From contig JAGAZE010000027.1 of the NCBI GenBank assembly GCA_017940185.1, positions 1 to 64,000 on the forward strand: a DNA stretch of 64,000 nt, in the 5' to 3' direction. A model generated the notes under the pieces. It was not told the DNA's origin and ran no database searches. It saw nothing but the letters and a program-made list of their open reading frames with translations. This document shows, piece by piece, positions 1-64,000 of this stretch. This DNA comes from Bacteroidaceae bacterium. GTDB lineage: Bacteria > Bacteroidota > Bacteroidia > Bacteroidales > Bacteroidaceae. The position numbers and the translations under genes were made by a program. The stretch's first letter is position 1, and each line of letters begins with the position of its first letter.

Positions 1-89
1 CTCCGGGCAACGACCCTTACGACGACGAATTCAGTGCCCCGAAGCCCAACCTGTGGGACGAAGAGGATGGGGGCAACAATAAGCAATAA
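1..89 (+). CDS. C-terminal end of an unidentified protein (partial)
   Basis: An open frame enters from the left edge and ends at the TAA at 87-89. It gives only the last 28 residues, a hydrophilic acidic tail ending LWDEEDGGNNKQ. No domain can be recognised, so the function is unknown. A strong rho-independent terminator starts 23 bases after the stop, which supports a real gene end. Confidence 0.6.
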   Translation, partial: PGNDPYDDEFSAPKPNLWDEEDGGNNKQ

Positions 90-112
90 CACTCCCTCCC
101 CTCCCCGCACGC

Positions 113-162
113 ACAACCCCAGAGCGAGAGTACCTGAAGCCCCTCGCTCTGGGGTTGTTTTT
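113..162 (+). terminator. Rho-independent terminator
   Basis: A perfect 16-bp stem (113-128 pairs with 143-158) with a 14-base loop is followed by a T-run at 159-162. It ends the partial gene at the left edge and also separates it from the convergent barrel gene at 209-853. Confidence 0.9.
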
Positions 163-208
163 AGGTTCAACTGTGCTGTTGCGTGTGCTTAGTGGAAGCT
201 GCTGTCAA

Positions 209-853
209 TCAGAACATGTATGCCAGCGAGAGGGACAGCACACGGTGCTTGAGATTGCTCACACCGTTCTTGTCGAGTTTCTTCAGTCCCCAGTCGTGGC
301 CTACGGTGAACTGTAGGTGTTTGCCGAACTCGGCTCCTACGGCGACACCAAGTCCCCAGTCGAAGCGGTTCATGGCATGCTTGAATACACCTTCCTTGTC
401 GCTTCCGTGCGTACCGTCAGAGGCATTCCATTTCACTTTGGAGTTGCCGAAGATACCTGTTGCCACATAAGGACCACCCTTGACAAAGAGTCCGAAGCCG
501 TTGCCGATGCCGAACCTGTATGCCGGCTGCAGGGCGAGCTGCAGATAGGTGGGAGTCAGCGTCTGTTCCGCCTCAATATAGACGGGGTCAATCTCGCCGT
601 AGCTGCTGATGCCCCATGAACCCTTCATGGGTTTCTGGGTCATGGATAGCGTTGCGTCGAGAAAAAGGCCCTCAGCGATGGAAGGAAAACCCATTTCCAT
701 CTTTGCTCCAATGTGGAAACCTACCCTGCTGTCAAATTGCTTGCCGGGTAATGTGATGTCGGCACCTGCCGTAACGCCGTAGCGCAGTTCCTGGGCTGAC
801 GCGCTGAGGGTTACTGTAACGGCGAGCAGAGCAATGATTGTGATTCTTTTCAT
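209..853 (-). CDS. Outer-membrane beta-barrel protein
   Basis: This 214-residue protein has a Sec signal peptide of about 20 residues ending SASA, with mature protein starting QELRYG. The rest alternates short amphipathic strands with polar turns (for example GFHIGAKMEMGFP, FGLFVKGGPYVATG) and ends in an aromatic residue (LAYMF), as outer-membrane barrels do. Size and pattern match the small porin-like/PorT-like barrel proteins common in Bacteroidetes, so it is probably an 8-10-stranded barrel. The cargo or partner is unknown. It appears to be a single transcription unit with its own -7 box near 928. The family call is firm and the role is open. Confidence 0.75.
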   Translation of the reverse strand: MKRITIIALLAVTVTLSASAQELRYGVTAGADITLPGKQFDSRVGFHIGAKMEMGFPSIAEGLFLDATLSMTQKPMKGSWGISSYGEIDPVYIEAEQTLTPTYLQLALQPAYRFGIGNGFGLFVKGGPYVATGIFGNSKVKWNASDGTHGSDKEGVFKHAMNRFDWGLGVAVGAEFGKHLQFTVGHDWGLKKLDKNGVSNLKHRVLSLSLAYMF

Positions 854-1299
854 GATGATTGTAATGTTTATAGGTGAATAATATGTTTGTTACATGTTGC
901 CTGCAAGAAGCTTAAAGCAACTATGTTCAAAGGTAATAAATATTTTTTATTTTGAAACATGATATGGAACACGTCTTTTTGTTATAGTCTTTGTTCCAGA
1001 GTTACTATCCACCCAACACCGATTGGATTTGAAATTAACAATAGTCATTTCTGTCCAATTTGCATTAAAGGATGCAAGGTTCCATCCGAAAAGGTTGACG
1101 CAATACTCCTTTTTCCCTCTATTAGGTATAGATAAGAGACCTCCGCCAATACTATTAATGAGGAAATTATCAAACTGATAACCTGTGGGATGCTTTCTGG
1201 TGTAAAGAGTTTTGTGCTTATGTGACACAAAATGTAATAGCATATTATGACTTATGTTGTTGTTGGTCTGCGAAGGTTGCTATAATTATTGCTGAAGCA
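854..1299. other. AT-rich intergenic stretch with one doubtful ORF
   Basis: Between the barrel gene and the 295-residue gene there is no convincing gene. A 98-codon minus-strand ORF lies at 947-1243 (starts MLLHFVSHKHK), without signal peptide or recognisable domain, and the base composition is much more AT-rich than the neighbours. It could be a decayed gene fragment. The promoter of the barrel gene lies at 928-935. Confidence 0.4.
928..935 (-). promoter_or_regulatory. Probable -7 box of the barrel gene
   Basis: CAAAGGTA on the plus strand reads TACCTTTG on the minus strand, a match to the Bacteroidetes -7 consensus TAnnTTTG, 75 bases before the start codon at 853. No clear TTG -33 element sits at the usual distance. 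Confidence 0.5.
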
Positions 1300-2187
1300 T
1301 TACCACGCATTCTTTGCATTCTTTCTGTACATCTTCTGCTGTCTGCTGGCTTCCTTGGCGGAGAGATATTCGTATTCAGTGATGTACACGTCGCTGACGA
1401 GCTCGGTCTTCTTCTGCACCTTCTTCATTGTGGTATACATCTTGGTGTAGTGGTGCAGCGCCTGCAGCAGTCTGCTGTCAGTGCCGTAATGATAAGCAGA
1501 GATAAAAGCTCCGTTGGCGGTTTTCAGTCCCATGAGGTTGGCCTTCACAACCTTGGCGTCATCGTCGATGATGGTGTAGAGCGTGTGCGTAGCCTCCTGC
1601 CATATCCTGCTGCCTATGGTTTGCCCTTTGTCCGTTAGCGTTGCCGAAGCGGTATCTCCTTGGAAGACGCGGTTTGAGGCAATGTCGGGCAGCAGCGTAA
1701 TGTCATCGTATGCCAAGATGGTTTCCGGCAGCCTGTCGACAGTCTGAGCGGTGACGTACTTTTTGGCTTTCGTGCTCTTGTTGAGTGGTACGAAATAGCA
1801 TATCTCGCCCTGCTTGGTGATGGAGTGCGTCCCGTCAATGTATTGCAGAATGCGGAATGTTGCCTTCATCCTGAGCCATTGACTGTCGCTGCCACGGCTG
1901 TTGATGCATGTCGGGGTAAGTTTAGTTAACGGCAGCTGGACAGCATCCTGTCCTGGTTGTGCATCCTCTGCGGCGAGGAAATGTTGTACTCCATAGTGTG
2001 CCGTGCCGTTGTTGCCGCCGTGATATCTTCCGTCCTTGTCCGTCACGCCGACGAGTCGTCCCTGACCGTCCGATACGATGGCACCTATGGCAGGTGTGTT
2101 GTTGTCATCATGCACAGCGTGTACCTGTGCATTGACCTGTTCCATGCTACATAGCATGGTTGCAATTATTAATAGTTTCTTTATCAT
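1300..2187 (-). CDS. Exported protein of unknown function
   Basis: This 295-residue protein starts with a Sec signal peptide (MIKKLLIIATMLCS... ending VNAQ). Residues about 30-60 (PAIGAIVSDGQGRLVGVTDKDGR) resemble the short beta-sandwich of carboxypeptidase-regulatory-like domains, in which a turn of this type precedes a DGR motif. The remainder has no motif I recognise. The last 60 residues are rich in Lys, Tyr and Gln and contain a YEYLSAKEASRQQKMYRKN helix. It follows the split gene at 2258-3243 by 70 bases in the same direction, so the two may be co-transcribed. Probably periplasmic or surface-located, function unknown. Confidence 0.6.
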   Translation of the reverse strand: MIKKLLIIATMLCSMEQVNAQVHAVHDDNNTPAIGAIVSDGQGRLVGVTDKDGRYHGGNNGTAHYGVQHFLAAEDAQPGQDAVQLPLTKLTPTCINSRGSDSQWLRMKATFRILQYIDGTHSITKQGEICYFVPLNKSTKAKKYVTAQTVDRLPETILAYDDITLLPDIASNRVFQGDTASATLTDKGQTIGSRIWQEATHTLYTIIDDDAKVVKANLMGLKTANGAFISAYHYGTDSRLLQALHHYTKMYTTMKKVQKKTELVSDVYITEYEYLSAKEASRQQKMYRKNAKNAW

Positions 2188-2257
2188 AATTACATTTATT
2201 GAGATCGATTCTCGGGCTTGATAGCCTTATCTTTCATCTATTACGAATCTAAGCATT

Positions 2258-3121
2258 TTAAGCAATCCATAGTTTAGCACTTGCCATTGCCACAACAATT
2301 CCAGACCTGAGAATGTATTTCATTTCCGTATTTACATATGATTCTGCGACCAAAGATAATACATTTTCTGTATATAAAGCAACGTTATCTGTACCTAAGT
2401 TCACTTGTAACCCCTCCATGTATATAGAAATAACAGAAAGGGCATCAGCAATATCGGGATATTGAAGACTTAATGCGTCACAGAAATCAGTACTATTAGA
2501 ATAGTCATCGATTATATCGCTTAAATTATCACAAAACGCAAGCATGTCTGAAAGTTGCTCAGATGACTTGCCAATTATGATATCATCAAATAGATTAACA
2601 TCAACCAATGCTTCATCAATAATGTCTGACAATTCTTCAGTAGAAAGATTTTTCCAATAACGGATATTATCGTTTTCGGTAAATAATTTTAACAGCACTT
2701 TATTATGATAATACCCTATACTATCTAAAGCAGTATCCATATCGTTATCGCTTTGCTCTGGAACAATGTCGACTAACACGTTTTCGGATGAATTAATGAA
2801 ATCAAGGATACTGATAGATTCATCAGATTTTTTTCTAATTCTAAATGGTGCTGGTTGTACGTCATCCGAATTTAATAACTCATTTGCAGTTTCAACAATA
2901 GCTTTTACACCAGCTTTGGCAGATGCTTTTCCTGCAGACTTTAAAATATTTTCTCCATTAATAGCTCCTTTTATGGCACCACCAACATCAGATACTACAA
3001 CATTTATCAATCTTGAAAAGAATCCCTTCAATGATTTCTTACGAAGATACATAGAATTACGAGAAGAGGATGGTTGCCATTTTTTGTTTAAATTAGTGAT
3101 GTTTAGGCGTAACTGCGCCAA
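2258..3121 (-). CDS. Main part of a frame-split exported protein
   Basis: This 287-codon ORF can start only at TTG (3121) or at an internal ATG (residue 24). It has no signal peptide of its own. Directly upstream, in another frame, is a 46-codon ORF with a clear signal peptide (3103-3243). The two frames meet at a run of seven A. A -1 shift there would give one continuous 328-residue exported protein. Residues about 36-70 (VVVSDVGGAIKGAI...) form a glycine/alanine-rich segment; the rest is acidic and helical with repeated DDI/SDI steps. The composition is AT-rich, unlike the rest of the window. The function is unknown. The split may be a mutation, a sequencing error or programmed slippage. 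Confidence 0.55.
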   Translation of the reverse strand: MAQLRLNITNLNKKWQPSSSRNSMYLRKKSLKGFFSRLINVVVSDVGGAIKGAINGENILKSAGKASAKAGVKAIVETANELLNSDDVQPAPFRIRKKSDESISILDFINSSENVLVDIVPEQSDNDMDTALDSIGYYHNKVLLKLFTENDNIRYWKNLSTEELSDIIDEALVDVNLFDDIIIGKSSEQLSDMLAFCDNLSDIIDDYSNSTDFCDALSLQYPDIADALSVISIYMEGLQVNLGTDNVALYTENVLSLVAESYVNTEMKYILRSGIVVAMASAKLWIA

Positions 3122-3243
3122 TGCCGTTTCATTGTTTCTTTTTTTGTGATTGATAGCTTCCTCTTCATTTGTGCAAGAGGTGATACTACTGAGATTATTA
3201 AGAATCCCATCATCAACAGATTACTTAATTTGTTTTGTTTCAT
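3103..3243 (-). CDS. Short signal-peptide ORF, 5' part of the split gene
   Basis: The frame encodes 46 residues: a basic start (MKQNK), a hydrophobic core (LLMMGFLIISVV) and a likely cleavage site near SPLA/Q, then a basic tail ending HWRSYA. It stops at TAA (3103-3105) but overlaps the 287-codon ORF, which is open in the -1 frame. The overlap contains A7 at 3139-3145, where the zero frame reads A AAA AAA, a slippery heptamer. A signal peptide on its own makes little sense, so I read this as the true N-terminus of the downstream protein. Confidence 0.55.
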   Translation of the reverse strand: MKQNKLSNLLMMGFLIISVVSPLAQMKRKLSITKKETMKRHWRSYA

Positions 3244-3291
3244 GATGTTTGAAATTAAATTGTTAATAAGATAGGTTTAATACATAAAATG

Positions 3292-3669
3292 TCATTGCAA
3301 TTCCACATATGCTACGAGGAGCGTTTCAGTATTAGTCTCCACATAGACATAATAATAGCCTTGGGACAGTTGGGAAACGTCAATAGTTGCCTTTTGATTA
3401 GTAATATTAAGGATGTCGACCAAGAATGTTCCGTGATCATTCTGTAAATAGATTGCCTTGGCTACAGAATTGTCGGTAAGACATGACAGAGAGATTTCAA
3501 CGAGTGACTTGTCTTCATCAGCATAAACTATTACCAAGTCACCATCTGCACACATGGTAATGGGCCTGGTTTGTATTTTGATATTGTCTAAGATTTCACT
3601 AAATCCATGTAATGGTGCCAGACATATAAATGCTGTGATAATGAATAAATGTTGTAATGTTTGTTTCAT
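3292..3669 (-). CDS. Small exported DUF3244-like protein
   Basis: This 125-residue protein has a Sec signal peptide (MKQTLQHLFIITAFICLAP...). The mature part is about 100 residues of predicted beta-strands, with a late LSQGYYYVYVETNTETLLVAY stretch. Size, signal peptide and the final 'G-Y-Y/L-V-x-V' strand resemble DUF3244 proteins, small immunoglobulin-like exported proteins of Bacteroidales. Known relatives often accompany exported proteases, but none is adjacent here. It is the first gene of a possible minus-strand unit running to 1300 and has a good promoter at 3700-3731. It lies divergent to the TPR regulator at 4069. Confidence 0.5.
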   Translation of the reverse strand: MKQTLQHLFIITAFICLAPLHGFSEILDNIKIQTRPITMCADGDLVIVYADEDKSLVEISLSCLTDNSVAKAIYLQNDHGTFLVDILNITNQKATIDVSQLSQGYYYVYVETNTETLLVAYVELQ

Positions 3670-3699
3670 AATGGTTGTTTGCTATTAAGTTTGTATCGG

Positions 3700-3731
3700 C
3701 AAATATAGGTGGATACCTTGCTACCATGCAA
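3700..3731 (-). promoter_or_regulatory. Promoter of the DUF3244-like gene
   Basis: On the minus strand a TTG element (3729-3731) is followed after 21 bases by TATATTTG (3700-3707), a full match to the Bacteroidetes -33/-7 pattern. The start codon is 31 bases further on, at 3669. Confidence 0.65.
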
Positions 3732-4007
3732 GCGTTTTTTCAATTATTTTCGTGATGGTGTAACAAATCTCAAATCAGTACAAGTTGTTGTGCAACAACG
3801 TGCTATGCGTGATTTTTGGAGATTTTCGGGTAGTAAATTGTTACACTTCATTTCATTTTTGGTGTTGCCCGAATTTAAAATCAGGTGTCAGGTGTTGCCA
3901 AATACATGGACAACAATGGTGGTGGGAGGGCAAAATTTTTCAAGGTTGTTATTTCCTTTATTTAAAAGTTTTCTATAATTTCGCATCATAAACAACAGAC
4001 GTTTTAC

Positions 4008-4048
4008 ATTGCACGCTTGCACAAGCATAGCTCATCCAAGCGTGCAAT
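4008..4048 (+). promoter_or_regulatory. Stem-loop in the leader of the TPR regulator gene
   Basis: ATTGCACGCTTG (4008-4019) and CAAGCGTGCAAT (4037-4048) form a perfect 12-bp inverted repeat with a 17-base loop, ending 20 bases before the ATG at 4069. With no T-run after it, an operator or an mRNA structure that masks the start region is more likely than a terminator. Confidence 0.5.
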
Positions 4049-4068
4049 CTCTGGATACACATTTTAAC

Positions 4069-5748
4069 ATGAAATTAAGATTCGCAACATATCATCACAC
4101 ATTCCGCCATGGCCTATTCCTATATATTATCTCACTGTTGAGTGCCTGCACGGGATATACAGAAAATCCAGCTCTTGTACATATTGACTCGCTCCTTGAA
4201 AGAAAAGAGGTAGAAAAGGCATATGCACAACTGCTAAAATGCAAGTCGAGTATAGACACGTTGAAAGAGGCAGATGCAGCCTATTATTATCTGTTGCGCA
4301 CAAAGTGTCAAGACAAGTTGCGAATAGAATATGACACGCAGCAAGGCATTTTGAGGAGTATCGCGTTCTATAAAGAGGTCAACGACAAGGATAAACTGTT
4401 GCAGGCTTACTACTATGCGGGAATAGTGCAGTATGACGACAACAATAAGCAAGAAGCCGTCAAAAACATAAAGAAAGCAGAGACGCTAGCCATTGAGAAC
4501 AGAAATGCCCGCATGCAGATCGAGACCGACTTATATCTTTCGTACATCAACATTATGGAGGGAAATCTTCAGGAATCACTCGCCTACGCAAGAAAAGCAC
4601 TACAGCAAGCAGAGCGCACCGACAACAAACGTAGAATGGGGTTCTGCTATAACCAAATGGCGGTCATATACAACGATATGCAAATGAAGGACAGTTCAAA
4701 CTACTATTCACAGCTGGCCGACAAGTATATCCGATATCAGGAACCTTCCGTACAGGTACAAACATATAACAATAAAGCTGTCGATGAAATCGATCAAAAC
4801 AACCTTCACAAAGCCAAAGCGTTGCTCCATAAGTCATTAGCCATAGAGGACATCCCACATACACATTATCTCATGGCACGCATTCATCATATGCAAGCTG
4901 ATGAAAAAAATGCAGAAAAGGAATGGCAAAAAGCTATAAAGGTAAAGGATTTGAGAGTAACCATTCCAATACTTCAGCACTACGCTAACTGGCTGCTTGA
5001 GACGAATAGAAAGGAAGAAGTAGCAGAGGTATATAAAAAAATAAAACTATTAGAGGATTCTGTAAAACGAGTGAAGCAGGGTGAAAATGTGCTTGCTACG
5101 CTACATCATCACGAGCAAAGCATCATCAAGCACAATATGAATATACGCACCTATGCACTAATCTCAGTCGTCATACTACTCCTCGCGCTCTTCCCACTTT
5201 TCTACAAATATATGGATAGGCGACGCAAACGACAGCAGAAAAGATTATTCGACCTCGAAAACAAATTGCTCATCTTCCAGCAGCAGGAAAAGTTGTGGAA
5301 ACACTCGCAATTGAAGTCCAGCCAAAAAATGGAAAAACTGCAAGAAAAAATCACCCTCCTACAAGAGCAGAAAGAAAGGGAATGGAAACAACTCAATACT
5401 ACACACAGCAAGACCATTAGGGATATCAAACTCAAAATGGAAAAACTCAAAACAGAGCTGCCACACAAGTTAGCCAAAGGCAAAGATCTATACGAAAGAG
5501 TGATGCAAAATCACAACATCTCACAATATAAAACGGAAGACAATGAGTGTTTCTTCCTATATTGCACACTCATACATCCCGAAGTCATCGAAAGCATGCC
5601 AGCCAACATCAAAGGAAACATCAAGGTGTACCACATATTGCTCGGACTAAACAAAAATGAAGATGAAATCAGACAAATAATGCAACTCTCCCCATCAGCG
5701 TTCAGAATGATGAAAAGTCGCTACAATAAAGTAGCGAATACGCAATAG
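4069..5748 (+). CDS. TPR lipoprotein with membrane helix and C-terminal regulator-like domain
   Basis: The 559-residue protein starts at ATG 4069; an earlier in-frame start at 4009 would bury the signal. The signal peptide ends in the lipobox LLSAC (Cys27). Residues about 35-340 are tetratricopeptide repeats. A single transmembrane helix lies near 357-379 (TYALISVVILLLALFPLF). A basic coiled coil (about 380-470) and an 80-residue helical C-terminus follow. This layout matches the Bacteroidales TPR-TM-coiled-coil regulators with a helix-turn-helix-like end, thought to sense envelope conditions. Membrane location is well supported; DNA binding is inferred. It is divergent from the DUF3244-like gene and convergent with the T9SS cargo genes, which are candidate targets. 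Confidence 0.7.
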   Translation: MKLRFATYHHTFRHGLFLYIISLLSACTGYTENPALVHIDSLLERKEVEKAYAQLLKCKSSIDTLKEADAAYYYLLRTKCQDKLRIEYDTQQGILRSIAFYKEVNDKDKLLQAYYYAGIVQYDDNNKQEAVKNIKKAETLAIENRNARMQIETDLYLSYINIMEGNLQESLAYARKALQQAERTDNKRRMGFCYNQMAVIYNDMQMKDSSNYYSQLADKYIRYQEPSVQVQTYNNKAVDEIDQNNLHKAKALLHKSLAIEDIPHTHYLMARIHHMQADEKNAEKEWQKAIKVKDLRVTIPILQHYANWLLETNRKEEVAEVYKKIKLLEDSVKRVKQGENVLATLHHHEQSIIKHNMNIRTYALISVVILLLALFPLFYKYMDRRRKRQQKRLFDLENKLLIFQQQEKLWKHSQLKSSQKMEKLQEKITLLQEQKEREWKQLNTTHSKTIRDIKLKMEKLKTELPHKLAKGKDLYERVMQNHNISQYKTEDNECFFLYCTLIHPEVIESMPANIKGNIKVYHILLGLNKNEDEIRQIMQLSPSAFRMMKSRYNKVANTQ

Positions 5749-5783
5749 ACTCTACAGCAAACCTCGACCAAACAACCACGTAC

Positions 5784-5808
5784 CGTATGTCGCTGTAGCA
5801 CAGCGACT
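5784..5808 (-). repeat. 25-base hairpin repeat, copy 1
   Basis: CGTATGTCGCTGTAGCACAG plus CGACT. The core is a perfect 8-bp stem with a 3-base loop. The exact reverse complement occurs at 22425-22449, also between genes. Confidence 0.75.
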
Positions 5809-5813
5809 CCAAA

Positions 5814-5868
5814 ACAACAGCAACAACGGAGCAAGACGCCTTAAGCCTCGCTCCGTTGTTGCTGTTGT
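5814..5868. terminator. Bidirectional terminator between convergent genes
   Basis: A perfect 19-bp inverted repeat (5814-5832 with 5850-5868, loop 17 bases) lies between the convergent TPR regulator and the first T9SS cargo gene. On the minus strand the stem is followed by TTTTGG, and on the plus strand by mixed sequence. Confidence 0.8.
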
Positions 5869-5887
5869 CAACTCGTCAACTTGTCAA

Positions 5888-8194
5888 CTATCTCACGACT
5901 TTCTTGCCGTCGATGATGTAGATACCCTTCTGTGTACTTGTTGAATTGATTCGTCTGCCGAGTATGTCGTAGGCCGTTGCATGCTTCTTCGTATCCTTCA
6001 GCGTAACGCCTTCAATGCCGGTGGCTGCTGAACGCTTCTGCACCACGCGCAGTTGCAGCGGCTGTACACCGTCGGTGATGGTGAGCAGTGCCTCACGTTC
6101 GTCGATGCCTTCGGGCAATGTGTCATATTCCACAGTCACATTTTCCACGGTATACTCTCCTTGCGGGCTGCCCGTGAAGCGGCACCATGAGGCAGAAGAT
6201 TCTACATACTGTGCCACTCCGAGATAGGCGAAGACGGGAATCGCTACGGTGCCAGCCTCTTTTCCTACCTCTGTGGGGGTGTCATCGCGTGTCACGACGT
6301 TCGTCTCAGCTTCCACATTGGCTTTGAACAGTACGGAATAGGAGAAGTAGGGATACACCGCCAGCGATGTCTGACCGCCGGGAGCAGCCTGGAAGTAGCC
6401 TGTGAAGGGGCGCCACTCATCATTCTTCAGCATGTATGCCGTGTTGCCGTTGTCGCGCAGCGGAGCCATGGCGAAGGCACATTCCAGATTGTCGTTCTTG
6501 GCAGGAATGCCGTCAATCACCACAAACACCTCATCGTCAATCACATACGGCTTCGATAGCTCCAGCTGCACTGAGCCGCCAGCATTCGTCATGGCATAGT
6601 TCAGCTCCGATATCGTCCACGTGTCAAGCAGGTCGATGCGCTGGCCGGGTACACCATTCTCGCTCGTGTAGAGCGAAAAACTCACAGGTGCTATCTGGTC
6701 CGTCACCTCTGTTGCCGAAGCCTTGGTGAAGTTGACGTACATAGCGGTCATAAGCACAGGCTGCGAAGGCTTCGATATCTTCTCAGCCCAGGCGGTGATG
6801 CCCATGTTGTTGGCACCTGGCAGGGTGAGTTCGCCATCGGTGTAGTTGGTGTGATAGGTATCGTTCTTCTGGAAGTTGGTCACCAAGCCGGCAAACTGCA
6901 CCTGTACGCTGTCGTCGACAAAGTCGTAGCCCGTCTCGTTCTGGACGATATGCGTCACATAGTATTTATTGAGCTTCTCATGCACATAGTCCACCTCCTT
7001 GCCCTCATAGACTTTGGGTATGATGGTGCTGCCTGTCACCTCATATTCCGACAGGAAGGTCCACATATAGCTTGTGGGATAGAGTTCAGAGTTGTCCTTA
7101 TAAGTGACGGGAGCAAGCGGAGCCACCATGCGCATGCGGGTGTTGTAGTCGCGGAATTCGGAAGGCCATACCACTCCGGCAACAGGTGTCTGTCCCTCCA
7201 CATTGACGAAGGCAGTCTTTGTCACCTCGTCAGCGCCCTCACTGTCTGTCACCTTCAGTGTGACATCGTAGGTACCGGCTTTTTCGTAGTACACCTCAGG
7301 ATTTCTCTCTGTAGACGTCTCGGGTGTTCCGCCGGGGAACGACCACAGCCAGCCGGTAGGCGTGCCGACGGAGAGGTCGGCAAACTGTATGCGTTCGCCG
7401 GTCTTCACCGTTATCTGGTCGATGGTCTCCACGCCGGTGATACTCATGCCGTCGACATAGAAGTCGGCCAGGCTGCCGCCCACATAGTCGCCTTTGCCAG
7501 GGCCGTAGTAGAGGCGCAGCTTCACCGTCTTGCCTATGAAGGCAGACAAGTCGCAATCCACCGGCACCCATTGACGACCCGTTGTCGTCACATCAAGACT
7601 CGTCCACAAGTCGGTGACGGTCTCGAAGTTGTCGTCGGATATCTGGATAACCAGACTGGCGTAGCCCGACATATTGGATGACATGCTGACGTATGCGTGG
7701 AGCCTGCCATTGTCAGGCACGGTTATCTCACCACTCGTAGCATATCCCTTCGTGCGCTTCGGCATGCTGTAGCCGCCTTCTATATATAGAGATGTGACGT
7801 TGCTCTCGTCAATGGTGGAGAAGCTTGTAGATGCATTTTTCAGAGCGAAGGTTATCTGATTGTCGACACCTTTGTCGATGGTCCATGCGTTGAGTGCGTT
7901 GGCGTCGTCGAAGTTTTCCGTCCACACTTCTTTCTGTGCGCTGCCGTCCTGCACGCTGAAGTTGGCAGTAAGGCCGTTGGCTGCCACGCCATAGGTTCTT
8001 CTCACGCTGTGCGGCAACGTGCCGGCTGTGAGACGATAAGGCACACGCCAAGGCGAAACAACATTCGCAGGCATACCCTTCTTTACCTTCTCAACGGTGA
8101 CAACACTGCCACCGCCATCCTTCAAATTACCATCGCTGGCAAAAGCCATAACCCCACACAGCAGCAGGACTAAGGTCGTAGAGATTTTCTTCAT
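5888..8194 (-). CDS. T9SS-secreted surface protein with jelly-roll and PKD domains
   Basis: The start at 8194 (MKKISTTLVLLLCGVMAFA) gives a 768-residue protein with a proper signal peptide; a longer frame to 8275 is unlikely. After a pro-segment, a choice-of-anchor-J/cleaved-adhesin type jelly roll (about 85-250, starting WTENFDDANALNAWTID) is followed by a PKD domain (about 258-330, WSFPGGTPETSTERNPEV, AGTYDVTLKV). A further beta-rich region precedes a short BACON-like repeat (QYVESSASWCRF). The end is a type A T9SS sorting domain (AYDILGRRI...KGIYIIDGKKVVR). It should be exported by Sec, passed through T9SS and anchored at the surface, probably for adhesion or carbohydrate binding. No catalytic motif was seen. 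Confidence 0.75.
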   Translation of the reverse strand: MKKISTTLVLLLCGVMAFASDGNLKDGGGSVVTVEKVKKGMPANVVSPWRVPYRLTAGTLPHSVRRTYGVAANGLTANFSVQDGSAQKEVWTENFDDANALNAWTIDKGVDNQITFALKNASTSFSTIDESNVTSLYIEGGYSMPKRTKGYATSGEITVPDNGRLHAYVSMSSNMSGYASLVIQISDDNFETVTDLWTSLDVTTTGRQWVPVDCDLSAFIGKTVKLRLYYGPGKGDYVGGSLADFYVDGMSITGVETIDQITVKTGERIQFADLSVGTPTGWLWSFPGGTPETSTERNPEVYYEKAGTYDVTLKVTDSEGADEVTKTAFVNVEGQTPVAGVVWPSEFRDYNTRMRMVAPLAPVTYKDNSELYPTSYMWTFLSEYEVTGSTIIPKVYEGKEVDYVHEKLNKYYVTHIVQNETGYDFVDDSVQVQFAGLVTNFQKNDTYHTNYTDGELTLPGANNMGITAWAEKISKPSQPVLMTAMYVNFTKASATEVTDQIAPVSFSLYTSENGVPGQRIDLLDTWTISELNYAMTNAGGSVQLELSKPYVIDDEVFVVIDGIPAKNDNLECAFAMAPLRDNGNTAYMLKNDEWRPFTGYFQAAPGGQTSLAVYPYFSYSVLFKANVEAETNVVTRDDTPTEVGKEAGTVAIPVFAYLGVAQYVESSASWCRFTGSPQGEYTVENVTVEYDTLPEGIDEREALLTITDGVQPLQLRVVQKRSAATGIEGVTLKDTKKHATAYDILGRRINSTSTQKGIYIIDGKKVVR

Positions 8195-8298
8195 AAGTAT
8201 GTTATCTTCTTTCTTTCTTTGCCGATAAAAGGAGAAGAAGCATTCACGAGCGAACACCTCAACTCCTTTTATCAAAATTATTAGTGTATGCGCTTAAA

Positions 8299-11200
8299 TT
8301 ATTTCACAACGATTTTCTTTCCGTCCTTGATGTATACACCACGTTTCGCAGTGCGTGCATCCACCTTGCGGCCGCTCAGGTCGTAGACATCGCCCGACAG
8401 CGAGTTCGTCAGCTCCAAAGCGTCAATGCCCGTCACTACTTCGCCGTCAACACTCATGCTGACGCCAGAGGGATTGGTGCCCTCAGGAAGGAGGAAGTAG
8501 GCATGATAGCCACGCAGCGAAGCATTGGCACCCGCAAGCTTGATATGACCGGAAGGAATGAGACCATACCACGTATCCGTCATAGAGCCCGATGCTATCG
8601 GAGCAAACGTACCCTGACAGGTGGCACCGCCGTACTGATCGGACTTCGCAATAGAGGTGAAGTTCACATACGTGATGATGTAACCGGGCTCGGCTATTTC
8701 GGGAACATTCTCGCAATATACCAGATAAGGATAGCCTGCATAGCGACGGCTGGCTGTGGAGAACTGCAGCTCCCCATTTTGGAAGGCGTTGAGCTGATAG
8801 CACTTCCATCCCTCGCCGAAGAGAGCTGTCAAGTCGGCATCGGTCAATGCAAATGGCATGCAGATGGTGTTCCAACCTTGTTTGGCGGAGTACTTCACAA
8901 CGACTTTGTCCTGATAGCCGGAAGGCATTTCAGCAAGAGCCGACAGCTCGTCAAGCACAATGGCTGCCTTGGTAGTGATATCCACGGTGTCGCTCGTCAG
9001 TTCAAGGTTCTCGTTGGACACTACGATGTATGCCTGACCGCTGATCATTTCATTGAGACGCACCGGTATCACAAAGTCTTTCGTACCGTTGGCAGGAACA
9101 GTCTCAGTCACGGCTTCGCCATACTGTGTTCCATCAATGTAGAACTTGGCGGTCATCTCTTCATCCTTGCCTGCCAGTTCCTTCACCGTCACACTCACCT
9201 GATGGTCGCCATACTGGGTGAAGGTAGCACGGATGTTCTGACTGGAGATGATAGCATCGTGATCTTTCGGGGCCAGTTGCATACCATTGAAGTTGTCAAC
9301 GCCATTACCGCTGTATGAAGAGGTGAAGCGCAGATAGTAGTAACCCTCGGCTGGAGCAACAAATTGCATGTCGAGCTTCGCACCACGAGTGGTCACGCCA
9401 TTATCCTGCGGACGGTAGTAGCCCACATAGCCTGTCGCAGTGCTCGCAGTAAGACCCGCAATGTCTACTACAGTCCACGTGGCTTTCTCGTCGTTGGAGT
9501 ACTCTACCTTGATGCCCTCATCGTCCCAGTCGTAGTAGGCTTCCCACATCACCACGTCGCCTTCGTTGGCATGCAGACGCGGAGTTATCAGCGTGGCGTC
9601 CTTAGCTGAAGCGATGGCAAGATAGGTGCTGTTGGGATTCGTGGTATACGACTTTGTCGTCACAGAGAAACTGGATGCTACCCAACCGGTGGGCATCGCT
9701 CCCCCCTCGAAGTCCTCATCCCATGCATTGGGATCCATCGCCTTGGCTGTGGCAGCAATGGTGTAGACAAGCGATTCGTTGTAGGTCGGTGTTACGGTGA
9801 TGTTCGCAGCCTTGTTGCCATAGTTGCCTTCAGCGTAGTTGAAGGTGATGGTAAAGTCTGCCGTTTCGCCGCCTGCAATGTTCAGTTGTGCGGGAGCAAC
9901 GCTGAAGTCTGTCGTGTTGTCTGAAGCAATGTTCACGGTAAGGGTGCCGGTGCCGGCGTTCTTCACGGTGTACGTCTTGCTGTCGCTTTCGGTCTTCTTA
10001 CCAAATGCTGCAGCACCCGTCGTTACCATCTCAAACATCGGGGCATTCTGGTTGAGGTGGAAACCGTTGACGGCATTCATCACGATGCCGTTGCCGTCGA
10101 AGCGAATCTTGTAATTGCCAGCCTCCAAGCCATCAATGTAGAACACTTTGTATTCAGTGTCACTCAGTTCGGTATTGGCAATGGTTTTCAGCAGAGTAAA
10201 CTCTCCACCGTCTTTTGAAATATAAATAGGCAGAGTGCAACTCCAAGTGTTGTTCTTCTTTATTTCGATGGCCATCTTTTCTCCTTCCGCTACGGTAAGG
10301 GCAGGAGTTATAAGACGGGCATTGGTTGAAGTACCTATGGCAGTACCATTGGAGAACGACCACTGATAGTTGGTGTATGTGCTACCGCTCTCCATAGTCC
10401 ATCCGTCGGGCAGTGCATTGCCGTCGAAGGTCTCGGTAAAGAGGGTGTTGTCCATCACATATCCACTGACAGGAATAGAGAGCTCTTCCACATCAATAGC
10501 GTTCGTATGTAGTTGGAGAGTAAAGTCTTTCGCTCCCGGAACGGTAGTATCGAGGATTACCGAGAAGGTTGCGGTGCCGTTGTTTGCAGGTACGGTAAGC
10601 TTGTTGTCGGTGATGCCTTGTACGGTGATGCCTTCGGGTATGGTGAACGTTATCACCATGTCTTCACTACCCTTGTTGGTAACGGTGAAAGTCTTGGAGG
10701 CCTCACTGTTCTGCTCTGACATTCCGAAATCAGCACTATTGTTGTCGATGGCGAACTTGGCACCGGAAAGCAACTTGCCACCATAAATGTGAGTGAGGTG
10801 GAAATACCATCCCGAGAAGCGGATAAACTTAGTTCCCGCAGGTATTGTTACAGCACGTTGCGTCCATTCGCCGTACACATCGTCGGTGAAAGTCTGCAGA
10901 TCAGTGAAGGTGGTACCGTCTGTAGAGGTCTGGATGGTAATGCTCGAACTTGCGTAACTGCTGGAAGCATACTTTGATGTCTTGAAGTAGAGTTTCTCGT
11001 TTTCTTCGAATGACAGCACAGGCGAAGTCAGCGTTCCCCTGTAAGATTGGCTTGAACCTTTATATGAAGCGTATCCGCCTAATTCCTCATCTTGAGTATA
11101 CACCCAATTATAAGAGGAGCTATACTGTGTGTACGTCCAATCAGCGGGCAACTGTCCGTCGGAGAAGTCGACAAACAACTTGCTGGGGTCCTTGATGGTT

Positions 11201-12087
11201 GCTTTCAGATTGATTGTCACGGCTTCAAGTCCTGTTGCTGTCGGTGTAAACACGACAGTACCTTCTGCATCGCCGAAAGCCTCGGGGGCTTCGATGCTGA
11301 CTGTTTTCTCTTCTTTTCCCGCAAGTGTCACGGTGGTCTCGCTTGCTGTAAAGCCACCGGTGGTTGCAATGTTCACCGTTACGCTTTCAGTACCGGGATT
11401 TCTGAGCGTGAACGACGTGGTGCCCTTCGGATTGATAAGTCCGGGATAGTTGAATGTGTCACCACTGTTGAAGCCCTTCACCTTGAATGCAGGGCCTTCG
11501 GCTGCTGCCTCATACACAAAGGTTGTCTTTGGAATAAAAGCCCTGCCGGTAGCTCCGACGCTGGAAAGAGATGTCGAATTGTACCCGCTTACAGCAGAGT
11601 TGTAGCTTTGGCCTACTCCGTAAAAAGAAGAAGAAGCATAAACGCCTTTCACTGTCTGGTAGATACCGACAAGAAGGTTTCCGCCGTTGTAGGTGTAATT
11701 CTCTGTAAAGTCAATCGTCATTACCGAAGAAGTGCCGTCTAACAGTCCCTCATAAACGACAGTAGCATCGTCTGTTCCAAGGTAAGCACTCATTACGGTA
11801 TTGTCCACTTCTTTCAGGAAGATCTGGAAAGTACCTGTCCATTTTTTCGTAGCGGCTGTCTTCAGATAGAACTTCAGGGCGGTAATGGAACTGCCGTTCA
11901 TTGCTGCCAGGTCTGCTGCAGGAATGACAAACTCGCATTTCAAGTAGGCATCTGCCCAGTTTCCGTAAATGGGCACATACTCGTTGGAGTTGGTCCCGTC
12001 ATAGACGGTCAACTCTTCAGCTAAAACCTTGTGGCTCATTCCGAAAAACAGAACAAGTGACAATAATAGTAATGTCTTGATTCTCAT
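8299..12087 (-). CDS. Large modular T9SS surface protein with three Ig/jelly-roll repeats
   Basis: This 1262-residue protein has a signal peptide of about 23 residues and an N-terminal beta domain (25-195). Three consecutive modules follow, each pairing an Ig-like choice-of-anchor-D type unit with a choice-of-anchor-J jelly roll: 198-450, 446-680 and 682-945. The jelly rolls begin FSDGQLPADW, ETFDGNALPDGW and DEDFEGGAMPTGW. A CARDB-like domain (about 946-1045) and a WNTICMPF domain (about 1070-1190), seen in many Prevotella surface proteins, precede the T9SS sorting domain (VYDLSGRKV...RGVYIKDGKKIVV). It is probably a surface adhesin. It is paralogous in its ends to both neighbours and has its own -7 box at 12145. 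Confidence 0.75.
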   Translation of the reverse strand: MRIKTLLLLSLVLFFGMSHKVLAEELTVYDGTNSNEYVPIYGNWADAYLKCEFVIPAADLAAMNGSSITALKFYLKTAATKKWTGTFQIFLKEVDNTVMSAYLGTDDATVVYEGLLDGTSSVMTIDFTENYTYNGGNLLVGIYQTVKGVYASSSFYGVGQSYNSAVSGYNSTSLSSVGATGRAFIPKTTFVYEAAAEGPAFKVKGFNSGDTFNYPGLINPKGTTSFTLRNPGTESVTVNIATTGGFTASETTVTLAGKEEKTVSIEAPEAFGDAEGTVVFTPTATGLEAVTINLKATIKDPSKLFVDFSDGQLPADWTYTQYSSSYNWVYTQDEELGGYASYKGSSQSYRGTLTSPVLSFEENEKLYFKTSKYASSSYASSSITIQTSTDGTTFTDLQTFTDDVYGEWTQRAVTIPAGTKFIRFSGWYFHLTHIYGGKLLSGAKFAIDNNSADFGMSEQNSEASKTFTVTNKGSEDMVITFTIPEGITVQGITDNKLTVPANNGTATFSVILDTTVPGAKDFTLQLHTNAIDVEELSIPVSGYVMDNTLFTETFDGNALPDGWTMESGSTYTNYQWSFSNGTAIGTSTNARLITPALTVAEGEKMAIEIKKNNTWSCTLPIYISKDGGEFTLLKTIANTELSDTEYKVFYIDGLEAGNYKIRFDGNGIVMNAVNGFHLNQNAPMFEMVTTGAAAFGKKTESDSKTYTVKNAGTGTLTVNIASDNTTDFSVAPAQLNIAGGETADFTITFNYAEGNYGNKAANITVTPTYNESLVYTIAATAKAMDPNAWDEDFEGGAMPTGWVASSFSVTTKSYTTNPNSTYLAIASAKDATLITPRLHANEGDVVMWEAYYDWDDEGIKVEYSNDEKATWTVVDIAGLTASTATGYVGYYRPQDNGVTTRGAKLDMQFVAPAEGYYYLRFTSSYSGNGVDNFNGMQLAPKDHDAIISSQNIRATFTQYGDHQVSVTVKELAGKDEEMTAKFYIDGTQYGEAVTETVPANGTKDFVIPVRLNEMISGQAYIVVSNENLELTSDTVDITTKAAIVLDELSALAEMPSGYQDKVVVKYSAKQGWNTICMPFALTDADLTALFGEGWKCYQLNAFQNGELQFSTASRRYAGYPYLVYCENVPEIAEPGYIITYVNFTSIAKSDQYGGATCQGTFAPIASGSMTDTWYGLIPSGHIKLAGANASLRGYHAYFLLPEGTNPSGVSMSVDGEVVTGIDALELTNSLSGDVYDLSGRKVDARTAKRGVYIKDGKKIVVK

Positions 12088-12144
12088 AAGCGTTATGTAA
12101 TAGTTAGATTATAGTTTATCACACAGTGGGAATTATATCTATCG

Positions 12145-12152
12145 CAAAGGTA
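12145..12152 (-). promoter_or_regulatory. Probable -7 box of the 1262-residue T9SS protein
   Basis: Plus-strand CAAAGGTA reads TACCTTTG on the minus strand, 58 bases before the start at 12087. With the terminator at 12212-12248 this makes the gene a separate transcription unit. Confidence 0.55.
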
Positions 12153-12211
12153 CACTTATTATTTATATAAATAGAAAAATCCGAAAAAAATGAGGCCACT
12201 ATAAACAAAAG

Positions 12212-12248
12212 TCTCACACAAGGGACTGATGGAGTCCCCTGTGTGAGA
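12212..12248 (-). terminator. Terminator of the 1058-residue T9SS protein gene
   Basis: Inverted arms of 16 bases (12212-12227 and 12233-12248, one mismatch) close on a 5-base loop. Read on the minus strand the stem is followed by CTTTTGTTT. It lies 18 bases after the stop at 12266. Confidence 0.75.
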
Positions 12249-12265
12249 AATGTGATAAGCGCAAG

Positions 12266-15200
12266 TTACCTGACAACTTTCTTTCCGTTCTCTATATACA
12301 CTCCTTTGGGAAGTGCTGTGGTCTTCTTCCACTTTCTGCCGCTAAGATCATAGACAGCATGGTTGTCGTTATTGCGCTGGTCAGTGGGAGCGGTGATGCC
12401 ATTCGTGGCCTTGTCAAACACTTCAATATTGTCTATCACCACAGAGGAGAAGTCGCTTCCTGCACTCGCCATGGCAAAGCGAACAATCACATAAGGCGAT
12501 GCTTTCAACGGCGACAAGTCGACCTCAACATGCTTCCAGCCCGATTCCGTCTCCTTCGTAAAGTCAATATCGGCCACCGACAGCAAAGCACTCTGCGGAA
12601 GCTTGTCTACATACACCAGCAACGAAGCCTGATGCCCCGCTTCAGCATAGTACCAGAAACTCAACATCGGAGCACTTGACTCGGCAATGCTTACCTTGCC
12701 CGTACTGAATATACCAAAGTTGCTGTAGTTGGGGGTGAAACAGAGTGCTGCGCCGTCGCCGTCAGCAGACTTGTCGCTCACAAGGGTGAAGTTGCGGCTA
12801 AACTCTTCCCCCTCAAACCATACAAACTGATTCGTGTGCAACCCCTTGCTGAAAGTCTCTTGGAAAGGCAAAGCGTAAGGAGCACCAACCACGAGGCTGT
12901 TCGTTGCCGTCAGCGGGCCATAACCGGCAGCCGAATGGGCATCAACGGCGTAGTAGAGCAACTTCTGATCACCAGTCGATGTCGGCTCACCTGTGTCGTA
13001 GGGCTGAGATATGTTGTCCTGCAACGGGTCTGCATAGCCGTCGTCAGATATGGTGTAGAGGTTGAAGGTCAGCGCATCAGGGTTGATATACCTACCATAA
13101 TATCCCGTCGTGGGCACCGTCCATGTCACGTAGGCTGTCTCACCATTGTCACGCAACAGCACGTCTGTCAGCGCCGAAGGACGATCCACACCAATAAAGG
13201 CCTCCTGCGACACCTTCTCGCCGGCAGCTGCATCCACATAGGCAACAACAGTCAGCGTGTTGTAGCCGTTAGACAAGCCCGAGCATGCAATGGTGCACGA
13301 CTCGCCAGGAGCAGGATTGGCAATAGTGCCAACCACGTTGCCACTCTTGTTCAACACATCTATCTTCGTGATAGATGTCAGCGCCTCGTTACGAATGTTT
13401 TGTGTGGGTGCTGTACATTGCACCGTAGCCGTCAGTGCGCCCTTTTCACCAGCAGTGATACTCAGGTCGGTCACCGCCTTGGGAGCCGTGCCTGCCATCG
13501 GAGCACCAATGTTGATGGTGTTCAGTAGCAGTTGGTCTGATTTGGCATTGCTGATGGCGTGGAAAGCTATCCGATATATTCCATCCTCCTCAGGGATTAT
13601 TTCCTCCTCAAAGGTCATGTCGCTGACATCATCCACATCGTAGGTACCTATTATCTTATAGGCAGAAAAGTCATCACCGCTACCGAAAAGCACTTCTACC
13701 TTCTGGTCGTATGAAGCCGGACTGTAGGCCTTGCGCGCAGTAAATGTCAACGGATATTTACCGCCACGCTCCATGCGCAGCATAGGTGTCAGCAGATAGT
13801 CGTCGTCGGCAACCGTAGTGCTCGCAGTAATGCTTGCCGCATCTACAGTCGTGCCGGAATAGCTGTAGTATTTGTGGAAACGTACCCATGTCTTGCCATC
13901 GCCATTGGCATCTACCACCGTGAAGCGGTCAAATCCTGCCTGCGTGGCGAAGTCCTCGCTGAAAGGAGGCACAAGGGCATCACCCAACACAATGCTGTTG
14001 CTTGCTGTCGACGCACCTTGCAGCTCGCCGTTCCAAGGGGTAACCTCATAGTAGTACGACTTCAGCTCGCCACTGTTTGAAAGGGATTCCGAAAAGGATG
14101 TCTCAGCCGTATGCTCTGCCACCAAAACATTGCCAGGCTGACGACGCACATCGTAGCGAAGATTGGCGGTTGTCAGCTCCTTGCCATGAACGCCCAGCGT
14201 AGGAGCTGTCCACGACAATTCGGCCTTGCCAGAGGAAGTGTTGTACCACAAACGCAAATCGCTCACACCCTTAGGAGTGTCACGACCCACGTAAAGCGAC
14301 AACCTTACAGGCAAACTCGAGCCCTTATCGTTGCTCACCACCACGCGCAGCTCCGTCTCGCCGCTCTGAGGCACAGTCACCTCCTCCGACACCGAGGCGC
14401 CAGGAGCAGCAGTGCCCGTGCCTACCGACGCACCATTCGCATATATGGTGTAAGTCAGCGCACCTGTTAGGGCATTATCGTCCTCATCAAGCGTGGGCAT
14501 GGTAAAGCTGACCGTTCCCGTAGTGCGCTCGCCAACAAAGTCTGCCGACAAATCGGTGGCAACAGAAGGAGTACCGGCAGCAGAAGGAGATATCCACATG
14601 TTCACCAAATAAGCATTGTCGGGAACATCCATCACCTTACTGCATGTCACAGCACCTATGGTAGGAGTAATGGCATACAAAACACTCTTCATGCCCGTCG
14701 TCACATAACTCCAATACAACTTGCCCGAACGGGCATCCCAAGCCATACTGCTGGGATAGGTGGAGATGTCGGATATGCCCAGTTCGCCCAAAGGATAAAG
14801 CGTAGCATCGGTCTTGTCGATGATATACAGATAACCGTCCTGACCAACGCCATAAAGCAAACCGTTGTCGGCAGCGGCCAAAGCTGCAAAAGGCGTCTGC
14901 ACATCACCGATAATGGTCTTCTTAGGCTTGTCGGTGGAAAAGTCTATCGTAGCCAGTTTACGGCCCAACACCTGCATGTCAAGGTTGAAGTTGTAGAAAA
15001 TGCCAAAGTCTTGACCCGTCACAGCATCGTGAGTGATGCCGCACGAAGATATCAAATTAGCATAAGTGTTGTCCATCACCACCGACTTCGTGCGCTGCCA
15101 GGTGGCCATGTCGTATTCCACATGATAGATGGAATACGTGTTCGCACCAAGGTAGGCATCCCACTGCTGTTGGAAGTGGATGCCCTTCATCAAGCCGTCC

Positions 15201-15442
15201 ACATATACAGCACCGCCTAGTGGGGCAAGATACACGTCGTTGCCATCGCTCAGCTGCGTGAGCGTGCCGCCAGGGGTGGCAACAAGGCGGTAGATGCCGG
15301 CAAAAGAGTTGGTTGACGTCCACGAATCGGCCTTCACCACACCGGCGATAATCTTTGGAACATTGTCCGATGCCGATACGCATAACGGAAAAAACAGCGC
15401 TAGCAAAAGCGCACGAAAATGAAGTGTAACGGTTCTCATCAT
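12266..15442 (-). CDS. Large T9SS surface protein with propeller-like, Fn3 and jelly-roll domains
   Basis: This 1058-residue protein has a signal peptide ending SVSA or thereabouts (LLLALFFPLCVSA). Residues about 27-290 form repeated short beta units (LLYGVGQDGYLYIIDK, GKLYWSYVT) like a propeller. Fibronectin-III-like segments (about 295-490) with the typical APGASVSEEVTVP turn follow. Two choice-of-anchor-J jelly rolls begin near 490 (FSEDFATQAGFDRFTVVD) and near 850 (LPFQETFSKG), separated by more Fn3-like sequence. The sorting domain ends VYDLSGRKW...KGVYIENGKKVVR. It is probably an adhesin or glycan-binding protein delivered by T9SS. It is closed by its own terminator. Confidence 0.75.
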   Translation of the reverse strand: MMRTVTLHFRALLLALFFPLCVSASDNVPKIIAGVVKADSWTSTNSFAGIYRLVATPGGTLTQLSDGNDVYLAPLGGAVYVDGLMKGIHFQQQWDAYLGANTYSIYHVEYDMATWQRTKSVVMDNTYANLISSCGITHDAVTGQDFGIFYNFNLDMQVLGRKLATIDFSTDKPKKTIIGDVQTPFAALAAADNGLLYGVGQDGYLYIIDKTDATLYPLGELGISDISTYPSSMAWDARSGKLYWSYVTTGMKSVLYAITPTIGAVTCSKVMDVPDNAYLVNMWISPSAAGTPSVATDLSADFVGERTTGTVSFTMPTLDEDDNALTGALTYTIYANGASVGTGTAAPGASVSEEVTVPQSGETELRVVVSNDKGSSLPVRLSLYVGRDTPKGVSDLRLWYNTSSGKAELSWTAPTLGVHGKELTTANLRYDVRRQPGNVLVAEHTAETSFSESLSNSGELKSYYYEVTPWNGELQGASTASNSIVLGDALVPPFSEDFATQAGFDRFTVVDANGDGKTWVRFHKYYSYSGTTVDAASITASTTVADDDYLLTPMLRMERGGKYPLTFTARKAYSPASYDQKVEVLFGSGDDFSAYKIIGTYDVDDVSDMTFEEEIIPEEDGIYRIAFHAISNAKSDQLLLNTINIGAPMAGTAPKAVTDLSITAGEKGALTATVQCTAPTQNIRNEALTSITKIDVLNKSGNVVGTIANPAPGESCTIACSGLSNGYNTLTVVAYVDAAAGEKVSQEAFIGVDRPSALTDVLLRDNGETAYVTWTVPTTGYYGRYINPDALTFNLYTISDDGYADPLQDNISQPYDTGEPTSTGDQKLLYYAVDAHSAAGYGPLTATNSLVVGAPYALPFQETFSKGLHTNQFVWFEGEEFSRNFTLVSDKSADGDGAALCFTPNYSNFGIFSTGKVSIAESSAPMLSFWYYAEAGHQASLLVYVDKLPQSALLSVADIDFTKETESGWKHVEVDLSPLKASPYVIVRFAMASAGSDFSSVVIDNIEVFDKATNGITAPTDQRNNDNHAVYDLSGRKWKKTTALPKGVYIENGKKVVR

Positions 15443-15595
15443 ATAAAGTTTAATTTAAGTTGAATTTCATTCTTAACTCTCTTGCCGCAACAACAGCCAT
15501 GCAAGCACGCCATTGTCTTCGGTCTGAAGAAAGCGTTTTGTTCCTATCTTTTTTCCTCTCCTATCACTCTCACCCCAAGCACCTGAACGGCCAAC

Positions 15596-16432
15596 TCACT
15601 CCAAGTCGATATGCTCGGCGCGGACGTCCGTGCGTAGGAAGGTGTGCGCATGCGTCTGAAACGTCTCCGGCTGTTCCGTAGTCAGATAGTGCGTGCGGCT
15701 GCCACGAGTGCAACGAGCATCCATCTCAGGATGACGGAGCAAATACTGCTGCAGACTCTTGGCAACATGCATGCCCTGAGCCATGATGTGCGTACCGGTA
15801 GGAGCAAACAACTCTATCTTCGGCAGCAGCAAAGGATAGTGCGTGCAGCCCAAAATCAGTGTGTCGATAAGAGGGTCCTTCGACAGAATATTGCCAATGC
15901 GCTTGCGCACAAAGTAGTCTGCACCCTCACTGTCCACCTCGCCGTATTCCACCAGCGGAACCCAGAAAGGACAAGCTTCGCCGCTAACCTTCATCTGAGG
16001 ATACATCTTACGTATCTCTATGGCATAGCTCTCACTGCGTATCGTACCCTCAGTGGCCAAAATGCCCACATGACCATTGTGAGTGACACTGCCCAATGCT
16101 TCGACAGTGGGACGAATCACACCCAACACCCGACGCTCCTTGTCCCACAAGGGCAAGTCGTGCTGCTGAATGCTGCGCAAAGCCTTGGCAGATGCCGTGT
16201 TGCAAGCCAAAATGATGAGGTGGCAGCCCATCTCAAAAAGCTTGTATACAGCCTGACGAGTGAATGTGTAGACCAACTCAAAAGAGCGAGAGCCATAAGG
16301 AGCACGGGCATTGTCGCCCAAATACAAATAGTCGTACTCGGGTAAATGTCTGCGGATGGCATCCAAAATGGTAAGACCGCCATAACCGCTGTCGAAAACT
16401 CCAATAGGACCGGGAGAGGTAGGAAGATGCAT
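15596..16432 (-). CDS. murI: Glutamate racemase MurI
   Basis: The protein interconverts L- and D-glutamate for peptidoglycan precursors in the cytoplasm. With the ATG at 16432 it has 278 residues, within the family's usual range; an upstream in-frame ATG at 16456 adds eight residues. Diagnostic motifs are GVFDSGYGGL with the Asp-Ser pair at 14-15, and the two catalytic cysteines in ILACNTASA (Cys77) and LILGCTHYPLL (Cys196). It is the last gene of the minus-strand envelope block behind bamA and the Skp-like genes, as in many Bacteroidales. A 176-base gap to the upstream Skp-like gene leaves room for a separate promoter, but none was clear. Confidence 0.95.
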   Translation of the reverse strand: MHLPTSPGPIGVFDSGYGGLTILDAIRRHLPEYDYLYLGDNARAPYGSRSFELVYTFTRQAVYKLFEMGCHLIILACNTASAKALRSIQQHDLPLWDKERRVLGVIRPTVEALGSVTHNGHVGILATEGTIRSESYAIEIRKMYPQMKVSGEACPFWVPLVEYGEVDSEGADYFVRKRIGNILSKDPLIDTLILGCTHYPLLLPKIELFAPTGTHIMAQGMHVAKSLQQYLLRHPEMDARCTRGSRTHYLTTEQPETFQTHAHTFLRTDVRAEHIDLE

Positions 16433-16632
16433 AACGGAAAAGCGACCTCGCCCCATCCCTTAGGAACAGGGGAGGCGGAAAATACATATAGGAAATGCTG
16501 CCTCACCACCCGCAGGAGAGGGATGGGAGATGGTGCAATGTGTCAGTAAGGTAAAGCAGGAGAGCAGTTTCGGCAACATGCTGTGATAGCACGGCAGCGA
16601 CGCAGGGGAAATACAAGATTACCCGCCACTAC

Positions 16633-17139
16633 TTATCGCGTGCGCGCGCGTTCCTTTAATAATAAGGTAATGTCTGTCACTGATGCAGGGTTAATCCAAG
16701 GACATGCCTCATTGTCCGTGTTGAGAATGAAGGCATAGCCGTTTTCCTCGCCCACCTGTTGCAGCAACTGGCGCAGACGCTTGGTCAGAGGAGCCATCAT
16801 CTCCATTTCGGCCTGACGCAACAACCGCTCCGATTCCTGCCTGAAGGCGATGTTCTTCTCCATCAACTCACGCAACTCAGCCTGACGCTTCTTCATAATA
16901 GAAGGCGCAAACGAGCGCTGACCCTCTAAGAAGGCCTCATACTTGGTGTTGAATTCCTGCTCGGCACGCGCCATCTCATCGGCATACTGGCTACGCAGCG
17001 CAGAGAGATTGCGTTGTGCCTCAGCGTAATCGGGCATGCTGCCCAACACCGCCTGCCACGAAAAGCACGCATAAGGTGTCTGAGCGGGCAGAAGGGAAGG
17101 CAACAGCAGAAGGGAGAAAAGCAACAGATGTCTCATCAT
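16633..17139 (-). CDS. Skp/OmpH family periplasmic chaperone (third copy)
   Basis: A 168-residue protein with a signal peptide (MMRHLLLFSLLLLPSLLPA) and a long charged helical region of about 90 residues rich in Glu, Arg and Gln, the jellyfish-tentacle helices of Skp. It ends with the short strand pattern GYAFILNTDNEACPWINPASVTD, which corresponds to the conserved OmpH C-terminal motif. Its start overlaps the stop of the preceding copy by four bases (ATGA), indicating translational coupling. The body is more divergent than the other two copies. The likely role is holding unfolded outer-membrane proteins on the way to BamA. Confidence 0.8.
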   Translation of the reverse strand: MMRHLLLFSLLLLPSLLPAQTPYACFSWQAVLGSMPDYAEAQRNLSALRSQYADEMARAEQEFNTKYEAFLEGQRSFAPSIMKKRQAELRELMEKNIAFRQESERLLRQAEMEMMAPLTKRLRQLLQQVGEENGYAFILNTDNEACPWINPASVTDITLLLKERARTR

Positions 17140-17627
17140 TTCAAGGCAGCCTTAACTTTGGCGGTCACGTCCTCACTCAGTGTCTCGCTGATGTAGGGAA
17201 TGCCACTGCTCACGTCCATGATATAGACATAGCCGCCAGCCTTGCCCACTTGCTTGATGGCTTCCACAAGTTTGTTCATGATGGGCTGCATCTTCTCCTG
17301 CTGCAGCTTGCTTATCTCCTGCTGACCGTCCTGATAGGCCTGGCGCACTTTCTGATCCAGTGCCTCAAGTTCCTTTTCGGTCTCGGCTTTCTTCGAGGCA
17401 CTCATCGTGCTCTCATTCTTCGTGTATTCTTCGTATTTGGACTGGAATTCCTTCTGCATGCTTTTCAACTCGTCTTCCTTCTGCGAAGCTATCTTCTTGA
17501 TGTCGGCCTCGGCCTGGATGTATTCGGGCATGGTGGTCATAATCGACTGAGCGTCGCAGTGGCCGAACTTTTGAGCAAAGAGTGCTGTCGGTGCAATGAG
17601 CAACAGCGAGAGAAGTAGTTTTTTCAT
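17136..17627 (-). CDS. Skp/OmpH family periplasmic chaperone (second copy)
   Basis: The 163-residue protein has a signal peptide ending LFAQ, then KFGHCDAQSIMTTMPEYIQA, the standard OmpH opening. A charged coiled-coil region runs from about 45 to 125. The C-terminal GGYVYIMDVSSGIPYIS...DVTAKV pattern is the family's signature. It lies between two paralogues, 72 bases downstream of the first copy and overlapping the third by four bases. The chaperone function for outer-membrane proteins is inferred from the family and from bamA in the same block. Confidence 0.88.
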   Translation of the reverse strand: MKKLLLSLLLIAPTALFAQKFGHCDAQSIMTTMPEYIQAEADIKKIASQKEDELKSMQKEFQSKYEEYTKNESTMSASKKAETEKELEALDQKVRQAYQDGQQEISKLQQEKMQPIMNKLVEAIKQVGKAGGYVYIMDVSSGIPYISETLSEDVTAKVKAALK

Positions 17628-17699
17628 GTCTGTGTGTAATGGTAATGTGTTATTGTTTTGATGATTGATTGTTCCCGTTCGTTTAATCGGTTGCCGTTA

Positions 17700-18212
17700 C
17701 TAGTTGGCGTATCCCAGTTTCTGGAGCACCTCGTTGGAGATGTCGATCTTTGGCGAACCGAAGATGATGGCCGTGTCGCTGGCGCGGTCGATGACGAGCG
17801 CATAGCCGCGCAACTCCGATATCTCCTTCACGGCGGTGTATATCTCCTCCTGGATAGGCGTCATCAGACTCTCGCGCTTCTTGAACAACTCACCTTCCGG
17901 ACCGAAGTATTTGCGTTTCAGGTCGCTAGCCTTCTTCTCCAGCTGCATTATCTCTTCCTGAGCAGCCTTCTTTGCCTCAGCAGAAAGGAAAAGGGCCTCG
18001 TTCTGGAAGTTCTTATACTTCGTGCTAGCCTCAGTGTTGAGGGCTTCCACTTCTGCCTGCCACTTCTTCGACACCTGGTTGAGCTGCTCGTTGGCACGCT
18101 CGTAGGCGGGAATGTTTTTCAGCACATATTCCATGTCGATGAGGGCAAACTTCTGTGCCGACGCGCCGACGGCAAGAGCCAGCAGCGCTATGAGGGTGAT
18201 CAACTTTTTCAT
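17700..18212 (-). CDS. Skp/OmpH family periplasmic chaperone (first copy)
   Basis: The 170-residue protein has a signal peptide ending GASAQ, then KFALIDMEYVLKNIPAYERA, nearly the family consensus. A long coiled coil (about 45-125) and the terminal GYALVIDRASDTAIIFGSPK...VLQKLGY segment follow. It starts 32 bases after bamA ends, so bamA and this gene are almost certainly co-transcribed, as in many bacteria where skp follows bamA. It should act in the periplasm on nascent barrel proteins. Confidence 0.9.
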   Translation of the reverse strand: MKKLITLIALLALAVGASAQKFALIDMEYVLKNIPAYERANEQLNQVSKKWQAEVEALNTEASTKYKNFQNEALFLSAEAKKAAQEEIMQLEKKASDLKRKYFGPEGELFKKRESLMTPIQEEIYTAVKEISELRGYALVIDRASDTAIIFGSPKIDISNEVLQKLGYAN

Positions 18213-18244
18213 AAACTGTAGTATGGATTGATGGTTGGTTGTAA

Positions 18245-20896
18245 TTATATCTCTTGTCCGATGATAAAGTGGAACTGGCTGCCTCCTTTTCGGTTGCTTC
18301 GTCCGTTGTTCACTCTGTCGAAGCCGTAGGCCCAGTCTATGCCCAGCATGCCCACTATGGGAAGAAACAGACGCACACCTATACCGGCAGAACGCTTCAA
18401 ATCAAACGGGTTAAACTTCTTGGTGTCGTACCAAGCGTTGCCCGCTTCAAGGAATGCCAAGCCGTAGATGGTGGTGTTGCCAAGCATGAACGGATAGCGC
18501 AGTTCCAGTGCCAGACGTTCGTAGGCATACGCCGTGTAGAGCATACCACCCGTAGCATTCAGCGAAATGTCGCCATTCTCGTAGCCGCGCAGGCCGACAG
18601 TCTCCTCAGAGTAGCCCGTGCTGTAGCCAGACATGCCGTCGCCACCAACGTAGAAGGTCTCAAAAGGAGAACGTTTGTGGCGGTTGTAGGAACCAAGCAG
18701 ACCAAACTCCACGCGCGTGGCCAACACAAAACACTTCTGAGCATTTGTCAACGCAGTATACGTGCGAGCCTTAAACTTCCACTTGTGGTATTCTATCCAC
18801 TGATATTTCTCGCTCATCTCGCTGTTGTAGCTCGGCGAGTTGGGATCAGAACCCAACTTAGCATAGTCTTTCTTAATGAGTGACGACCATGGCGGCGTGA
18901 TAGTGAGCGAGGCACTGAACTCCGAACCGCGACGAGGAAACATCTGGTTGTCAGTAGATATGCGACTTAAGCCAATGTTCAGATTCAGATTGTTGGCAGT
19001 TCCGTTGGTTACCATCAGATTCTGCCAGTTTTTCATCATATAGCGAGTGTAGCCCAGCGAGAGCGACAGCGTAAAGTAGTCGTCTGGCCAGCGCAGACGC
19101 TTACCCCAACCAATGTTGAAACCCAACATCTCTATATACTTGTCTGGGTCGTAGTAGTTTTCGTAGTTGTTGTAGTACCCGTTGCCGTAGCCGTAGCCGC
19201 CATAGTAGGTATTGTAGTAGTTTTGCAGCGCGGCATTGTCGTAGAAGTTGCTCGACACATCGGTCTGCTTAGAGTAGGAGGCACCGATGGAGAACTGTAT
19301 GGGGCGCTTGCCGCCAAACCATCCCGTGGCATACTGGAAGTTGTAGGAGTGGTAGTAGCTGGCGTTGGTCTGAGCGCCGAGCGACAGCTGCTCGCCATCG
19401 CCGATGGGCATAAAGCGGCGGTGCTCGCGCTTAGGATGGAAAAGGTTGGTGAGCGAGAAGTTATTGAGCTTCAGGCCTATGCGACCTATCACGCCAGTCT
19501 GTCCCCAACCGAAACTCACCTCTATCTGGTCGTTCGATTTCTGTTCCAGATTCCAGTTGATGTCCACTGTGCCGTCCTCGGGATTGGAGCGCACGTCGGG
19601 GCTGCACTGCTCTGGGTCGAAGTGACCCATGGAGGCCAGTTCGCGTGCCGAACGCATGAGCGCCTCCTTGGAGAAAAGGTCGCCAGGCTTCACACGCAGC
19701 TCGCGACGCACCACATTCTCATACAACTGATCGTTGCCGTTGATACGCACCTTGTTGATGCGCGCCTGAGTGCCCTCCTGGATGCGCATCTCCAAGTCGA
19801 CGCTGTCGCCAACGATATTGATTTCAGTAGGCTGAAGGTTGTAGAACAAGTAGCCGTTGTTCCAATAGTTGTTGCCCACGGCATCCTCGTCTTCTGACAA
19901 ACGCTTGTCGAGCAGACGCTGATTGTACACATCGCCCTTCTTCATGCCCAGCACTTGGCTGAGGTATTGCGTGTTGAACACGGTGTTGCCCACCCAGGTG
20001 ATGTTGCGTATGTAGTATTTCTTGCCTTCGTCCACCTTCACGTTGATATTCACGTGCCTGTCGTCTACGTCCCACACGCTGTCGGAGAGAATCACAGCAT
20101 CACGATAGCCCAATTCGTTGTATTTGTCAATGAGGTGTTGCTTGTCTTCCTTCCAGCGTTGTGGGGTGTATTTCTTCTTTTTCAGGAAGTTACCCAACTT
20201 GCCTGCTTCGTGCATGTTCTTGAATGTTCCTTTGCGTATGAGGTTTCCCTTTATGCGCTCATCGCTGAGGTAGTCGTTGCCGTCGATGGTGATGGTGCGC
20301 ACCTTGCGCTTTTGGTTCTTGTTCACTTCCACATCGAGTATCACTTGGTTGTTGGCAGTGATGTCGTCGCGCTGGCGTATGCTGATTTCGGCGTTGGTAA
20401 ATCCCTTGTCGTCGAAGTATTTTTTTGCCAATGTCTTTGCGCGGTCGATGGTGTTGGGCGTTATCTGTCCGCCTTTCAGCAGGCCCAGCTTGTTTTCCAT
20501 GTCGGTGATTTCCGATTTGCGCAGGCCTATATAGTTAATGGTGGAGATGCGCGGTCGCGATGTGAGGTGAATAGTGAGATATGCGTTGTCGCCGATGATG
20601 GAGTCAGCCGTAATCGACACTTGCGAGAAGAGTCCGTGCTTCCAGTAGCGTTTCACGGCGGCCGTAACTTCGCTGCCCGGCAGTGTGATGATTTGTCCCA
20701 CGGTGAGTCCTGATATGCTGGTAAGCATAATGTCTTCGTATCCCTGCACGCCTTCCACGTTGAGAGCTGCTATGCGGCACGTGCGCGGAGTGCCCGCATA
20801 TACCATGTCGGGCTTCACGATAACCTGCTGTGCCTCGCTGCTGAGAGCCATGAGCAGGAGTGGTAGGGTGTATAGGGCTTTGCGTATGCTGTTCAT
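18245..20896 (-). CDS. bamA: Outer-membrane protein assembly factor BamA
   Basis: BamA inserts beta-barrel proteins into the outer membrane. The start at 20896 gives 883 residues with a signal peptide ([23 protein letters not shown]); the longer frame to 21067 runs through uppS. Five POTRA repeats occupy about the first 430 residues (for example [38 protein letters not shown]). The barrel ends with [20 protein letters not shown] and the closing [10 protein letters not shown] striking Tyr/Gly/Asn-rich insertion lies around residues 553-585 in the barrel. The start overlaps the uppS stop by four bases, showing coupling. Confidence 0.95.
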
Positions 20897-21693
20897 TGTT
20901 GGTTGTGTTTGTCTTCGTTGTGCTGGGCTTCCATTATTTGTTCGCCTGTCTTGCCGTAGCGTCGCTGGCGCGACTGGTAGTCGGCTATGGCTTTGTGCAG
21001 GTCGGCGTCGCTGAAGTCGGGCCAATAGGTGTCGCAGAAGTATAGTTCGGCGTAGGCTATCTGCCACAGCAGGTAGTTGCTAATGCGCTGTTCTCCTCCG
21101 GTGCGTATGAGCAGGTCGGGGTCGGGCATGAATGCGGTTTGCAGGTGTCGGCTTATATAGTCTTCCGTGATGTCGTCGGGGCATATGCCGTCTCTGCGTT
21201 CCTCAGCGAGCGATTGCCGAGGGCCTTTCTGCCTGTCGTGCACTTCCTGTACGATATCGCGCACGGCTTGTGTTATCTCCCATCGGCTGGAGTAGCTCAG
21301 TGCCACCACCATGGTCATGGCATCGTTGGCGGCGGTATGCTCTTCAGTTTCGCGCAGTTTCTGCCGCACGTTGTCGGGCAGGCGGCGCGTGTCGCCTATC
21401 ACGCGGAAGCGCACATTGTTTTTCATGAATATCTCGTCTTCCAGCGAGGTGAGCACCAGGCCCATCAGGGCGCTTATCTCTGCCTCGGGACGGTTCCAGT
21501 TTTCGGTGGAAAAGGTGTAGAGGGTGAGATATTTTACTCCCAGTCGCACGCATTCCGATGTGATGCGTCGCACGGTGTCTACACCGGCCGCATGCCCTTG
21601 GCTGCGGTCGAGTCCGCGTTGGCGGGCCCAGCGACCATTGCCGTCCATGATGATGGCTATGTGCTGTGGTATGTTGGCGTGTGGGTCAGTCAT
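20893..21693 (-). CDS. uppS: Undecaprenyl diphosphate synthase (UppS/IspU)
   Basis: This cytoplasmic cis-prenyltransferase adds isoprene units from IPP to farnesyl diphosphate to make the C55 lipid carrier. The 266 residues include the catalytic Asp17 in [12 protein letters not shown], the [13 protein letters not shown] segment and the C-terminal [19 protein letters not shown] motif. It is slightly long because of a C-terminal extension ([14 protein letters not shown]). It overlaps both neighbours, eight bases with the barrel gene upstream and four with bamA downstream, so all three are translationally linked. Confidence 0.96.
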
Positions 21694-22372
21694 TGTCGTT
21701 GTGGCAGGTGCGGCACTTGGCCATGAAACTGTAGGTGAAGGTGACGAACAGCGTGGAGTAACTGTCGGAGTTTTTGAAGAGTCCTGTGCTCTTGATGGTG
21801 TAGGGGTCTTGTTGTCCGTCGAGCTTGTCGCTTAGCGAGAAGTGCATGGCCCATTCCACGCCGAGATTGGTGCGTTCGCCCATCTTGTATTTCACTCCCA
21901 GGCCTATCGGCACGTTGGCGGTAAACACGTCCTTTTCTTCTCCTGCGGCATAGGTGGCGCCCAGTCCGCCGAAGACGAAGGGGGTGAGGCGCTTGGCACC
22001 ACGATAGTCTTTGCCAGTGCCATATGGCCAGAAGTTGTATTCGTAGGTGATGCTAAGGTCTACCAGTGTGTTGTCGAAGCGGTAGCCTTCTGTGGGAATG
22101 TCGGGGTAGTAGGTGTCTTCGTCTGCTGCCTCGCCCTTCATCTTGCCGTAGCTCAGGTTGGCTTTCAGTCCCATGTAGGGGTTGAGTATGCGTCGCATGA
22201 GCAGTGTGGCGGAGGGCTGAAAGTGGCTGGTCAGCGAACTGTTGAAGTCGCCCAGATAGTTCATGCCACCTATTCCGGCCCCTATTTCCATGCGGTATTC
22301 GGGATCGCTCTGGCTTCGTGCCGTGGTGGCAGTGAGTGCCGCGAGGGCGATGATCAGCAGGCGTAGCTTCAT
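21686..22372 (-). CDS. DUF6089-like outer-membrane barrel protein
   Basis: The real start is ATG 22372, giving 228 residues with a signal peptide ([21 protein letters not shown]); the open frame extends upstream but without coding character. The mature protein shows barrel-type alternation ([48 protein letters not shown]) and ends near an aromatic strand ([12 protein letters not shown]) before a short Cys-containing tail (CRTCHNDND). The position directly before uppS-bamA is typical of the DUF6089 barrel family in Bacteroidales. The function is not established; an envelope assembly role is inferred from context. Confidence 0.75.
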
Positions 22373-22424
22373 GACGTGTGTTGGTGCTTGGACGATGGTG
22401 GATGGGTTGCTGAGAGTCGCTGTG

Positions 22425-22449
22425 CTACAGCGACATACGCTACGAGACG
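22425..22449 (+). repeat. 25-base hairpin repeat, copy 2
   Basis: Exact reverse complement of the element at 5784-5808, with the same 8-bp stem and 3-base loop. It lies between the DUF6242-like lipoprotein gene and the barrel gene at 22372. Confidence 0.75.
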
Positions 22450-22476
22450 ATAGGACGCGAGGTGTTGGTGTGTGGC

Positions 22477-23907
22477 TTATCTGAATTCCTTCTGATGTTC
22501 GGTCCATGCCATGCGGTTGAGGCGCCCTTTCCATATCTGTCCGCTCTGTCCGCAGATAAGCCAAATGTAGTTGTTGTAGTCGGTGGTGAGCGCAAAGACG
22601 GTGTGGCTGCACTCCATGTCGGTAGGCATGTTGATGCGTGTGTCTTTGTGCCACGATATGCCGCCGTCGATGCTGCGATAGAAGTTGGTCAGCGCTCTTG
22701 TCTGTGTGTTGCCCATGGGTGTGCCTCCCAGTGCCAGGATGTCGGTGCCGTAGGCTATGGTGCTTATGTTGTAGAGTCGTGGCAGCCGATAGATGGGGCC
22801 CTGTCCGGTGTAGTGCATCCATGTGGTTCCGGCAGTGACCTCGGCGCTGCCCGTCATGCGTGCCCACAGCGTGGCGCAGGTGTCGGCGGGGTAGGTTTCG
22901 GGGGCACGGTTGCCCACTATCACTATGCGCCCGGCATCGTCGGTGGTGCGCAGGGGAATGTGTGTGGCAGTGATGTGGCTTGTGGGCAGAAAGACGGCAT
23001 CGTCGTCAAGTGCCTCTGTGCTCCAGCTGGTGTAGTTGCCGGGCTGTGTGGTGCGCACTATGCCGCCTTGTGTGGCGAGAGCGTAGAGATATTGGTTATC
23101 GGTGGCTATGAGTGTGGCCAGGCTGTTGGTGTTGTAGGTGCGGGTGGCGGCTGTGGCATAGTCGTCGTTGCTTTCCACTACGTAGAGGTTGCCCTGCTGG
23201 TCGTTGAGGTGTGGTTTGCCTTGGTGTACGAGCAGTGTCTGCCAAGCCTGTTCGGGCAGATTGGTTGCCACTGAGTGCCATGCTGTGGCATCGTCGGCGC
23301 TGGTGGCATAGAGTGTTGTTGTTTGTCCGTCGGTGCCGGCCAGGAATATGGTGTGTCCGTTGCTAGCTGCCTTCATGCCCTTAAGTGCTGCGAAGGTGTT
23401 GTTGGTGGCTTGCTTGCGCCAGTGAAACATGTCACCGTCTTGTTGGTGCTTCACTATGCGCACGGTATAGACGCGGTAGTAGTCGCCCGAGGTGGTGAAT
23501 ACATACAGTTCGCGTGGCACCGAGAAGTCGAGCGAATCGGTGGAAGAGTGGTAGAGCAGTTTCTCTTCGGTGAGCGAGCGCCATAGGGCGTAGCAGTTGT
23601 TTTTGGTGGCGAGCTCCACCACAACGTGTTCGATGTCTGTGCTGGCTGGCAGCGAGTCGACATTGTATATCTCGTTGTTGACGTTGTCGATGTAGATGGG
23701 CACTTTCGGTCCGTCTACATAGGCTCTGAACACGCTGTCTTCGCCTTGCGAGTTGGTGGTGTGCACGTAGGCATTCATCTGCTGCAGCACGAAGGAGATC
23801 ACGGCGGTATCGTCGTAGTCGGCATACTTTTCGTCATCGTTCAGACATGAGCCGAGGATGAAGAGCAGTGTCAGCGCGAGGAGGGTAGTGATATGTAGAT
23901 GTTTCAT
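22477..23907 (-). CDS. DUF6242-like surface or periplasmic lipoprotein
   Basis: The start at 23907 gives 476 residues with a lipoprotein signal peptide (lipobox ILGSC, Cys21). A first beta domain (about 25-150) with the phrase VPRELYVFTTSGDYYRVYTV is followed by repeated short beta units of a propeller (for example LAGTDGQTTTLYATSADD, YRSIDGGISWHKDTRI, WLICGQSGQIWKGRL), including BNR/Asp-box-like turns. This two-part layout fits the DUF6242 lipoproteins of Bacteroidales. The role is unknown, perhaps glycan binding or a scaffold. It has a good promoter at 23940-23968 and could drive the envelope block downstream. Confidence 0.7.
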   Translation of the reverse strand: MKHLHITTLLALTLLFILGSCLNDDEKYADYDDTAVISFVLQQMNAYVHTTNSQGEDSVFRAYVDGPKVPIYIDNVNNEIYNVDSLPASTDIEHVVVELATKNNCYALWRSLTEEKLLYHSSTDSLDFSVPRELYVFTTSGDYYRVYTVRIVKHQQDGDMFHWRKQATNNTFAALKGMKAASNGHTIFLAGTDGQTTTLYATSADDATAWHSVATNLPEQAWQTLLVHQGKPHLNDQQGNLYVVESNDDYATAATRTYNTNSLATLIATDNQYLYALATQGGIVRTTQPGNYTSWSTEALDDDAVFLPTSHITATHIPLRTTDDAGRIVIVGNRAPETYPADTCATLWARMTGSAEVTAGTTWMHYTGQGPIYRLPRLYNISTIAYGTDILALGGTPMGNTQTRALTNFYRSIDGGISWHKDTRINMPTDMECSHTVFALTTDYNNYIWLICGQSGQIWKGRLNRMAWTEHQKEFR

Positions 23908-23939
23908 TGCGTTGTGATAGTCGAGTTTCATTCAATCTG

Positions 23940-23968
23940 CAAAGATAGAGCTTTTCCAAACAAGCCAA
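23940..23968 (-). promoter_or_regulatory. Promoter of the DUF6242-like lipoprotein gene
   Basis: Minus-strand TTG (23966-23968), 18 bases, then TATCTTTG (23940-23947), a full TAnnTTTG match. The start codon lies 33 bases downstream. Confidence 0.65.
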
Positions 23969-24185
23969 CGCGTTTTTTCTGTTTTATTGCTTTTGTATAT
24001 GGTATAGGCGGTTGTTTTTAAGTATTGTTTACGTTTTCATCCTTCTCTTTAACGATTGTTGAGAGTGTTTCCAACAGGTTCAGTGTGCGCTGGCCATCCG
24101 TCAATCGTTGCCTCTCAGCGAGGCAATATCGTTGTTTTTGGTCAGCTGTTGTAGAATGATTGGTGTGCAAAGTGGTTGAGATTGC

Positions 24186-24232
24186 ACGACAAAAGCAGCC
24201 GTCTGGCTAGGCCAGACGGCTGCTTTTGTCGT
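24186..24232 (-). terminator. pckA terminator
   Basis: A perfect 22-bp inverted repeat (24186-24207 with 24211-24232) with a 3-base loop lies 20 bases after the pckA stop. The stem contains runs of A and T, so it could work in both directions. Confidence 0.9.
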
Positions 24233-24252
24233 CGTTGTGGTCTATGTGGGTG

Positions 24253-25869
24253 TTATTCCACGGTAGGACCTGCGCTTACCAGTACCTTACCTGCCTCGTT
24301 GCCTTCGTACTTTACGAAGTTTTTCACGAAGCGTGTGGCGAGGTCTTTTGCCTTTGTCTCCCACTCGGAGGCTTCGGCGTAGGTGTCGCGTGGATCAAGA
24401 ATGGCGGGGTCTACGCCGGGCAGCTCAGTGGGCACTTCCAGATTGAACATCGGTATCTTCTTGGTTGGTGCACTATTGATGCTTCCGTCGAGTATGGCGT
24501 CGATGATTCCGCGAGTGTCTTTGATGCTGATGCGCTTGCCAGTGCCGTTCCATCCGGTGTTGACCAGGTAGGCCTTGGCTCCGCTCTGCTCCATGCGCTT
24601 CACCAGTTCTTCAGCATACTTGGTGGGATGCAGTTCGAGGAAGGCTTGTCCGAAGCATGCCGAGAAGGTGGGTGTGGGCTCGGTGATGCCGCGCTCGGTG
24701 CCTGCCAGCTTGGCGGTGAAGCCCGAGAGGAAGTAGTATTTGGTCTGTTCGGGAGTAAGAATGCTCACGGGTGGCAGCACACCGAAGGCATCGGCAGAGA
24801 GGAAGATTACCTGCTTGGCTGCGGGAGCGTGGCTGATGGGCTTCACAATGTTGTCGATGTGGTAGATGGGATAGCTCACGCGTGTGTTTTCTGTCACACT
24901 CTTGTCGTCGAAGTCTATCTTGCCTTCTGCGTCAACAGTAACGTTTTCGAGCAGTGCGTCGCGACGGATGGCGTTGTAGATGTCGGGTTCGCTCTCTTTG
25001 TCGAGCTTAATCACCTTGGCATAGCATCCGCCCTCAAAGTTGAACACTCCGTTGTCGTCCCATCCGTGCTCGTCGTCGCCTATGAGCTGGCGCTTCGGGT
25101 CAGTGGAAAGGGTGGTCTTGCCTGTGCCGGAGAGACCGAAGAAGATGGCGGTGTTCTCTCCTTGCATGTCGGTGTTGGCCGAGCAGTGCATAGCGGCAAT
25201 GCCCTTCAGGGGCAGGTAGTAGTTCATCATGGAGAACATGCCCTTCTTCATCTCGCCGCCGTACCATGTGTTGATGATTACTTGCTCGCGGCTGGTGACG
25301 TTGAACACTACGGCTGTCTCCGAGTTCAGACCCAGTTCCTTGTAGTTCTCCACCTTTGCCTTTGATGCGTTGTATACGATGAAGTCGGGTTTGAAGTCTT
25401 CCAGTTCCTCTTCTGTGGGGCGTATGAACATGTTTTTGACGAAGTGAGCCTGCCATGCCACCTCCATGATGAAGCGCACTGCCATGCGTGTGTCTTTGTT
25501 GGCACCGCAGAAGCCGTCGACCACGTATAGCTTCTTGCCGCTCAGTTCGTTGATGGCGATGTCTTTCACGGCCTGCCATGTCTTTTCGCTGGCGGGCTTG
25601 TTGTCGTTGGGGTACTCGGGAGTGGTCCACCATACGGTGTCGTGCGAGGTGGCATCGTCTACGATAAACTTATCCTTGGGCGAACGGCCGGTATAGATGC
25701 CTGTCATCACGTTGACAGCACCCAGCTCGGTGAGCTGGCCCTTGTCGAAACCGGTAAGCTCGGGCTTCATCTCTTCTTCGAAGAGCGCCTCATAACTGGG
25801 GTTGTACACTACTTCGGCAACGTTGTGGATGCCGTACTGTGCTAGAATTTCTTTCTGAAACTTTGCCAT
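24253..25869 (-). CDS. pckA: ATP-dependent phosphoenolpyruvate carboxykinase
   Basis: It interconverts oxaloacetate plus ATP and PEP plus CO2. In succinate-forming Bacteroidales it typically fixes CO2 in the fermentative direction. The start at 25869 (MAKFQKEI) gives 538 residues, the usual length; an upstream in-frame extension to 25950 covers the promoter. Motifs are the P-loop [11 protein letters not shown], the preceding [24 protein letters not shown], and RTGRSPKD-type substrate loop [10 protein letters not shown]. It has its own promoter and terminator, so it is monocistronic. Confidence 0.97.
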
Positions 25870-25947
25870 GCGTTCTTTTAGTTTAATATGTTGTGTGTGT
25901 ATGTATGTGTCTGATGTTGTGTGTGCAAGGCGTGGCAACACAACGGG

Positions 25948-25977
25948 CAAAAGTAGATATATTGATGCAGACGCACA
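25948..25977 (-). promoter_or_regulatory. pckA promoter
   Basis: Minus-strand TTG-type element (25975-25977), exactly 19 bases, then TACTTTTG (25948-25955). This is the ideal Bacteroidetes spacing. The start codon is 78 bases downstream. Confidence 0.75.
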
Positions 25978-26059
25978 AATTTATGTTGAAGAATTAAATT
26001 GAAGGGCTGCAATGGCCAAATTAATTGGCAATAGTAAATCGCGAAACAGTAAATACCGC

Positions 26060-26067
26060 TACCTTTG
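26060..26067 (+). promoter_or_regulatory. Probable -7 box of upp
   Basis: TACCTTTG matches TAnnTTTG, 30 bases before the ATG at 26098. It lies upstream of the chosen start and supports it. No TTG sits at normal distance. Confidence 0.6.
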
Positions 26068-26097
26068 CAAATTGGAAACAGCCAACAACTTTACGAT

Positions 26098-26757
26098 ATG
26101 GAAATCATCAATCTAAGCGAACAAAATTCAGTTCTCAACCGCTACATGTCTGAAGTGCGCGACCGACACTATCAGAACAATCGTCAGCTCTTCCGCAACA
26201 ACATCCGTCGCATAGGGCAAGTGATGGCATTTGAGATATCCAAACGGCTTGACTATGCTCCTCAGGAGGTGACCACCCCGCTGGGCACGCTCGACATCAG
26301 TCTGCCCACCGACACGCTGTTGCTTGCCACCGTACTGCGTGCAGGACTGCCTTTCCACGAAGGCTTCCTCGATGTGTTCGATCATGCCGACTGCGCCTTT
26401 GTGAGTGCTTACCGCATGTATACCAACCGCGAGCACACCGAAGTGGGCGTGCATGCCGAGTATATGGCTGCGCCAAGTATTGAGGGGCGCACCGTCATCA
26501 TTGCCGACCCCATGCTGGCCACGGGTGGAAGCATGGCAGCGGCCTACGAGGCACTGGCCAAGACCGGGAAGGCCAAGGCAGTGCACATTGCGGCAGTGAT
26601 AGCTACGCCAGAAGGGCTCGACGTGGTGAAGCAGGCACTGCCCGACGAGCAGGCCACTATATGGTGTGCTGCCATCGACCCGGGAATGAACGAGCATAAG
26701 TATATCGTGCCGGGCTTTGGCGATGCCGGCGACCTGTGTTACGGCGGAAAACTCTGA
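26098..26757 (+). CDS. upp: Uracil phosphoribosyltransferase
   Basis: It salvages uracil with PRPP to UMP in the cytoplasm. The start at 26098 (MEIINLSEQN) gives 219 residues; an in-frame ATG at 26065 would place the -7 box inside the gene. Motifs are LLATVLRAGLPFHEGF and the PRPP loop VIIADPMLATGGSMAAA, and the C-terminal PGFGDAGDLCYGG seals uracil binding in the family. It stands alone, divergent from pckA and convergent with the reductase gene. Confidence 0.96.
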   Translation: MEIINLSEQNSVLNRYMSEVRDRHYQNNRQLFRNNIRRIGQVMAFEISKRLDYAPQEVTTPLGTLDISLPTDTLLLATVLRAGLPFHEGFLDVFDHADCAFVSAYRMYTNREHTEVGVHAEYMAAPSIEGRTVIIADPMLATGGSMAAAYEALAKTGKAKAVHIAAVIATPEGLDVVKQALPDEQATIWCAAIDPGMNEHKYIVPGFGDAGDLCYGGKL

Positions 26758-26822
26758 CCGCAAAGAACAACAGCACCCCTACCCTACCCTGCTGCTACTG
26801 CCACGGCAACGCGCCGATATGG

Positions 26823-26861
26823 CAGACGGGCAACACTTGCTTCTGCAGTGTTGCCCGTCTG
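26823..26861. terminator. Hairpin between convergent upp and reductase genes
   Basis: Perfect 15-bp inverted repeat (26823-26837 with 26847-26861) with a 9-base loop. It is very stable but lacks a clean T-run on either strand. The position between two convergent stop codons suggests a shared terminator. Confidence 0.7.
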
Positions 26862-26912
26862 TGTTGCCTGTGCCGTCTCCCAATCTGTGGAGGTGAGGCT
26901 CCCGATGGAGTG

Positions 26913-28331
26913 CTATGCCTCTTTGGGCGGTGTCTCGTTGCGTTTTAGCTCTTCCACGTAGGCATCTATCTTGTGAAGCTCCTGCGGTATGCGTATGTTT
27001 TGCGGACAGTGGGGTTCACATTGTCCGCAACCTATGCAGTGGTTCGCCTGCCGCAGTTTGGGTACGGAGCGATCGAGGCCGATGAGATACTGGCGGCGCA
27101 GATTGGCGTAGCTCTCTTCGTGAAGCTTATTGGGAAGGGTGCCTTCGTTCTTGCACTTGTTGTAGTGGACGAAGATGCCTGGAATGTCGATGCCATAGGG
27201 GCACGGCATGCAGTATTTGCAGTCGTTGCACGGTATGTTTTCCAGGTTGACGATTTTTTCGGCTATATCTTTCTGCAGGAATTCCATTTCCTGCTCTGTC
27301 AGCGGCTTGAGCGGACAGTAGCTTAGCAGGTTGTCTTTCAGGTGTTCCATGTAAGTCATTCCGCTGAGCACGGAGAGCACCAGTGTTGGTGTGCCTGCAT
27401 ATCTGAACGCCCACGATGCGGCACTTCGCTTTGGGTCTTTCTGCTTTAGTTCTTTGACGATGTACTGCGGCAGGCTGGCAAGTCGTCCTCCCAGCAATGG
27501 CTCCATAATCACTGCGGGAATGTTGCGTTTTTCCAGTTCGGCATAGAGGTATCGTGCGTCGACATTGCGCTCGTTGATTTCGTTGGCCCAGTCCCAATCC
27601 AGATAGTTCAGTTCTATTTGGCAGAAGTCCCAATGGTATTCTTCGTGTCGGGCAAGCATCTCGTCGAACACCTCCTGTTGGCCATGGAATGAGAACCCCA
27701 GGTTGCGTATGTGTCCGGCTTTACGTTCGGCTTGCAGAAAGTCCATCATGCCATTGTCGATGTATCGTGCATTAAACTCGTCCATTCCGCGTCCGATAGA
27801 GTGAAGCAGGTAGTAGTCGATGTAGTCTACTTGCAGCTCCTTGAACGAGTTGCGATACATCTTCATGCTCTCTTCGCGGCTCCATGTTTCCTCGCTGAAG
27901 TTACTCAGTTTGGTGGCTACGAAGTATTTGTTGCGCGGGTGGCGGCAGAGTGCTTTGCCTGTGGCTTGTTCCGACATGCCTTTGCAGTAGGCGGGCGACG
28001 TGTCGAAGTAGTTGACTCCATGCTCTATGGCGTAGTCTACGAGCCGATTTATCTGTTCTTGGTCGAGCGGTGCATCACTTTCGCGTTCTGCGCCGCCGTC
28101 GGTGGTGGGCAGACGCATCATGCCGTAGCCCAGCAGCGATACCTTTTCCTTTGTCTTAGGGTTGGTGCGATAGGTCATTTTGCCTTTGGGCGGTTCTACT
28201 TGGTTTTTGTATTCATCGCCGATAGCGTCGCTTTCTTTCTTCTTGCAACCTGCAAGTGTGAGCGCTGTGGCGGCAGTGGCTCCGCCAAAGAGCTTCAGAA
28301 AGTTGCGACGCGATATGTTGTTGTGTGCCAT
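26913..28331 (-). CDS. Tat-exported aldo/keto reductase with C-terminal ferredoxin domain
   Basis: This 472-residue protein begins with a twin-arginine motif (SRRNFLK, Arg8-Arg9), a hydrophobic stretch and a lipobox (LAGC, Cys29), so it is probably exported folded and lipid-anchored. The aldo/keto reductase barrel follows: FDTSPAYCKG with Asp110 and Tyr115, Lys141 in ATKL, and His177 in DYYLLHS. The C-terminus carries Cys clusters CNDCKYCMPCPYG and CIGCGQCEPHCPQNI, which should bind 4Fe-4S clusters. It is the last gene of the tatA-tatC-polyferredoxin block, 25 bases after the polyferredoxin. The substrate is unknown; electrons probably come from or go to the polyferredoxin. Confidence 0.85.
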   Translation of the reverse strand: MAHNNISRRNFLKLFGGATAATALTLAGCKKKESDAIGDEYKNQVEPPKGKMTYRTNPKTKEKVSLLGYGMMRLPTTDGGAERESDAPLDQEQINRLVDYAIEHGVNYFDTSPAYCKGMSEQATGKALCRHPRNKYFVATKLSNFSEETWSREESMKMYRNSFKELQVDYIDYYLLHSIGRGMDEFNARYIDNGMMDFLQAERKAGHIRNLGFSFHGQQEVFDEMLARHEEYHWDFCQIELNYLDWDWANEINERNVDARYLYAELEKRNIPAVIMEPLLGGRLASLPQYIVKELKQKDPKRSAASWAFRYAGTPTLVLSVLSGMTYMEHLKDNLLSYCPLKPLTEQEMEFLQKDIAEKIVNLENIPCNDCKYCMPCPYGIDIPGIFVHYNKCKNEGTLPNKLHEESYANLRRQYLIGLDRSVPKLRQANHCIGCGQCEPHCPQNIRIPQELHKIDAYVEELKRNETPPKEA

Positions 28332-28356
28332 GGTATTGTTGTTTTGCGTGATGGGG

Positions 28357-29874
28357 TTAGTAAGTGTGGTGTTCTTCGTGTCCTTCTACGTAGATGGCGG
28401 TGAATGGCCGTGCCGGACAGAGGTTCTCGCAGGCTCCGCAGCCTATGCAGCGGCTCTCTGTAATCTGCGGCACGAAGGGCGACTCTTCATCGTTTTCGTC
28501 AAGAGGCACCATCTCTATGGCGCCTGTGGGGCAGTGGCGGGCGCAGTTGCCGCACTCCACACCATCGGTCAGGGGCACACAGTTTTTCTCTATCCACACG
28601 GCATGTCCTATTTGTGTGCTCGCTTTTTCCTCGAGGGCGATGGGATGTATGGCATCTGTGGGACATACTTGTGAGCAACGGTTGCACTCGGGACGGCAGT
28701 AGCCGCGCTCATAACTCATTGTGGGCTGCATGGCGGTGAGCAGTCCGCCGGCAGGACGCAGCACGCCGTTGGGGCATTGTGCAATGCATAGCTGGCATCC
28801 AGTGCAGTGGCGCGCCATGTTGCGGGCACTCCAGGCACCTGGAGGAGTGATAGGTGTCTGACGATGTGGCACCACCTTGTCTTCTATCTCCGCCAATCCG
28901 CCGTCCACCTTTTTCTTCTCCTGTGCCATGGCGGCAGTGGTGAGCAGTGCCGTGGCGAGCAGGAATGAGCGGCGGCTGTCGTCGGTGGGTGCGTCTTTTT
29001 GCTGATTGGGGGATGGTTCGGCTGTGACCGTTGCTGCGTGGCGAGCAGATGAAGATTTTTTCAGACCATAGGAGAGTGCTCCAAACTGGCATTTGTCTAC
29101 GCAGTTGCCACACACTACGCAGCGGCTGTGGTCCACCGTATGCCTGGTGTAGTCTATGCACGACGCCTTGCAGTGACGGGTGCACTGCGAGCAGTTCTTG
29201 CACTTCTGCTCGTCGAAGCGTATCTTCATCAGCGAGAAGCGCGAAAGGCATCCCAATACGGTGCCAACCGGGCAGATGGTGTTGCAGTAGGTGCGACCAT
29301 TGCGCCATGCCATCACAAACAATGCAGCCACAAATGCAACGGCAATAAGAAGTACGGGCAGACTCTTCAACCACACGTCGACACTGTAGAAGGCATAGCT
29401 GTCAAAGCTTTCGGCTATGGATGCCAGCACATTGTTGCCCAATTGGTAGATGGGTTGCAGCACGGCGGTGGCAAAGCGTCCGTAGTGTCCGTAGGGATCG
29501 AGTAGCGAGGTGAGTGCTGTCAGGCCCAGCGCTATGGCCACGATGAGCACACCGAGCATGAGATAGCGCAACCAGGAGAGCGCGCGTGAGTAGCTGTAGT
29601 GGTGTTTTTTGCGCCGATGTGAGAGGTGGGCGAACACATCTTGCAGTACGCCTAGCGGACAGATGACCGAGCAATAGATGCGCCCGAATACCAAGGTGAG
29701 CACCACCAAGACGATGATTACCACGGCATTGAGTGCCAGCACGGCAGGCAGCAATTGCACTTTGGCCATCCAGCCAAGCCAATGGTGGGCAGCTCCTGTC
29801 ACGTCGACGAATAGGAGCGTGATCAGAAGGAAGAAAACAGCGCCTAGTAGGCGGCGGATACGTCGTAGAGTCAT
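28357..29874 (-). CDS. Membrane polyferredoxin (NapH-like) with an internal Tat-like signal
   Basis: The start at 29874 (MTLRRIRRLL) gives 505 residues; a GTG frame reaching 30123 reads into tatC and is rejected. Four transmembrane helices (about 11-24, 41-63, 102-124, 172-190) carry the NapH/NosR-type motifs CSVICP (68-73) and CNTICP (197-202). Two ferredoxin motifs follow (Cys225-235 and Cys252-262). Then comes DDSRRSFLLATALLTTAAMA (298-317), a twin-arginine motif before a hydrophobic segment. Four more Cys clusters follow (357-367, 393-404, 432-448, 476-486). The likely role is electron transfer across or along the membrane. The internal motif suggests that the C-terminal cluster domain is exported by the Tat system encoded just upstream. 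Confidence 0.85.
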   Translation of the reverse strand: MTLRRIRRLLGAVFFLLITLLFVDVTGAAHHWLGWMAKVQLLPAVLALNAVVIIVLVVLTLVFGRIYCSVICPLGVLQDVFAHLSHRRKKHHYSYSRALSWLRYLMLGVLIVAIALGLTALTSLLDPYGHYGRFATAVLQPIYQLGNNVLASIAESFDSYAFYSVDVWLKSLPVLLIAVAFVAALFVMAWRNGRTYCNTICPVGTVLGCLSRFSLMKIRFDEQKCKNCSQCTRHCKASCIDYTRHTVDHSRCVVCGNCVDKCQFGALSYGLKKSSSARHAATVTAEPSPNQQKDAPTDDSRRSFLLATALLTTAAMAQEKKKVDGGLAEIEDKVVPHRQTPITPPGAWSARNMARHCTGCQLCIAQCPNGVLRPAGGLLTAMQPTMSYERGYCRPECNRCSQVCPTDAIHPIALEEKASTQIGHAVWIEKNCVPLTDGVECGNCARHCPTGAIEMVPLDENDEESPFVPQITESRCIGCGACENLCPARPFTAIYVEGHEEHHTY

Positions 29875-29933
29875 AGTTGGAAAAGTGTTGTTAGCGTGTG
29901 AGGGTATTGTAGGAGCAGCAGGAAGAGAACTTG

Positions 29934-30671
29934 TTATTTTCTTACCACCCTGATGCTCACTTCGTAGAGCAGATAGATGGGCAGCGCCACCACAAATAGA
30001 GTAAAGGCGTCGCCCGAGGGTGTGATAACTGCAGCCGTTATGAGTATTGCCACTATGGCGTGACGGCGGTAGCGTTGCATCATGCCGCGGCGCAATATGT
30101 GCATGCTGGAGAGCAGTGCGCACACCACGGGCAACTCAAACACGATGCCCATCACGAGCGTGAGCATCAGCAGCGTGTCGATGTAGCTCTGCAGCGTGAG
30201 CATATTTGCCACGTCGGGGCTCACCTGATAGGTGGCGAGAAACTTCAGCGTGAGTGGAAACACGATGAAATATGAGATGAGCACGCCCACCACAAACATT
30301 GCATAGGCGGCTGTTCCCACGCGCAGGGCGATGTGTCGTTCGCGGTCGTAGAGTGCCGGCGCCACAAATCCGAAGAGTTGCCATATCACATAGGGCGAAG
30401 CCACCAGCAATCCGGCGTAGAGCGCCACCTTCATGTGTATGAAAAACTGCTCGGTGAGCTGTGTGTTCATCAGCGGTATACTGAAGGCATCGGTGTTGAG
30501 CAGCCGATAGGTGATGAAGTGGCTGCTGCGGGGTGCCAGCACAATATCGAACAGCGTCTGCTTGAAGGCAAAAGCCACGATGCCTGAGATACCCACCACT
30601 GCCAGACATCGCAGCAGACAGGTGCGCAATGCCTCCAGGTGGTCCCAGAAGGTGGCTTCGTTGGCGTTCAT
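29934..30671 (-). CDS. tatC: Twin-arginine translocase subunit TatC
   Basis: TatC is the receptor of the Tat system, which exports folded proteins with twin-arginine signals. The 245 residues start MNANEATFWDHLEALR, containing the conserved FxxHLxxLR motif. Six membrane segments follow, including SPYVIWQLFGFVAPALYDRER and the conserved FELPV loop (VMGIVFELPVVCALL). It overlaps tatA by four bases (ATGA) and is followed after 59 bases by the polyferredoxin gene. Confidence 0.96.
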   Translation of the reverse strand: MNANEATFWDHLEALRTCLLRCLAVVGISGIVAFAFKQTLFDIVLAPRSSHFITYRLLNTDAFSIPLMNTQLTEQFFIHMKVALYAGLLVASPYVIWQLFGFVAPALYDRERHIALRVGTAAYAMFVVGVLISYFIVFPLTLKFLATYQVSPDVANMLTLQSYIDTLLMLTLVMGIVFELPVVCALLSSMHILRRGMMQRYRRHAIVAILITAAVITPSGDAFTLFVVALPIYLLYEVSIRVVRK

Positions 30672-30919
30672 TGCTTTACGTCGGTGATTGTCGCGTTGTC
30701 ACCAGCGCTCTTTGTATTGTCGCTGGGTGGCTCGTCGGTTTTGTCGTCGGCTATGTTTTCAATGTCGTTCATGCCCTGTTTGAAGCTTTTCACGCCCTTG
30801 CCCAGACCGCGCATCAGCTCGGGAATTTTGCGGCCGCCGAAGAGCAGCAACACAATCAGGGCAATGATGATAATTTCGCCCGTGCCGAGGTTGAGAAACA
30901 AAAGGAGACTTGTGTCCAT
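30668..30919 (-). CDS. tatA: Twin-arginine translocase subunit TatA
   Basis: TatA forms the translocation pore. The 83 residues have a short periplasmic N-terminus, one membrane helix (EIIIIALIVLLLFGG), the hinge with the conserved FGGRKIPEL, and an amphipathic helix (RGLGKGVKSFKQGM) before an acidic tail. No tatB is present in the window, so this is a minimal TatAC system. It is the first gene of the four-gene block and overlaps tatC by four bases. Confidence 0.96.
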   Translation of the reverse strand: MDTSLLLFLNLGTGEIIIIALIVLLLFGGRKIPELMRGLGKGVKSFKQGMNDIENIADDKTDEPPSDNTKSAGDNATITDVKQ

Positions 30920-30943
30920 AGTGTGTGGATTTGGTAGGTGTTG

Positions 30944-30984
30944 AAAAAGGCAGAGGCACGATGCTGTGCCGCACCGTGTCTCTG
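30944..30984 (-). terminator. Terminator of the dpp7-type gene
   Basis: A 10-bp stem (30951-30960 with 30975-30984, one G-T pair) is followed on the minus strand by GCCTTTTTC. It lies 9 bases past the peptidase stop and separates it from tatA. Confidence 0.7.
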
Positions 30985-30992
30985 TCGGATTG

Positions 30993-33134
30993 TTATTTCT
31001 TTACTTGCATGTCGGCCTTAAACTGCGGATTGATTTCTTTCAGCAGTCGGTCGGCGTGTCCCCACTTGTCCATCAGGTAGAGCACGTAGCGAATGTCTAC
31101 GCCGATGCAGCGTGCCAGCTCGCGATCGAAGTTGATGTCCGACGACAGGCTGTCCCAGTTGCCGTCGAATGCAAGGCCGATGAGTCGTCCGTCGCCGTCA
31201 AACATCGGTGAACCGCTGTTGCCGCCGGTGATGTCGTTGTTGGTGAGGAAGCAGAGTTGCAACTTCTTGCTCTCTTTGTCGGCGTAGATGCCGTAGTCAT
31301 CGGCAGAAAGCAGCTCGTGCATGATGGGTTCGGCGAAGTATTCGTCGTTCTCGTGCGCGCGGTTCATTTTTTCTATGATGCTCTCGGCAGTGGTATAATA
31401 GCCTGAAGGTTGTCCGTTGAGCAGGTATTCGCCCACCTGTCCGTAGCTGAGGCGCATGGTGAAGTTGGCATCCGAGTAGTGAGGCATGTCTTGTTCCATG
31501 CGCAGCTTGGCGGCACACAGCACTTTCTCCTGCGCTTCTATCTCACTCTGGGTGCCCATCAGCATTATTTGTGTGGTAGCGAGGAGTGTGAAGAGGTCTT
31601 TGCCGAAGAGATAGCCGGGGTCTTTTTGGAATGCTTTTGAATTGACGTAGATTTTCTCGCCGGGCTTCATCAACACCGACTTGTTGTAGAGGTAGTCAAC
31701 GTAGGCTTTGTAGTTGTTCTTAAATTTCTTCTCAATGGTGGTGTAGAAGTCGGGCAGGTGCTGTGGGTCTACTTGCTGTTTATAGTTTTTCAGCATGGCA
31801 GCCAGCACGTCCTTGTCGAGGTCGAGGTCCCATTCTTTGCTGTTGTCGGGGAAGATGAAGTATTGCTTCTTAGGGTTGTCGGTGGGTCCTTCCAGCTTGT
31901 TGGCGTTGAGTGCGCGTATGGCGCGTGTGCCAAACTCGCTGGTGCGCCAGAAGCTTTCTATCAGGTTGGTAAACAGATAGGTCACACCCTCTCGCTGTTC
32001 ATACAAGCTCTTCAGCTTGTTGAAGTCGAGTTGGTCTTTAAACAGTCCCGTCTCGTTCATCCATTGCTGCAGCTTGGCTTCATATTCGGCCTTCTGTTGT
32101 ATGATGCCTATGCTGTCGATGCACTTGTTCATGCCGATGGAGTTTTTCCAGTAGTTGCTGCTTTCGGCATATTTGGAGTCGTACTTGATGCGCACTGCCT
32201 CTGAAGCCTTCATGTGTCGCGCCATCACTTCTTGCTTTACGCCGCGCACTTGCGCCCGGGGAGCGTTCTGCGCGTCGCGCATCTCCTTGATGCCGTACGA
32301 CGAGAGATAGCGTTGTGTGCTGCCAGGGTAGCCCACGGTCATGGCAAAGTCGCCGTCTTTGTATCCGTCGAGCGACACGGGCGCCCAGTTAGCAGGATGA
32401 TAGGGCACGTTCTGCTCGCTGTACTGTGCCGGTCCGTTGGTCTTCGGGTCGGCATAGATGCGGAACACCGAGAAGTCGCAAGTCTGACGGGGCCACATCC
32501 AGTTGTCGGTCTCACCGCCAAACTTACCCATTGACTTCGGAATGGTGAACACCAGACGCAGGTCGGGGAAGCGCTGATACACAGTGGCGTAGTAGCTGTT
32601 GCCCTCGAAGAATGGATCTATCTCCACGCTGTAGGTCGGATCGATGGCTTTCACCGAGTCGGCAAGCACCTGTTGCAGCGAGTCGATGAGGTTTTCTTCT
32701 TCCTGTGCGTTCATATTGTCGATGCCCAGGGCTTTTAGGCGGGGTGTGATGTCTTCCTGACTTATCATGAAGGCCACAAACATGTCGGGATTGGGCAGTT
32801 CTTCTTCGTAGGAGCGTGCGTAGAATCCGTTGAGCATGTAGTCGTGCTCCACTGTGGAGTGGCTGCGTATGGCTTCAAAGCCGCAGTGGTGGTTGGTAAA
32901 CACGAGTCCGTTGGGCGACACCACTACCCCCGAGCAATAGCCCGAGAAGTTCACTACGGTGTTTTTCAGCGCCAAGTCGCCTGAGTAGAGGTCTTTGTAG
33001 TCCATGCGGAAGCCTTCCGCCTTCATCTGTGCATACACGGCGGGAGGCAGATTGTACAATGTCCACATGCCTTCGTCGGCTTTTGCGCCGATGCAGGCTG
33101 CCAACATGCAGAGGGAGAGAAGTAGTTTTTTCAT
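30993..33134 (-). CDS. dpp7: S46 family serine dipeptidyl-peptidase, DPP7 type
   Basis: The periplasmic enzyme removes dipeptides from the N-terminus of peptides, feeding amino-acid fermentation. The 713 residues have a signal peptide (cleavage after GAKA). Catalytic residues by family alignment are His83 (FTNHHCG), Asp220 (PRQTCDFS) and Ser640 (GGNSGSP). The residue 18 positions after the Ser, which sets specificity in the family, is Gly658 as in DPP7 (hydrophobic P1) and not Arg as in the acidic-specific DPP11. The segment before Asp220 reads QTCD where relatives I recall have HTGD. It is followed by its own terminator and lies just after the flippase gene in the same direction. Confidence 0.9.
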   Translation of the reverse strand: MKKLLLSLCMLAACIGAKADEGMWTLYNLPPAVYAQMKAEGFRMDYKDLYSGDLALKNTVVNFSGYCSGVVVSPNGLVFTNHHCGFEAIRSHSTVEHDYMLNGFYARSYEEELPNPDMFVAFMISQEDITPRLKALGIDNMNAQEEENLIDSLQQVLADSVKAIDPTYSVEIDPFFEGNSYYATVYQRFPDLRLVFTIPKSMGKFGGETDNWMWPRQTCDFSVFRIYADPKTNGPAQYSEQNVPYHPANWAPVSLDGYKDGDFAMTVGYPGSTQRYLSSYGIKEMRDAQNAPRAQVRGVKQEVMARHMKASEAVRIKYDSKYAESSNYWKNSIGMNKCIDSIGIIQQKAEYEAKLQQWMNETGLFKDQLDFNKLKSLYEQREGVTYLFTNLIESFWRTSEFGTRAIRALNANKLEGPTDNPKKQYFIFPDNSKEWDLDLDKDVLAAMLKNYKQQVDPQHLPDFYTTIEKKFKNNYKAYVDYLYNKSVLMKPGEKIYVNSKAFQKDPGYLFGKDLFTLLATTQIMLMGTQSEIEAQEKVLCAAKLRMEQDMPHYSDANFTMRLSYGQVGEYLLNGQPSGYYTTAESIIEKMNRAHENDEYFAEPIMHELLSADDYGIYADKESKKLQLCFLTNNDITGGNSGSPMFDGDGRLIGLAFDGNWDSLSSDINFDRELARCIGVDIRYVLYLMDKWGHADRLLKEINPQFKADMQVKK

Positions 33135-33150
33135 AAGTTGCGTGTTATAG

Positions 33151-34599
33151 TTATTTGTGTCTGTGTATACGTTGAGCTATTTGTTGTGCGATAGCAGGAT
33201 ATTCCCTTCCCACTACGAGTGCGAGGAAGGCTGCTATCACTGCTGTGTTGACCAGCAGAGCCAGCCATGTGGCAAGATGCTTGTTGGCGGCAACGATGGC
33301 AACGAAGGCTGCGGCAGTCAACAGCACGTAGAACGCGATGCTCTTCAGCGGATATCGGATGGGATAGTAGTGCTGTCCCACCACATACGACAACACCATG
33401 GCCACGCCATAGCCTGCCACTCCTGCCCAGGCACAGGCCATATAGCCGTAGCGGGGCACGAAGATGACGTTGACTGCGATAAGCACTGCGCAACCGATGC
33501 CCGAGAACACGGCACCCCAAATGGTGCGATCGGTCAACTTGTACCAGAACGACAGGTTGAAATAGACACCCATCATTATCTCGGCTGCCATCACGATGGG
33601 CACCACGCGCAGTCCGCTCCAGTAGTCGCTGCCGATAATGTGGCGCAGCACGTGCATGTAGCCCACCACGATGAGGAAGGCCAGCAGCGTGAACACCACA
33701 AAGGCTTTCATCGCTTTGGCATACTGCTCTTTGCTGTCGGCATCCTTAGCCTTGCCAAACACGAACGGTTCGTAAGCATAACGGAATGCCTGTGTTATCA
33801 TGGCCATAATCATGGCAATCTTCGATGCCGCGCCATATATGCCCAGTTGGCTGTGCGCATCGCCACCCTTGTATATATAGGGGAAGAGTATCTTGTCGGC
33901 TGTCTGGTTCAATATGCCGGCTATTCCGAGCACGAGTATGGGCCAGGCGTAGCGCAACATACGGCGTATGAGGGGTCGGTCGAAGTTGAGGCGCACACCT
34001 ATCAGCTCCTTATAAAATAGGAAGGTGATGCCTGCCGTGCACCACAGGTTGATGTAGAAGGCATAACCTGGATCTTTGCCGTTGATCACCACGAAGTAGA
34101 TGAGGTTGAGCGTGATGTTCAACACCACGAAGGCCATCTTCAACATGAAGAACTTTTTCGCCTTATGTTGGAAGCGCAGATAGGCAAATGGTATGCATTG
34201 CACGGCATCGATAGCCACCGTTGTGGCCATCACACCAATGTATTGCGGATGTTCGGCATATCCCATGGCACTCGCCAGGGGGTGAACAAAGAGCCACACC
34301 AGCATGACAAACAGCAGCGAGGTGGTGCTCACGAGTGTGAGGGTGGTGTTGTAGACATGCCGTGGGTCGTCATCGCCCTTGTTGGCGAAGCGGAAGAAGG
34401 CCGTCTCCATCCCATAGGTGAGTATCACGAGGAACAGGGCCACGTAGGCATACACGTTCGTGATGATGCCATAACCGCCACTGGCGGCCGACAACTTCAC
34501 CGTATACAAAGGCACAAGCAGGTAGTTGAGAAACCTACCCACGATGCTGCTCATGCCATAGATGGCTGTTTCCTTGGCCAACAACTTCAGACTTGCCAT
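33151..34599 (-). CDS. Polysaccharide/lipid flippase (MATE/Wzx-like)
   Basis: With the ATG at 34599 (MASLKLLAKETAIYG) the protein has 482 residues and about 12-14 hydrophobic segments, the size and layout of the oligosaccharide flippase family. The N-terminal ETAIYGMSSIVGRFLNYLLVPLYT is the characteristic first membrane region. It probably moves lipid-linked sugars across the inner membrane for O-antigen or capsule. The exact substrate cannot be told. The -7 box at 34633-34640 lies between an alternative upstream start (34647) and this one, supporting the shorter form. Confidence 0.85.
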   Translation of the reverse strand: MASLKLLAKETAIYGMSSIVGRFLNYLLVPLYTVKLSAASGGYGIITNVYAYVALFLVILTYGMETAFFRFANKGDDDPRHVYNTTLTLVSTTSLLFVMLVWLFVHPLASAMGYAEHPQYIGVMATTVAIDAVQCIPFAYLRFQHKAKKFFMLKMAFVVLNITLNLIYFVVINGKDPGYAFYINLWCTAGITFLFYKELIGVRLNFDRPLIRRMLRYAWPILVLGIAGILNQTADKILFPYIYKGGDAHSQLGIYGAASKIAMIMAMITQAFRYAYEPFVFGKAKDADSKEQYAKAMKAFVVFTLLAFLIVVGYMHVLRHIIGSDYWSGLRVVPIVMAAEIMMGVYFNLSFWYKLTDRTIWGAVFSGIGCAVLIAVNVIFVPRYGYMACAWAGVAGYGVAMVLSYVVGQHYYPIRYPLKSIAFYVLLTAAAFVAIVAANKHLATWLALLVNTAVIAAFLALVVGREYPAIAQQIAQRIHRHK

Positions 34600-34632
34600 A
34601 TTGATTGACGTGGAAAAAGATGTTTCAACTGC

Positions 34633-34640
34633 CAAAGGTA
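34633..34640 (-). promoter_or_regulatory. Probable -7 box of the flippase gene
   Basis: Plus-strand CAAAGGTA reads TACCTTTG on the minus strand, 33 bases upstream of the ATG at 34599. It suggests the flippase is transcribed on its own as well as from the lepB unit. Confidence 0.55.
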
Positions 34641-34677
34641 CAAACAAAATGCGACTGCATGCATTTCTACGGGCTAT

Positions 34678-35304
34678 TTATTTCGCTATGCCGAGCAACG
34701 TCAGTATGCTCCCCGTACCCTCATTGCATAGCAGGTCGAGTATGCTGAGATGCGGCATGAACCCTTTCCGGTGTGCAAACGCCTGATAGTAAGGCCCTAC
34801 CATGGGGCAAGTGTCGGGCAGCGGCAGCTTCGGATGGATGGCGGTGCGCATGTCGGCATAGGCAGAGGGGGTGTGCTCATAGGTGGTCGTCTCGTGGATG
34901 ACAGGGTGAATGTCGAGCAACTGGCACATGCATTCAATGATGGCAAGGTTCATGTCCCACAGATGGGTCCACTGCCGTTCGAAGAAAGTGTGCAGGTCGT
35001 CGGCGTAGTAGACGAAGAAAGGGCTGTCGCCGTAGGCTGTCTGCAGTGCGTGCCAGTGCTGTCGGCGCCAGTTGCCGTGGTCGCTGAGGCGCACGTCCTT
35101 CACAGCTGTATGTCCCGAGGAGGCTCCTTCCACCGGAACAGAAAGCGACAACCTGCCACCTCCACTGGCAATGTGGCAACGGTTGCGGTAGGTTTGTTTG
35201 GGAAATGTCTCGCAAGCCTCCAACCATACCTCCCTATGCCGTGCCAGAAGGGCATACCATTCCACGGGGCCGAAGTAGGTGGTGGAAAGCAGTGGCGGTG
35301 TCAT
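34678..35304 (-). CDS. WbqC-like family protein
   Basis: The 208-residue cytoplasmic protein opens with LLSTTYFGPVEWYALLARH, the usual WbqC-like start (a 'P-x-x-Y/F-F-P-x-x-Y' type motif), and contains TYRNRCHIASGGGRLSLSVPV and DVRLSDHGNWRRQHWHAL. The family is often in O-antigen clusters or, in Bacteroidales, directly behind lepB as here. Its biochemical role is not established; amino-sugar metabolism has been proposed. It follows lepB after 83 bases and is probably co-transcribed. Confidence 0.85.
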   Translation of the reverse strand: MTPPLLSTTYFGPVEWYALLARHREVWLEACETFPKQTYRNRCHIASGGGRLSLSVPVEGASSGHTAVKDVRLSDHGNWRRQHWHALQTAYGDSPFFVYYADDLHTFFERQWTHLWDMNLAIIECMCQLLDIHPVIHETTTYEHTPSAYADMRTAIHPKLPLPDTCPMVGPYYQAFAHRKGFMPHLSILDLLCNEGTGSILTLLGIAK

Positions 35305-35387
35305 GGTTCACAGAGACGGAGGCACAGGGATGGTCACGGAAACGGAAATGGGCAGCAATGTGGCTGAAAGAACGACGAAAAGATGGC

Positions 35388-36839
35388 TTACTTGATGTTG
35401 TCCACCCAGCGGAACATACGGTTCCAGCGTATCTTAGGTCCTACTGTCTCCGGATTGACGGATAGCCATATCATGATGGGCTTGCCCACGATGTGGTCTT
35501 CTGGTACGAAACCCCAGTAGCGTGAGTCGAGCGAGTTGTGGCGGTTGTCGCCCATCATCCAGTAGTAGTCCATCTTGAAGGTATACTTGTCTGTAACCTT
35601 GTCGTTGATGTATATCTTGCCGCCGCGCACCTCCAGTTTGTTCTTTTCGTAGATGCGTATAGGCCGTTCATACACGGCGATGTTCTTCATGTTGAGCTTC
35701 AGCGTCATGCCTTTCTTCGGAATGATGACGGGTCCGTAATTGTCGCGTGTCCAGTGGTGGTATCCGGTGATGGGATAGGGTTTGCTGTTGTCGTTGAATT
35801 CGGTGTCTTTCACCGGTCGCACGCTCTGCACCAGGTCTTTGCGCTGGCGCAGCATGTTGTAGGCGCGGTTGGTCAGAGGTATGTAACCGTACTGGTTCAG
35901 CGAGTTGTAGTCTTCCAGCGTGATGTCCATGCTCACCATGTCGTCGTCGGAGATGACTGCTCCGGGCTGCAACTTCACCCAATAGGTATACTGCACATTG
36001 TCGGGTTCCTTGTTCATCTTGCCGTCGAGGTATACGCGTTGGTTGCGTATCTCCAGTTTTTGGCCCGGCAGTCCCACGCAGCGTTTCACATAGTTTTCCC
36101 GTCGGTCCACAGGGCGCCACAGCAGTTTGCCAAACTCGGCTTCGTTCTGCTTTATCATGGCGCTTCCGTTGGCGAGCATGCTGTGGTAGTAGTCCCATTG
36201 CTGCTGCTGCGACATGCCACCGACGATGCTGTCGGGCTTGCCGTTGTTTTGAGTGGCATAGGCATAGCACGTCTGGTAGAAGTCCTGCGCCTGATATTGC
36301 TCTGCTTTCATCACCGTGTCGCCCGACGGTACGTTGAACACCACAATGTCGTTGAGCTCTACTTGTCCCAGACCTTTCACACGGCGGTAGTCCCACTGGG
36401 GCCAGCTGATGTACGATTTGCTGTTCACTATGGGCAGGGTGTGTTGCGTCAGAGGCATGGTGAGTGGCGTCATGGGTATGCGCGGGCCGTAGCTCAACTT
36501 TGAAACAAAGAGGTAGTCGCCCCGAAGCAGCGACTTCTCGAGCGAGGAGGAGGGGATGACGTAGTTCTGGAAGAAGAAGATGTTGATGAAGTACACAGCT
36601 ACGAGTGCAAACACCAGTGCGTCGACCCAGCTCATCAGCACGCGGACGGGCTTCTCGCGGTCTTTCCACCACTGCCAACGTATCTTTTTGCTTATGTAGG
36701 CATCGTAGATGAAGGGCACTACGATGAGTCCCAACCAGCTCTTCACCCACAAGAGGAAGAGCAGGTAGAGGGTGAGCACTATGGCAAACTTTATCCATTG
36801 CCGCTTCATGTTGAGCTTGGCTTTTTCTTTGTCTATCAT
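35388..36839 (-). CDS. lepB: Signal peptidase I
   Basis: It cleaves Sec signal peptides at the outer face of the inner membrane. The 483 residues include two membrane segments (about 18-45 and 70-92). The catalytic Ser99 lies in VIPSSSLEKSL, the general-base Lys252 in YVKRCVGLPG, and the conserved GDNRHNSLDSRYWGFVP region near the C-terminus. It is long, as in other Bacteroidetes, because of a large insert between the Ser and Lys motifs (about 120-245). It follows dapB after 22 bases, so they form one unit. Confidence 0.96.
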   Translation of the reverse strand: MIDKEKAKLNMKRQWIKFAIVLTLYLLFLLWVKSWLGLIVVPFIYDAYISKKIRWQWWKDREKPVRVLMSWVDALVFALVAVYFINIFFFQNYVIPSSSLEKSLLRGDYLFVSKLSYGPRIPMTPLTMPLTQHTLPIVNSKSYISWPQWDYRRVKGLGQVELNDIVVFNVPSGDTVMKAEQYQAQDFYQTCYAYATQNNGKPDSIVGGMSQQQQWDYYHSMLANGSAMIKQNEAEFGKLLWRPVDRRENYVKRCVGLPGQKLEIRNQRVYLDGKMNKEPDNVQYTYWVKLQPGAVISDDDMVSMDITLEDYNSLNQYGYIPLTNRAYNMLRQRKDLVQSVRPVKDTEFNDNSKPYPITGYHHWTRDNYGPVIIPKKGMTLKLNMKNIAVYERPIRIYEKNKLEVRGGKIYINDKVTDKYTFKMDYYWMMGDNRHNSLDSRYWGFVPEDHIVGKPIMIWLSVNPETVGPKIRWNRMFRWVDNIK

Positions 36840-36861
36840 GATGTTGGTGTTTTCTGATGGT

Positions 36862-37590
36862 TTACTGTTGGCTTACCACATCATCGATGGTGAGCCATCC
36901 TTGGTGTGTGTGTGCGTATTCAGCTGCGATGACGGCACCCAGTGCCAGTCCCTTTCGTGAGTGTGCGGTGTGGGTAATAGTTATGCTGTCGATGTCGCTG
37001 TCGTAGTGTATGGAGTGCGTCCCTGGTGTTTCGCTGCGTCGTATGGATGAGATGGGCAGCACCTCGGGGCTGTCTGCCGATGCATTGCCTGTCAGTTGCC
37101 ATCGTGTCTTGCGCTCCACGGCGTCGATGATGTGCTCTGCCAGGGTGATGGCTGTGCCGCTCGGGGCATCGGCTTTGTGTATGTGGTGTGTCTCGTCAAG
37201 GCTGATGTCGTACTGCGTCATGCCGTTCATCAGGCGGGCCAGGTGTCGGCTCACATTGTCGAAGAGTGCCATGCCGATGCTGAAGTTGCTTGCCCACAGC
37301 AGTGTCTGCCCCTTGGCGCACTGCTGCCGCAGCTCTTCTTCGTGCTCGTGTATCCATCCGGTGGTGCCACACACCACCTTTTTGCCCGCTGCGAAGCAGC
37401 GCTCCACATTGTCGTAGGCCGAAGTGGGATGGGTAAACTCTATCACGACGTCGGCTTGTCGGAAGCCTTTGCTGTCGAAGTCGGCAAGGTTGTCCACGTC
37501 AATGGTGGCACACACCGTATGACCGCGCTCTAAGGCAATCTGTTCTATCATGTGGCCCATGCGGCCGTAGCCTATAATAGCAATGTTCAT
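36862..37590 (-). CDS. dapB: 4-hydroxy-tetrahydrodipicolinate reductase
   Basis: It reduces the dihydrodipicolinate precursor with NAD(P)H on the way to diaminopimelate and lysine. The 242 residues show the nucleotide-binding IAIIGYGRMG, CGTTGW and the catalytic ETHHIHKADAPSGTA with the His pair and the Lys. Bacteroidetes forms are short like this one. It supplies diaminopimelate for peptidoglycan and lies between ychF (66 bases) and lepB (22 bases). Confidence 0.96.
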   Translation of the reverse strand: MNIAIIGYGRMGHMIEQIALERGHTVCATIDVDNLADFDSKGFRQADVVIEFTHPTSAYDNVERCFAAGKKVVCGTTGWIHEHEEELRQQCAKGQTLLWASNFSIGMALFDNVSRHLARLMNGMTQYDISLDETHHIHKADAPSGTAITLAEHIIDAVERKTRWQLTGNASADSPEVLPISSIRRSETPGTHSIHYDSDIDSITITHTAHSRKGLALGAVIAAEYAHTHQGWLTIDDVVSQQ

Positions 37591-37656
37591 AAGTCTTGGA
37601 TATTGCGTAAACGTGTATTTTCCTCACTCCTCTTTTTTCTCGCTCTCCTCTTCCCT

Positions 37657-38757
37657 TTATACATTAAACCGGAAGTGCATGATGTCGCCGTCCTGCACCA
37701 CGTAGTCCTTGCCTTCTACGCTGAGCTTTCCCGCTTCTTTCACGGCGGCTTCCGAGCCGTATTGCAGGTAGTCGGCATACTTGATGACCTCGGCGCGGAT
37801 GAAGCCTTTCTCAAAGTCGCTGTGTATCACTCCTGCGCACTGTGGCGCTTTCCATCCTTTGTGGAAGGTCCATGCCTTCACTTCCATCTCGCCGGCGGTA
37901 ATGAAGGTCTGAAGGTTGAGCAGCGAGTAGGCTTTTTTTATCAGTCGGTCGACGCCGCTCTCGCTCAGTCCGAGTTCTTCGAGGAACATCTGCTTGTCGT
38001 CGTAGCTGTCCAGTTCGGCAATGTCTTCCTCCGTCTTGGCGGCTATGAGCATCATCTCGGCTCCTTCCATGGCTGCCAGCTGCGCTATCGTTCGCGAATA
38101 GTCGTTGCCTTCCTTGGCAGCGCTCTCGTCGACGTTGCACACATAGAGCACGGGTTTTGCCGTGAGCAGGAAGAGGTTGTGAGCGGCATCTTGCTCCTCA
38201 CGGCTGTCGAAAGTCACCGTGCGGGCGTTCTTGCCCTGCTCCAAGGCTGCCTTGTAGGCGGTGAGCACTGTCAGCTCGGTTTTGGCATCTTTGTTTCCGG
38301 CGGTTGCCGTCTTCTGCGTCTTCGCCATGCGGCTCTCGATGGTCTCCAGGTCCTTCAGCTGCAGCTCGGTGTCTATTATCTCTTTGTCGCGCACAGGGTC
38401 TACCGACCCGTCTACATGCACCACGTTGTCGTCGTCGAAGCAGCGCAACACGTGGATGATAGCATCTGTCTCGCGTATGTTGCCGAGGAACTTATTGCCC
38501 AGTCCTTCGCCTTTCGAAGCTCCTTTCACCAGTCCGGCAATGTCCACAATCTCGCATGTCGCAGGTACTATCCTGCCTGGATGCACCAGTTCGGCAAGTT
38601 TGCCGAGGCGTTCGTCGGGAACGGTTATCATACCCACGTTGGGTTCTATCGTACAGAAGGGGAAGTTGGCTGCCTGCGCCTTGGCGCTTGTCAGACAGTT
38701 GAACAGGGTTGACTTGCCCACGTTGGGCAGTCCCACAATGCCGCATTTCAGTGCCAT
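37657..38757 (-). CDS. ychF: Redox-regulated ATPase YchF (Obg-family)
   Basis: YchF is a ribosome-associated P-loop ATPase that prefers ATP over GTP. The 366 residues include the P-loop GLPNVGKSTLFN, the switch DIAGLVKGASKGEGLGN, the variant specificity motif in LYVCNVDE, and the C-terminal TGS-like domain ending DGDIMHFRFNV. It has the family's usual length. It is the first gene of the ychF-dapB-lepB-wbqC unit with a -7 box at 38865-38872, divergent from the lipocalin-like gene. Confidence 0.96.
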   Translation of the reverse strand: MALKCGIVGLPNVGKSTLFNCLTSAKAQAANFPFCTIEPNVGMITVPDERLGKLAELVHPGRIVPATCEIVDIAGLVKGASKGEGLGNKFLGNIRETDAIIHVLRCFDDDNVVHVDGSVDPVRDKEIIDTELQLKDLETIESRMAKTQKTATAGNKDAKTELTVLTAYKAALEQGKNARTVTFDSREEQDAAHNLFLLTAKPVLYVCNVDESAAKEGNDYSRTIAQLAAMEGAEMMLIAAKTEEDIAELDSYDDKQMFLEELGLSESGVDRLIKKAYSLLNLQTFITAGEMEVKAWTFHKGWKAPQCAGVIHSDFEKGFIRAEVIKYADYLQYGSEAAVKEAGKLSVEGKDYVVQDGDIMHFRFNV

Positions 38758-38864
38758 ATATAATTAGGGTGTGTTCTAAAAGATATCACGTTCGATAAGA
38801 TGTTTCAGCCTATTTCTGAGAGACCACAACGGCATGCTGCCGATGTCGCCCTCATTGTGTCCTG

Positions 38865-38872
38865 CAAAGGTA
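38865..38872 (-). promoter_or_regulatory. Probable -7 box of ychF
   Basis: Plus-strand CAAAGGTA reads TACCTTTG on the minus strand, 108 bases upstream of the start at 38757. It faces away from the plus-strand promoter at 38927. Confidence 0.55.
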
Positions 38873-38926
38873 AGCCAATAATACAAATATTGAGAACATT
38901 GTAGATTAAAATAACATTTCTTTACC

Positions 38927-38934
38927 TATCTTTG
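38927..38934 (+). promoter_or_regulatory. Probable -7 box of the lipocalin-like gene
   Basis: TATCTTTG matches TAnnTTTG, 51 bases before the ATG at 38986. The -33 element is unclear; the nearest TTG is 25 bases upstream. Confidence 0.5.
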
Positions 38935-38985
38935 CAACGACAATTCTATTAAACAATCCTAACAATCACAATCACAATCGCAATC

Positions 38986-39486
38986 ATGAAAAAACATTTC
39001 ATTTCACTATTGAGTCTCGTGGCTCTGATGTTCACTGCCGTTTCGTTTACGGCTTGTGGCGACGACAACAAGGAAGAAATCTTTGACCAAGAGCTGCTTG
39101 CCGGTTATTGGGACCTGCGCCATTTTGCTATCTCATACAAAGGCCAAACCTACAGCGATGATGTAGAACCTGGAATGGAAATGTTCGCTCGTCTCTACTT
39201 CTCCAACGATGGCCAGATGGTCTCCTATAGCTACGATACAGAGACAGAGGAATTGCAACAGGAGACGACAGGTTCATGGCAACTCAGTGGCAGCAAGCTC
39301 CGCATAACGGAGGTAGATGTTGACGGCGAGACGGAGAGCAATACGTTTACCATCAGACAGCTCGACGACACCACACTGCGAATAAAGCTTAAAAACGCAG
39401 ACTTCTACGAAGACGACGATATCGTGGGAAAAGCTGATTTAGAGCTCACATTCTCACGTGCGTTCCCTTCTGATGAGCCCCGCTGA
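38986..39486 (+). CDS. Lipocalin-like lipoprotein
   Basis: This 166-residue protein has a lipoprotein signal (lipobox FTACG, Cys24). The mature part follows the lipocalin-like pattern of Bacteroidales: LLAGYWDLRHF near the start, then YLFSNDG-type turns (RLYFSNDGQMVSYSYD), TTGSWQLSGSKLRIT and a final DADLELTF-like strand. The ligand is unknown. It would sit in the outer membrane facing the periplasm or surface. It precedes the methyltransferase gene by 20 bases, possibly as an operon. Confidence 0.75.
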   Translation: MKKHFISLLSLVALMFTAVSFTACGDDNKEEIFDQELLAGYWDLRHFAISYKGQTYSDDVEPGMEMFARLYFSNDGQMVSYSYDTETEELQQETTGSWQLSGSKLRITEVDVDGETESNTFTIRQLDDTTLRIKLKNADFYEDDDIVGKADLELTFSRAFPSDEPR

Positions 39487-39506
39487 ATGCCATCGCATTC
39501 TGCTTT

Positions 39507-40916
39507 GTGCCGATGCCAGATGCCATGATGCCCCACAACGACATCCTCCGTGCCATCGCCAATGATGCCAACGCCCGCTTCATCGAGCAACATGCCGCCG
39601 ATGATGTGGGCGCTTTGGCACTGCAACAGGCACAACGTAAGGATATTGACCTCGCCTTTTGTCTCACGCAGATAGCCGGTCGGCAGCAGGCACGCAACAA
39701 ACTGCCTACATGGGCGGCGCAGATGCAACTCCTCTTCCCGCCGCGACTCAATATGGAGCAGTGTTCCAGCGAGACAACGGCACGCTATAAGGCGCAGCTG
39801 TTTACGAACTTGGCACACACCGCACTCAACAATACGACTCATCTTCAACTCGTTGATGCTACAGGAGGATTCGGTGTCGACTTCGTCAACATTGCCACTG
39901 CCCTGCAAGCCGACAACAGTCTGCCCACCATGACGGCGCATTATGCCGACACCGACGACACCCTCTGTGCCTTGGCACGCCACAACTTCCCTCTGCTCGG
40001 CGTCGACAACGCCGTCATCCACCATGACGATGGCATGGAAGTGCTGCGACAGGTGAGCCGGGAGGCACTGCAGCAGGGACACAGCGTGATGCTCATGATA
40101 GACCCGTCACGACGCGACGACCACGGACAACGCACTTACGACATCGCACAATGCACTCCCGATGTGGAGCAACTGCACGACGAATTGTGCGCACTCGCAC
40201 CATGCAGCATCATAAAACTGTCGCCAATGGTCGACTGGCACGACGCCGTAAACAGACTACCCGCAACCAAGCAGGTGCACATCATAAGCACAAAAAACGA
40301 GTGCAAAGAGCTCCTCGTAGTACTCCTACCCCACTCACAGCAACCGCTCACGATACATACCATCAACGACGACCAACATTTTGTTTATACTCCCGACGAA
40401 AAGCAACTCCCAACGCCTTCCGCCCCAATACCCCTCATAGCGTCATTGGAGGCTTTAGCACAAGCATGCCACACGCAAAAGGTATTCCTCTACGAGCCTA
40501 ATGCCTCGGTCATGAAGGCGGGATGCTACGACGAAGTGGCTCAACATTACGGCATTACTCCACTCGCCACCATGAGCCACCTTTTTGTTGCCGACCATGA
40601 TATTCCCCATTTCGTCGGCAGACGATTTGTCATCGACAACGTACTGCCTACCAACCGAAAGACTTTGCGACGAGCCTTACAGGGTATACAGCAGGCCAAC
40701 GTTTTCGATAAGCCAAATGAGCAGAATGAAGCTTGCTTCAATTCTGCCATGGCGAGAAAACGAAGGCAGCAAGCCAATGTGGCGGTGAGACACTTCCCCA
40801 TGACGGCCAACGAGCTGCAACAGCGGATGGGGGTCAACGACGGAGGCGACATCTACATCTTCGGAACGACATTGGCTAACAACGACCACATCGTCATCGT
40901 GGCACGAAAGGCGTAG
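39507..40916 (+). CDS. THUMP-like class I SAM-dependent methyltransferase
   Basis: The 469-residue cytoplasmic protein has a Rossmann core with LVDATGGFGVDFVNIA as SAM-binding motif I, DTDDTLCALARHNF as the acidic loop, and VMLMIDPSRRDDHGQRTYD as the catalytic DP motif. The C-terminal third (PHFVGRRFVIDNVLPTN..., RHFPMTANELQQRMGVNDGG) matches the THUMP-like domain of the PG_1098-type family, which suggests an RNA substrate. The exact start is uncertain because ATG occurs at 39507, 39513 and 39525. Confidence 0.8.
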   Translation: MPMPDAMMPHNDILRAIANDANARFIEQHAADDVGALALQQAQRKDIDLAFCLTQIAGRQQARNKLPTWAAQMQLLFPPRLNMEQCSSETTARYKAQLFTNLAHTALNNTTHLQLVDATGGFGVDFVNIATALQADNSLPTMTAHYADTDDTLCALARHNFPLLGVDNAVIHHDDGMEVLRQVSREALQQGHSVMLMIDPSRRDDHGQRTYDIAQCTPDVEQLHDELCALAPCSIIKLSPMVDWHDAVNRLPATKQVHIISTKNECKELLVVLLPHSQQPLTIHTINDDQHFVYTPDEKQLPTPSAPIPLIASLEALAQACHTQKVFLYEPNASVMKAGCYDEVAQHYGITPLATMSHLFVADHDIPHFVGRRFVIDNVLPTNRKTLRRALQGIQQANVFDKPNEQNEACFNSAMARKRRQQANVAVRHFPMTANELQQRMGVNDGGDIYIFGTTLANNDHIVIVARKA

Positions 40917-40920
40917 CGGT

Positions 40921-41023
40921 CCGCGCCAGCCTTATCCGTGTAAATCCGTGCTATCCGTGTTCAGTTTTTCCCGCTATGCGCCAGCCTATTCGTGTTATTC
41001 GTGAAATTCGTGTTCTTCTTCTC
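40921..41023. repeat. GTG-phased intergenic repeat array, left of coaD
   Basis: Two units about 55 bases apart. Each opens GCGCCAGCC and continues as a triplicate heptamer: ATCCGTG three times at 9-10-base steps in the first, ATTCGTG three times at 9-base steps in the second. The connectors read AGTTTTTCCCGCTAT and TTCTTCTCCGTCC. The same units recur right of coaD at 41665-41866. Confidence 0.85.
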
Positions 41024-41096
41024 CGTCCGCAACAACCACCGCAATGCCGACACGGACATAGACATACTATAAATAAGGTACCCTAACAATATAAAA

Positions 41097-41147
41097 TCAG
41101 TGATATTGCTTACCAATATCACTGATCTTGCTTACCAATATCATTGA
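41097..41147. terminator. Stem-loop and 22-base duplication downstream of coaD
   Basis: TCAGTGATATTG (41097-41108) and CAATATCACTGA (41114-41125) form a perfect 12-bp stem with a 5-base loop. The right part is repeated at 41128-41147 with a single base change. It lies between the convergent methyltransferase and coaD genes, so it may be a terminator; the plus strand follows with TTTTGCTTTTTC. Confidence 0.6.
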
Positions 41148-41173
41148 TTTTGCTTTTTCATCATCCCTCATCC

Positions 41174-41635
41174 TCACTCGTTCTTTTCGCCCGACGCTGG
41201 CAGCAGGTCGCTCACGTCGCGCCCGAAGTGCTGCAACTCCCTTACCAACGACGAGGAGATGTATGTCAGGCTTGGGTCAGCAGGCAGCAGGATGGTCTCC
41301 AGACCATCACCAATATGGCGGTTGGCTTCTGCCTGTTCGCGCTCATACTCAAAGTCTTTCACTGACCGCACACCCTTGATGATGGCGTCGGCATGTACCT
41401 CATGTGCAAAGTCGACAGCCAGCCCATTGTATATGCGCACCTCCACACGGGGCTCGTCGTCATAGAGACGGGCTATGGCGGCACAGCGCTCGGCTGCTGG
41501 GGTGAGGGCTTTGTGCACATTGTCGCCCACCACACCGATGATGATGCGGTCGGAAAAGGACAACGCACGACGCACAATGTCGGCATGGCCGATGGTGAAA
41601 GGATTGAAACTTCCGGTGAATACTGCTGTTTTCAT
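41174..41635 (-). CDS. coaD: Pantetheine-phosphate adenylyltransferase
   Basis: It makes dephospho-CoA from phosphopantetheine and ATP, the fourth step of CoA synthesis. The 153 residues contain the nucleotidyltransferase motif TGSFNPFTIGH at the start, IIKGVRSVKDFEYE for pantetheine binding and YISSSLVRE for ATP. The length is usual. It lies between two arrays of the same intergenic repeat (40921-41023 and 41665-41866). Confidence 0.97.
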   Translation of the reverse strand: MKTAVFTGSFNPFTIGHADIVRRALSFSDRIIIGVVGDNVHKALTPAAERCAAIARLYDDEPRVEVRIYNGLAVDFAHEVHADAIIKGVRSVKDFEYEREQAEANRHIGDGLETILLPADPSLTYISSSLVRELQHFGRDVSDLLPASGEKNE

Positions 41636-41664
41636 AAAATGGTTACCAGTTTGTGAGATTTCTG

Positions 41665-41866
41665 CCTTATCCGTGTAAATCCGTGCTATCCGTGTTCTTC
41701 TTCTCCGTCCGCGCCAGCCTTATCCGTGTAAATCCGTGCTATCCGTGTTCAGTTTTTCCCGTTATGCGCCAGCCTTATCCGTGTAAATCCGTGCTATCCG
41801 TGTTCTTCTTCTCCGTCCGCGCCAGCCTATTCGTGTTATTCGTGAAATTCGTGTTCTTCTTCCCGT
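41665..41866. repeat. GTG-phased intergenic repeat array, right of coaD
   Basis: Four units at 53-55-base steps (starts 41665, 41718, 41773, 41826). Three carry the ATCCGTG triplet and the last the ATTCGTG triplet, joined by the same two connectors found left of coaD. Plus-strand reading gives a long ORF only because the unit has few stops. Confidence 0.9.
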
Positions 41867-41898
41867 TATGCGCAAAGGCGATGGCGAAATATCGATTG

Positions 41899-42936
41899 TT
41901 AATTGTCAAACAGTCCCGGTTCCTGACGGTGGAGCGAATGTATTTCTCTTCCCAGGTGCCTGTAGGCAAACTCCGTAGCCACTCTTCCGCGCGGGGTGCG
42001 CTTGATGAAGCCTTCCATAATCAGATAGGGTTCGTATACTTCCTCCAGCGTGCCGCTGTCCTCGCCAACGGCAGTGGCAATGGTGCTGAGTCCCACTGGC
42101 CCGCCGCCAAACTTGTCGATGATGGTCAGCAGCAGCTTGTTGTCTATCTCGTCAAGACCGAAGCTGTCGATGTTCAATGCCGTCAGGGCAATGTGTGCTA
42201 TCTCGGTGTTGATGGTTCCGTTGCCCTTCACCTGAGCAAAGTCGCGCACGCGGCGCAGCAGCGCGTTGGCGATACGTGGCGTTCCTCGCGAGCGGCGTGC
42301 TATCTCATGACAGGCAGCATCGTCGATGGGCACACCGAGTATTCCTGCCGAACGGTGGAGTATGCGTGCCAAGGTGTCGGGGGCGTAGTACTCCAAGTGC
42401 ATGTTGATGCCGAAGCGGGCACGCAACGGTGCGGTAAGAAGTCCGCTGCGCGTGGTGGCACCCACGAGAGTGAACGGGTTGAGGTCAATCTGTATACTGC
42501 GTGCGGAAGGACCTTTGTCTATCATGATGTCGATGCGATAGTCTTCCATGGCAGAGTAGAGATACTCCTCTATCACGGGTGACATGCGGTGTATCTCGTC
42601 GATGAACAGCACATCGTTGCGCTCCAGCGAGGTGAGTATGCCTGCCAAGTCGCCCGGCTTGTCAAGCACAGGACCTGAAGTGACCTTGAAACCCACGCCC
42701 AACTCGCTCGCGATGATGTTGCTCAGCGTGGTCTTGCCCAGTCCGGGCGGACCATGAAGCAGCGTGTGGTCGAGAGGCTCGCCGCGGTATTTGGCGGCTT
42801 CAACGAAAACCTCAAGGTTGTCTACAACTTTTTGCTGGCCGCTGAAGTCGGAGAAACGGAGCGGACGCAGGGCATTTTCAAAATCGCGTTCGCTGTTGCT
42901 CAGCCGCTCGTCGTGTATGTTAAAGTCGTTGTTCAT
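41899..42936 (-). CDS. ruvB: Holliday junction branch migration helicase RuvB
   Basis: RuvB is the ATPase motor that drives branch migration with RuvA. The start at 42936 ([12 protein letters not shown]) gives 345 residues; the longer frame reaches across the promoter. Motifs are Walker [11 protein letters not shown], Walker [12 protein letters not shown], the sensor [18 protein letters not shown] and the C-terminal winged helix with RTPRGRVAT. It stands alone, divergent from the antiporter gene. Confidence 0.97.
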
Positions 42937-42984
42937 GAAGTCTGAATGGTAAGTGCGCCTGACACGGCGCGCATCAATGCTCAG

Positions 42985-43015
42985 CAAAGGTAGCGCAAGA
43001 AGCAGAGAAATGCAA
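42985..43015 (-). promoter_or_regulatory. ruvB promoter
   Basis: Minus-strand TTG-type element (43013-43015), 20 bases, then TACCTTTG (42985-42992). The start codon is 49 bases downstream, which supports ATG 42936 over the longer frame. Confidence 0.7.
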
Positions 43016-43054
43016 AAATGAAGGGCAGAAATGATAAAATCGGCTAAGTGTTAC

Positions 43055-43062
43055 TACCTTTG
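43055..43062 (+). promoter_or_regulatory. Probable -7 box of the antiporter gene
   Basis: TACCTTTG lies 22 bases upstream of ATG 43085. It falls inside a longer open frame from 43031, so the shorter start is preferred. Confidence 0.6.
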
Positions 43063-43084
43063 CACTACGCTATCCCCCCACCGT

Positions 43085-45193
43085 ATGACATTTCCTATCA
43101 CCGACCCCACAATCATCTTTCTCATCGTGCTGTGCATCATTCTGCTGGCACCTGTCGTGATGGGCAAGCTGCGCATACCCCACATCGTGGGACTGGTGCT
43201 CTCGGGTGTGCTTGTGGGACCTTATGGCTTGGGCATACTGGAGCACAGCGACAGTTTCCGACTCTTTGGCAATGTGGGACTCTACTACATCCTCTTCCTT
43301 GCAGGCCTGGAGATGGACCTTGAGGGGTTGCGGCGCGATGTGCGCAAGGTGTGGGCCTTTGGCATGCTCACCTTCGTGGTGCCGTGGTTGCTCACCTTTG
43401 CCGCTGCACAATGGCTGCTACACTATTCGCTCACGGCATCGCTGCTGCTCAGCTGCGTGATGGCCAGCAACACGCTCATTGCCTATCCGCTCGTCCAGCG
43501 CTATGGCATGACCGACCATGTGAGCGTGCGCCTGTCGGTGGGAAGCAGCATGCTGGCACTCTTCTTCTCGCTCGTCGTGCTGGCAGGAGTGGTAAGCACA
43601 CAGACCGACAGCAGTGGCATCGTCTTCTGGATGCTCTTCCTGCTCAAACTGCTTGCCTTCTTCTTCGGCATGATTTTCTTCCTGCCACGAATCACACGAT
43701 GGTTTCTGCGGCGCTATAGCGATGCCGCAATGCAGTACACCTTCGTGCTGGCCATGCTCTTCGTCAGCGCCATGCTCTCCGACCTCATCGGACTGGAAGG
43801 AATCCTCGGCGCTTTCCTTGCAGGACTCATCATGGGACGTTACATACCCAGCGTGTCGGCACTCATGCAGCGCATAGAGTTTACAGGCAACACGCTCTTC
43901 ATACCCTTCTTTCTCATCGGGGTGGGTATGCTCATCAACTGCCGCCTCATCTTCGCCGGACAGGGTGTGCTGTGGGTGACGCTGCTCATCACATTGGTGG
44001 GCACACTGGGCAAAGCAATAGCCGCCTACGTCTCCTGCCTGTGGTTCCGACTCACACCCGCCGCCGGACACATGATGTTCGGGCTCACCTCGGCACACGC
44101 TGCCGGGGCCATCGCCATCGTGATGGTGGGCATGCGCTTGCAAGGTGCCGACGGACAACCCCTCGTATCAGCCGACATGCTCAACGCTGTAGTGCTCATG
44201 GTGCTCTTCACATGTGTGATAAGCACGATGCTCACACAACGCACTGTCAGGCAGCTGGCCCTACGAGAGAAGCGCGACAGCATGGCCGACGACCCCACAG
44301 AGGAAGAAGGCGCCATGCTGCTCCCTATGAAGTATCAGGACGACAGCGAACGACTGCTCTCGCTGGCACTGCTCATGCATCGACAGGGAAGCAGAAGGCA
44401 ACTGGTGGCTGTCAACGTGGTGTACGACGACATATACCGCACACGACATCAGGAAGAAGGACGACGACTGCTCACACACATGCGGGCACAGGCGCTGGCT
44501 GCAAACGTCACACTGCAAACGCAGGTAAGAGTGGCGGAAAACATAGCCAACGGCATTAAGCATGCCTTCAAAGAACACAACGCCAGCGAGATTGTCATGG
44601 GAATGCACAACAACAAAGGACTCAATGGCAAATTCTGGGGACAGTTTGCACAAAGCCTCTACAACGGACTCTCCCGACAGATAATGTTTGTGCGCATCAA
44701 CCAACCGCTCAACACCATCAGGAAAATACAAGTGGCACTGCCTTCAAGAGCGGAATACGAACGCGGTTTCTATCTGTGGCTCGAACGCATGCTCTGCCTC
44801 GCCGACAACCTCGACTGCCGCATAATCTTCCACGGACGTGAAGAGGCACTCTCGCTCATACGCACCTACGCCAACAACAGATATCCCTCGGCACGCATCG
44901 ACACCTGCATCATGCAGCACTGGAACCAACTGCCACAACTCGCTGCCACAATTCATCCCGACCATCTCTTCGTGGTTGTCACATCGAGAAAAGACGCCGT
45001 CTCATACAAAAAAGCACAGGAGCAACTGCCCGAAGAACTCGAACAGCACTTCAAAGGTACCAACATCATCATACTCTTCCCCTACCAGTATGGCACCGAC
45101 AAGGAGCAAATGTCGTTTGCCGAACCACAGCACCAGGAAGAAGAAAGCGCATACAGCCTGTTGCGCAAATGGTGGAAACGCATCACAGAGTAA
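43085..45193 (+). CDS. CPA2-type cation/proton antiporter with C-terminal universal-stress-like region
   Basis: The 702-residue inner-membrane protein has about 12 hydrophobic helices in the first 390 residues. They include the family's [15 protein letters not shown] and the [16 protein letters not shown] core, which carries the acidic and Gly residues of Kef/NhaS-type exchangers. The second half (about 400-702) is soluble and contains two alpha/beta units with a VVNVVYDD-like start ([13 protein letters not shown]) and [20 protein letters not shown], resembling universal stress protein domains. The ion (Na+ or K+) cannot be told from sequence. The chosen start follows the -7 box. Confidence 0.85.
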
Positions 45194-45234
45194 ATCCACA
45201 ACCCCTCCTCGACCCCAATACAACAATACTCCCC

Positions 45235-45885
45235 ATGATACATGTAAAAGACGTACACAAGTCGTTTGGCAATCTCGAAGTGCTTAAAGGCGTGAGCCTC
45301 GACGTAGCGCGCGGCGAAGTGGTCTGCATTGTCGGACCGAGCGGAGCCGGAAAGACAACGTTGCTGCAACTCATCGGAACGCTCGACCAAGCCGACAGCG
45401 GAACCATCGTCGTAGACAACACCGACATTGCCTCGCTCAACCGACTGCAACTGGCTCACTTCCGCAACCGACGATTGGGATTTGTGTTCCAGTTTCATCA
45501 GCTGCTGCCTGAATTTTCCGCACGCGAAAACATCATGCTCCCCGCACTTATCGGAGGCGCCTCGCGGCACGACGCTGAGCAACGCGCCAACCAACTGCTT
45601 AGCTTCATGGGACTCGACAATCGGGCCGAACACCGACCCGCAGCACTGTCGGGAGGAGAAAAACAACGAATAGCAGTGGCAAGAGCTCTGTGCAACAATC
45701 CGGCAGTCGTGCTCGCCGACGAACCCTCGGGAAGCCTCGACACGCAAAACAAAGAAGAACTCCACCAACTGTTCTTCCAACTGCGGGACGAAATGGGACA
45801 AACATTCGTCATTGTCACACACGACGAGCAACTGGCCAGCATCACCGACCGCACAATACACCTCAACGACGGACAAGTCGTGTGA
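45235..45885 (+). CDS. ABC transporter ATP-binding protein, LolD-like
   Basis: The start at 45235 ([12 protein letters not shown]) gives 216 residues, the usual length; the frame is open further upstream. Motifs are Walker [10 protein letters not shown], signature [15 protein letters not shown], Walker [13 protein letters not shown] and the switch His in VIVTHD. The order and the phrase [20 protein letters not shown] match LolD/MacB-type ATPases that extract lipoproteins or substrates from the inner membrane. No permease is adjacent, so the partner is elsewhere. It lies 41 bases after the antiporter. Confidence 0.85.
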
Positions 45886-45946
45886 AGCACTGAAAACACG
45901 AACTACACCTCCTCAAGACTGTTTAACAATCCTCCTCTTTTCTCTC

Positions 45947-48616
45947 ATGCCCTCTTCCACACTCACTCCCATGATGCAGCAGTTCTTCTCACTGAAGGCT
46001 AAGCATCCCGATGCACTGCTGCTCTTCCGCTGCGGAGACTTCTACGAGACCTACTGCGACGACGCCATCGAGGCTGCACAGCTGCTCGGCATCACACTCA
46101 CACAGCGCAACAACGGAAAAAACGGAAAAAACGATGCCATGGCAGGATTTCCACACCATGCTCTCGATACCTATCTGCCAAAACTGATACGAGCCGGAAA
46201 ACGTGTCGCGATCTGCGACCAACTCGAAGACCCGAAACTCACAAAGAAACTGGTGAAAAGAGGCATTACCGAACTCGTTACTCCTGGCGTGGCAATGACC
46301 GACAACGTGTTGCAAAACAAAGAAAACAACTTCCTGGCTGCTCTGCACTTCGGAAAAACGGCCTGCGGCATAGCACTGCTTGACATCTCAACAGGAGAAT
46401 TTCTTACCACAGAGGGAGCCTACGACAACATACAGGGACTGCTCAACAACTTCCAACCCAAAGAACTGATATACAACCGCGACGAACGACAGCAACTGAG
46501 AAAATACTTCTCTGGCAAATGGGCCACATACGAGCTCGACGAATGGGTGTTCAACGAGCAGACAGCACTCAAAAAGCTGCTCAACCACTTCCACACACGC
46601 TCAATGAAAGGATTCGGAGTGGAACACCTCCACCAGGGAATAGTGGCAGCAGGAGCCATACTGCACTACCTTGAACTCACACTGCACAACAACATACGAC
46701 ATATCACAACACTCACGCGCATTGAAGAAGAACGCTTCGTACACCTCGACACCTTCACCATGCGAGCACTTGAACTGGTGCAACCCATGCAGACAAGTGG
46801 AGGAACAGCGCTGATCAACGTCATTGACCATACGCTCACACCTATGGGAGCGCGACTGCTGCAACGATGGCTGCTCTTCCCACTCAAAAACATCAATGCC
46901 ATCAATGAACGACTCGACATCGTCGACACCTACTTCCGTCAACCTGACTTGCGCGACACCATCACAGACAGCCTGCAACAAATGGGAGACTTGGAACGGC
47001 TCGTGTCGAAAATTGCCACAGCGCGAATAGCACCGCGCGAAATGATGCAACTCGGAAAAGCACTACACGCAGTGCAACCCGTGAAAGAAGCATGCGCCAA
47101 CACGCAGCAACCTGCACTGCAACGCATAGCGAGGCAACTCAACCCGTGCGACAAACTCACCGACACCATTGCCCACACTCTCGACCCCAACCCGCCGGCA
47201 GCATTGGGAAAAGGACGCGTGATACGCGACAACGTCAACGAACAACTCGACCAGCTGCGACACATAGCCTACAGCGGAAAAGACTATCTCAACACATTGC
47301 AGCAGAAAGAGGCCGAACGCACGGGAATACAGTCGCTGAAGATTGGATACAACAATGTGTTTGGTTACTATCTGGAAGTGCGCAACACCTATAAACACCG
47401 CGTGCCGGCAGAGTGGGTGCGAAAGCAGACACTGGCACAGGCCGAACGATATATCACTCCCGAACTGAAGGAGTATGAAGAGAAAATACTCGGCGCCGAA
47501 GAACGCATCGCAGCACTCGAAGCACAACTCTATGCCCAACTGATACAGGATGCACAGCAATATATGGCGGCCATACAAATCAATGCCAACCTGCTGGCAC
47601 AGCTCGACACACTGCTCTCCTTCGCCACAGTGAGCCAGCAGCAACACTATGTGCGCCCCGTGCTCTCCGACGACGACACCATAACAATAAAAGGAGGACG
47701 ACATCCGGTAATAGAAACACAGCTGCCGGCAGAAGAACCCTACATCCCCAACGACATCACACTCGACAACAAGCAACAGCAAATCATCATCATCACCGGT
47801 CCCAACATGGCGGGTAAGTCGGCACTGCTCCGGCAGACGGCACTCATCACCCTCATGGCGCAGGCAGGATGCTTCGTGCCCGCCGACAGCGCACGCATAG
47901 GAGTGGTCGACAAGGTGTTCACACGCGTGGGAGCATCAGACAATATCAGTTCTGGGGAATCTACATTCATGGTAGAGATGACCGAGGCGGCAAGCATTCT
48001 CAACAACGTCACGCCCCACTCTCTCGTGCTCTTCGACGAGTTGGGACGCGGTACCTCTACCTACGACGGCATCTCCATAGCATGGGCCATCGTGGAATAC
48101 CTGCACGAGCATCAGCGAGCACAGGCACGAACACTCTTCGCAACCCACTACCACGAACTCAACGAAATGGAAAAACACTTTGCGCGAATACGTAACTATA
48201 ATGTGGCTGTGCGCGAAGCCAACGGACAGGTGATCTTCCTGCGCAAACTGCAACCCGGAGGCAGCGAACACTCCTTTGGCATACATGTGGCCGAAATGGC
48301 GGGTATGCCGAAGACCGTCGTGAGAAGAGCAAACGAAATACTGCAACAACTGGAGCGCAACAGTCAGGCCTCGCAAAAGCCTGAAGATGCCACTGCCAAT
48401 TCCTCGGCATCGCAATCGCCCAACCGCCCCACGGTGAACCCCGCCTCGGTGCCCGATGCCAACAGCAGAGAAGGCGTGCAACTCAGCTTCTTCCAACTCG
48501 ACGACCCCGTGCTCTCGCAAGTGCGCGACGAAATAATCAACCTCAATATCGACAATCTCACACCCATCGAAGCACTCAACAAGCTCAACGAAATAAAACG
48601 CATCGTGAAGGGATAA
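45947..48616 (+). CDS. mutS: DNA mismatch repair protein MutS
   Basis: MutS binds mismatches and starts repair with MutL. The start at 45947 gives 889 residues; the frame is open upstream but overlaps the ATPase gene. The mismatch-contact motif is in [11 protein letters not shown], Walker A is [13 protein letters not shown], Walker B is [12 protein letters not shown], and the C-terminus holds [10 protein letters not shown] before the helix-turn-helix [13 protein letters not shown]-type end. A small tandem GKNGKN insertion lies in the N-terminal domain ([15 protein letters not shown]). Between the ATPase core and the end is a flexible Ser/Pro/Asn-rich linker. Confidence 0.97.
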
Positions 48617-48704
48617 ACTGCGCAGGTCTGCACACCAACCCGCGAGAGCGGCATCACAGCCCCATGCAGATGTGTTCACAAAGTAACTGCACATAGTTGG
48701 TACC

Positions 48705-48744
48705 TGAAAAAGCCGTGCCTGCACCATAACGGTGGGCACGGCTT
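48705..48744 (-). terminator. Terminator of the DUF805 gene
   Basis: A 10-bp stem (48710-48719 with 48735-48744) has an inner 4-bp extension and is followed on the minus strand by TTTTTC. It lies 26 bases past the DUF805 stop and may also end mutS from the other side. Confidence 0.75.
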
Positions 48745-48769
48745 ATGCTATTGGCGAGCGCCTGGATGC

Positions 48770-49360
48770 TTACTGAGGCATTTGCGGCGGCTGCTGCGGT
48801 CCGAAGTTCTGATTGGGCATCTGCGGCGGCATCTGCGGTCCGAAGTTCTGATTGGGCATGCCGTTGGGATACTTCGGCGACGGACCCCATTGGTTGGTGC
48901 CGGGCTGGCTGTCCTGAGCCCAGAAGACGATGCAGATAATGGTCAGCACGAAGTAAACCAATGCGCAAAGTCCCATCAGTGTGCTGAAAGGGCTGCTCAA
49001 TGCAGCTAAGGGATTGGAGTTAACCTGTGCTATGAACAGAATCATGAACAACAGTTGCAGGATGTAAACGCCGGCAAGTGCAAATACAAGGATGTGTCCG
49101 CGTCCGGTATCATGCATACGGCGGCATTGCAATGGCACTGTACAGAGCCATACACATGCACCGAGAAGACTGAAGAGTACGGTTCCGATAACAGAAGTCA
49201 TACCACGATTGATTACCCAAATGATGAAGAAAGGAATCATTGTGGCAAGCATGGTCCACCAAAATTCTGAACGGCGGCTACGGCCATTCATGTCTTTAAC
49301 ACGGCTCATGGCAAGCTGTACTGCCTGGCCAAAATCTAATTGAGGAACAGGTTGTTGCAT
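48770..49360 (-). CDS. DUF805 family membrane protein with repeat tail
   Basis: The 196 residues contain the DUF805 hallmarks GRSRRSEFWW near residue 26 and CRRMHDTGRG near 79, with four hydrophobic helices. The function of the family is unknown. The C-terminal 45 residues are a Pro/Gln/Asn-rich tail with two copies of a 13-residue unit (MPNQNFGPQxPPQ), encoded by a perfect 26-base repeat within a 39-base period. It has a promoter at 49470-49497 and its own terminator. Confidence 0.85.
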   Translation of the reverse strand: MQQPVPQLDFGQAVQLAMSRVKDMNGRSRRSEFWWTMLATMIPFFIIWVINRGMTSVIGTVLFSLLGACVWLCTVPLQCRRMHDTGRGHILVFALAGVYILQLLFMILFIAQVNSNPLAALSSPFSTLMGLCALVYFVLTIICIVFWAQDSQPGTNQWGPSPKYPNGMPNQNFGPQMPPQMPNQNFGPQQPPQMPQ

Positions 49361-49469
49361 AATAGTTGATTTTAGTTAATGATGATAATGTTGACAAATG
49401 TGTTTTATTAGTGGAATGGTGCTAATATACCAGTCTTTAACAATGCTATGGCAATAACGATGACCGCTA

Positions 49470-49497
49470 CAAAGTTAACATTATTTTATAAACGACA
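49470..49497 (-). promoter_or_regulatory. Promoter of the DUF805 gene
   Basis: Minus-strand TTG-type element (49495-49497), 17 bases, then TAACTTTG (49470-49477). It partly overlaps the upstream deoD terminator. The start codon is 110 bases away, so the leader is long. Confidence 0.5.
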
Positions 49498-49531
49498 AAA
49501 AAGAACACCTAAAAAACGATAGGTGTTCTTT
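49494..49531 (-). terminator. deoD terminator
   Basis: An 11-bp stem, AAAGAACACCT (49500-49510) with AGGTGTTCTTT (49521-49531), has a 10-base loop. On the minus strand it is followed by TTTTGTC. It lies 29 bases after the deoD stop and ends the long minus-strand run. Confidence 0.85.
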
Positions 49532-49559
49532 ATTTGTTTAGCCTTTTTGATAGCAATCT

Positions 49560-50267
49560 TTAGATGCAGGCGAGTGCTACGTCCATCATCTTGGTGAAGG
49601 TGGTCTGTCGCTCTTCTGCCGAGCAGGCCTCGCCTCTCACCACATGGTCGGAGATGGTGCAGATGGTGAGTGCGCGTTTGCCGGCGCGGGCTGCATTCAT
49701 GTAGAGTCCCGAGGCTTCCATCTCTACGGCGAGGATGCCCATCTTAGTCCACTCTTCTATTTGAGGGAACTCACGATAGAAAATGTCCGACGACAGTATG
49801 TTGCCCACCTTGTAGCTGTAGCCCAAGCGCTCGGCAGTGTCGGCTGCCTGACGCAGCAAGTCGAAGTCGGCAATGGGAGCAAAGGTGCCGGGGATGCAGT
49901 ATTGGTCGGCATAGTTGCTGTCGGTGCTGGCACCCATGACGAGCACCAGGTCGCCAAGATTGAGGTCGTTGCTGTAGGCACCGGCCGAACCCACGCGGAT
50001 GATGGTGTTGACGCCGTAGAAGTTGTAGAGCTCGTAGGAATAGATGCCGATGGATGGTATGCCCATGCCGTGGCCCATAATGCTCACGCGCTTGCCTTTG
50101 TAGGTGCCGGTGAAGCCCAGCATGCCGCGCACGCCGTTGATTTGTTTGTAGTCTTCCAGGAAACGTTCGGCCATAAATTTGGCACGCAGGGGATCGCCTG
50201 GCATAATCACGGTCTCGGCAATATCGCCATAGCGTGCCTCGATGTGTGGAGTAGGTGTGTTGCTCAT
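49560..50267 (-). CDS. deoD: Purine nucleoside phosphorylase, DeoD type
   Basis: It phosphorolyses purine nucleosides in salvage. The start at 50267 (MSNTPTPHIEARYG) gives 235 residues, the family length; an upstream ATG at 50342 would overlap the neighbouring gene. Motifs are GDIAETVIMPGDPLRAK, the GHGMGIPSIGIYSYEL substrate region, VEMEASGLY and TISDH with the catalytic Asp. It is the last gene of the minus-strand run, closed by a terminator. Confidence 0.95.
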   Translation of the reverse strand: MSNTPTPHIEARYGDIAETVIMPGDPLRAKFMAERFLEDYKQINGVRGMLGFTGTYKGKRVSIMGHGMGIPSIGIYSYELYNFYGVNTIIRVGSAGAYSNDLNLGDLVLVMGASTDSNYADQYCIPGTFAPIADFDLLRQAADTAERLGYSYKVGNILSSDIFYREFPQIEEWTKMGILAVEMEASGLYMNAARAGKRALTICTISDHVVRGEACSAEERQTTFTKMMDVALACI

Positions 50268-50338
50268 GATAGGGAATGTTATAAGATTAATAATTGTAGT
50301 GTCGTTGGGGTGAGATTGTTTCATTGTAATATGTGGGT

Positions 50339-51499
50339 TCATCTATCGTCGTCGCTCACTTTGCGTCCCAGCAGGAATGGCATGAAGCGGTAGATGAACC
50401 ATGCTATGCCCGATGTGACGGCTACCACAGCCATGAGTGTGAGCCAGAAGCCCAAGTCGGCATACCAGGTGGAGTTGGGGTCGGATGTGAAGAAGTATTT
50501 CTTGAGCAGGAAGGCTGCCACGAGGGGCACCGCACCGGCGAAGAAGTAGTACACCATGCAGTGTTGTCCTATCCATGCGGGCGACATGAAGAGGTACATG
50601 CGCACGCGTTTGCTCTTAAAGCTTCTGTGCTTGGCGCGTCGGCGCGTGTCGGGCCACAGAAGGATGAGCAGCGAACTGATGCCTATGGTGCCCAGCAGCA
50701 GGTCGACGACGAAGAGCCAGAAGGGGTCGGCATAGAGGCTGGCGAAGAGGAAACCCACCTCCATCTGGTTTTCGATAATCTTCACGGCAGCAAATGCGAA
50801 GAGTGTGGGTATGAGCCAGCAGTAGGTGATGGTGAGTGCTTTGCGTGCGTGTATGCGGTTTTCGTCGCCGTTGCGCAGCAGGTAGCCCACGGCGGTGGGT
50901 TGTGGGATGGTGGGCAGCACGTGGCGATGGTAGAGGAAGCCCAGGCAGTAGAACAGCATGCCGAGCAGCGCGGGCGGCACGGCAAAGGGGATGCCGCCAG
51001 CGAAGTTAGCAGTCTCGAAGGGCGAGCGTTGCAGGAAGTAGGAAACCACTACTGCTACGATGCCGACGCCGAGGATGACCCAGCTGTTGTCCTTGCCAAC
51101 CTTGCGCAGGAAGATGAAGAGCACCTCGATGATGATGAGTGCCGCCACAAACCACGAGGCGCGTCCTGAGAGGATGGCAGAGGCCAGCACCTTCACGTCG
51201 ATGGTGTTGGTGAAGACGAGCTGCTTGGTGATGCCCAGCAGGATGGTGAAGATGAAGTAGGGCATCACGAGTCGCAGTGCCACGCGCGTGAGGGCGGTGC
51301 CGATGGGCAGCGGTTCGCGCATGGCGAAGAAACCGGCTATGAAGTAGAACAATGCCAGCGCATTGGGCACATAGAGGGTGTAGGGCACTACGTCGCCGCC
51401 GAAGTAGTACATCTGCGTGTGGAAGAAGAGTATGGCTATCATGCACCATCCGCGCACGATGTCGAGACTCTTCATCCTGGATTTCTTCATCGTTGTCAT
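50339..51499 (-). CDS. Membrane acyltransferase (acyltransferase-3-like)
   Basis: The 386 residues have about ten hydrophobic helices. The N-terminal RMKSLDIVRGWCMIAILFFH with the conserved Arg and His, and the following FYFIAGFFAMRE, match the acyltransferase-3 family that O-acylates surface sugars or other exported molecules. A substrate cannot be assigned. ATG at 51490 is an alternative start. It lies 39 bases after porZ and overlaps the deoD leader. Confidence 0.8.
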   Translation of the reverse strand: MTTMKKSRMKSLDIVRGWCMIAILFFHTQMYYFGGDVVPYTLYVPNALALFYFIAGFFAMREPLPIGTALTRVALRLVMPYFIFTILLGITKQLVFTNTIDVKVLASAILSGRASWFVAALIIIEVLFIFLRKVGKDNSWVILGVGIVAVVVSYFLQRSPFETANFAGGIPFAVPPALLGMLFYCLGFLYHRHVLPTIPQPTAVGYLLRNGDENRIHARKALTITYCWLIPTLFAFAAVKIIENQMEVGFLFASLYADPFWLFVVDLLLGTIGISSLLILLWPDTRRRAKHRSFKSKRVRMYLFMSPAWIGQHCMVYYFFAGAVPLVAAFLLKKYFFTSDPNSTWYADLGFWLTLMAVVAVTSGIAWFIYRFMPFLLGRKVSDDDR

Positions 51500-51539
51500 A
51501 GTATTTGAGTCATCAGTATGTGGTGGTTGAGCTGTCTTG

Positions 51540-53627
51540 CTAGTTTACGACAGCTATTTTGCACACGGTGCCCTTTTTCCCGTCGGCTGTGGCGGTCTGC
51601 ACCATGTATACTCCGCTTGCCACGCGGTGTCCTTTCATGTCGTTGCCGTCCCATGTATAGCTTCCGCCGGTGCTGCGTCCTTGATTGACGAGCACGCCAT
51701 TGCTTGTCACTATCTTCACATCGGCGTCGTAGGTGAGACCTGTGATGGTGATGGGACCGTTCCAGTCGGGCTTCACGGGGTTGGGATAGGCATATACATT
51801 ATCTTTGTCCATGGAGGTGTGGGTGTCGGTGGCGTCGCTCATGTATGAGCACAGGCCTATGTCGGTGCCTATGAACACCTCGCCCGTCTTGCCGTTGATG
51901 GCCAGTGCCTCGATGTTGTTGCTCAGCAGAGGGCTGTTGTCGGTGGTGAAGTGGTGCACCTGTGTGTAGTTGTCGGCGCTGATGAGGTACACGCCGTTGC
52001 TGGCGGTGCCCATCCATTTGCGGCCTCCGCCGTCAATGGCAATGCAGGTGACGTTGACACCGTCGAGCAGGTAATCGGCAAAGTTGGTTCCGTCGTTGCG
52101 CGGCACCTTCACCTGATTGATGTGGCTGTTGTCGTTGTTGGCAATGGCATCGGCATACACCACGATGGGTCCCACGTTGGTGCCCACCCAGATGTTGTGC
52201 TCGGCATCTTCGGCTATGCACTGCGCAAAGTAGGGGTTCATGCGTGTGCCGTCTTGGTTGAGAAACGACTTAAACGCCAGCATGCCGTCGTTTTGCGGGC
52301 TGTAGGCGTAGAACGCCGGTCCGTCCCAGTGGTAGTTGGCAAACCACAGCAGTCCCCGGCTGTCGATAATCATCGAGCGCAGTCCGCCGTAGGAGATGTT
52401 GTCTTCGTTGAGCAGTGCTGCTTTGTGGTGTGAAGTCCACTGTCCTTCCTTGCTCATCTCGAGCAGCGACTGCGAGGGTGCCTGCGCGTTGAGTGCCCAT
52501 AGTGTGCCCTGAGCATCGATTTTGCTGCCCATCACGAGCACGTAGTCGCGATTGTCGGTGAGTGCCGACTGCAGGGGGCTGTTGTCGATGTTCCAATGGC
52601 GGGAGAACTTTTCGTCAACAAACTCGTAGACGCCGCTCTTTCCTGTCACAATGGTGCGCTGCGGTTGTGTGGGGTCTACGTCGACGGCAAGCATGTTTTC
52701 GTATCGGTGTCCGATGCGGCTTGCAATGTCTTCTTCAAACAGTGTCCATGTGTTGCCGTCGTAGGTCTGCACAGCTGCGGGGCGCGGTATTTCGGCCAGT
52801 GCGGTGTAGCCTCCGCCAGTGCTGTAGAGCTTGCCGTTGGTGTGGCGCATGAAGCCGAAGCAGTTGTAGGCGGGACCGTCGGGTCGTATGCCGCTCACGA
52901 TGGTCTGCTGCTGTCCGTCGGTGATGCGGTATGCGGTGAGCATGCCCTGTCCGGTGGTGGTCCATGTGAGGTTGTTGCGATTGTCGGTCACCGTGGTTTT
53001 CTGCTCGGGATGCGGTGTGTAGTCGGCCACGCGTTGCCAGTTGGCGCGGTCAAGCAGGTTGGTCTTTGTCGAACCGCGGTAGAGGCCTGCCGTGGGCGAG
53101 GCGGCATAGAGCCATTCACCTTCTATATAGCTGTAGTCGACGCCGAAACCCAGGTTGAATGTGTTGGTTATTTCTGCCCGTGCTACATTGATTTGCATCA
53201 CGCCGAAGCCTGTGGACAGAAAGGCATACGAGCCGTTCATATAGATGTGTCTCACCGTCTTGTCCTCCATCATGGTGCGGGTGTAGTAAGCCGAGATGTT
53301 GGTGGTGAGTTGGCTGTTGTCGTCGAGCAGGTCGATGTTGGCATTCTTGTACACTATCACGAGTCGTCGTGTGGCATTGTTGAAGGCTATGTGGGCAATG
53401 TTGCAGTCGCTCAGGGCGTCGGCCTTGGTGTAGGTCTGCACACTTTGGTCGTCGACATTGTAGCTGAAGAGTCCGCCGGCGCTGAGCACATACACGCGCT
53501 GCGAGGCCGGCACTATCTCTGTGATGTCGTTGTAGGCATGGTATATGTTCCACGTGCCTATGGCCATGGCGTGTGTCGTGGTCAGCAATAGCAGCAGTGT
53601 GAGATGTAGAATGCGTTGTCGTGTCAT
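51540..53627 (-). CDS. porZ: T9SS component PorZ-like two-propeller protein
   Basis: The 695-residue protein has a signal peptide (MTRQRILHLTLLLLLTTTHAMA) and two beta-propellers made of repeated strands ending W/F-x-G/N turns (for example LSAGGLFSYNVDDQ, TAYRITDGQQQTIV, IAEDAEHNIWVGTNVG, GGRKWMGTASNGVYLI). The last 85 residues form a sorting-type CTD (YAYPNPVKPDWNGPITITGL, GHRVASGVYMVQTA). This matches PorZ, which sits at the cell surface and helps attach T9SS cargo to lipopolysaccharide. Three T9SS cargo genes lie earlier in the window. The assignment to PorZ instead of another two-propeller protein rests on the overall layout. Confidence 0.8.
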   Translation of the reverse strand: MTRQRILHLTLLLLLTTTHAMAIGTWNIYHAYNDITEIVPASQRVYVLSAGGLFSYNVDDQSVQTYTKADALSDCNIAHIAFNNATRRLVIVYKNANIDLLDDNSQLTTNISAYYTRTMMEDKTVRHIYMNGSYAFLSTGFGVMQINVARAEITNTFNLGFGVDYSYIEGEWLYAASPTAGLYRGSTKTNLLDRANWQRVADYTPHPEQKTTVTDNRNNLTWTTTGQGMLTAYRITDGQQQTIVSGIRPDGPAYNCFGFMRHTNGKLYSTGGGYTALAEIPRPAAVQTYDGNTWTLFEEDIASRIGHRYENMLAVDVDPTQPQRTIVTGKSGVYEFVDEKFSRHWNIDNSPLQSALTDNRDYVLVMGSKIDAQGTLWALNAQAPSQSLLEMSKEGQWTSHHKAALLNEDNISYGGLRSMIIDSRGLLWFANYHWDGPAFYAYSPQNDGMLAFKSFLNQDGTRMNPYFAQCIAEDAEHNIWVGTNVGPIVVYADAIANNDNSHINQVKVPRNDGTNFADYLLDGVNVTCIAIDGGGRKWMGTASNGVYLISADNYTQVHHFTTDNSPLLSNNIEALAINGKTGEVFIGTDIGLCSYMSDATDTHTSMDKDNVYAYPNPVKPDWNGPITITGLTYDADVKIVTSNGVLVNQGRSTGGSYTWDGNDMKGHRVASGVYMVQTATADGKKGTVCKIAVVN

Positions 53628-53706
53628 GGTGTGTGCGGCTCGTTGTTGTGTGCGTGCGTTGTGGTGGCGACACCACTTTCATATATACACGCGCGCGTGA
53701 GCACTA

Positions 53707-54309
53707 TTATTGTGCTGCGTGGTTGTTTTCGTGTTTTTGTTTCAGGTAGTCGGCCAGTTGTCTCACGGCTCTTCCGCGATGCGAGATGGTGTTTTTTGTC
53801 TGCTCTCCCATTTCAGCAAAAGTCAGTGTGTAGCCTTCGGGCACAAAGAGTGGGTCGTAGCCAAATCCTGCCGTTCCACGTTCTTCGTCGATGATGTGCC
53901 CTTTCACGATGCCTTCAAAGTGGTGGACCTCTCCGTTTTCTATCAGTGCGATGGCAGTTCTGAATTGTGCTGCGCGGTTGTTGCAGCCGTTGAGTGCTTG
54001 TAGCAGTTTGCGTTTGTTGGCGTTGTCGTCGTGCTGTGGTCCGGCATAGCGTGCCGAGAGTACTCCGGGTGCGCCGTTGAGTGCCTCCACCTCCAGTCCG
54101 GTGTCGTCGGCAAAGCAGTCGACACCATAGTGTGTGCTCACCCATTGCGCCTTGAGCAGGGCGTTGCCTTCGAGGGTGTCGGCCGTTTCGGCAATGTCGT
54201 CGTGGCAGCCGATGTCGGCCAGCGACACCACCTGGGCAAGGCCCGACAGTATGTGGCGCACCTCGTCGAGCTTATGGGCGTTGTTAGTGGCAAATACGAT
54301 ACGTTGCAT
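53707..54309 (-). CDS. rdgB: Non-canonical purine NTP pyrophosphatase (RdgB/HAM1)
   Basis: It hydrolyses ITP, dITP and XTP to monophosphates, preventing their incorporation into nucleic acids. The start at 54309 gives 200 residues with [39 protein letters not shown] and [11 protein letters not shown], all family signatures. The open frame extends upstream to 54630, but that part overlaps yitT. It lies between yitT and porZ in the long minus-strand run. Confidence 0.95.
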
Positions 54310-54359
54310 AGGGCTGTAGTTGTGGAAGGCTGACAGGTGTCGTAGACAGCGGGTAGCGG

Positions 54360-55301
54360 TTATTTGCCTGCCAATTGTGTCTTGTCTTTCTCGTTGACTT
54401 TCACCTTTATCTTGTCGAATCCCTTTCCGTAGACGCCTATCACGCTGCTCTGCGACACGAAGGCATCGGGGTCGACCAACTTGATGATGCGAAACACGTT
54501 GACGCTCTCTCTGCGTTTGGTCACCAGGCATATCACCTTGGTGTCGTCGCCGGTGTACCATCCCTTGCCGTCGAGCAGTGTGATGCCGCGGTGCATGGCA
54601 TTGCCAAGGGCATCGGCCACCTCGTTCCACTTCTTGGAGAAGATGAGAAACTGCACCGACTCACGTCGCGCGTTCATCACATAGTCTACCATCAGGTCGC
54701 ACACAATGAGTGTGCAGAATCCGAAGACGAGTTTCTTAGGGTCGTGGAATACGAAGTAGGAGCTGCCGATGATGATGAGGTCGACGACGATGAGTATGCG
54801 TCCGAGCGATATGGGCTTGTATTTGTTGATACATGCGGCGATGATGTCGGTGCCGCCTGTGGAGCCATTGTGCAAGAACACGATGGCGAGCGACATGCCG
54901 ATGAGGCTGCATCCGATGATGATCGACATAAACTCCTGTCCCGGGCCGAGTATCTGTATGAGGTTGCCGCTGTCGTCTACCACCAGTGTGCGCGCCACAG
55001 TGAGCATCAGCGAGGCCATGAAGATGGCGTAGATGGTCTTCGTCATAAACTTGAACCCCAATATGCGCAGTGCCATGATGAGCAGTGCGGCGTTGATGAG
55101 GAAGAAGCTGTAGCCTATGGGGAACCCGGTGGCGTAGTAGATGATGGCCGACACACCCGTCACGCCGCCCGACACTATCTCGTAGGGCAACAGAAACACT
55201 GTCCAGCCTACGGCGTAGAGGCTCAGACCTAAGGTGATAAACAGGTAGTCTTTGGCTTCGCGCAGCAGCCAATCCTTCTTGTTGAGCAGTGTGCGTATCA
55301 T
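54360..55301 (-). CDS. YitT family membrane protein (DUF2179 C-terminus)
   Basis: The 313 residues have five to six membrane helices in the first 190, including the family's [27 protein letters not shown]-like region, followed by a soluble DUF2179-type domain (about 225-300) with [15 protein letters not shown] and a late [12 protein letters not shown]. Transport is presumed, substrate unknown. It starts 21 bases after leuS stops, so co-transcription is likely. Confidence 0.9.
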
Positions 55302-55322
55302 GGCGGTGGAGGGGTAAGAGGG

Positions 55323-58193
55323 TTATTTCACTACGATGTTGACTATCTTCTTGGGCACCACGATGACTTTCACCACTTGTTTGCCTTCCGTATAGCGTGG
55401 TGTGCGTTCGTCGTTGAGTGCGAGTTGCTCTATGGTTTCCTTGTCGGCGTCGGCCGGTGTGGTAATCTGGAAGCGCGCCTTGCCGTTGAAGCTCACGGTG
55501 AGTTGCACTTCGCTCTCCGCCAGATAGGCTTCGTTGTGCTCGGGCCATGCGGCATCCACCACGCTTGTGGTGTGTCCCAGCAGGTGCCACAGCTCTTCGG
55601 CAATGTGCGGGCAGAAGGGCGAGATGAGTATGGTGAGCGGTTCGAGTATGGCGCGGTGACGGCACTGTTGCTGCGTGAGCTCGTTGACGCATATCATGAA
55701 TGCTGCCACGCTGGTGTTGTAGGAGAAGTGTTCAATATCTGCAGTCACCTTCTTGATGAGCGTGTGCAGACTCTTGAGCATTGCCGCTGTGGGGGCTTCG
55801 TCGGTGAGGGTCACACCGTCTTTGTTGTAGAGGAACCAGAATTTTTTCAGGAAGCGGTGGCAGCCGTCGATGCCGTTGGTGTCCCATGGTTTCGACTGCT
55901 CTACGGGACCGAGGAACATCTCGTAGAGTCGGAGCGTGTCGGCGCCGTAGCGGGCCACGATATCGTCGGGGTTGACTACGTTGAACATCGACTTCGACAT
56001 TTTCTCTACCGCCCATCCGCACACGTATTTTCCGTCTTCGAGCACAAACTCGGCGTTGGCATATTCCGGGCGCCAGGCGCGGAAACGGTCGAGGTCGAGC
56101 ACATCGTTGTCCACCATATTTACATCAACGTGTATGGGGGTCACGTTGGCGTACTGCCCTTTCAGTCCTGCCGACACGAAGAGGGGGCTGTCGGCGGAGG
56201 CCGTGTCGTCGCGCTCCACGCGATAGACGAAGTTGGAGCGTCCCTGTATCATGCCCTGATTCACCAGTTTGCGGTAAGGCTCGTCTTTGCAGCTCACGCC
56301 GATGTCGTAGAGAAACTTGTTCCAGAAGCGCGAGTAGATGAGGTGTCCGGTGGCATGTTCGGTGCCGCCCACGTAGAGGTCGACGTCCTGCCAGTAGTGG
56401 TCGGCTTCTTCCGATACCAGCGCCTCGGCGTTGTGCGGATCCATGTAGCGCAGATAGTAGGCAGATGAACCTGCAAAGCCCGGCATGGTGTTCCACTCCA
56501 GCGAGTAGACCGTCTTGTTGTCGATGCGTGTCTTGTCGGTCACGGTGTTGCCGGCGGTGTCCCATGCCCACTGTTTGGCTCTGCCCAGAGGTGGCTCGCC
56601 GTTCTCTGTCGGCAGGTATTCGTCGATTTCGGGCAGCAGCAGGGGAAGACATTCCTCGGGCAGTGCATAGGGCATGCCGTCTTTATAGTAGATGGGGAAG
56701 GGTTCGCCCCAGTAGCGTTGGCGCGAGAAGATGGCGTCGCGCAGGCGGTAGTTCACTTTCACACGGCCTATGCCCGTGCGCTCTATGTATGCCTTTGTGG
56801 CAGCAATGGCTTCTTTCACCGTCATGCCGTTGAGACACAGTCCGCTCTGCTCTCTGCTGTCTGCTGTCTCTCCGTTCGTTTTCGGTGAGTTCATCACGAT
56901 ACCCTCTTTGGCATCGAAGCTCTCTTCGCTCACGTCGGCACCCTCAATGAGCGGGATGATGGGCAGGTTGAAGTGGCGTGCAAAGGCGTAGTCGCGCGAG
57001 TCGTGGGCGGGCACCGCCATGATGGCGCCGGTGCCGTAACCTGCCAGCACGTATTCGCTGATCCATATCGGTATGCGTTCGCCGGTGAAGGGGTTGATGG
57101 CATAGCTTCCGCTGAATACGCCCGTCACACGGTGGTCCATCATGCGGTCGCGCTCGGTGCGGCGCTTCACGTAGTCGAGATATTCGTCCACGCTCTGTTG
57201 CTGGTCGGGTGTGGTGAGCTGTGCCACGAGGGCGCTCTCGGGTGCCAGCACCATGAATGTGACGCCGAAGATAGTGTCGGCGCGTGTGGTGAACACCACG
57301 AAACTCTTGTCGCTGTCGGCCACGTGGAAGGTGATTTCGGCACCTTCCGAGCGCCCTATCCAGTTGCGCTGGGTCTCCTTGAGCGACTCTGTCCAGTCCA
57401 CTGTGTCGAGTCCGTCGAGCAGGCGTTGGGCGTATGCCGACACGCGCAGGCACCATTGGCGCATCTCCTTCTGCACCACGGGATAACCGCCGCGCACCGA
57501 TACGCCGTCTACCACCTCGTCGTTGGCCAACACGGTGCCCAGTTCGGCACACCAGTTCACCATCGTCTCGCCCACGTAGGCTATGCGGTAGTTCATCAGC
57601 ACCTGCTGACGTGCCCGCTCGTCCATCCCTTGCCACTCCTCGGCGCTGATGCTCAGCTCGCGTGAACCAGCGGCGTGCAGCCCCTGCGTGCCATGGGCAT
57701 CGAGATGTGCTGTGAGCGAGGCAATGGGCAAGGCGCATTGGGCAGAGGTGTCGTAGTAGGAGTCAAACATTTTCAGAAAAGCCCACTGTGTCCACTTGTA
57801 ATATTGCGGATCGCATGTGCGCACCTCGCGGCTCCAGTCGAAGCTGAAGCCCAGCTTGTCGAGTTGTTGCCTGTAGCGGGCAATGTTCTCGTTGGTTGTC
57901 TTCTCCGGGTGTTGGCCCGTCTGTATGGCATACTGCTCTGCCGGCAACCCGTAGGCATCGTAGCCCATGGGGTTGAGCACGTTGAAGCCTCTGTGCCGCT
58001 TCCATCGTGCATAGATATCGCTGGCTATGTAGCCCAACGGATGACCCACATGCAGCCCCGCACCGCTCGGGTAGGGAAACATGTTGAGCACGTAGTATTT
58101 CTCTTTGTCTTTGTCTTCGCTCACGCGATAGGTGCCGTCGGCTTGCCACTGCTGCTGCCAACGGTGCTCAATATCTCTGAAGTTGTAGTCCAT
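55323..58193 (-). CDS. leuS: Leucyl-tRNA synthetase
   Basis: It charges tRNA-Leu with leucine. The 956 residues are longer than the E. coli enzyme (about 860), mainly by an insert in the editing region, as in other Bacteroidetes. The class I HIGH motif is [10 protein letters not shown] (His48, His51), and the KMSKS motif is in [11 protein letters not shown]. The editing domain CP1 follows the HIGH half. The C-terminus ends in a predicted tRNA-binding strand set ([17 protein letters not shown]). It follows semiSWEET after 27 bases. Confidence 0.97.
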
Positions 58194-58220
58194 AGTAGGA
58201 GGAGATGGATATCTGTTGAT

Positions 58221-58511
58221 TTACTTTTTCTTCTTTATATAGTCGTTGTACACTTTGATGCTGAACACGATGATGCTGCACGAGGTGGTCACCAGGTTGG
58301 TCAGGAACAGAGCCCACAGCACATCGGGTTTGTGCAGTATGCCCTGCAACATGAAGCACAATCCGCCCACTGCCATCATCAGGAATGTGGGCAGCGCGAT
58401 GCCGTCGGTGTTGCGCGTGCGAATTGTCTCAATGGCCTGAGGCAGATAGCCGAGTATCATGCCGATGCTGGCGGCCCAGCCGCATATTTCGTAGACGAGT
58501 CCTTGATCCAT
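58221..58511 (-). CDS. SemiSWEET/PQ-loop membrane protein
   Basis: The start at 58511 (MDQGLVYEICGWAASI) gives 96 residues; the frame is open further upstream. It has three helices in the PQ-loop arrangement with GYLPQAIETIRTRNTDGI, the PQ and TKS-like region of the family. SemiSWEETs dimerise and transport small sugars. It opens the long minus-strand run ending with deoD and has a -7 box at 58589-58596. Confidence 0.88.
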   Translation of the reverse strand: MDQGLVYEICGWAASIGMILGYLPQAIETIRTRNTDGIALPTFLMMAVGGLCFMLQGILHKPDVLWALFLTNLVTTSCSIIVFSIKVYNDYIKKKK

Positions 58512-58588
58512 AGTGTCGATGTTAAAAGTTGAAATGCCGGCTACATGCCCTCGCCCCCGAGGGCTTGGGTGAGCAAGTTCTATTCGTG

Positions 58589-58596
58589 CAAAGATA
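58589..58596 (-). promoter_or_regulatory. Probable -7 box of the semiSWEET-leuS unit
   Basis: Plus-strand CAAAGATA reads TATCTTTG on the minus strand, 77 bases upstream of the start at 58511. It lies back to back with the promoter at 58647. Confidence 0.5.
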
Positions 58597-58646
58597 AGCG
58601 TTTTTTTGCAATCAGTCGTCATCGAGCAGGTTTTTCATGTCAATAC

Positions 58647-58676
58647 TTGGATAGGAAACGAAAAAGGTTACCTTTG
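58647..58676 (+). promoter_or_regulatory. Promoter of the tandem SH3-like genes
   Basis: TTG (58647-58649), exactly 19 bases, then TACCTTTG (58669-58676), the ideal Bacteroidetes pattern. The ATG at 58702 follows 25 bases later, which rules out the longer frame from 58606. Confidence 0.8.
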
Positions 58677-58701
58677 TAGCACAAACAAAAAGTTGAATAA
58701 T

Positions 58702-59205
58702 ATGAAAAAGTTGTTCGTCCTACTCCTTCTGGCAGCAGCCACTCATGTCAGCGCACAGCAGCTGCAGGTCTATATCTCCGACCTCAGCTGCACACCCACC
58801 AACATCCGCGCCACACCAGGAGGCAAGATTGTCGATCAGCTGCCCGTGGGAACCTTTGCAACCACACTCGTCGACAGTCCGAAAAACGGGTGGTGGCGTA
58901 TCAGCGATGCGCAATATGTAAGCTCCGACGGCAATGCCAACACTGTTGTTGACCTCCACGGCTCCACCACAGGCTACTGGATACACTCGTCTGTGCTCGT
59001 CGTCTCCACCGTGGACGACACCACCGTGCGCATCTACAAAGCCCCGTCGACAAAGGCGGCAGTGGTATACACCATAAAGTATGCTACCGAACTGCGTCCG
59101 CTCGACCTGCGAAGAGGCAACGCAAAGACACAGACAGGATGGGTGAAGGTGGCAACCATCGACGGAAAAATAACCGGATGGGTACAGGCTAAGTATATAG
59201 ACTGA
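58702..59205 (+). CDS. Exported SH3-like domain protein (first of two)
   Basis: The 167 residues start with a signal peptide (MKKLFVLLLLAAATHVSAQQ). Two SH3b-like units follow: DLSCTPTNIRATPGGKIVDQ with GWWRIS, and VRIYKAPSTKAAVVYTI with TGWVKVATIDGKITGWV. Bacterial SH3 domains often bind peptidoglycan peptides, so a periplasmic cell-wall sensor or scaffold role is possible but unproven. It is followed after 32 bases by a paralogue with the same layout. Confidence 0.75.
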   Translation: MKKLFVLLLLAAATHVSAQQLQVYISDLSCTPTNIRATPGGKIVDQLPVGTFATTLVDSPKNGWWRISDAQYVSSDGNANTVVDLHGSTTGYWIHSSVLVVSTVDDTTVRIYKAPSTKAAVVYTIKYATELRPLDLRRGNAKTQTGWVKVATIDGKITGWVQAKYID

Positions 59206-59237
59206 TTGTGAAACAGTGAAACGAAAACCACAGTTCT

Positions 59238-59759
59238 ATGAAACGAAAAGTATTACTTGCGTTGTGCCTGACGGCATTGTCGCTCAGCATTCACGCACAG
59301 TCGCTCAGTGTTTATGTCAACGACCAAAGCCAGACAGAAACCAACATTCGCAATGCGCCAAAAGGCAAAGTTGTCGATCGCATTCCGCAAGGCTATACAG
59401 CCATGTTGGAGGTGGAAAATCCCGTCAACGGATGGTGGCGCATATGCGACAACTCCTACTTCAGTATCGACAACAACGGCTACGAAGGGATTGTCAAGCT
59501 CAAAGGCTCAAACAAAGGCTACTGGATACACTCGTCGGTGATAACCGTCGACACACGCAACTATGCCGGGCAAACACTCTACCTCTACCAACAACCCGAC
59601 ACCAAGAGCAGGAAGGTCTATACCATCTCCTCCGAGATGAGCCTTCGCCCCTTGGAGGTGAAGGGCGATTGGGTGAAGTGTCGCACCTACACCGGCAACA
59701 ACGTAGGATGGATACAGGCCGAATGGCTCTGCGGAAACGCACTCACCAACTGCAACTGA
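59238..59759 (+). CDS. Exported SH3-like domain protein (second of two)
   Basis: The 173 residues start MKRKVLLALCLTALSLSIHAQ, a signal peptide, and share the two-unit architecture of the gene before it: DQSQTETNIRNAPKGKVVDR with GWWRICDNSYFS, then LYLYQQPDTKSRKVYTI with GDWVKCRTYTGNNVGWIQAEWL. The shared GYWIHSSV phrase in both shows recent duplication. It ends 64 bases before the terminator at 59824. Function as for the first copy, unproven. Confidence 0.75.
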   Translation: MKRKVLLALCLTALSLSIHAQSLSVYVNDQSQTETNIRNAPKGKVVDRIPQGYTAMLEVENPVNGWWRICDNSYFSIDNNGYEGIVKLKGSNKGYWIHSSVITVDTRNYAGQTLYLYQQPDTKSRKVYTISSEMSLRPLEVKGDWVKCRTYTGNNVGWIQAEWLCGNALTNCN

Positions 59760-59823
59760 CAGCCAATAACTAGCCAATACAACAGCAATAATCAAACATT
59801 ATACCCCACACACACTACCACCC

Positions 59824-59860
59824 GCGGCAGGCTGCAACACAAAAGCAACCTGCCGCTTTT
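59824..59860 (+). terminator. Terminator of the tandem SH3-like genes
   Basis: A 12-bp stem (59824-59835 with 59845-59856, one mismatch) with a 9-base loop is followed by TTTTC. It lies 64 bases after the second SH3 gene. Confidence 0.8.
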
Positions 59861-60012
59861 CTTCTTCATTATTCCAATTTGCCTGCACGCTTACACTATT
59901 CATTGTAACCACTTGGTTTTTAGTAAAATATCGAGTGCAGGCACTGTCCGTTGCCTGCACCTGCCTGCACCACCTGCAAGCGATGAGAAAAGCACCAGTG
60001 CTGCAAGTGTAG

Positions 60013-60100
60013 CCCAATTGCACTCCAACTATTGCCCAATTGCACTCCAAGTATTGCCCAATTGCATTGCAAGTAGGGCCCAATTGCATCGTGATTGGGC
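60013..60100. repeat. Four tandem 22-base CAATTG units
   Basis: Units start at 60013, 60035, 60057 and 60079, each opening CCCAATTGCA. The first two differ at one base; the third and fourth have drifted in the second half. The array is closed by GATTGGGCAA, an inverted copy of the unit start. TGCCTGCAC elements occur before it at 59880, 59952 and 59962, and inverted at 59935. Confidence 0.85.
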
Positions 60101-60178
60101 AACACTCCGAAAAGCGTACAAGCAGACGAGCTGCCGACGAATCTTCCTGAACGAACAACTCGGCAACTCGTCCAACTG

Positions 60179-60310
60179 TTACGTTTGACCTAACCTGCGA
60201 TGTAGCGCAATCGCAGGCAACGGCACCTGCGGGTCGGTCACCAACGACTCGTAGCCGAAGTGTATGCGCAGCGTGCCACCCTCTATATGGGGTGTCAGGC
60301 TACCTTTCAT
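60179..60310 (-). CDS. Short ORF, possible gene remnant
   Basis: A 43-codon frame (MKGSLTPHIEGGTLRIHFG..., ending ALHRRLGQT) shows coding-like composition compared with its AT-rich flanks, but has no signal peptide or recognisable domain. The reading frame stays open upstream for at least 20 codons without a start. It could be the 3' fragment of a lost gene or chance. Function unknown. Confidence 0.25.
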   Translation of the reverse strand: MKGSLTPHIEGGTLRIHFGYESLVTDPQVPLPAIALHRRLGQT

Positions 60311-60400
60311 CTGCGGTGTTTTAAGGCACAAAAGACCAGAATGTACTTTCGTGAATTTACACGAACAGAGTTGTAATGTTTTTTTTGTTTTTTGTAAAAA

Positions 60401-60433
60401 TTGCGGCGATTTGTTCTTTCACGCGTACCTTTG
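60401..60433 (+). promoter_or_regulatory. Probable mnmG promoter
   Basis: TTG (60401-60403), 22 bases, then TACCTTTG (60426-60433). The mnmG ATG is 175 bases downstream, so the transcript would have a long leader. Confidence 0.55.
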
Positions 60434-60607
60434 TAGCACAAAACACGTGAAACGTCAAGACGAGCGTCCGGCACTACTGATGTGATGCCTACAGCGCAAA
60501 AGTATATAATAGACAAGTTGACGAGTTGACGAGTTGTTGGTGCTGTTCTCAAACACCTAAACACCTAAACGAATAGACAAGTTGACACACAACCAAACAG
60601 CACATCC

Positions 60608-62485
60608 ATGAACTTGAAGTATGATGTCGTCGTTATCGGTGCCGGGCATGCCGGATGCGAGGCCGCCATGGCGGCTGCGCAGTTAGGCGCCAAGACCTGT
60701 CTGGTAACCATCGACATGAACAAGATAGCCCAGATGTCGTGCAATCCCGCTGTGGGTGGCATTGCAAAGGGGCAGATTGTGCGAGAGGTCGATGCCCTTG
60801 GCGGACACATGGGACTCGTGGCAGACAGCACAACGCTGCACTTCCGCATGCTCAACCTCTCAAAAGGACCCGCCATGTGGAGCCCGCGCGCACAGTGCGA
60901 CCGCTTCCGCTACATAGAGGAATGGCGCCGACGGCTCGACCGACAGCTGAACCTCGACATCTGGCAGGACGTGGCAGAACAACTCCTCGTCGACGATGCA
61001 CACCACGTCACAGGCGTGCAGACACAGTGGGGCGTTACCATAGAGGCGCACAGCGTCGTAGTTACAGCTGGAACCTTCCTCAACGGACTGATGCACATAG
61101 GCAGTCGGCAGGTGCCGGGTGGAAGAATTGCAGAGCCGGCAGTGCAACAACTCACCGAGTCGATAACGCGCCACGGCATACGCACCGCACGCATGAAGAC
61201 AGGCACTCCCGTGCGCATCGACAAACGTAGCGTAGACTTTAGTATGATGGAACGACAAGACCCCGACAAGCTGTCGGCGGCCTTCAGCTTTCTCACCGAT
61301 GCCCGACGCGCCACACCTGCCCTGCCCTGCTGGATAACCTATACCAATGGCGAGGTGCACCGCGTGCTCAACGACGCACTACCCTACTCGCCGCTCTACA
61401 ACGGACAGATAAACAGCATCGGCCCGCGCTACTGTCCGTCTATAGAAACCAAACTCGTCACCTTCCCCGACCGCGAACGACATCTGCTCTTCCTCGAGCC
61501 CGAAGGAGCCGATAGCAACGAGATGTATCTCAACGGTTTCTCATCGTCGATGCCAGCAGAGGCACAGCTGCAGGCCCTGAAAAAGATACCCGCGTTCAGG
61601 GATATAAAGATATACCGCCCCGGATATGCCATAGAATATGACTACTTCGACCCGACACAACTGCACCATACGCTGGAGTCGAAGCTCGTCGGCGGACTGT
61701 TCCTCGCAGGACAGGTGAACGGCACGACGGGATATGAGGAGGCGGCGGGCCAAGGACTCGTGGCAGGAGTGAACGCCGCCCTGCACTGCACTGGCGACAA
61801 CACCTTCACACTGGCACGCGATGAAGCTTACATAGGCGTACTCATCGACGACCTCGTAACAAAAGGTGTGGATGAACCTTACCGTATGTTTACATCGAGG
61901 GCAGAATACCGCATACTGCTGCGGCAGGACAATGCCGACACAAGGCTCACACAACGTGCCTACGACATTGGCCTGGCAACGCAGCAACGCTACATACACT
62001 GGCAGAACAAACAACAGCAGGTGGACCATCTGGTGCAGCTATGCCGACAGACGAAGGTGAAACCGTCGGAAATCAACACAGCCCTGGAAAACCTCGGCAC
62101 CACACCACTGCACCAGGCGGTGCCCATAGCAGAACTCGTAGCGCGCCCGCAACTCACGCTCGACGGACTGGTAAAGATGCTGCCCCAACTGCATGAAGCA
62201 ACAGATAGCGTGAAAGAGCGCAGATGCGAAATCCTGCAAGAGGTGGAGACACTGCTCAAATACGACGGCTACATACGACGCGAACAACTTGTGGCAGAGA
62301 AGATGCAGCGGCTGGAGAACGTGCGCATCAGCCCATCCTTCGACTATCACAGCATCGATCAGCTCACCATAGAGGCACGACAGAAGCTCGACCGCATACG
62401 CCCCACATCGCTGGCACAGGCAAGCAGAATCCCAGGCGTGTCGCCCAATGACATCAACGTGCTGCTCGTGCTCTTGGGCAGATAG
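60608..62485 (+). CDS. mnmG: tRNA uridine-5-carboxymethylaminomethyl modification enzyme MnmG
   Basis: With MnmE it modifies the wobble uridine of certain tRNAs, using FAD. The 625 residues open with the FAD-binding VVVIGAGHAGCEAAMAAAQ, continue with NPAVGGIAKGQIVREVDALGG, and include SRQVPGGR and YEEAAGQGLVAG, all MnmG signatures. The C-terminal helical domain ends with RIPGVSPNDINVLLV. Start ATG 60608 is the first after the upstream repeats. Confidence 0.97.
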   Translation: MNLKYDVVVIGAGHAGCEAAMAAAQLGAKTCLVTIDMNKIAQMSCNPAVGGIAKGQIVREVDALGGHMGLVADSTTLHFRMLNLSKGPAMWSPRAQCDRFRYIEEWRRRLDRQLNLDIWQDVAEQLLVDDAHHVTGVQTQWGVTIEAHSVVVTAGTFLNGLMHIGSRQVPGGRIAEPAVQQLTESITRHGIRTARMKTGTPVRIDKRSVDFSMMERQDPDKLSAAFSFLTDARRATPALPCWITYTNGEVHRVLNDALPYSPLYNGQINSIGPRYCPSIETKLVTFPDRERHLLFLEPEGADSNEMYLNGFSSSMPAEAQLQALKKIPAFRDIKIYRPGYAIEYDYFDPTQLHHTLESKLVGGLFLAGQVNGTTGYEEAAGQGLVAGVNAALHCTGDNTFTLARDEAYIGVLIDDLVTKGVDEPYRMFTSRAEYRILLRQDNADTRLTQRAYDIGLATQQRYIHWQNKQQQVDHLVQLCRQTKVKPSEINTALENLGTTPLHQAVPIAELVARPQLTLDGLVKMLPQLHEATDSVKERRCEILQEVETLLKYDGYIRREQLVAEKMQRLENVRISPSFDYHSIDQLTIEARQKLDRIRPTSLAQASRIPGVSPNDINVLLVLLGR

Positions 62486-62559
62486 GCATCTCATCGTCCA
62501 TCTTCTGTCTCTATCCCCACACCGCGTACATTCCTCCTTTCTTCTCCTCTCTTTTTGTC

Positions 62560-63171
62560 ATGTCCTCCCTTGAACATCATCCTTTGGAGCCATTCCTTCC
62601 CGCGAAGGCACGCATCCTGTTCCTCGGCAGCTTTCCTCCGCCGCAGAAGAGGTGGAGCATGGACTTCTATTACCCCAACTTCAACAACGACCACTGGCGC
62701 ATCGAGGGAGAGGTGTTCTTCCACGACCGCAACTATTTCGTCGATGTCGACGCCCGACGCTTCTGCCGCGAACGTATCGTGGCATTCTGTGAGGCACAAG
62801 GGCTGGCGTTCTACGACACCGCACGCGTGGTGAGACGGCTGCGCGACAATGCCTCCGACGCCTTTCTCGAAGTGGTGGAGGCCTCCGACGTGAGGGCTCT
62901 CCTCGCTGCCCTACCCTACTGTCGCGCCGTGGTGACAACGGGAGAAAAAGCCACCGCCACGCTCTGTGCACAGCTCGGAGTGGACAAACCACCTGCGGTA
63001 AACGCCTTCGTGGAGCTCCCAGGCATCGTAAACGCTGAAAATAACACCATAGAACTCTACCGCCTGCCCTCCTCGTCAAGAGCCTATCCCATGCCCATAG
63101 AGAAGAAAGCAGCTTGCTATAAGGAGATGTTTGAGCGGTATATAACTATAGAAAAAGAAAAGAAAGGGTAA
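62560..63171 (+). CDS. Uracil-DNA glycosylase superfamily protein
   Basis: The 203 residues show the superfamily's ILFLGSFPPPQKRWSMDFYYPN with the GxFP-type active-site loop, then NNDHWRI, FYDTARVVRR, VVTTGEKA and the late LPSSSRAY. This matches the small Bacteroidetes UDG-family proteins that resemble hypoxanthine/uracil glycosylases. It probably removes deaminated bases from DNA; the exact substrate is open. The 3' end overlaps a terminator. Confidence 0.85.
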   Translation: MSSLEHHPLEPFLPAKARILFLGSFPPPQKRWSMDFYYPNFNNDHWRIEGEVFFHDRNYFVDVDARRFCRERIVAFCEAQGLAFYDTARVVRRLRDNASDAFLEVVEASDVRALLAALPYCRAVVTTGEKATATLCAQLGVDKPPAVNAFVELPGIVNAENNTIELYRLPSSSRAYPMPIEKKAACYKEMFERYITIEKEKKG

Positions 63172-63204
63172 CGGAAATGTATTACACGTTACTCTTTCTT
63201 TTTT
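63159..63204 (+). terminator. Terminator overlapping the UDG gene stop codon
   Basis: A 15-bp stem (63159-63173 with 63187-63201, one G-T pair) and a T-run follow. The stop codon TAA (63169-63171) lies inside the left arm. Confidence 0.85.
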
Positions 63205-63250
63205 GTTTGGAATTATCGTTATTGTTGAAATGCAGACTTAAATGGTACTG

Positions 63251-63524
63251 CTATAGATCGGTGTCATACTTGACTGTGGTGATACCTTGGTAGTTGGCGG
63301 GAATAGCTGCATGCTGCCCAGTGAGGAAAATGAGCGGTGCTGCAACCACAGCAGCTGCTGCAACAGCACCTGCTGTGTGGTTTTTTTCTAGCGAAATCTA
63401 TCTCGCCCTCCAAAGGAATCTTTTTACCAGAGTTAGATTCGCAGTATACCCACTCTATCTTCAACTTTCCTTTTGTGCCTGCTATGCCAGATTTCTTGGC
63501 AATAAGCACTTGTCCGAAACTCAC
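63251..63524 (-). pseudogene. 5'-truncated, frameshifted remnant of an exported-protein gene
   Basis: The first frame (GTG at 63524) reads VLIAKKSGIAGTKGKLKIEW and KKIPLEGEIDFARK. At a run of seven A (63381-63387) coding sense moves to the +1 frame, which reads HTAGAVAAAAVVAAPLIFL, then GQHAAIPANYQGITTV, and stops at TAG 63251-63253. Together this resembles the C-terminal half of a Bacteroidales exported family in which 'G-x-x-G-K-L-x-I' and a late 'A-x-I-P-A-G' recur. The N-terminal half and signal peptide are missing and the upstream frame is stopped, so two lesions are present. Confidence 0.7.
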
Positions 63525-63542
63525 AAATAACGGCCAATTTTA

Positions 63543-63572
63543 TTGCATATATTGAAATTCTTTCTAACTTTG
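63543..63572 (+). promoter_or_regulatory. Probable apt promoter
   Basis: TTG (63543-63545), exactly 19 bases, then TAACTTTG (63565-63572). The GTG start of apt is 94 bases downstream. Confidence 0.7.
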
Positions 63573-63666
63573 TGCGGCTGTTGAAGAAGCACGCTTCAAA
63601 ACAGATGCAAACGCACCTCTTCGACATGTACAGCAACGACAGTAATCAACCCATTAACCCTCTATA

Positions 63667-64000
63667 GTGAATACACAACTTCTTCTTGACAACCTGCGTG
63701 CCATTCAGGACTTCCCCGTGCCGGGTGTCAACTTCCGCGACGTGAGCACGCTCTTCAAAAATCCCGCCTGTCTTAGCGAGATGTCCGACGCACTCTACGA
63801 AATTTATAAAGACAAGGGCATCACCAAGGTAGTGGGTATAGAGAGCCGTGGCTTTGTCATGGCCTCCATCTTGGCCCATCGGTTAGGTGCCGGCATGGTG
63901 CTGGCGCGAAAACCCGGCAAACTGCCCGCCAAGACTATCGCCGAAGAGTTTGAAAAAGAGTATGGTAAAGATGTCATCGAGATACACGCCGACGCCATTT
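63667..64000 (+). CDS. apt: Adenine phosphoribosyltransferase (5' part)
   Basis: It salvages adenine with PRPP to AMP. The gene runs off the right edge after 111 codons. It starts at GTG 63667, the only start between the in-frame TAA at 63655 and the conserved opening. The protein reads LLLDNLRAIQDFPVPGVNFRDV, then VVGIESRGFVMASILAHRL and LARKPGKLPAKT, all typical of APRT. The PRPP-binding motif lies outside the window. Confidence 0.93.
   Translation, partial: MNTQLLLDNLRAIQDFPVPGVNFRDVSTLFKNPACLSEMSDALYEIYKDKGITKVVGIESRGFVMASILAHRLGAGMVLARKPGKLPAKTIAEEFEKEYGKDVIEIHADAI

Follow-up and report, generated by a model that had tools for sequence, protein, structure and literature searches.

In Staphylococcus, the tatAC genes stand with fepB, that is, Tat genes lie beside the gene of a substrate. 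A client-linked Tat operon is also described for Bacillus, in which tatCd occurs with phoD (PMC3827258). The locus analysed here, located in a window of 64,000 nucleotides (the whole stretch of DNA under study) from a Bacteroidaceae bacterium, resembles both systems in that Tat genes adjoin genes of putative substrates, and differs from them in its predicted clients, a membrane iron-sulfur relay (polyferredoxin, PFD) and an iron-sulfur aldo/keto reductase (AKR). A family of dual Sec-Tat polyferredoxins, with the MLMS-1 protein Q1NSB0, has been published (Tooke et al., 2017; PMC5449189), and NapGH, the complex whose subunits PFD recalls, is described in the available text of the same paper as a quinol dehydrogenase complex with a part in nitrate respiration (PMC5449189). 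The main text of that paper, in its available part, names Bacteroidetes once, in relation to YkuE-type proteins (PMC5449189).

Among the top-ranked open-licence literature matches, we recognised no paper on AKR pairing or on Tat in Prevotella, and the available part of PMC10434189 holds nothing on a PFD-AKR pair. The architecture of PFD is already known; its pairing with AKR was not found among these open-licence matches.

The preliminary description had read four genes in one direction, with overlaps or short gaps, and tatA, tatC, PFD and AKR are indeed four real open reading frames, all on the minus strand between positions 26913 and 30919 (Table 1). The tatA and tatC genes overlap by 4 bp, about 59 bp separate tatC from PFD, and 25 bp lie between the PFD stop and the AKR start. 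One correction concerns PFD: its longest open frame starts at a GTG (30123) inside tatC and encodes 588 amino acid residues, and, because homologues align from the ATG at 29874, we placed the start there, so that PFD probably has 505 and not 588 residues and tatC and PFD probably do not overlap. TatA and TatC are both homologues above the curated cut-offs of their families, and TatC is the single match in the source genome assembly (2.09 Mb, 89% complete). The identification of the other two products as a membrane polyferredoxin and an AKR with ferredoxin clusters agrees with the family matches (NapH and NapG models for PFD, AKR and 4Fe-4S dicluster for AKR), and the twin-arginine motifs ascribed to both proteins, as well as the AKR lipobox, are present.

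Table 1. Features of the tatA-tatC-PFD-AKR locus, in window coordinates. A2 residue numbering of PFD columns is one higher than that counted from the ATG.
Feature	Position	Strand	Basis
tatA, 83 aa	30668..30919	-	PF02416 3.2e-14; TIGR01411 65 bits, above cut-off of 53.9
tatC, 245 aa	29934..30671	-	PF00902 1.9e-64
PFD, 505 aa; CxxxCP-bearing NapH-like membrane part, predicted cytoplasmic 2x[4Fe-4S], internal Tat motif, NapG-like 4x[4Fe-4S]	28357..29874	-	TIGR02163/PRK09477 and PRK09476 matches, below cut-offs; Cys columns
PFD dicluster Cys before the Tat motif, predicted cytoplasmic side	29089..29202	-	invariant Cys columns 226-263, A2 numbering
PFD internal twin-arginine motif SRRSFLL, residues 300-306	28957..28977	-	next comes a short segment of weak hydrophobicity, then KKK
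PFD four predicted periplasmic [4Fe-4S] motifs	28417..28806	-	invariant Cys columns 358-487, A2 numbering
AKR, 472 aa; Tat signal, lipobox, C-terminal 2x[4Fe-4S]	26913..28331	-	PF00248 3.5e-37, PF13187, PF10518; model
AKR Tat motif SRRNFLK, residues 7-13	28293..28313	-	first Arg in 100%, second Arg in 98% of 93 homologues
AKR lipobox LAGC, Cys29	28245..28256	-	Cys in 92/93 homologues
AKR eight Cys, two [4Fe-4S] (C368-C377, C432-C442)	27006..27230	-	invariant, 93/93

PFD shares with the MLMS-1 polyferredoxin, as presented in the available text of PMC5449189, a NapH-NapG fusion, an internal twin-arginine motif before a weak TM5, clusters on both sides and positive charges after TM5; the weak segment and the charges after it follow the rule set out in that paper. 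In the long PFD frame, residues 257-358 are covered by NapH models and residues 377-570 by the NapG model, successive parts of one chain, and the scores stay below the NCBIfam equivalog cut-offs (80.5 bits against 234 for NapH, 65.3 against 269 for NapG), which means that PFD is not NapG or NapH proper. Its NapH-type membrane domain and NapG-type cluster domain are those of NapGH, from which it differs in being one polypeptide and in having no nitrate reductase among the four genes. Across 29 sequences, the cysteine residues that never vary are consistent with two clusters ahead of the internal Tat motif and four behind it, and the membrane part has CxxxCP pairs; this is much like the MLMS-1 protein, which is described as having three and four clusters (PMC5449189, available text). 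The Bacteroidales PFDs also differ from the latter in their partners, a Tat AKR or a DUF362 protein, often beside tatAC, and in the frequent replacement of the first arginine by lysine. All 119 homologues align at the twin basic motif, which reads RR in 68, KR in 50 and RK in 1; the source PFD has RR, and 11 changes of motif state are counted on a 66-row tree. A KR pair is tolerated in at least one Tat substrate. On the Kyte-Doolittle scale, and not by the Gapp server of PMC5449189, the mean hydropathy of TM5 (19 aa) is 0.82, taken over the 72 rows (of 119) that match RR, against 2.79 for TM1 in 119 rows, and one to four Lys/Arg residues are found in the eight positions after the TM5 h-region in 67 of the 72 rows scored. 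A predicted structure of PFD was set aside as too poor (mean pLDDT 45). When the PDB was searched with the PFD sequence, the best stretches listed (60 of 62 matches) fell in the cluster parts, and the membrane part preceding residue 214 received none of them.

The AKR resembles, by its barrel and two [4Fe-4S] motifs, the AKRs with a C-terminal ferredoxin that we take to be the COG1453-type family, and is distinguished from them by its Tat signal and lipobox; weaker homologues in the phylum (37-42% identity) align only from residues 51-63, without the signal part. Residues D110, Y115, K141 and H177, the AKR catalytic tetrad, are invariant in 93/93 homologues (of 94, that of L079 was omitted, its open frame having a wrong start). 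Of 94 AKRs, 82 have a lipobox by a strict pattern; with a wider pattern, drawn up later, 92 of 93 do. With an RRxFLK signal and a lipobox cysteine, the AKR carries the sequence marks of a Tat lipoprotein and is probably lipid-anchored. Lipoproteins of Bacteroidetes are known to use an acidic surface-export signal; none is evident after Cys29 in the 93 homologues, in which lysine takes the +2 position in 64 and acidic residues number no more than two among the next five.

The predicted AKR model (mean pLDDT 79) matches AKR structures, several of them solved with NADP(H), which makes it probable that the barrel still binds a nicotinamide cofactor. A PDB sequence search with AKR gave no match into the ferredoxin part, the best stretches ending at or before residue 354. 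AKRs use a hydride from NAD(P)H and iron-sulfur clusters pass single electrons, and, to our knowledge, the two are not normally coupled without a flavin; no flavin domain is among the family matches listed for AKR or PFD, which weighs against cluster-driven AKR chemistry. We know of no free nicotinamide cofactor pool in the periplasm, and for this reason export with a bound cofactor, together with an electron feed from outside the AKR, is an attractive possibility.

Gene order was compared in named genomes, using the best 80 of 194 PFD relatives, which are near relatives. PFD is followed by AKR in 80/80 loci, and tatA-tatC lies directly upstream of the pair in 61, with gaps of 10-287 bp; in the remaining loci it is downstream (1/80) or outside the retrieved DNA (18/80, two of them without room upstream). 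The comparison around tatAC that the preliminary description had called for thus finds the genes kept together in relatives, and the 80-locus result shows conservation of the putative module among Prevotella-like bacteria. The best named locus (L089, uncultured rumen Prevotellaceae bacterium RUG624) has the same order, namely S46 peptidase, tatA, tatC, PFD, AKR, UPRT and PEPCK. The upstream S46 peptidase was considered as a further member and excluded, being matched in 1 of 100 loci searched (L089; many loci are partial).

Farther away, in a sample of 198 genomes of the order, AKR stands beside PFD in 27 of 29 relatives' PFD loci and tatAC is within the 1.5-kb flanks in 1 of 29; on a wider reading, tatAC is downstream of the PFD-AKR pair in L069-L073 and L159. 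When 105 AKR places were compared with part of the listed TatC rows, tatC was found within 6 kb of AKR in at least 60. An AKR match at E<=1e-60 was obtained in five genomes of a 395-genome phylum sample in which at most four candidates were scored per genome; four of these genomes belong to the order, and the fifth match lacks the signal part, its alignment starting at residue 52. One locus (L254, 6593-11012) has the order AKR-PFD-AKR, a single polyferredoxin between two reductases.

In some Bacteroidales loci the AKR is followed by subsets of DUF1893, a TonB receptor, DUF362 and a weakly ECF-like membrane protein (E 0.0046), and in some of these tatA-tatC comes after. The DUF362 protein of this longer form has, by eye, a Sec-type start, and the two TonB receptors scanned score best, though below cut-offs, against receptor models for B12, siderophores and heme. 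AKR is present in 17 of the 19 DUF1893-bearing genomes of the order sample; DUF1893 was searched for and not found in the source genome, and, of the 80 named loci, 7, 6 and 2 have neighbour clusters of DUF1893, ECF-like and TonB type, respectively. The longer form hints at work on an imported compound. A literature search on TM1506/DUF1893 gave nothing useful. The DUF1893 proteins beside AKR (L070, L072, L073, L078 and L159) show, by eye, a CP(V/L)E(K/R)xC motif near their end. In L073 (6279-8558), DUF1893 and the TonB receptor share one open frame, as if fused or translationally coupled, and the DUF1893 places of L190 and L207 lie in long open frames of 825 and 770 aa, which may be the same arrangement.

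More distant PFDs (35-43% identity, L169-L188) have another neighbour. In 18 of 20 loci (L169-L185 and L188) PFD adjoins a protein of about 310 aa matching a DUF362 representative, the other 17 being 51-75% identical to it; all 18 have a twin-arginine motif near the N-terminus, and the three that were scanned all match PF04015. Of the two other loci, one has an AKR and one no recognised partner. In a PFD tree of 66 of the 119 rows (every third named locus, quick method), AKR-partnered and DUF362-partnered PFDs are split by a single branch with support of 100, against about 16 changes with shuffled labels. The long branches of L186 and L187 meet in this tree, L187 being the locus without an identified partner.

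AKRs are also found without PFD, in five loci (L245-L249) of genomes that lack a PFD match at E<=1e-60, four of these genomes being of one genus and their completeness 69-92%. These AKRs keep the tetrad, the Tat motif and both cluster motifs, and have no lipobox (Cys29 in 0/5); in L245 and L246, tatC is a divergent neighbour of AKR. In L250 only a 293-aa PFD-like piece is present, and the AKR again has no lipobox. These sequences suggest that a lipid anchor accompanies the complete PFD relay and, since five AKRs occur without PFD, that the AKR may be usable without the relay, which would not be obligatory.

In a family sample of 201 genomes, TatC is present in 160 and AKR in 140 (threshold E<=1e-50, including the weakly matching G278 at 7e-62): 139 have both, 1 has AKR only, 21 TatC only and 40 neither (Fisher 1.7e-25). 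When PFD replaces AKR, the four counts against TatC are unchanged (139, 1, 21 and 40), and the contrary case is G285 (genus g152, 84% complete), with AKR and PFD and no TatC found. Because kinship inflates such a family-wide test, the comparison was made within genera. AKR is found in 6/6 TatC-positive and 0/7 TatC-negative genomes of the source genus, and pooling the nine genera in which some genomes have TatC and others do not, g152 among them, gives an exact one-sided p of 6.5e-8 (5.9e-5 without the source genus, 4.4e-9 without g152, which holds G285), a genus being assigned for 21 of the 41 TatC-negative genomes. Taken together, 147 of the 148 genomes that carry AKR or PFD have TatC, versus 13 of the 53 with neither. 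Among the 21 TatC-positive genomes without AKR, 8 have PFD, which in G165 is partnered with DUF362, and 13 have neither, so that Tat must serve something else in these 13 of 160 genomes.

In the order sample, TatC (164 genomes at E<=0.001, including two below the family cut-off) is present in 31/31 genomes with a strong AKR match versus 133 of the 167 others. These 31 are the matches at 1e-160 or better among 35 at 1e-60; the four that were dropped (G003, G125, G132 and G193), all TatC-positive, start to match at residues 51-63.

Tat signals were counted with PF10518, a short model that is insensitive for client counts, since it missed the AKR in TatC-positive G201, G228 and G303 of the source genus. 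It gave 0-2 matches in 131 of the 160 TatC-positive genomes, 13 and 14 in two genomes, and two places in the source genome, of which the AKR signal is the better (E 1.7e-6). The other place (L003, contig 11, 250-1707) encodes a protein that is Gfo/Idh/MocA-like by eye, possibly a further Tat client with bound NADP. The preliminary description had proposed a dedicated module of export and electron transfer. The link itself holds, as TatC tracks AKR and PFD across the family and within genera, in line with what a largely dedicated module would predict, but "dedicated" is too strong if meant generally, in view of the 13 TatC-positive genomes without both, the second Tat candidate in the source genome, the 14 PF10518 matches of one relative and the five AKR loci without PFD. 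The co-occurrence suggests that exporting the AKR-PFD pair may be a main job of Tat in Prevotella-like gut bacteria.

The reading that we favour, with modest confidence, is a client-linked Tat operon, in which TatAC would export two redox proteins, PFD and AKR, the former relaying electrons to the latter, and in which the pair would be an apparent main reason for retaining Tat in Prevotella-type Bacteroidaceae. Sec would insert the first four membrane helices of PFD, and Tat would handle the weakly hydrophobic fifth segment and carry the four-cluster domain to the periplasm. Before export, the AKR would fold and take up its two [4Fe-4S] clusters, and probably a bound nicotinamide cofactor, in the cytoplasm; Tat would then export it in the folded state, and it would be lipid-anchored. 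Most likely, the clusters of PFD would take up electrons, either from the menaquinol pool or from the cytoplasm, and hand them on to the AKR ferredoxin domain, and the AKR would most likely reduce a small carbonyl-type compound in the periplasm.

It is rather unlikely that Tat is of general purpose, PFD and AKR being two of several clients and neighbours by chance, since the within-genus link of AKR and the contrast between 147/148 and 13/53 genomes argue against it, as do the low PF10518 counts of most TatC-positive genomes, even though that model misses real signals; the second Tat-signal place of the source genome, the 13 genomes with neither partner and the two genomes with 13 and 14 matches speak for it. 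Periplasmic enzymes with tightly bound NADP(H) are known, such as the glucose-fructose oxidoreductase of Zymomonas, and the AKR could act likewise on its own, PFD serving something else. The conserved tetrad, a barrel model close to NADP-binding AKRs and the AKRs without PFD are consistent with this, but we consider it somewhat improbable, given that PFD and AKR are adjacent in 80/80 named loci, that both cluster motifs are kept in 93/93 AKRs and Cys29 in 92/93, and that Cys29 is absent from the PFD-less AKRs (0/5), which are few and mostly of one genus.

The electrons could also flow in reverse, with the AKR oxidising a periplasmic substrate and PFD delivering the electrons either to the quinone pool or into the cytoplasm. 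In principle AKR reactions are reversible, a NapH-NapG fusion could work in both directions, and the sequence examined has no feature that sets the direction. The named relative, NapGH, is a quinol dehydrogenase complex (PMC5449189, available text), which counts against the reverse direction, and we consider the latter unlikely. Least probable of all, in our estimate, is that the module acts in the periplasm on a scavenged cofactor, of metallo- or nitrogen-ring type, to prepare it for uptake, as the neighbours in the longer form of the locus, the nearest models of the two receptors and the presence of AKR in most DUF1893-bearing genomes might indicate; the source genome, in which DUF1893 was not found, the small number of named loci with these neighbours and the weakness of the ECF match all weigh against it.

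Returning to the client-linked operon, a bolder form of it is possible, and we put it forward tentatively: the electron source of a periplasmic AKR may have been swapped, so that single electrons derived from the membrane would feed or drain its hydride chemistry by way of a dual Sec-Tat relay of six or seven clusters and the ferredoxin domain of the AKR itself, independently of cytoplasmic NADPH, with Tat retained essentially for the pair in Prevotella-type bacteria and DUF362 as an alternative terminal enzyme. The comparison places a known class of dual Sec-Tat polyferredoxins, for which we did not find a function described, beside defined partners (AKR or DUF362). It would provide a testable reason for the retention or loss of Tat in gut and rumen Bacteroidaceae, and may indicate that common gut anaerobes have an uncharacterised redox activity in the periplasm.
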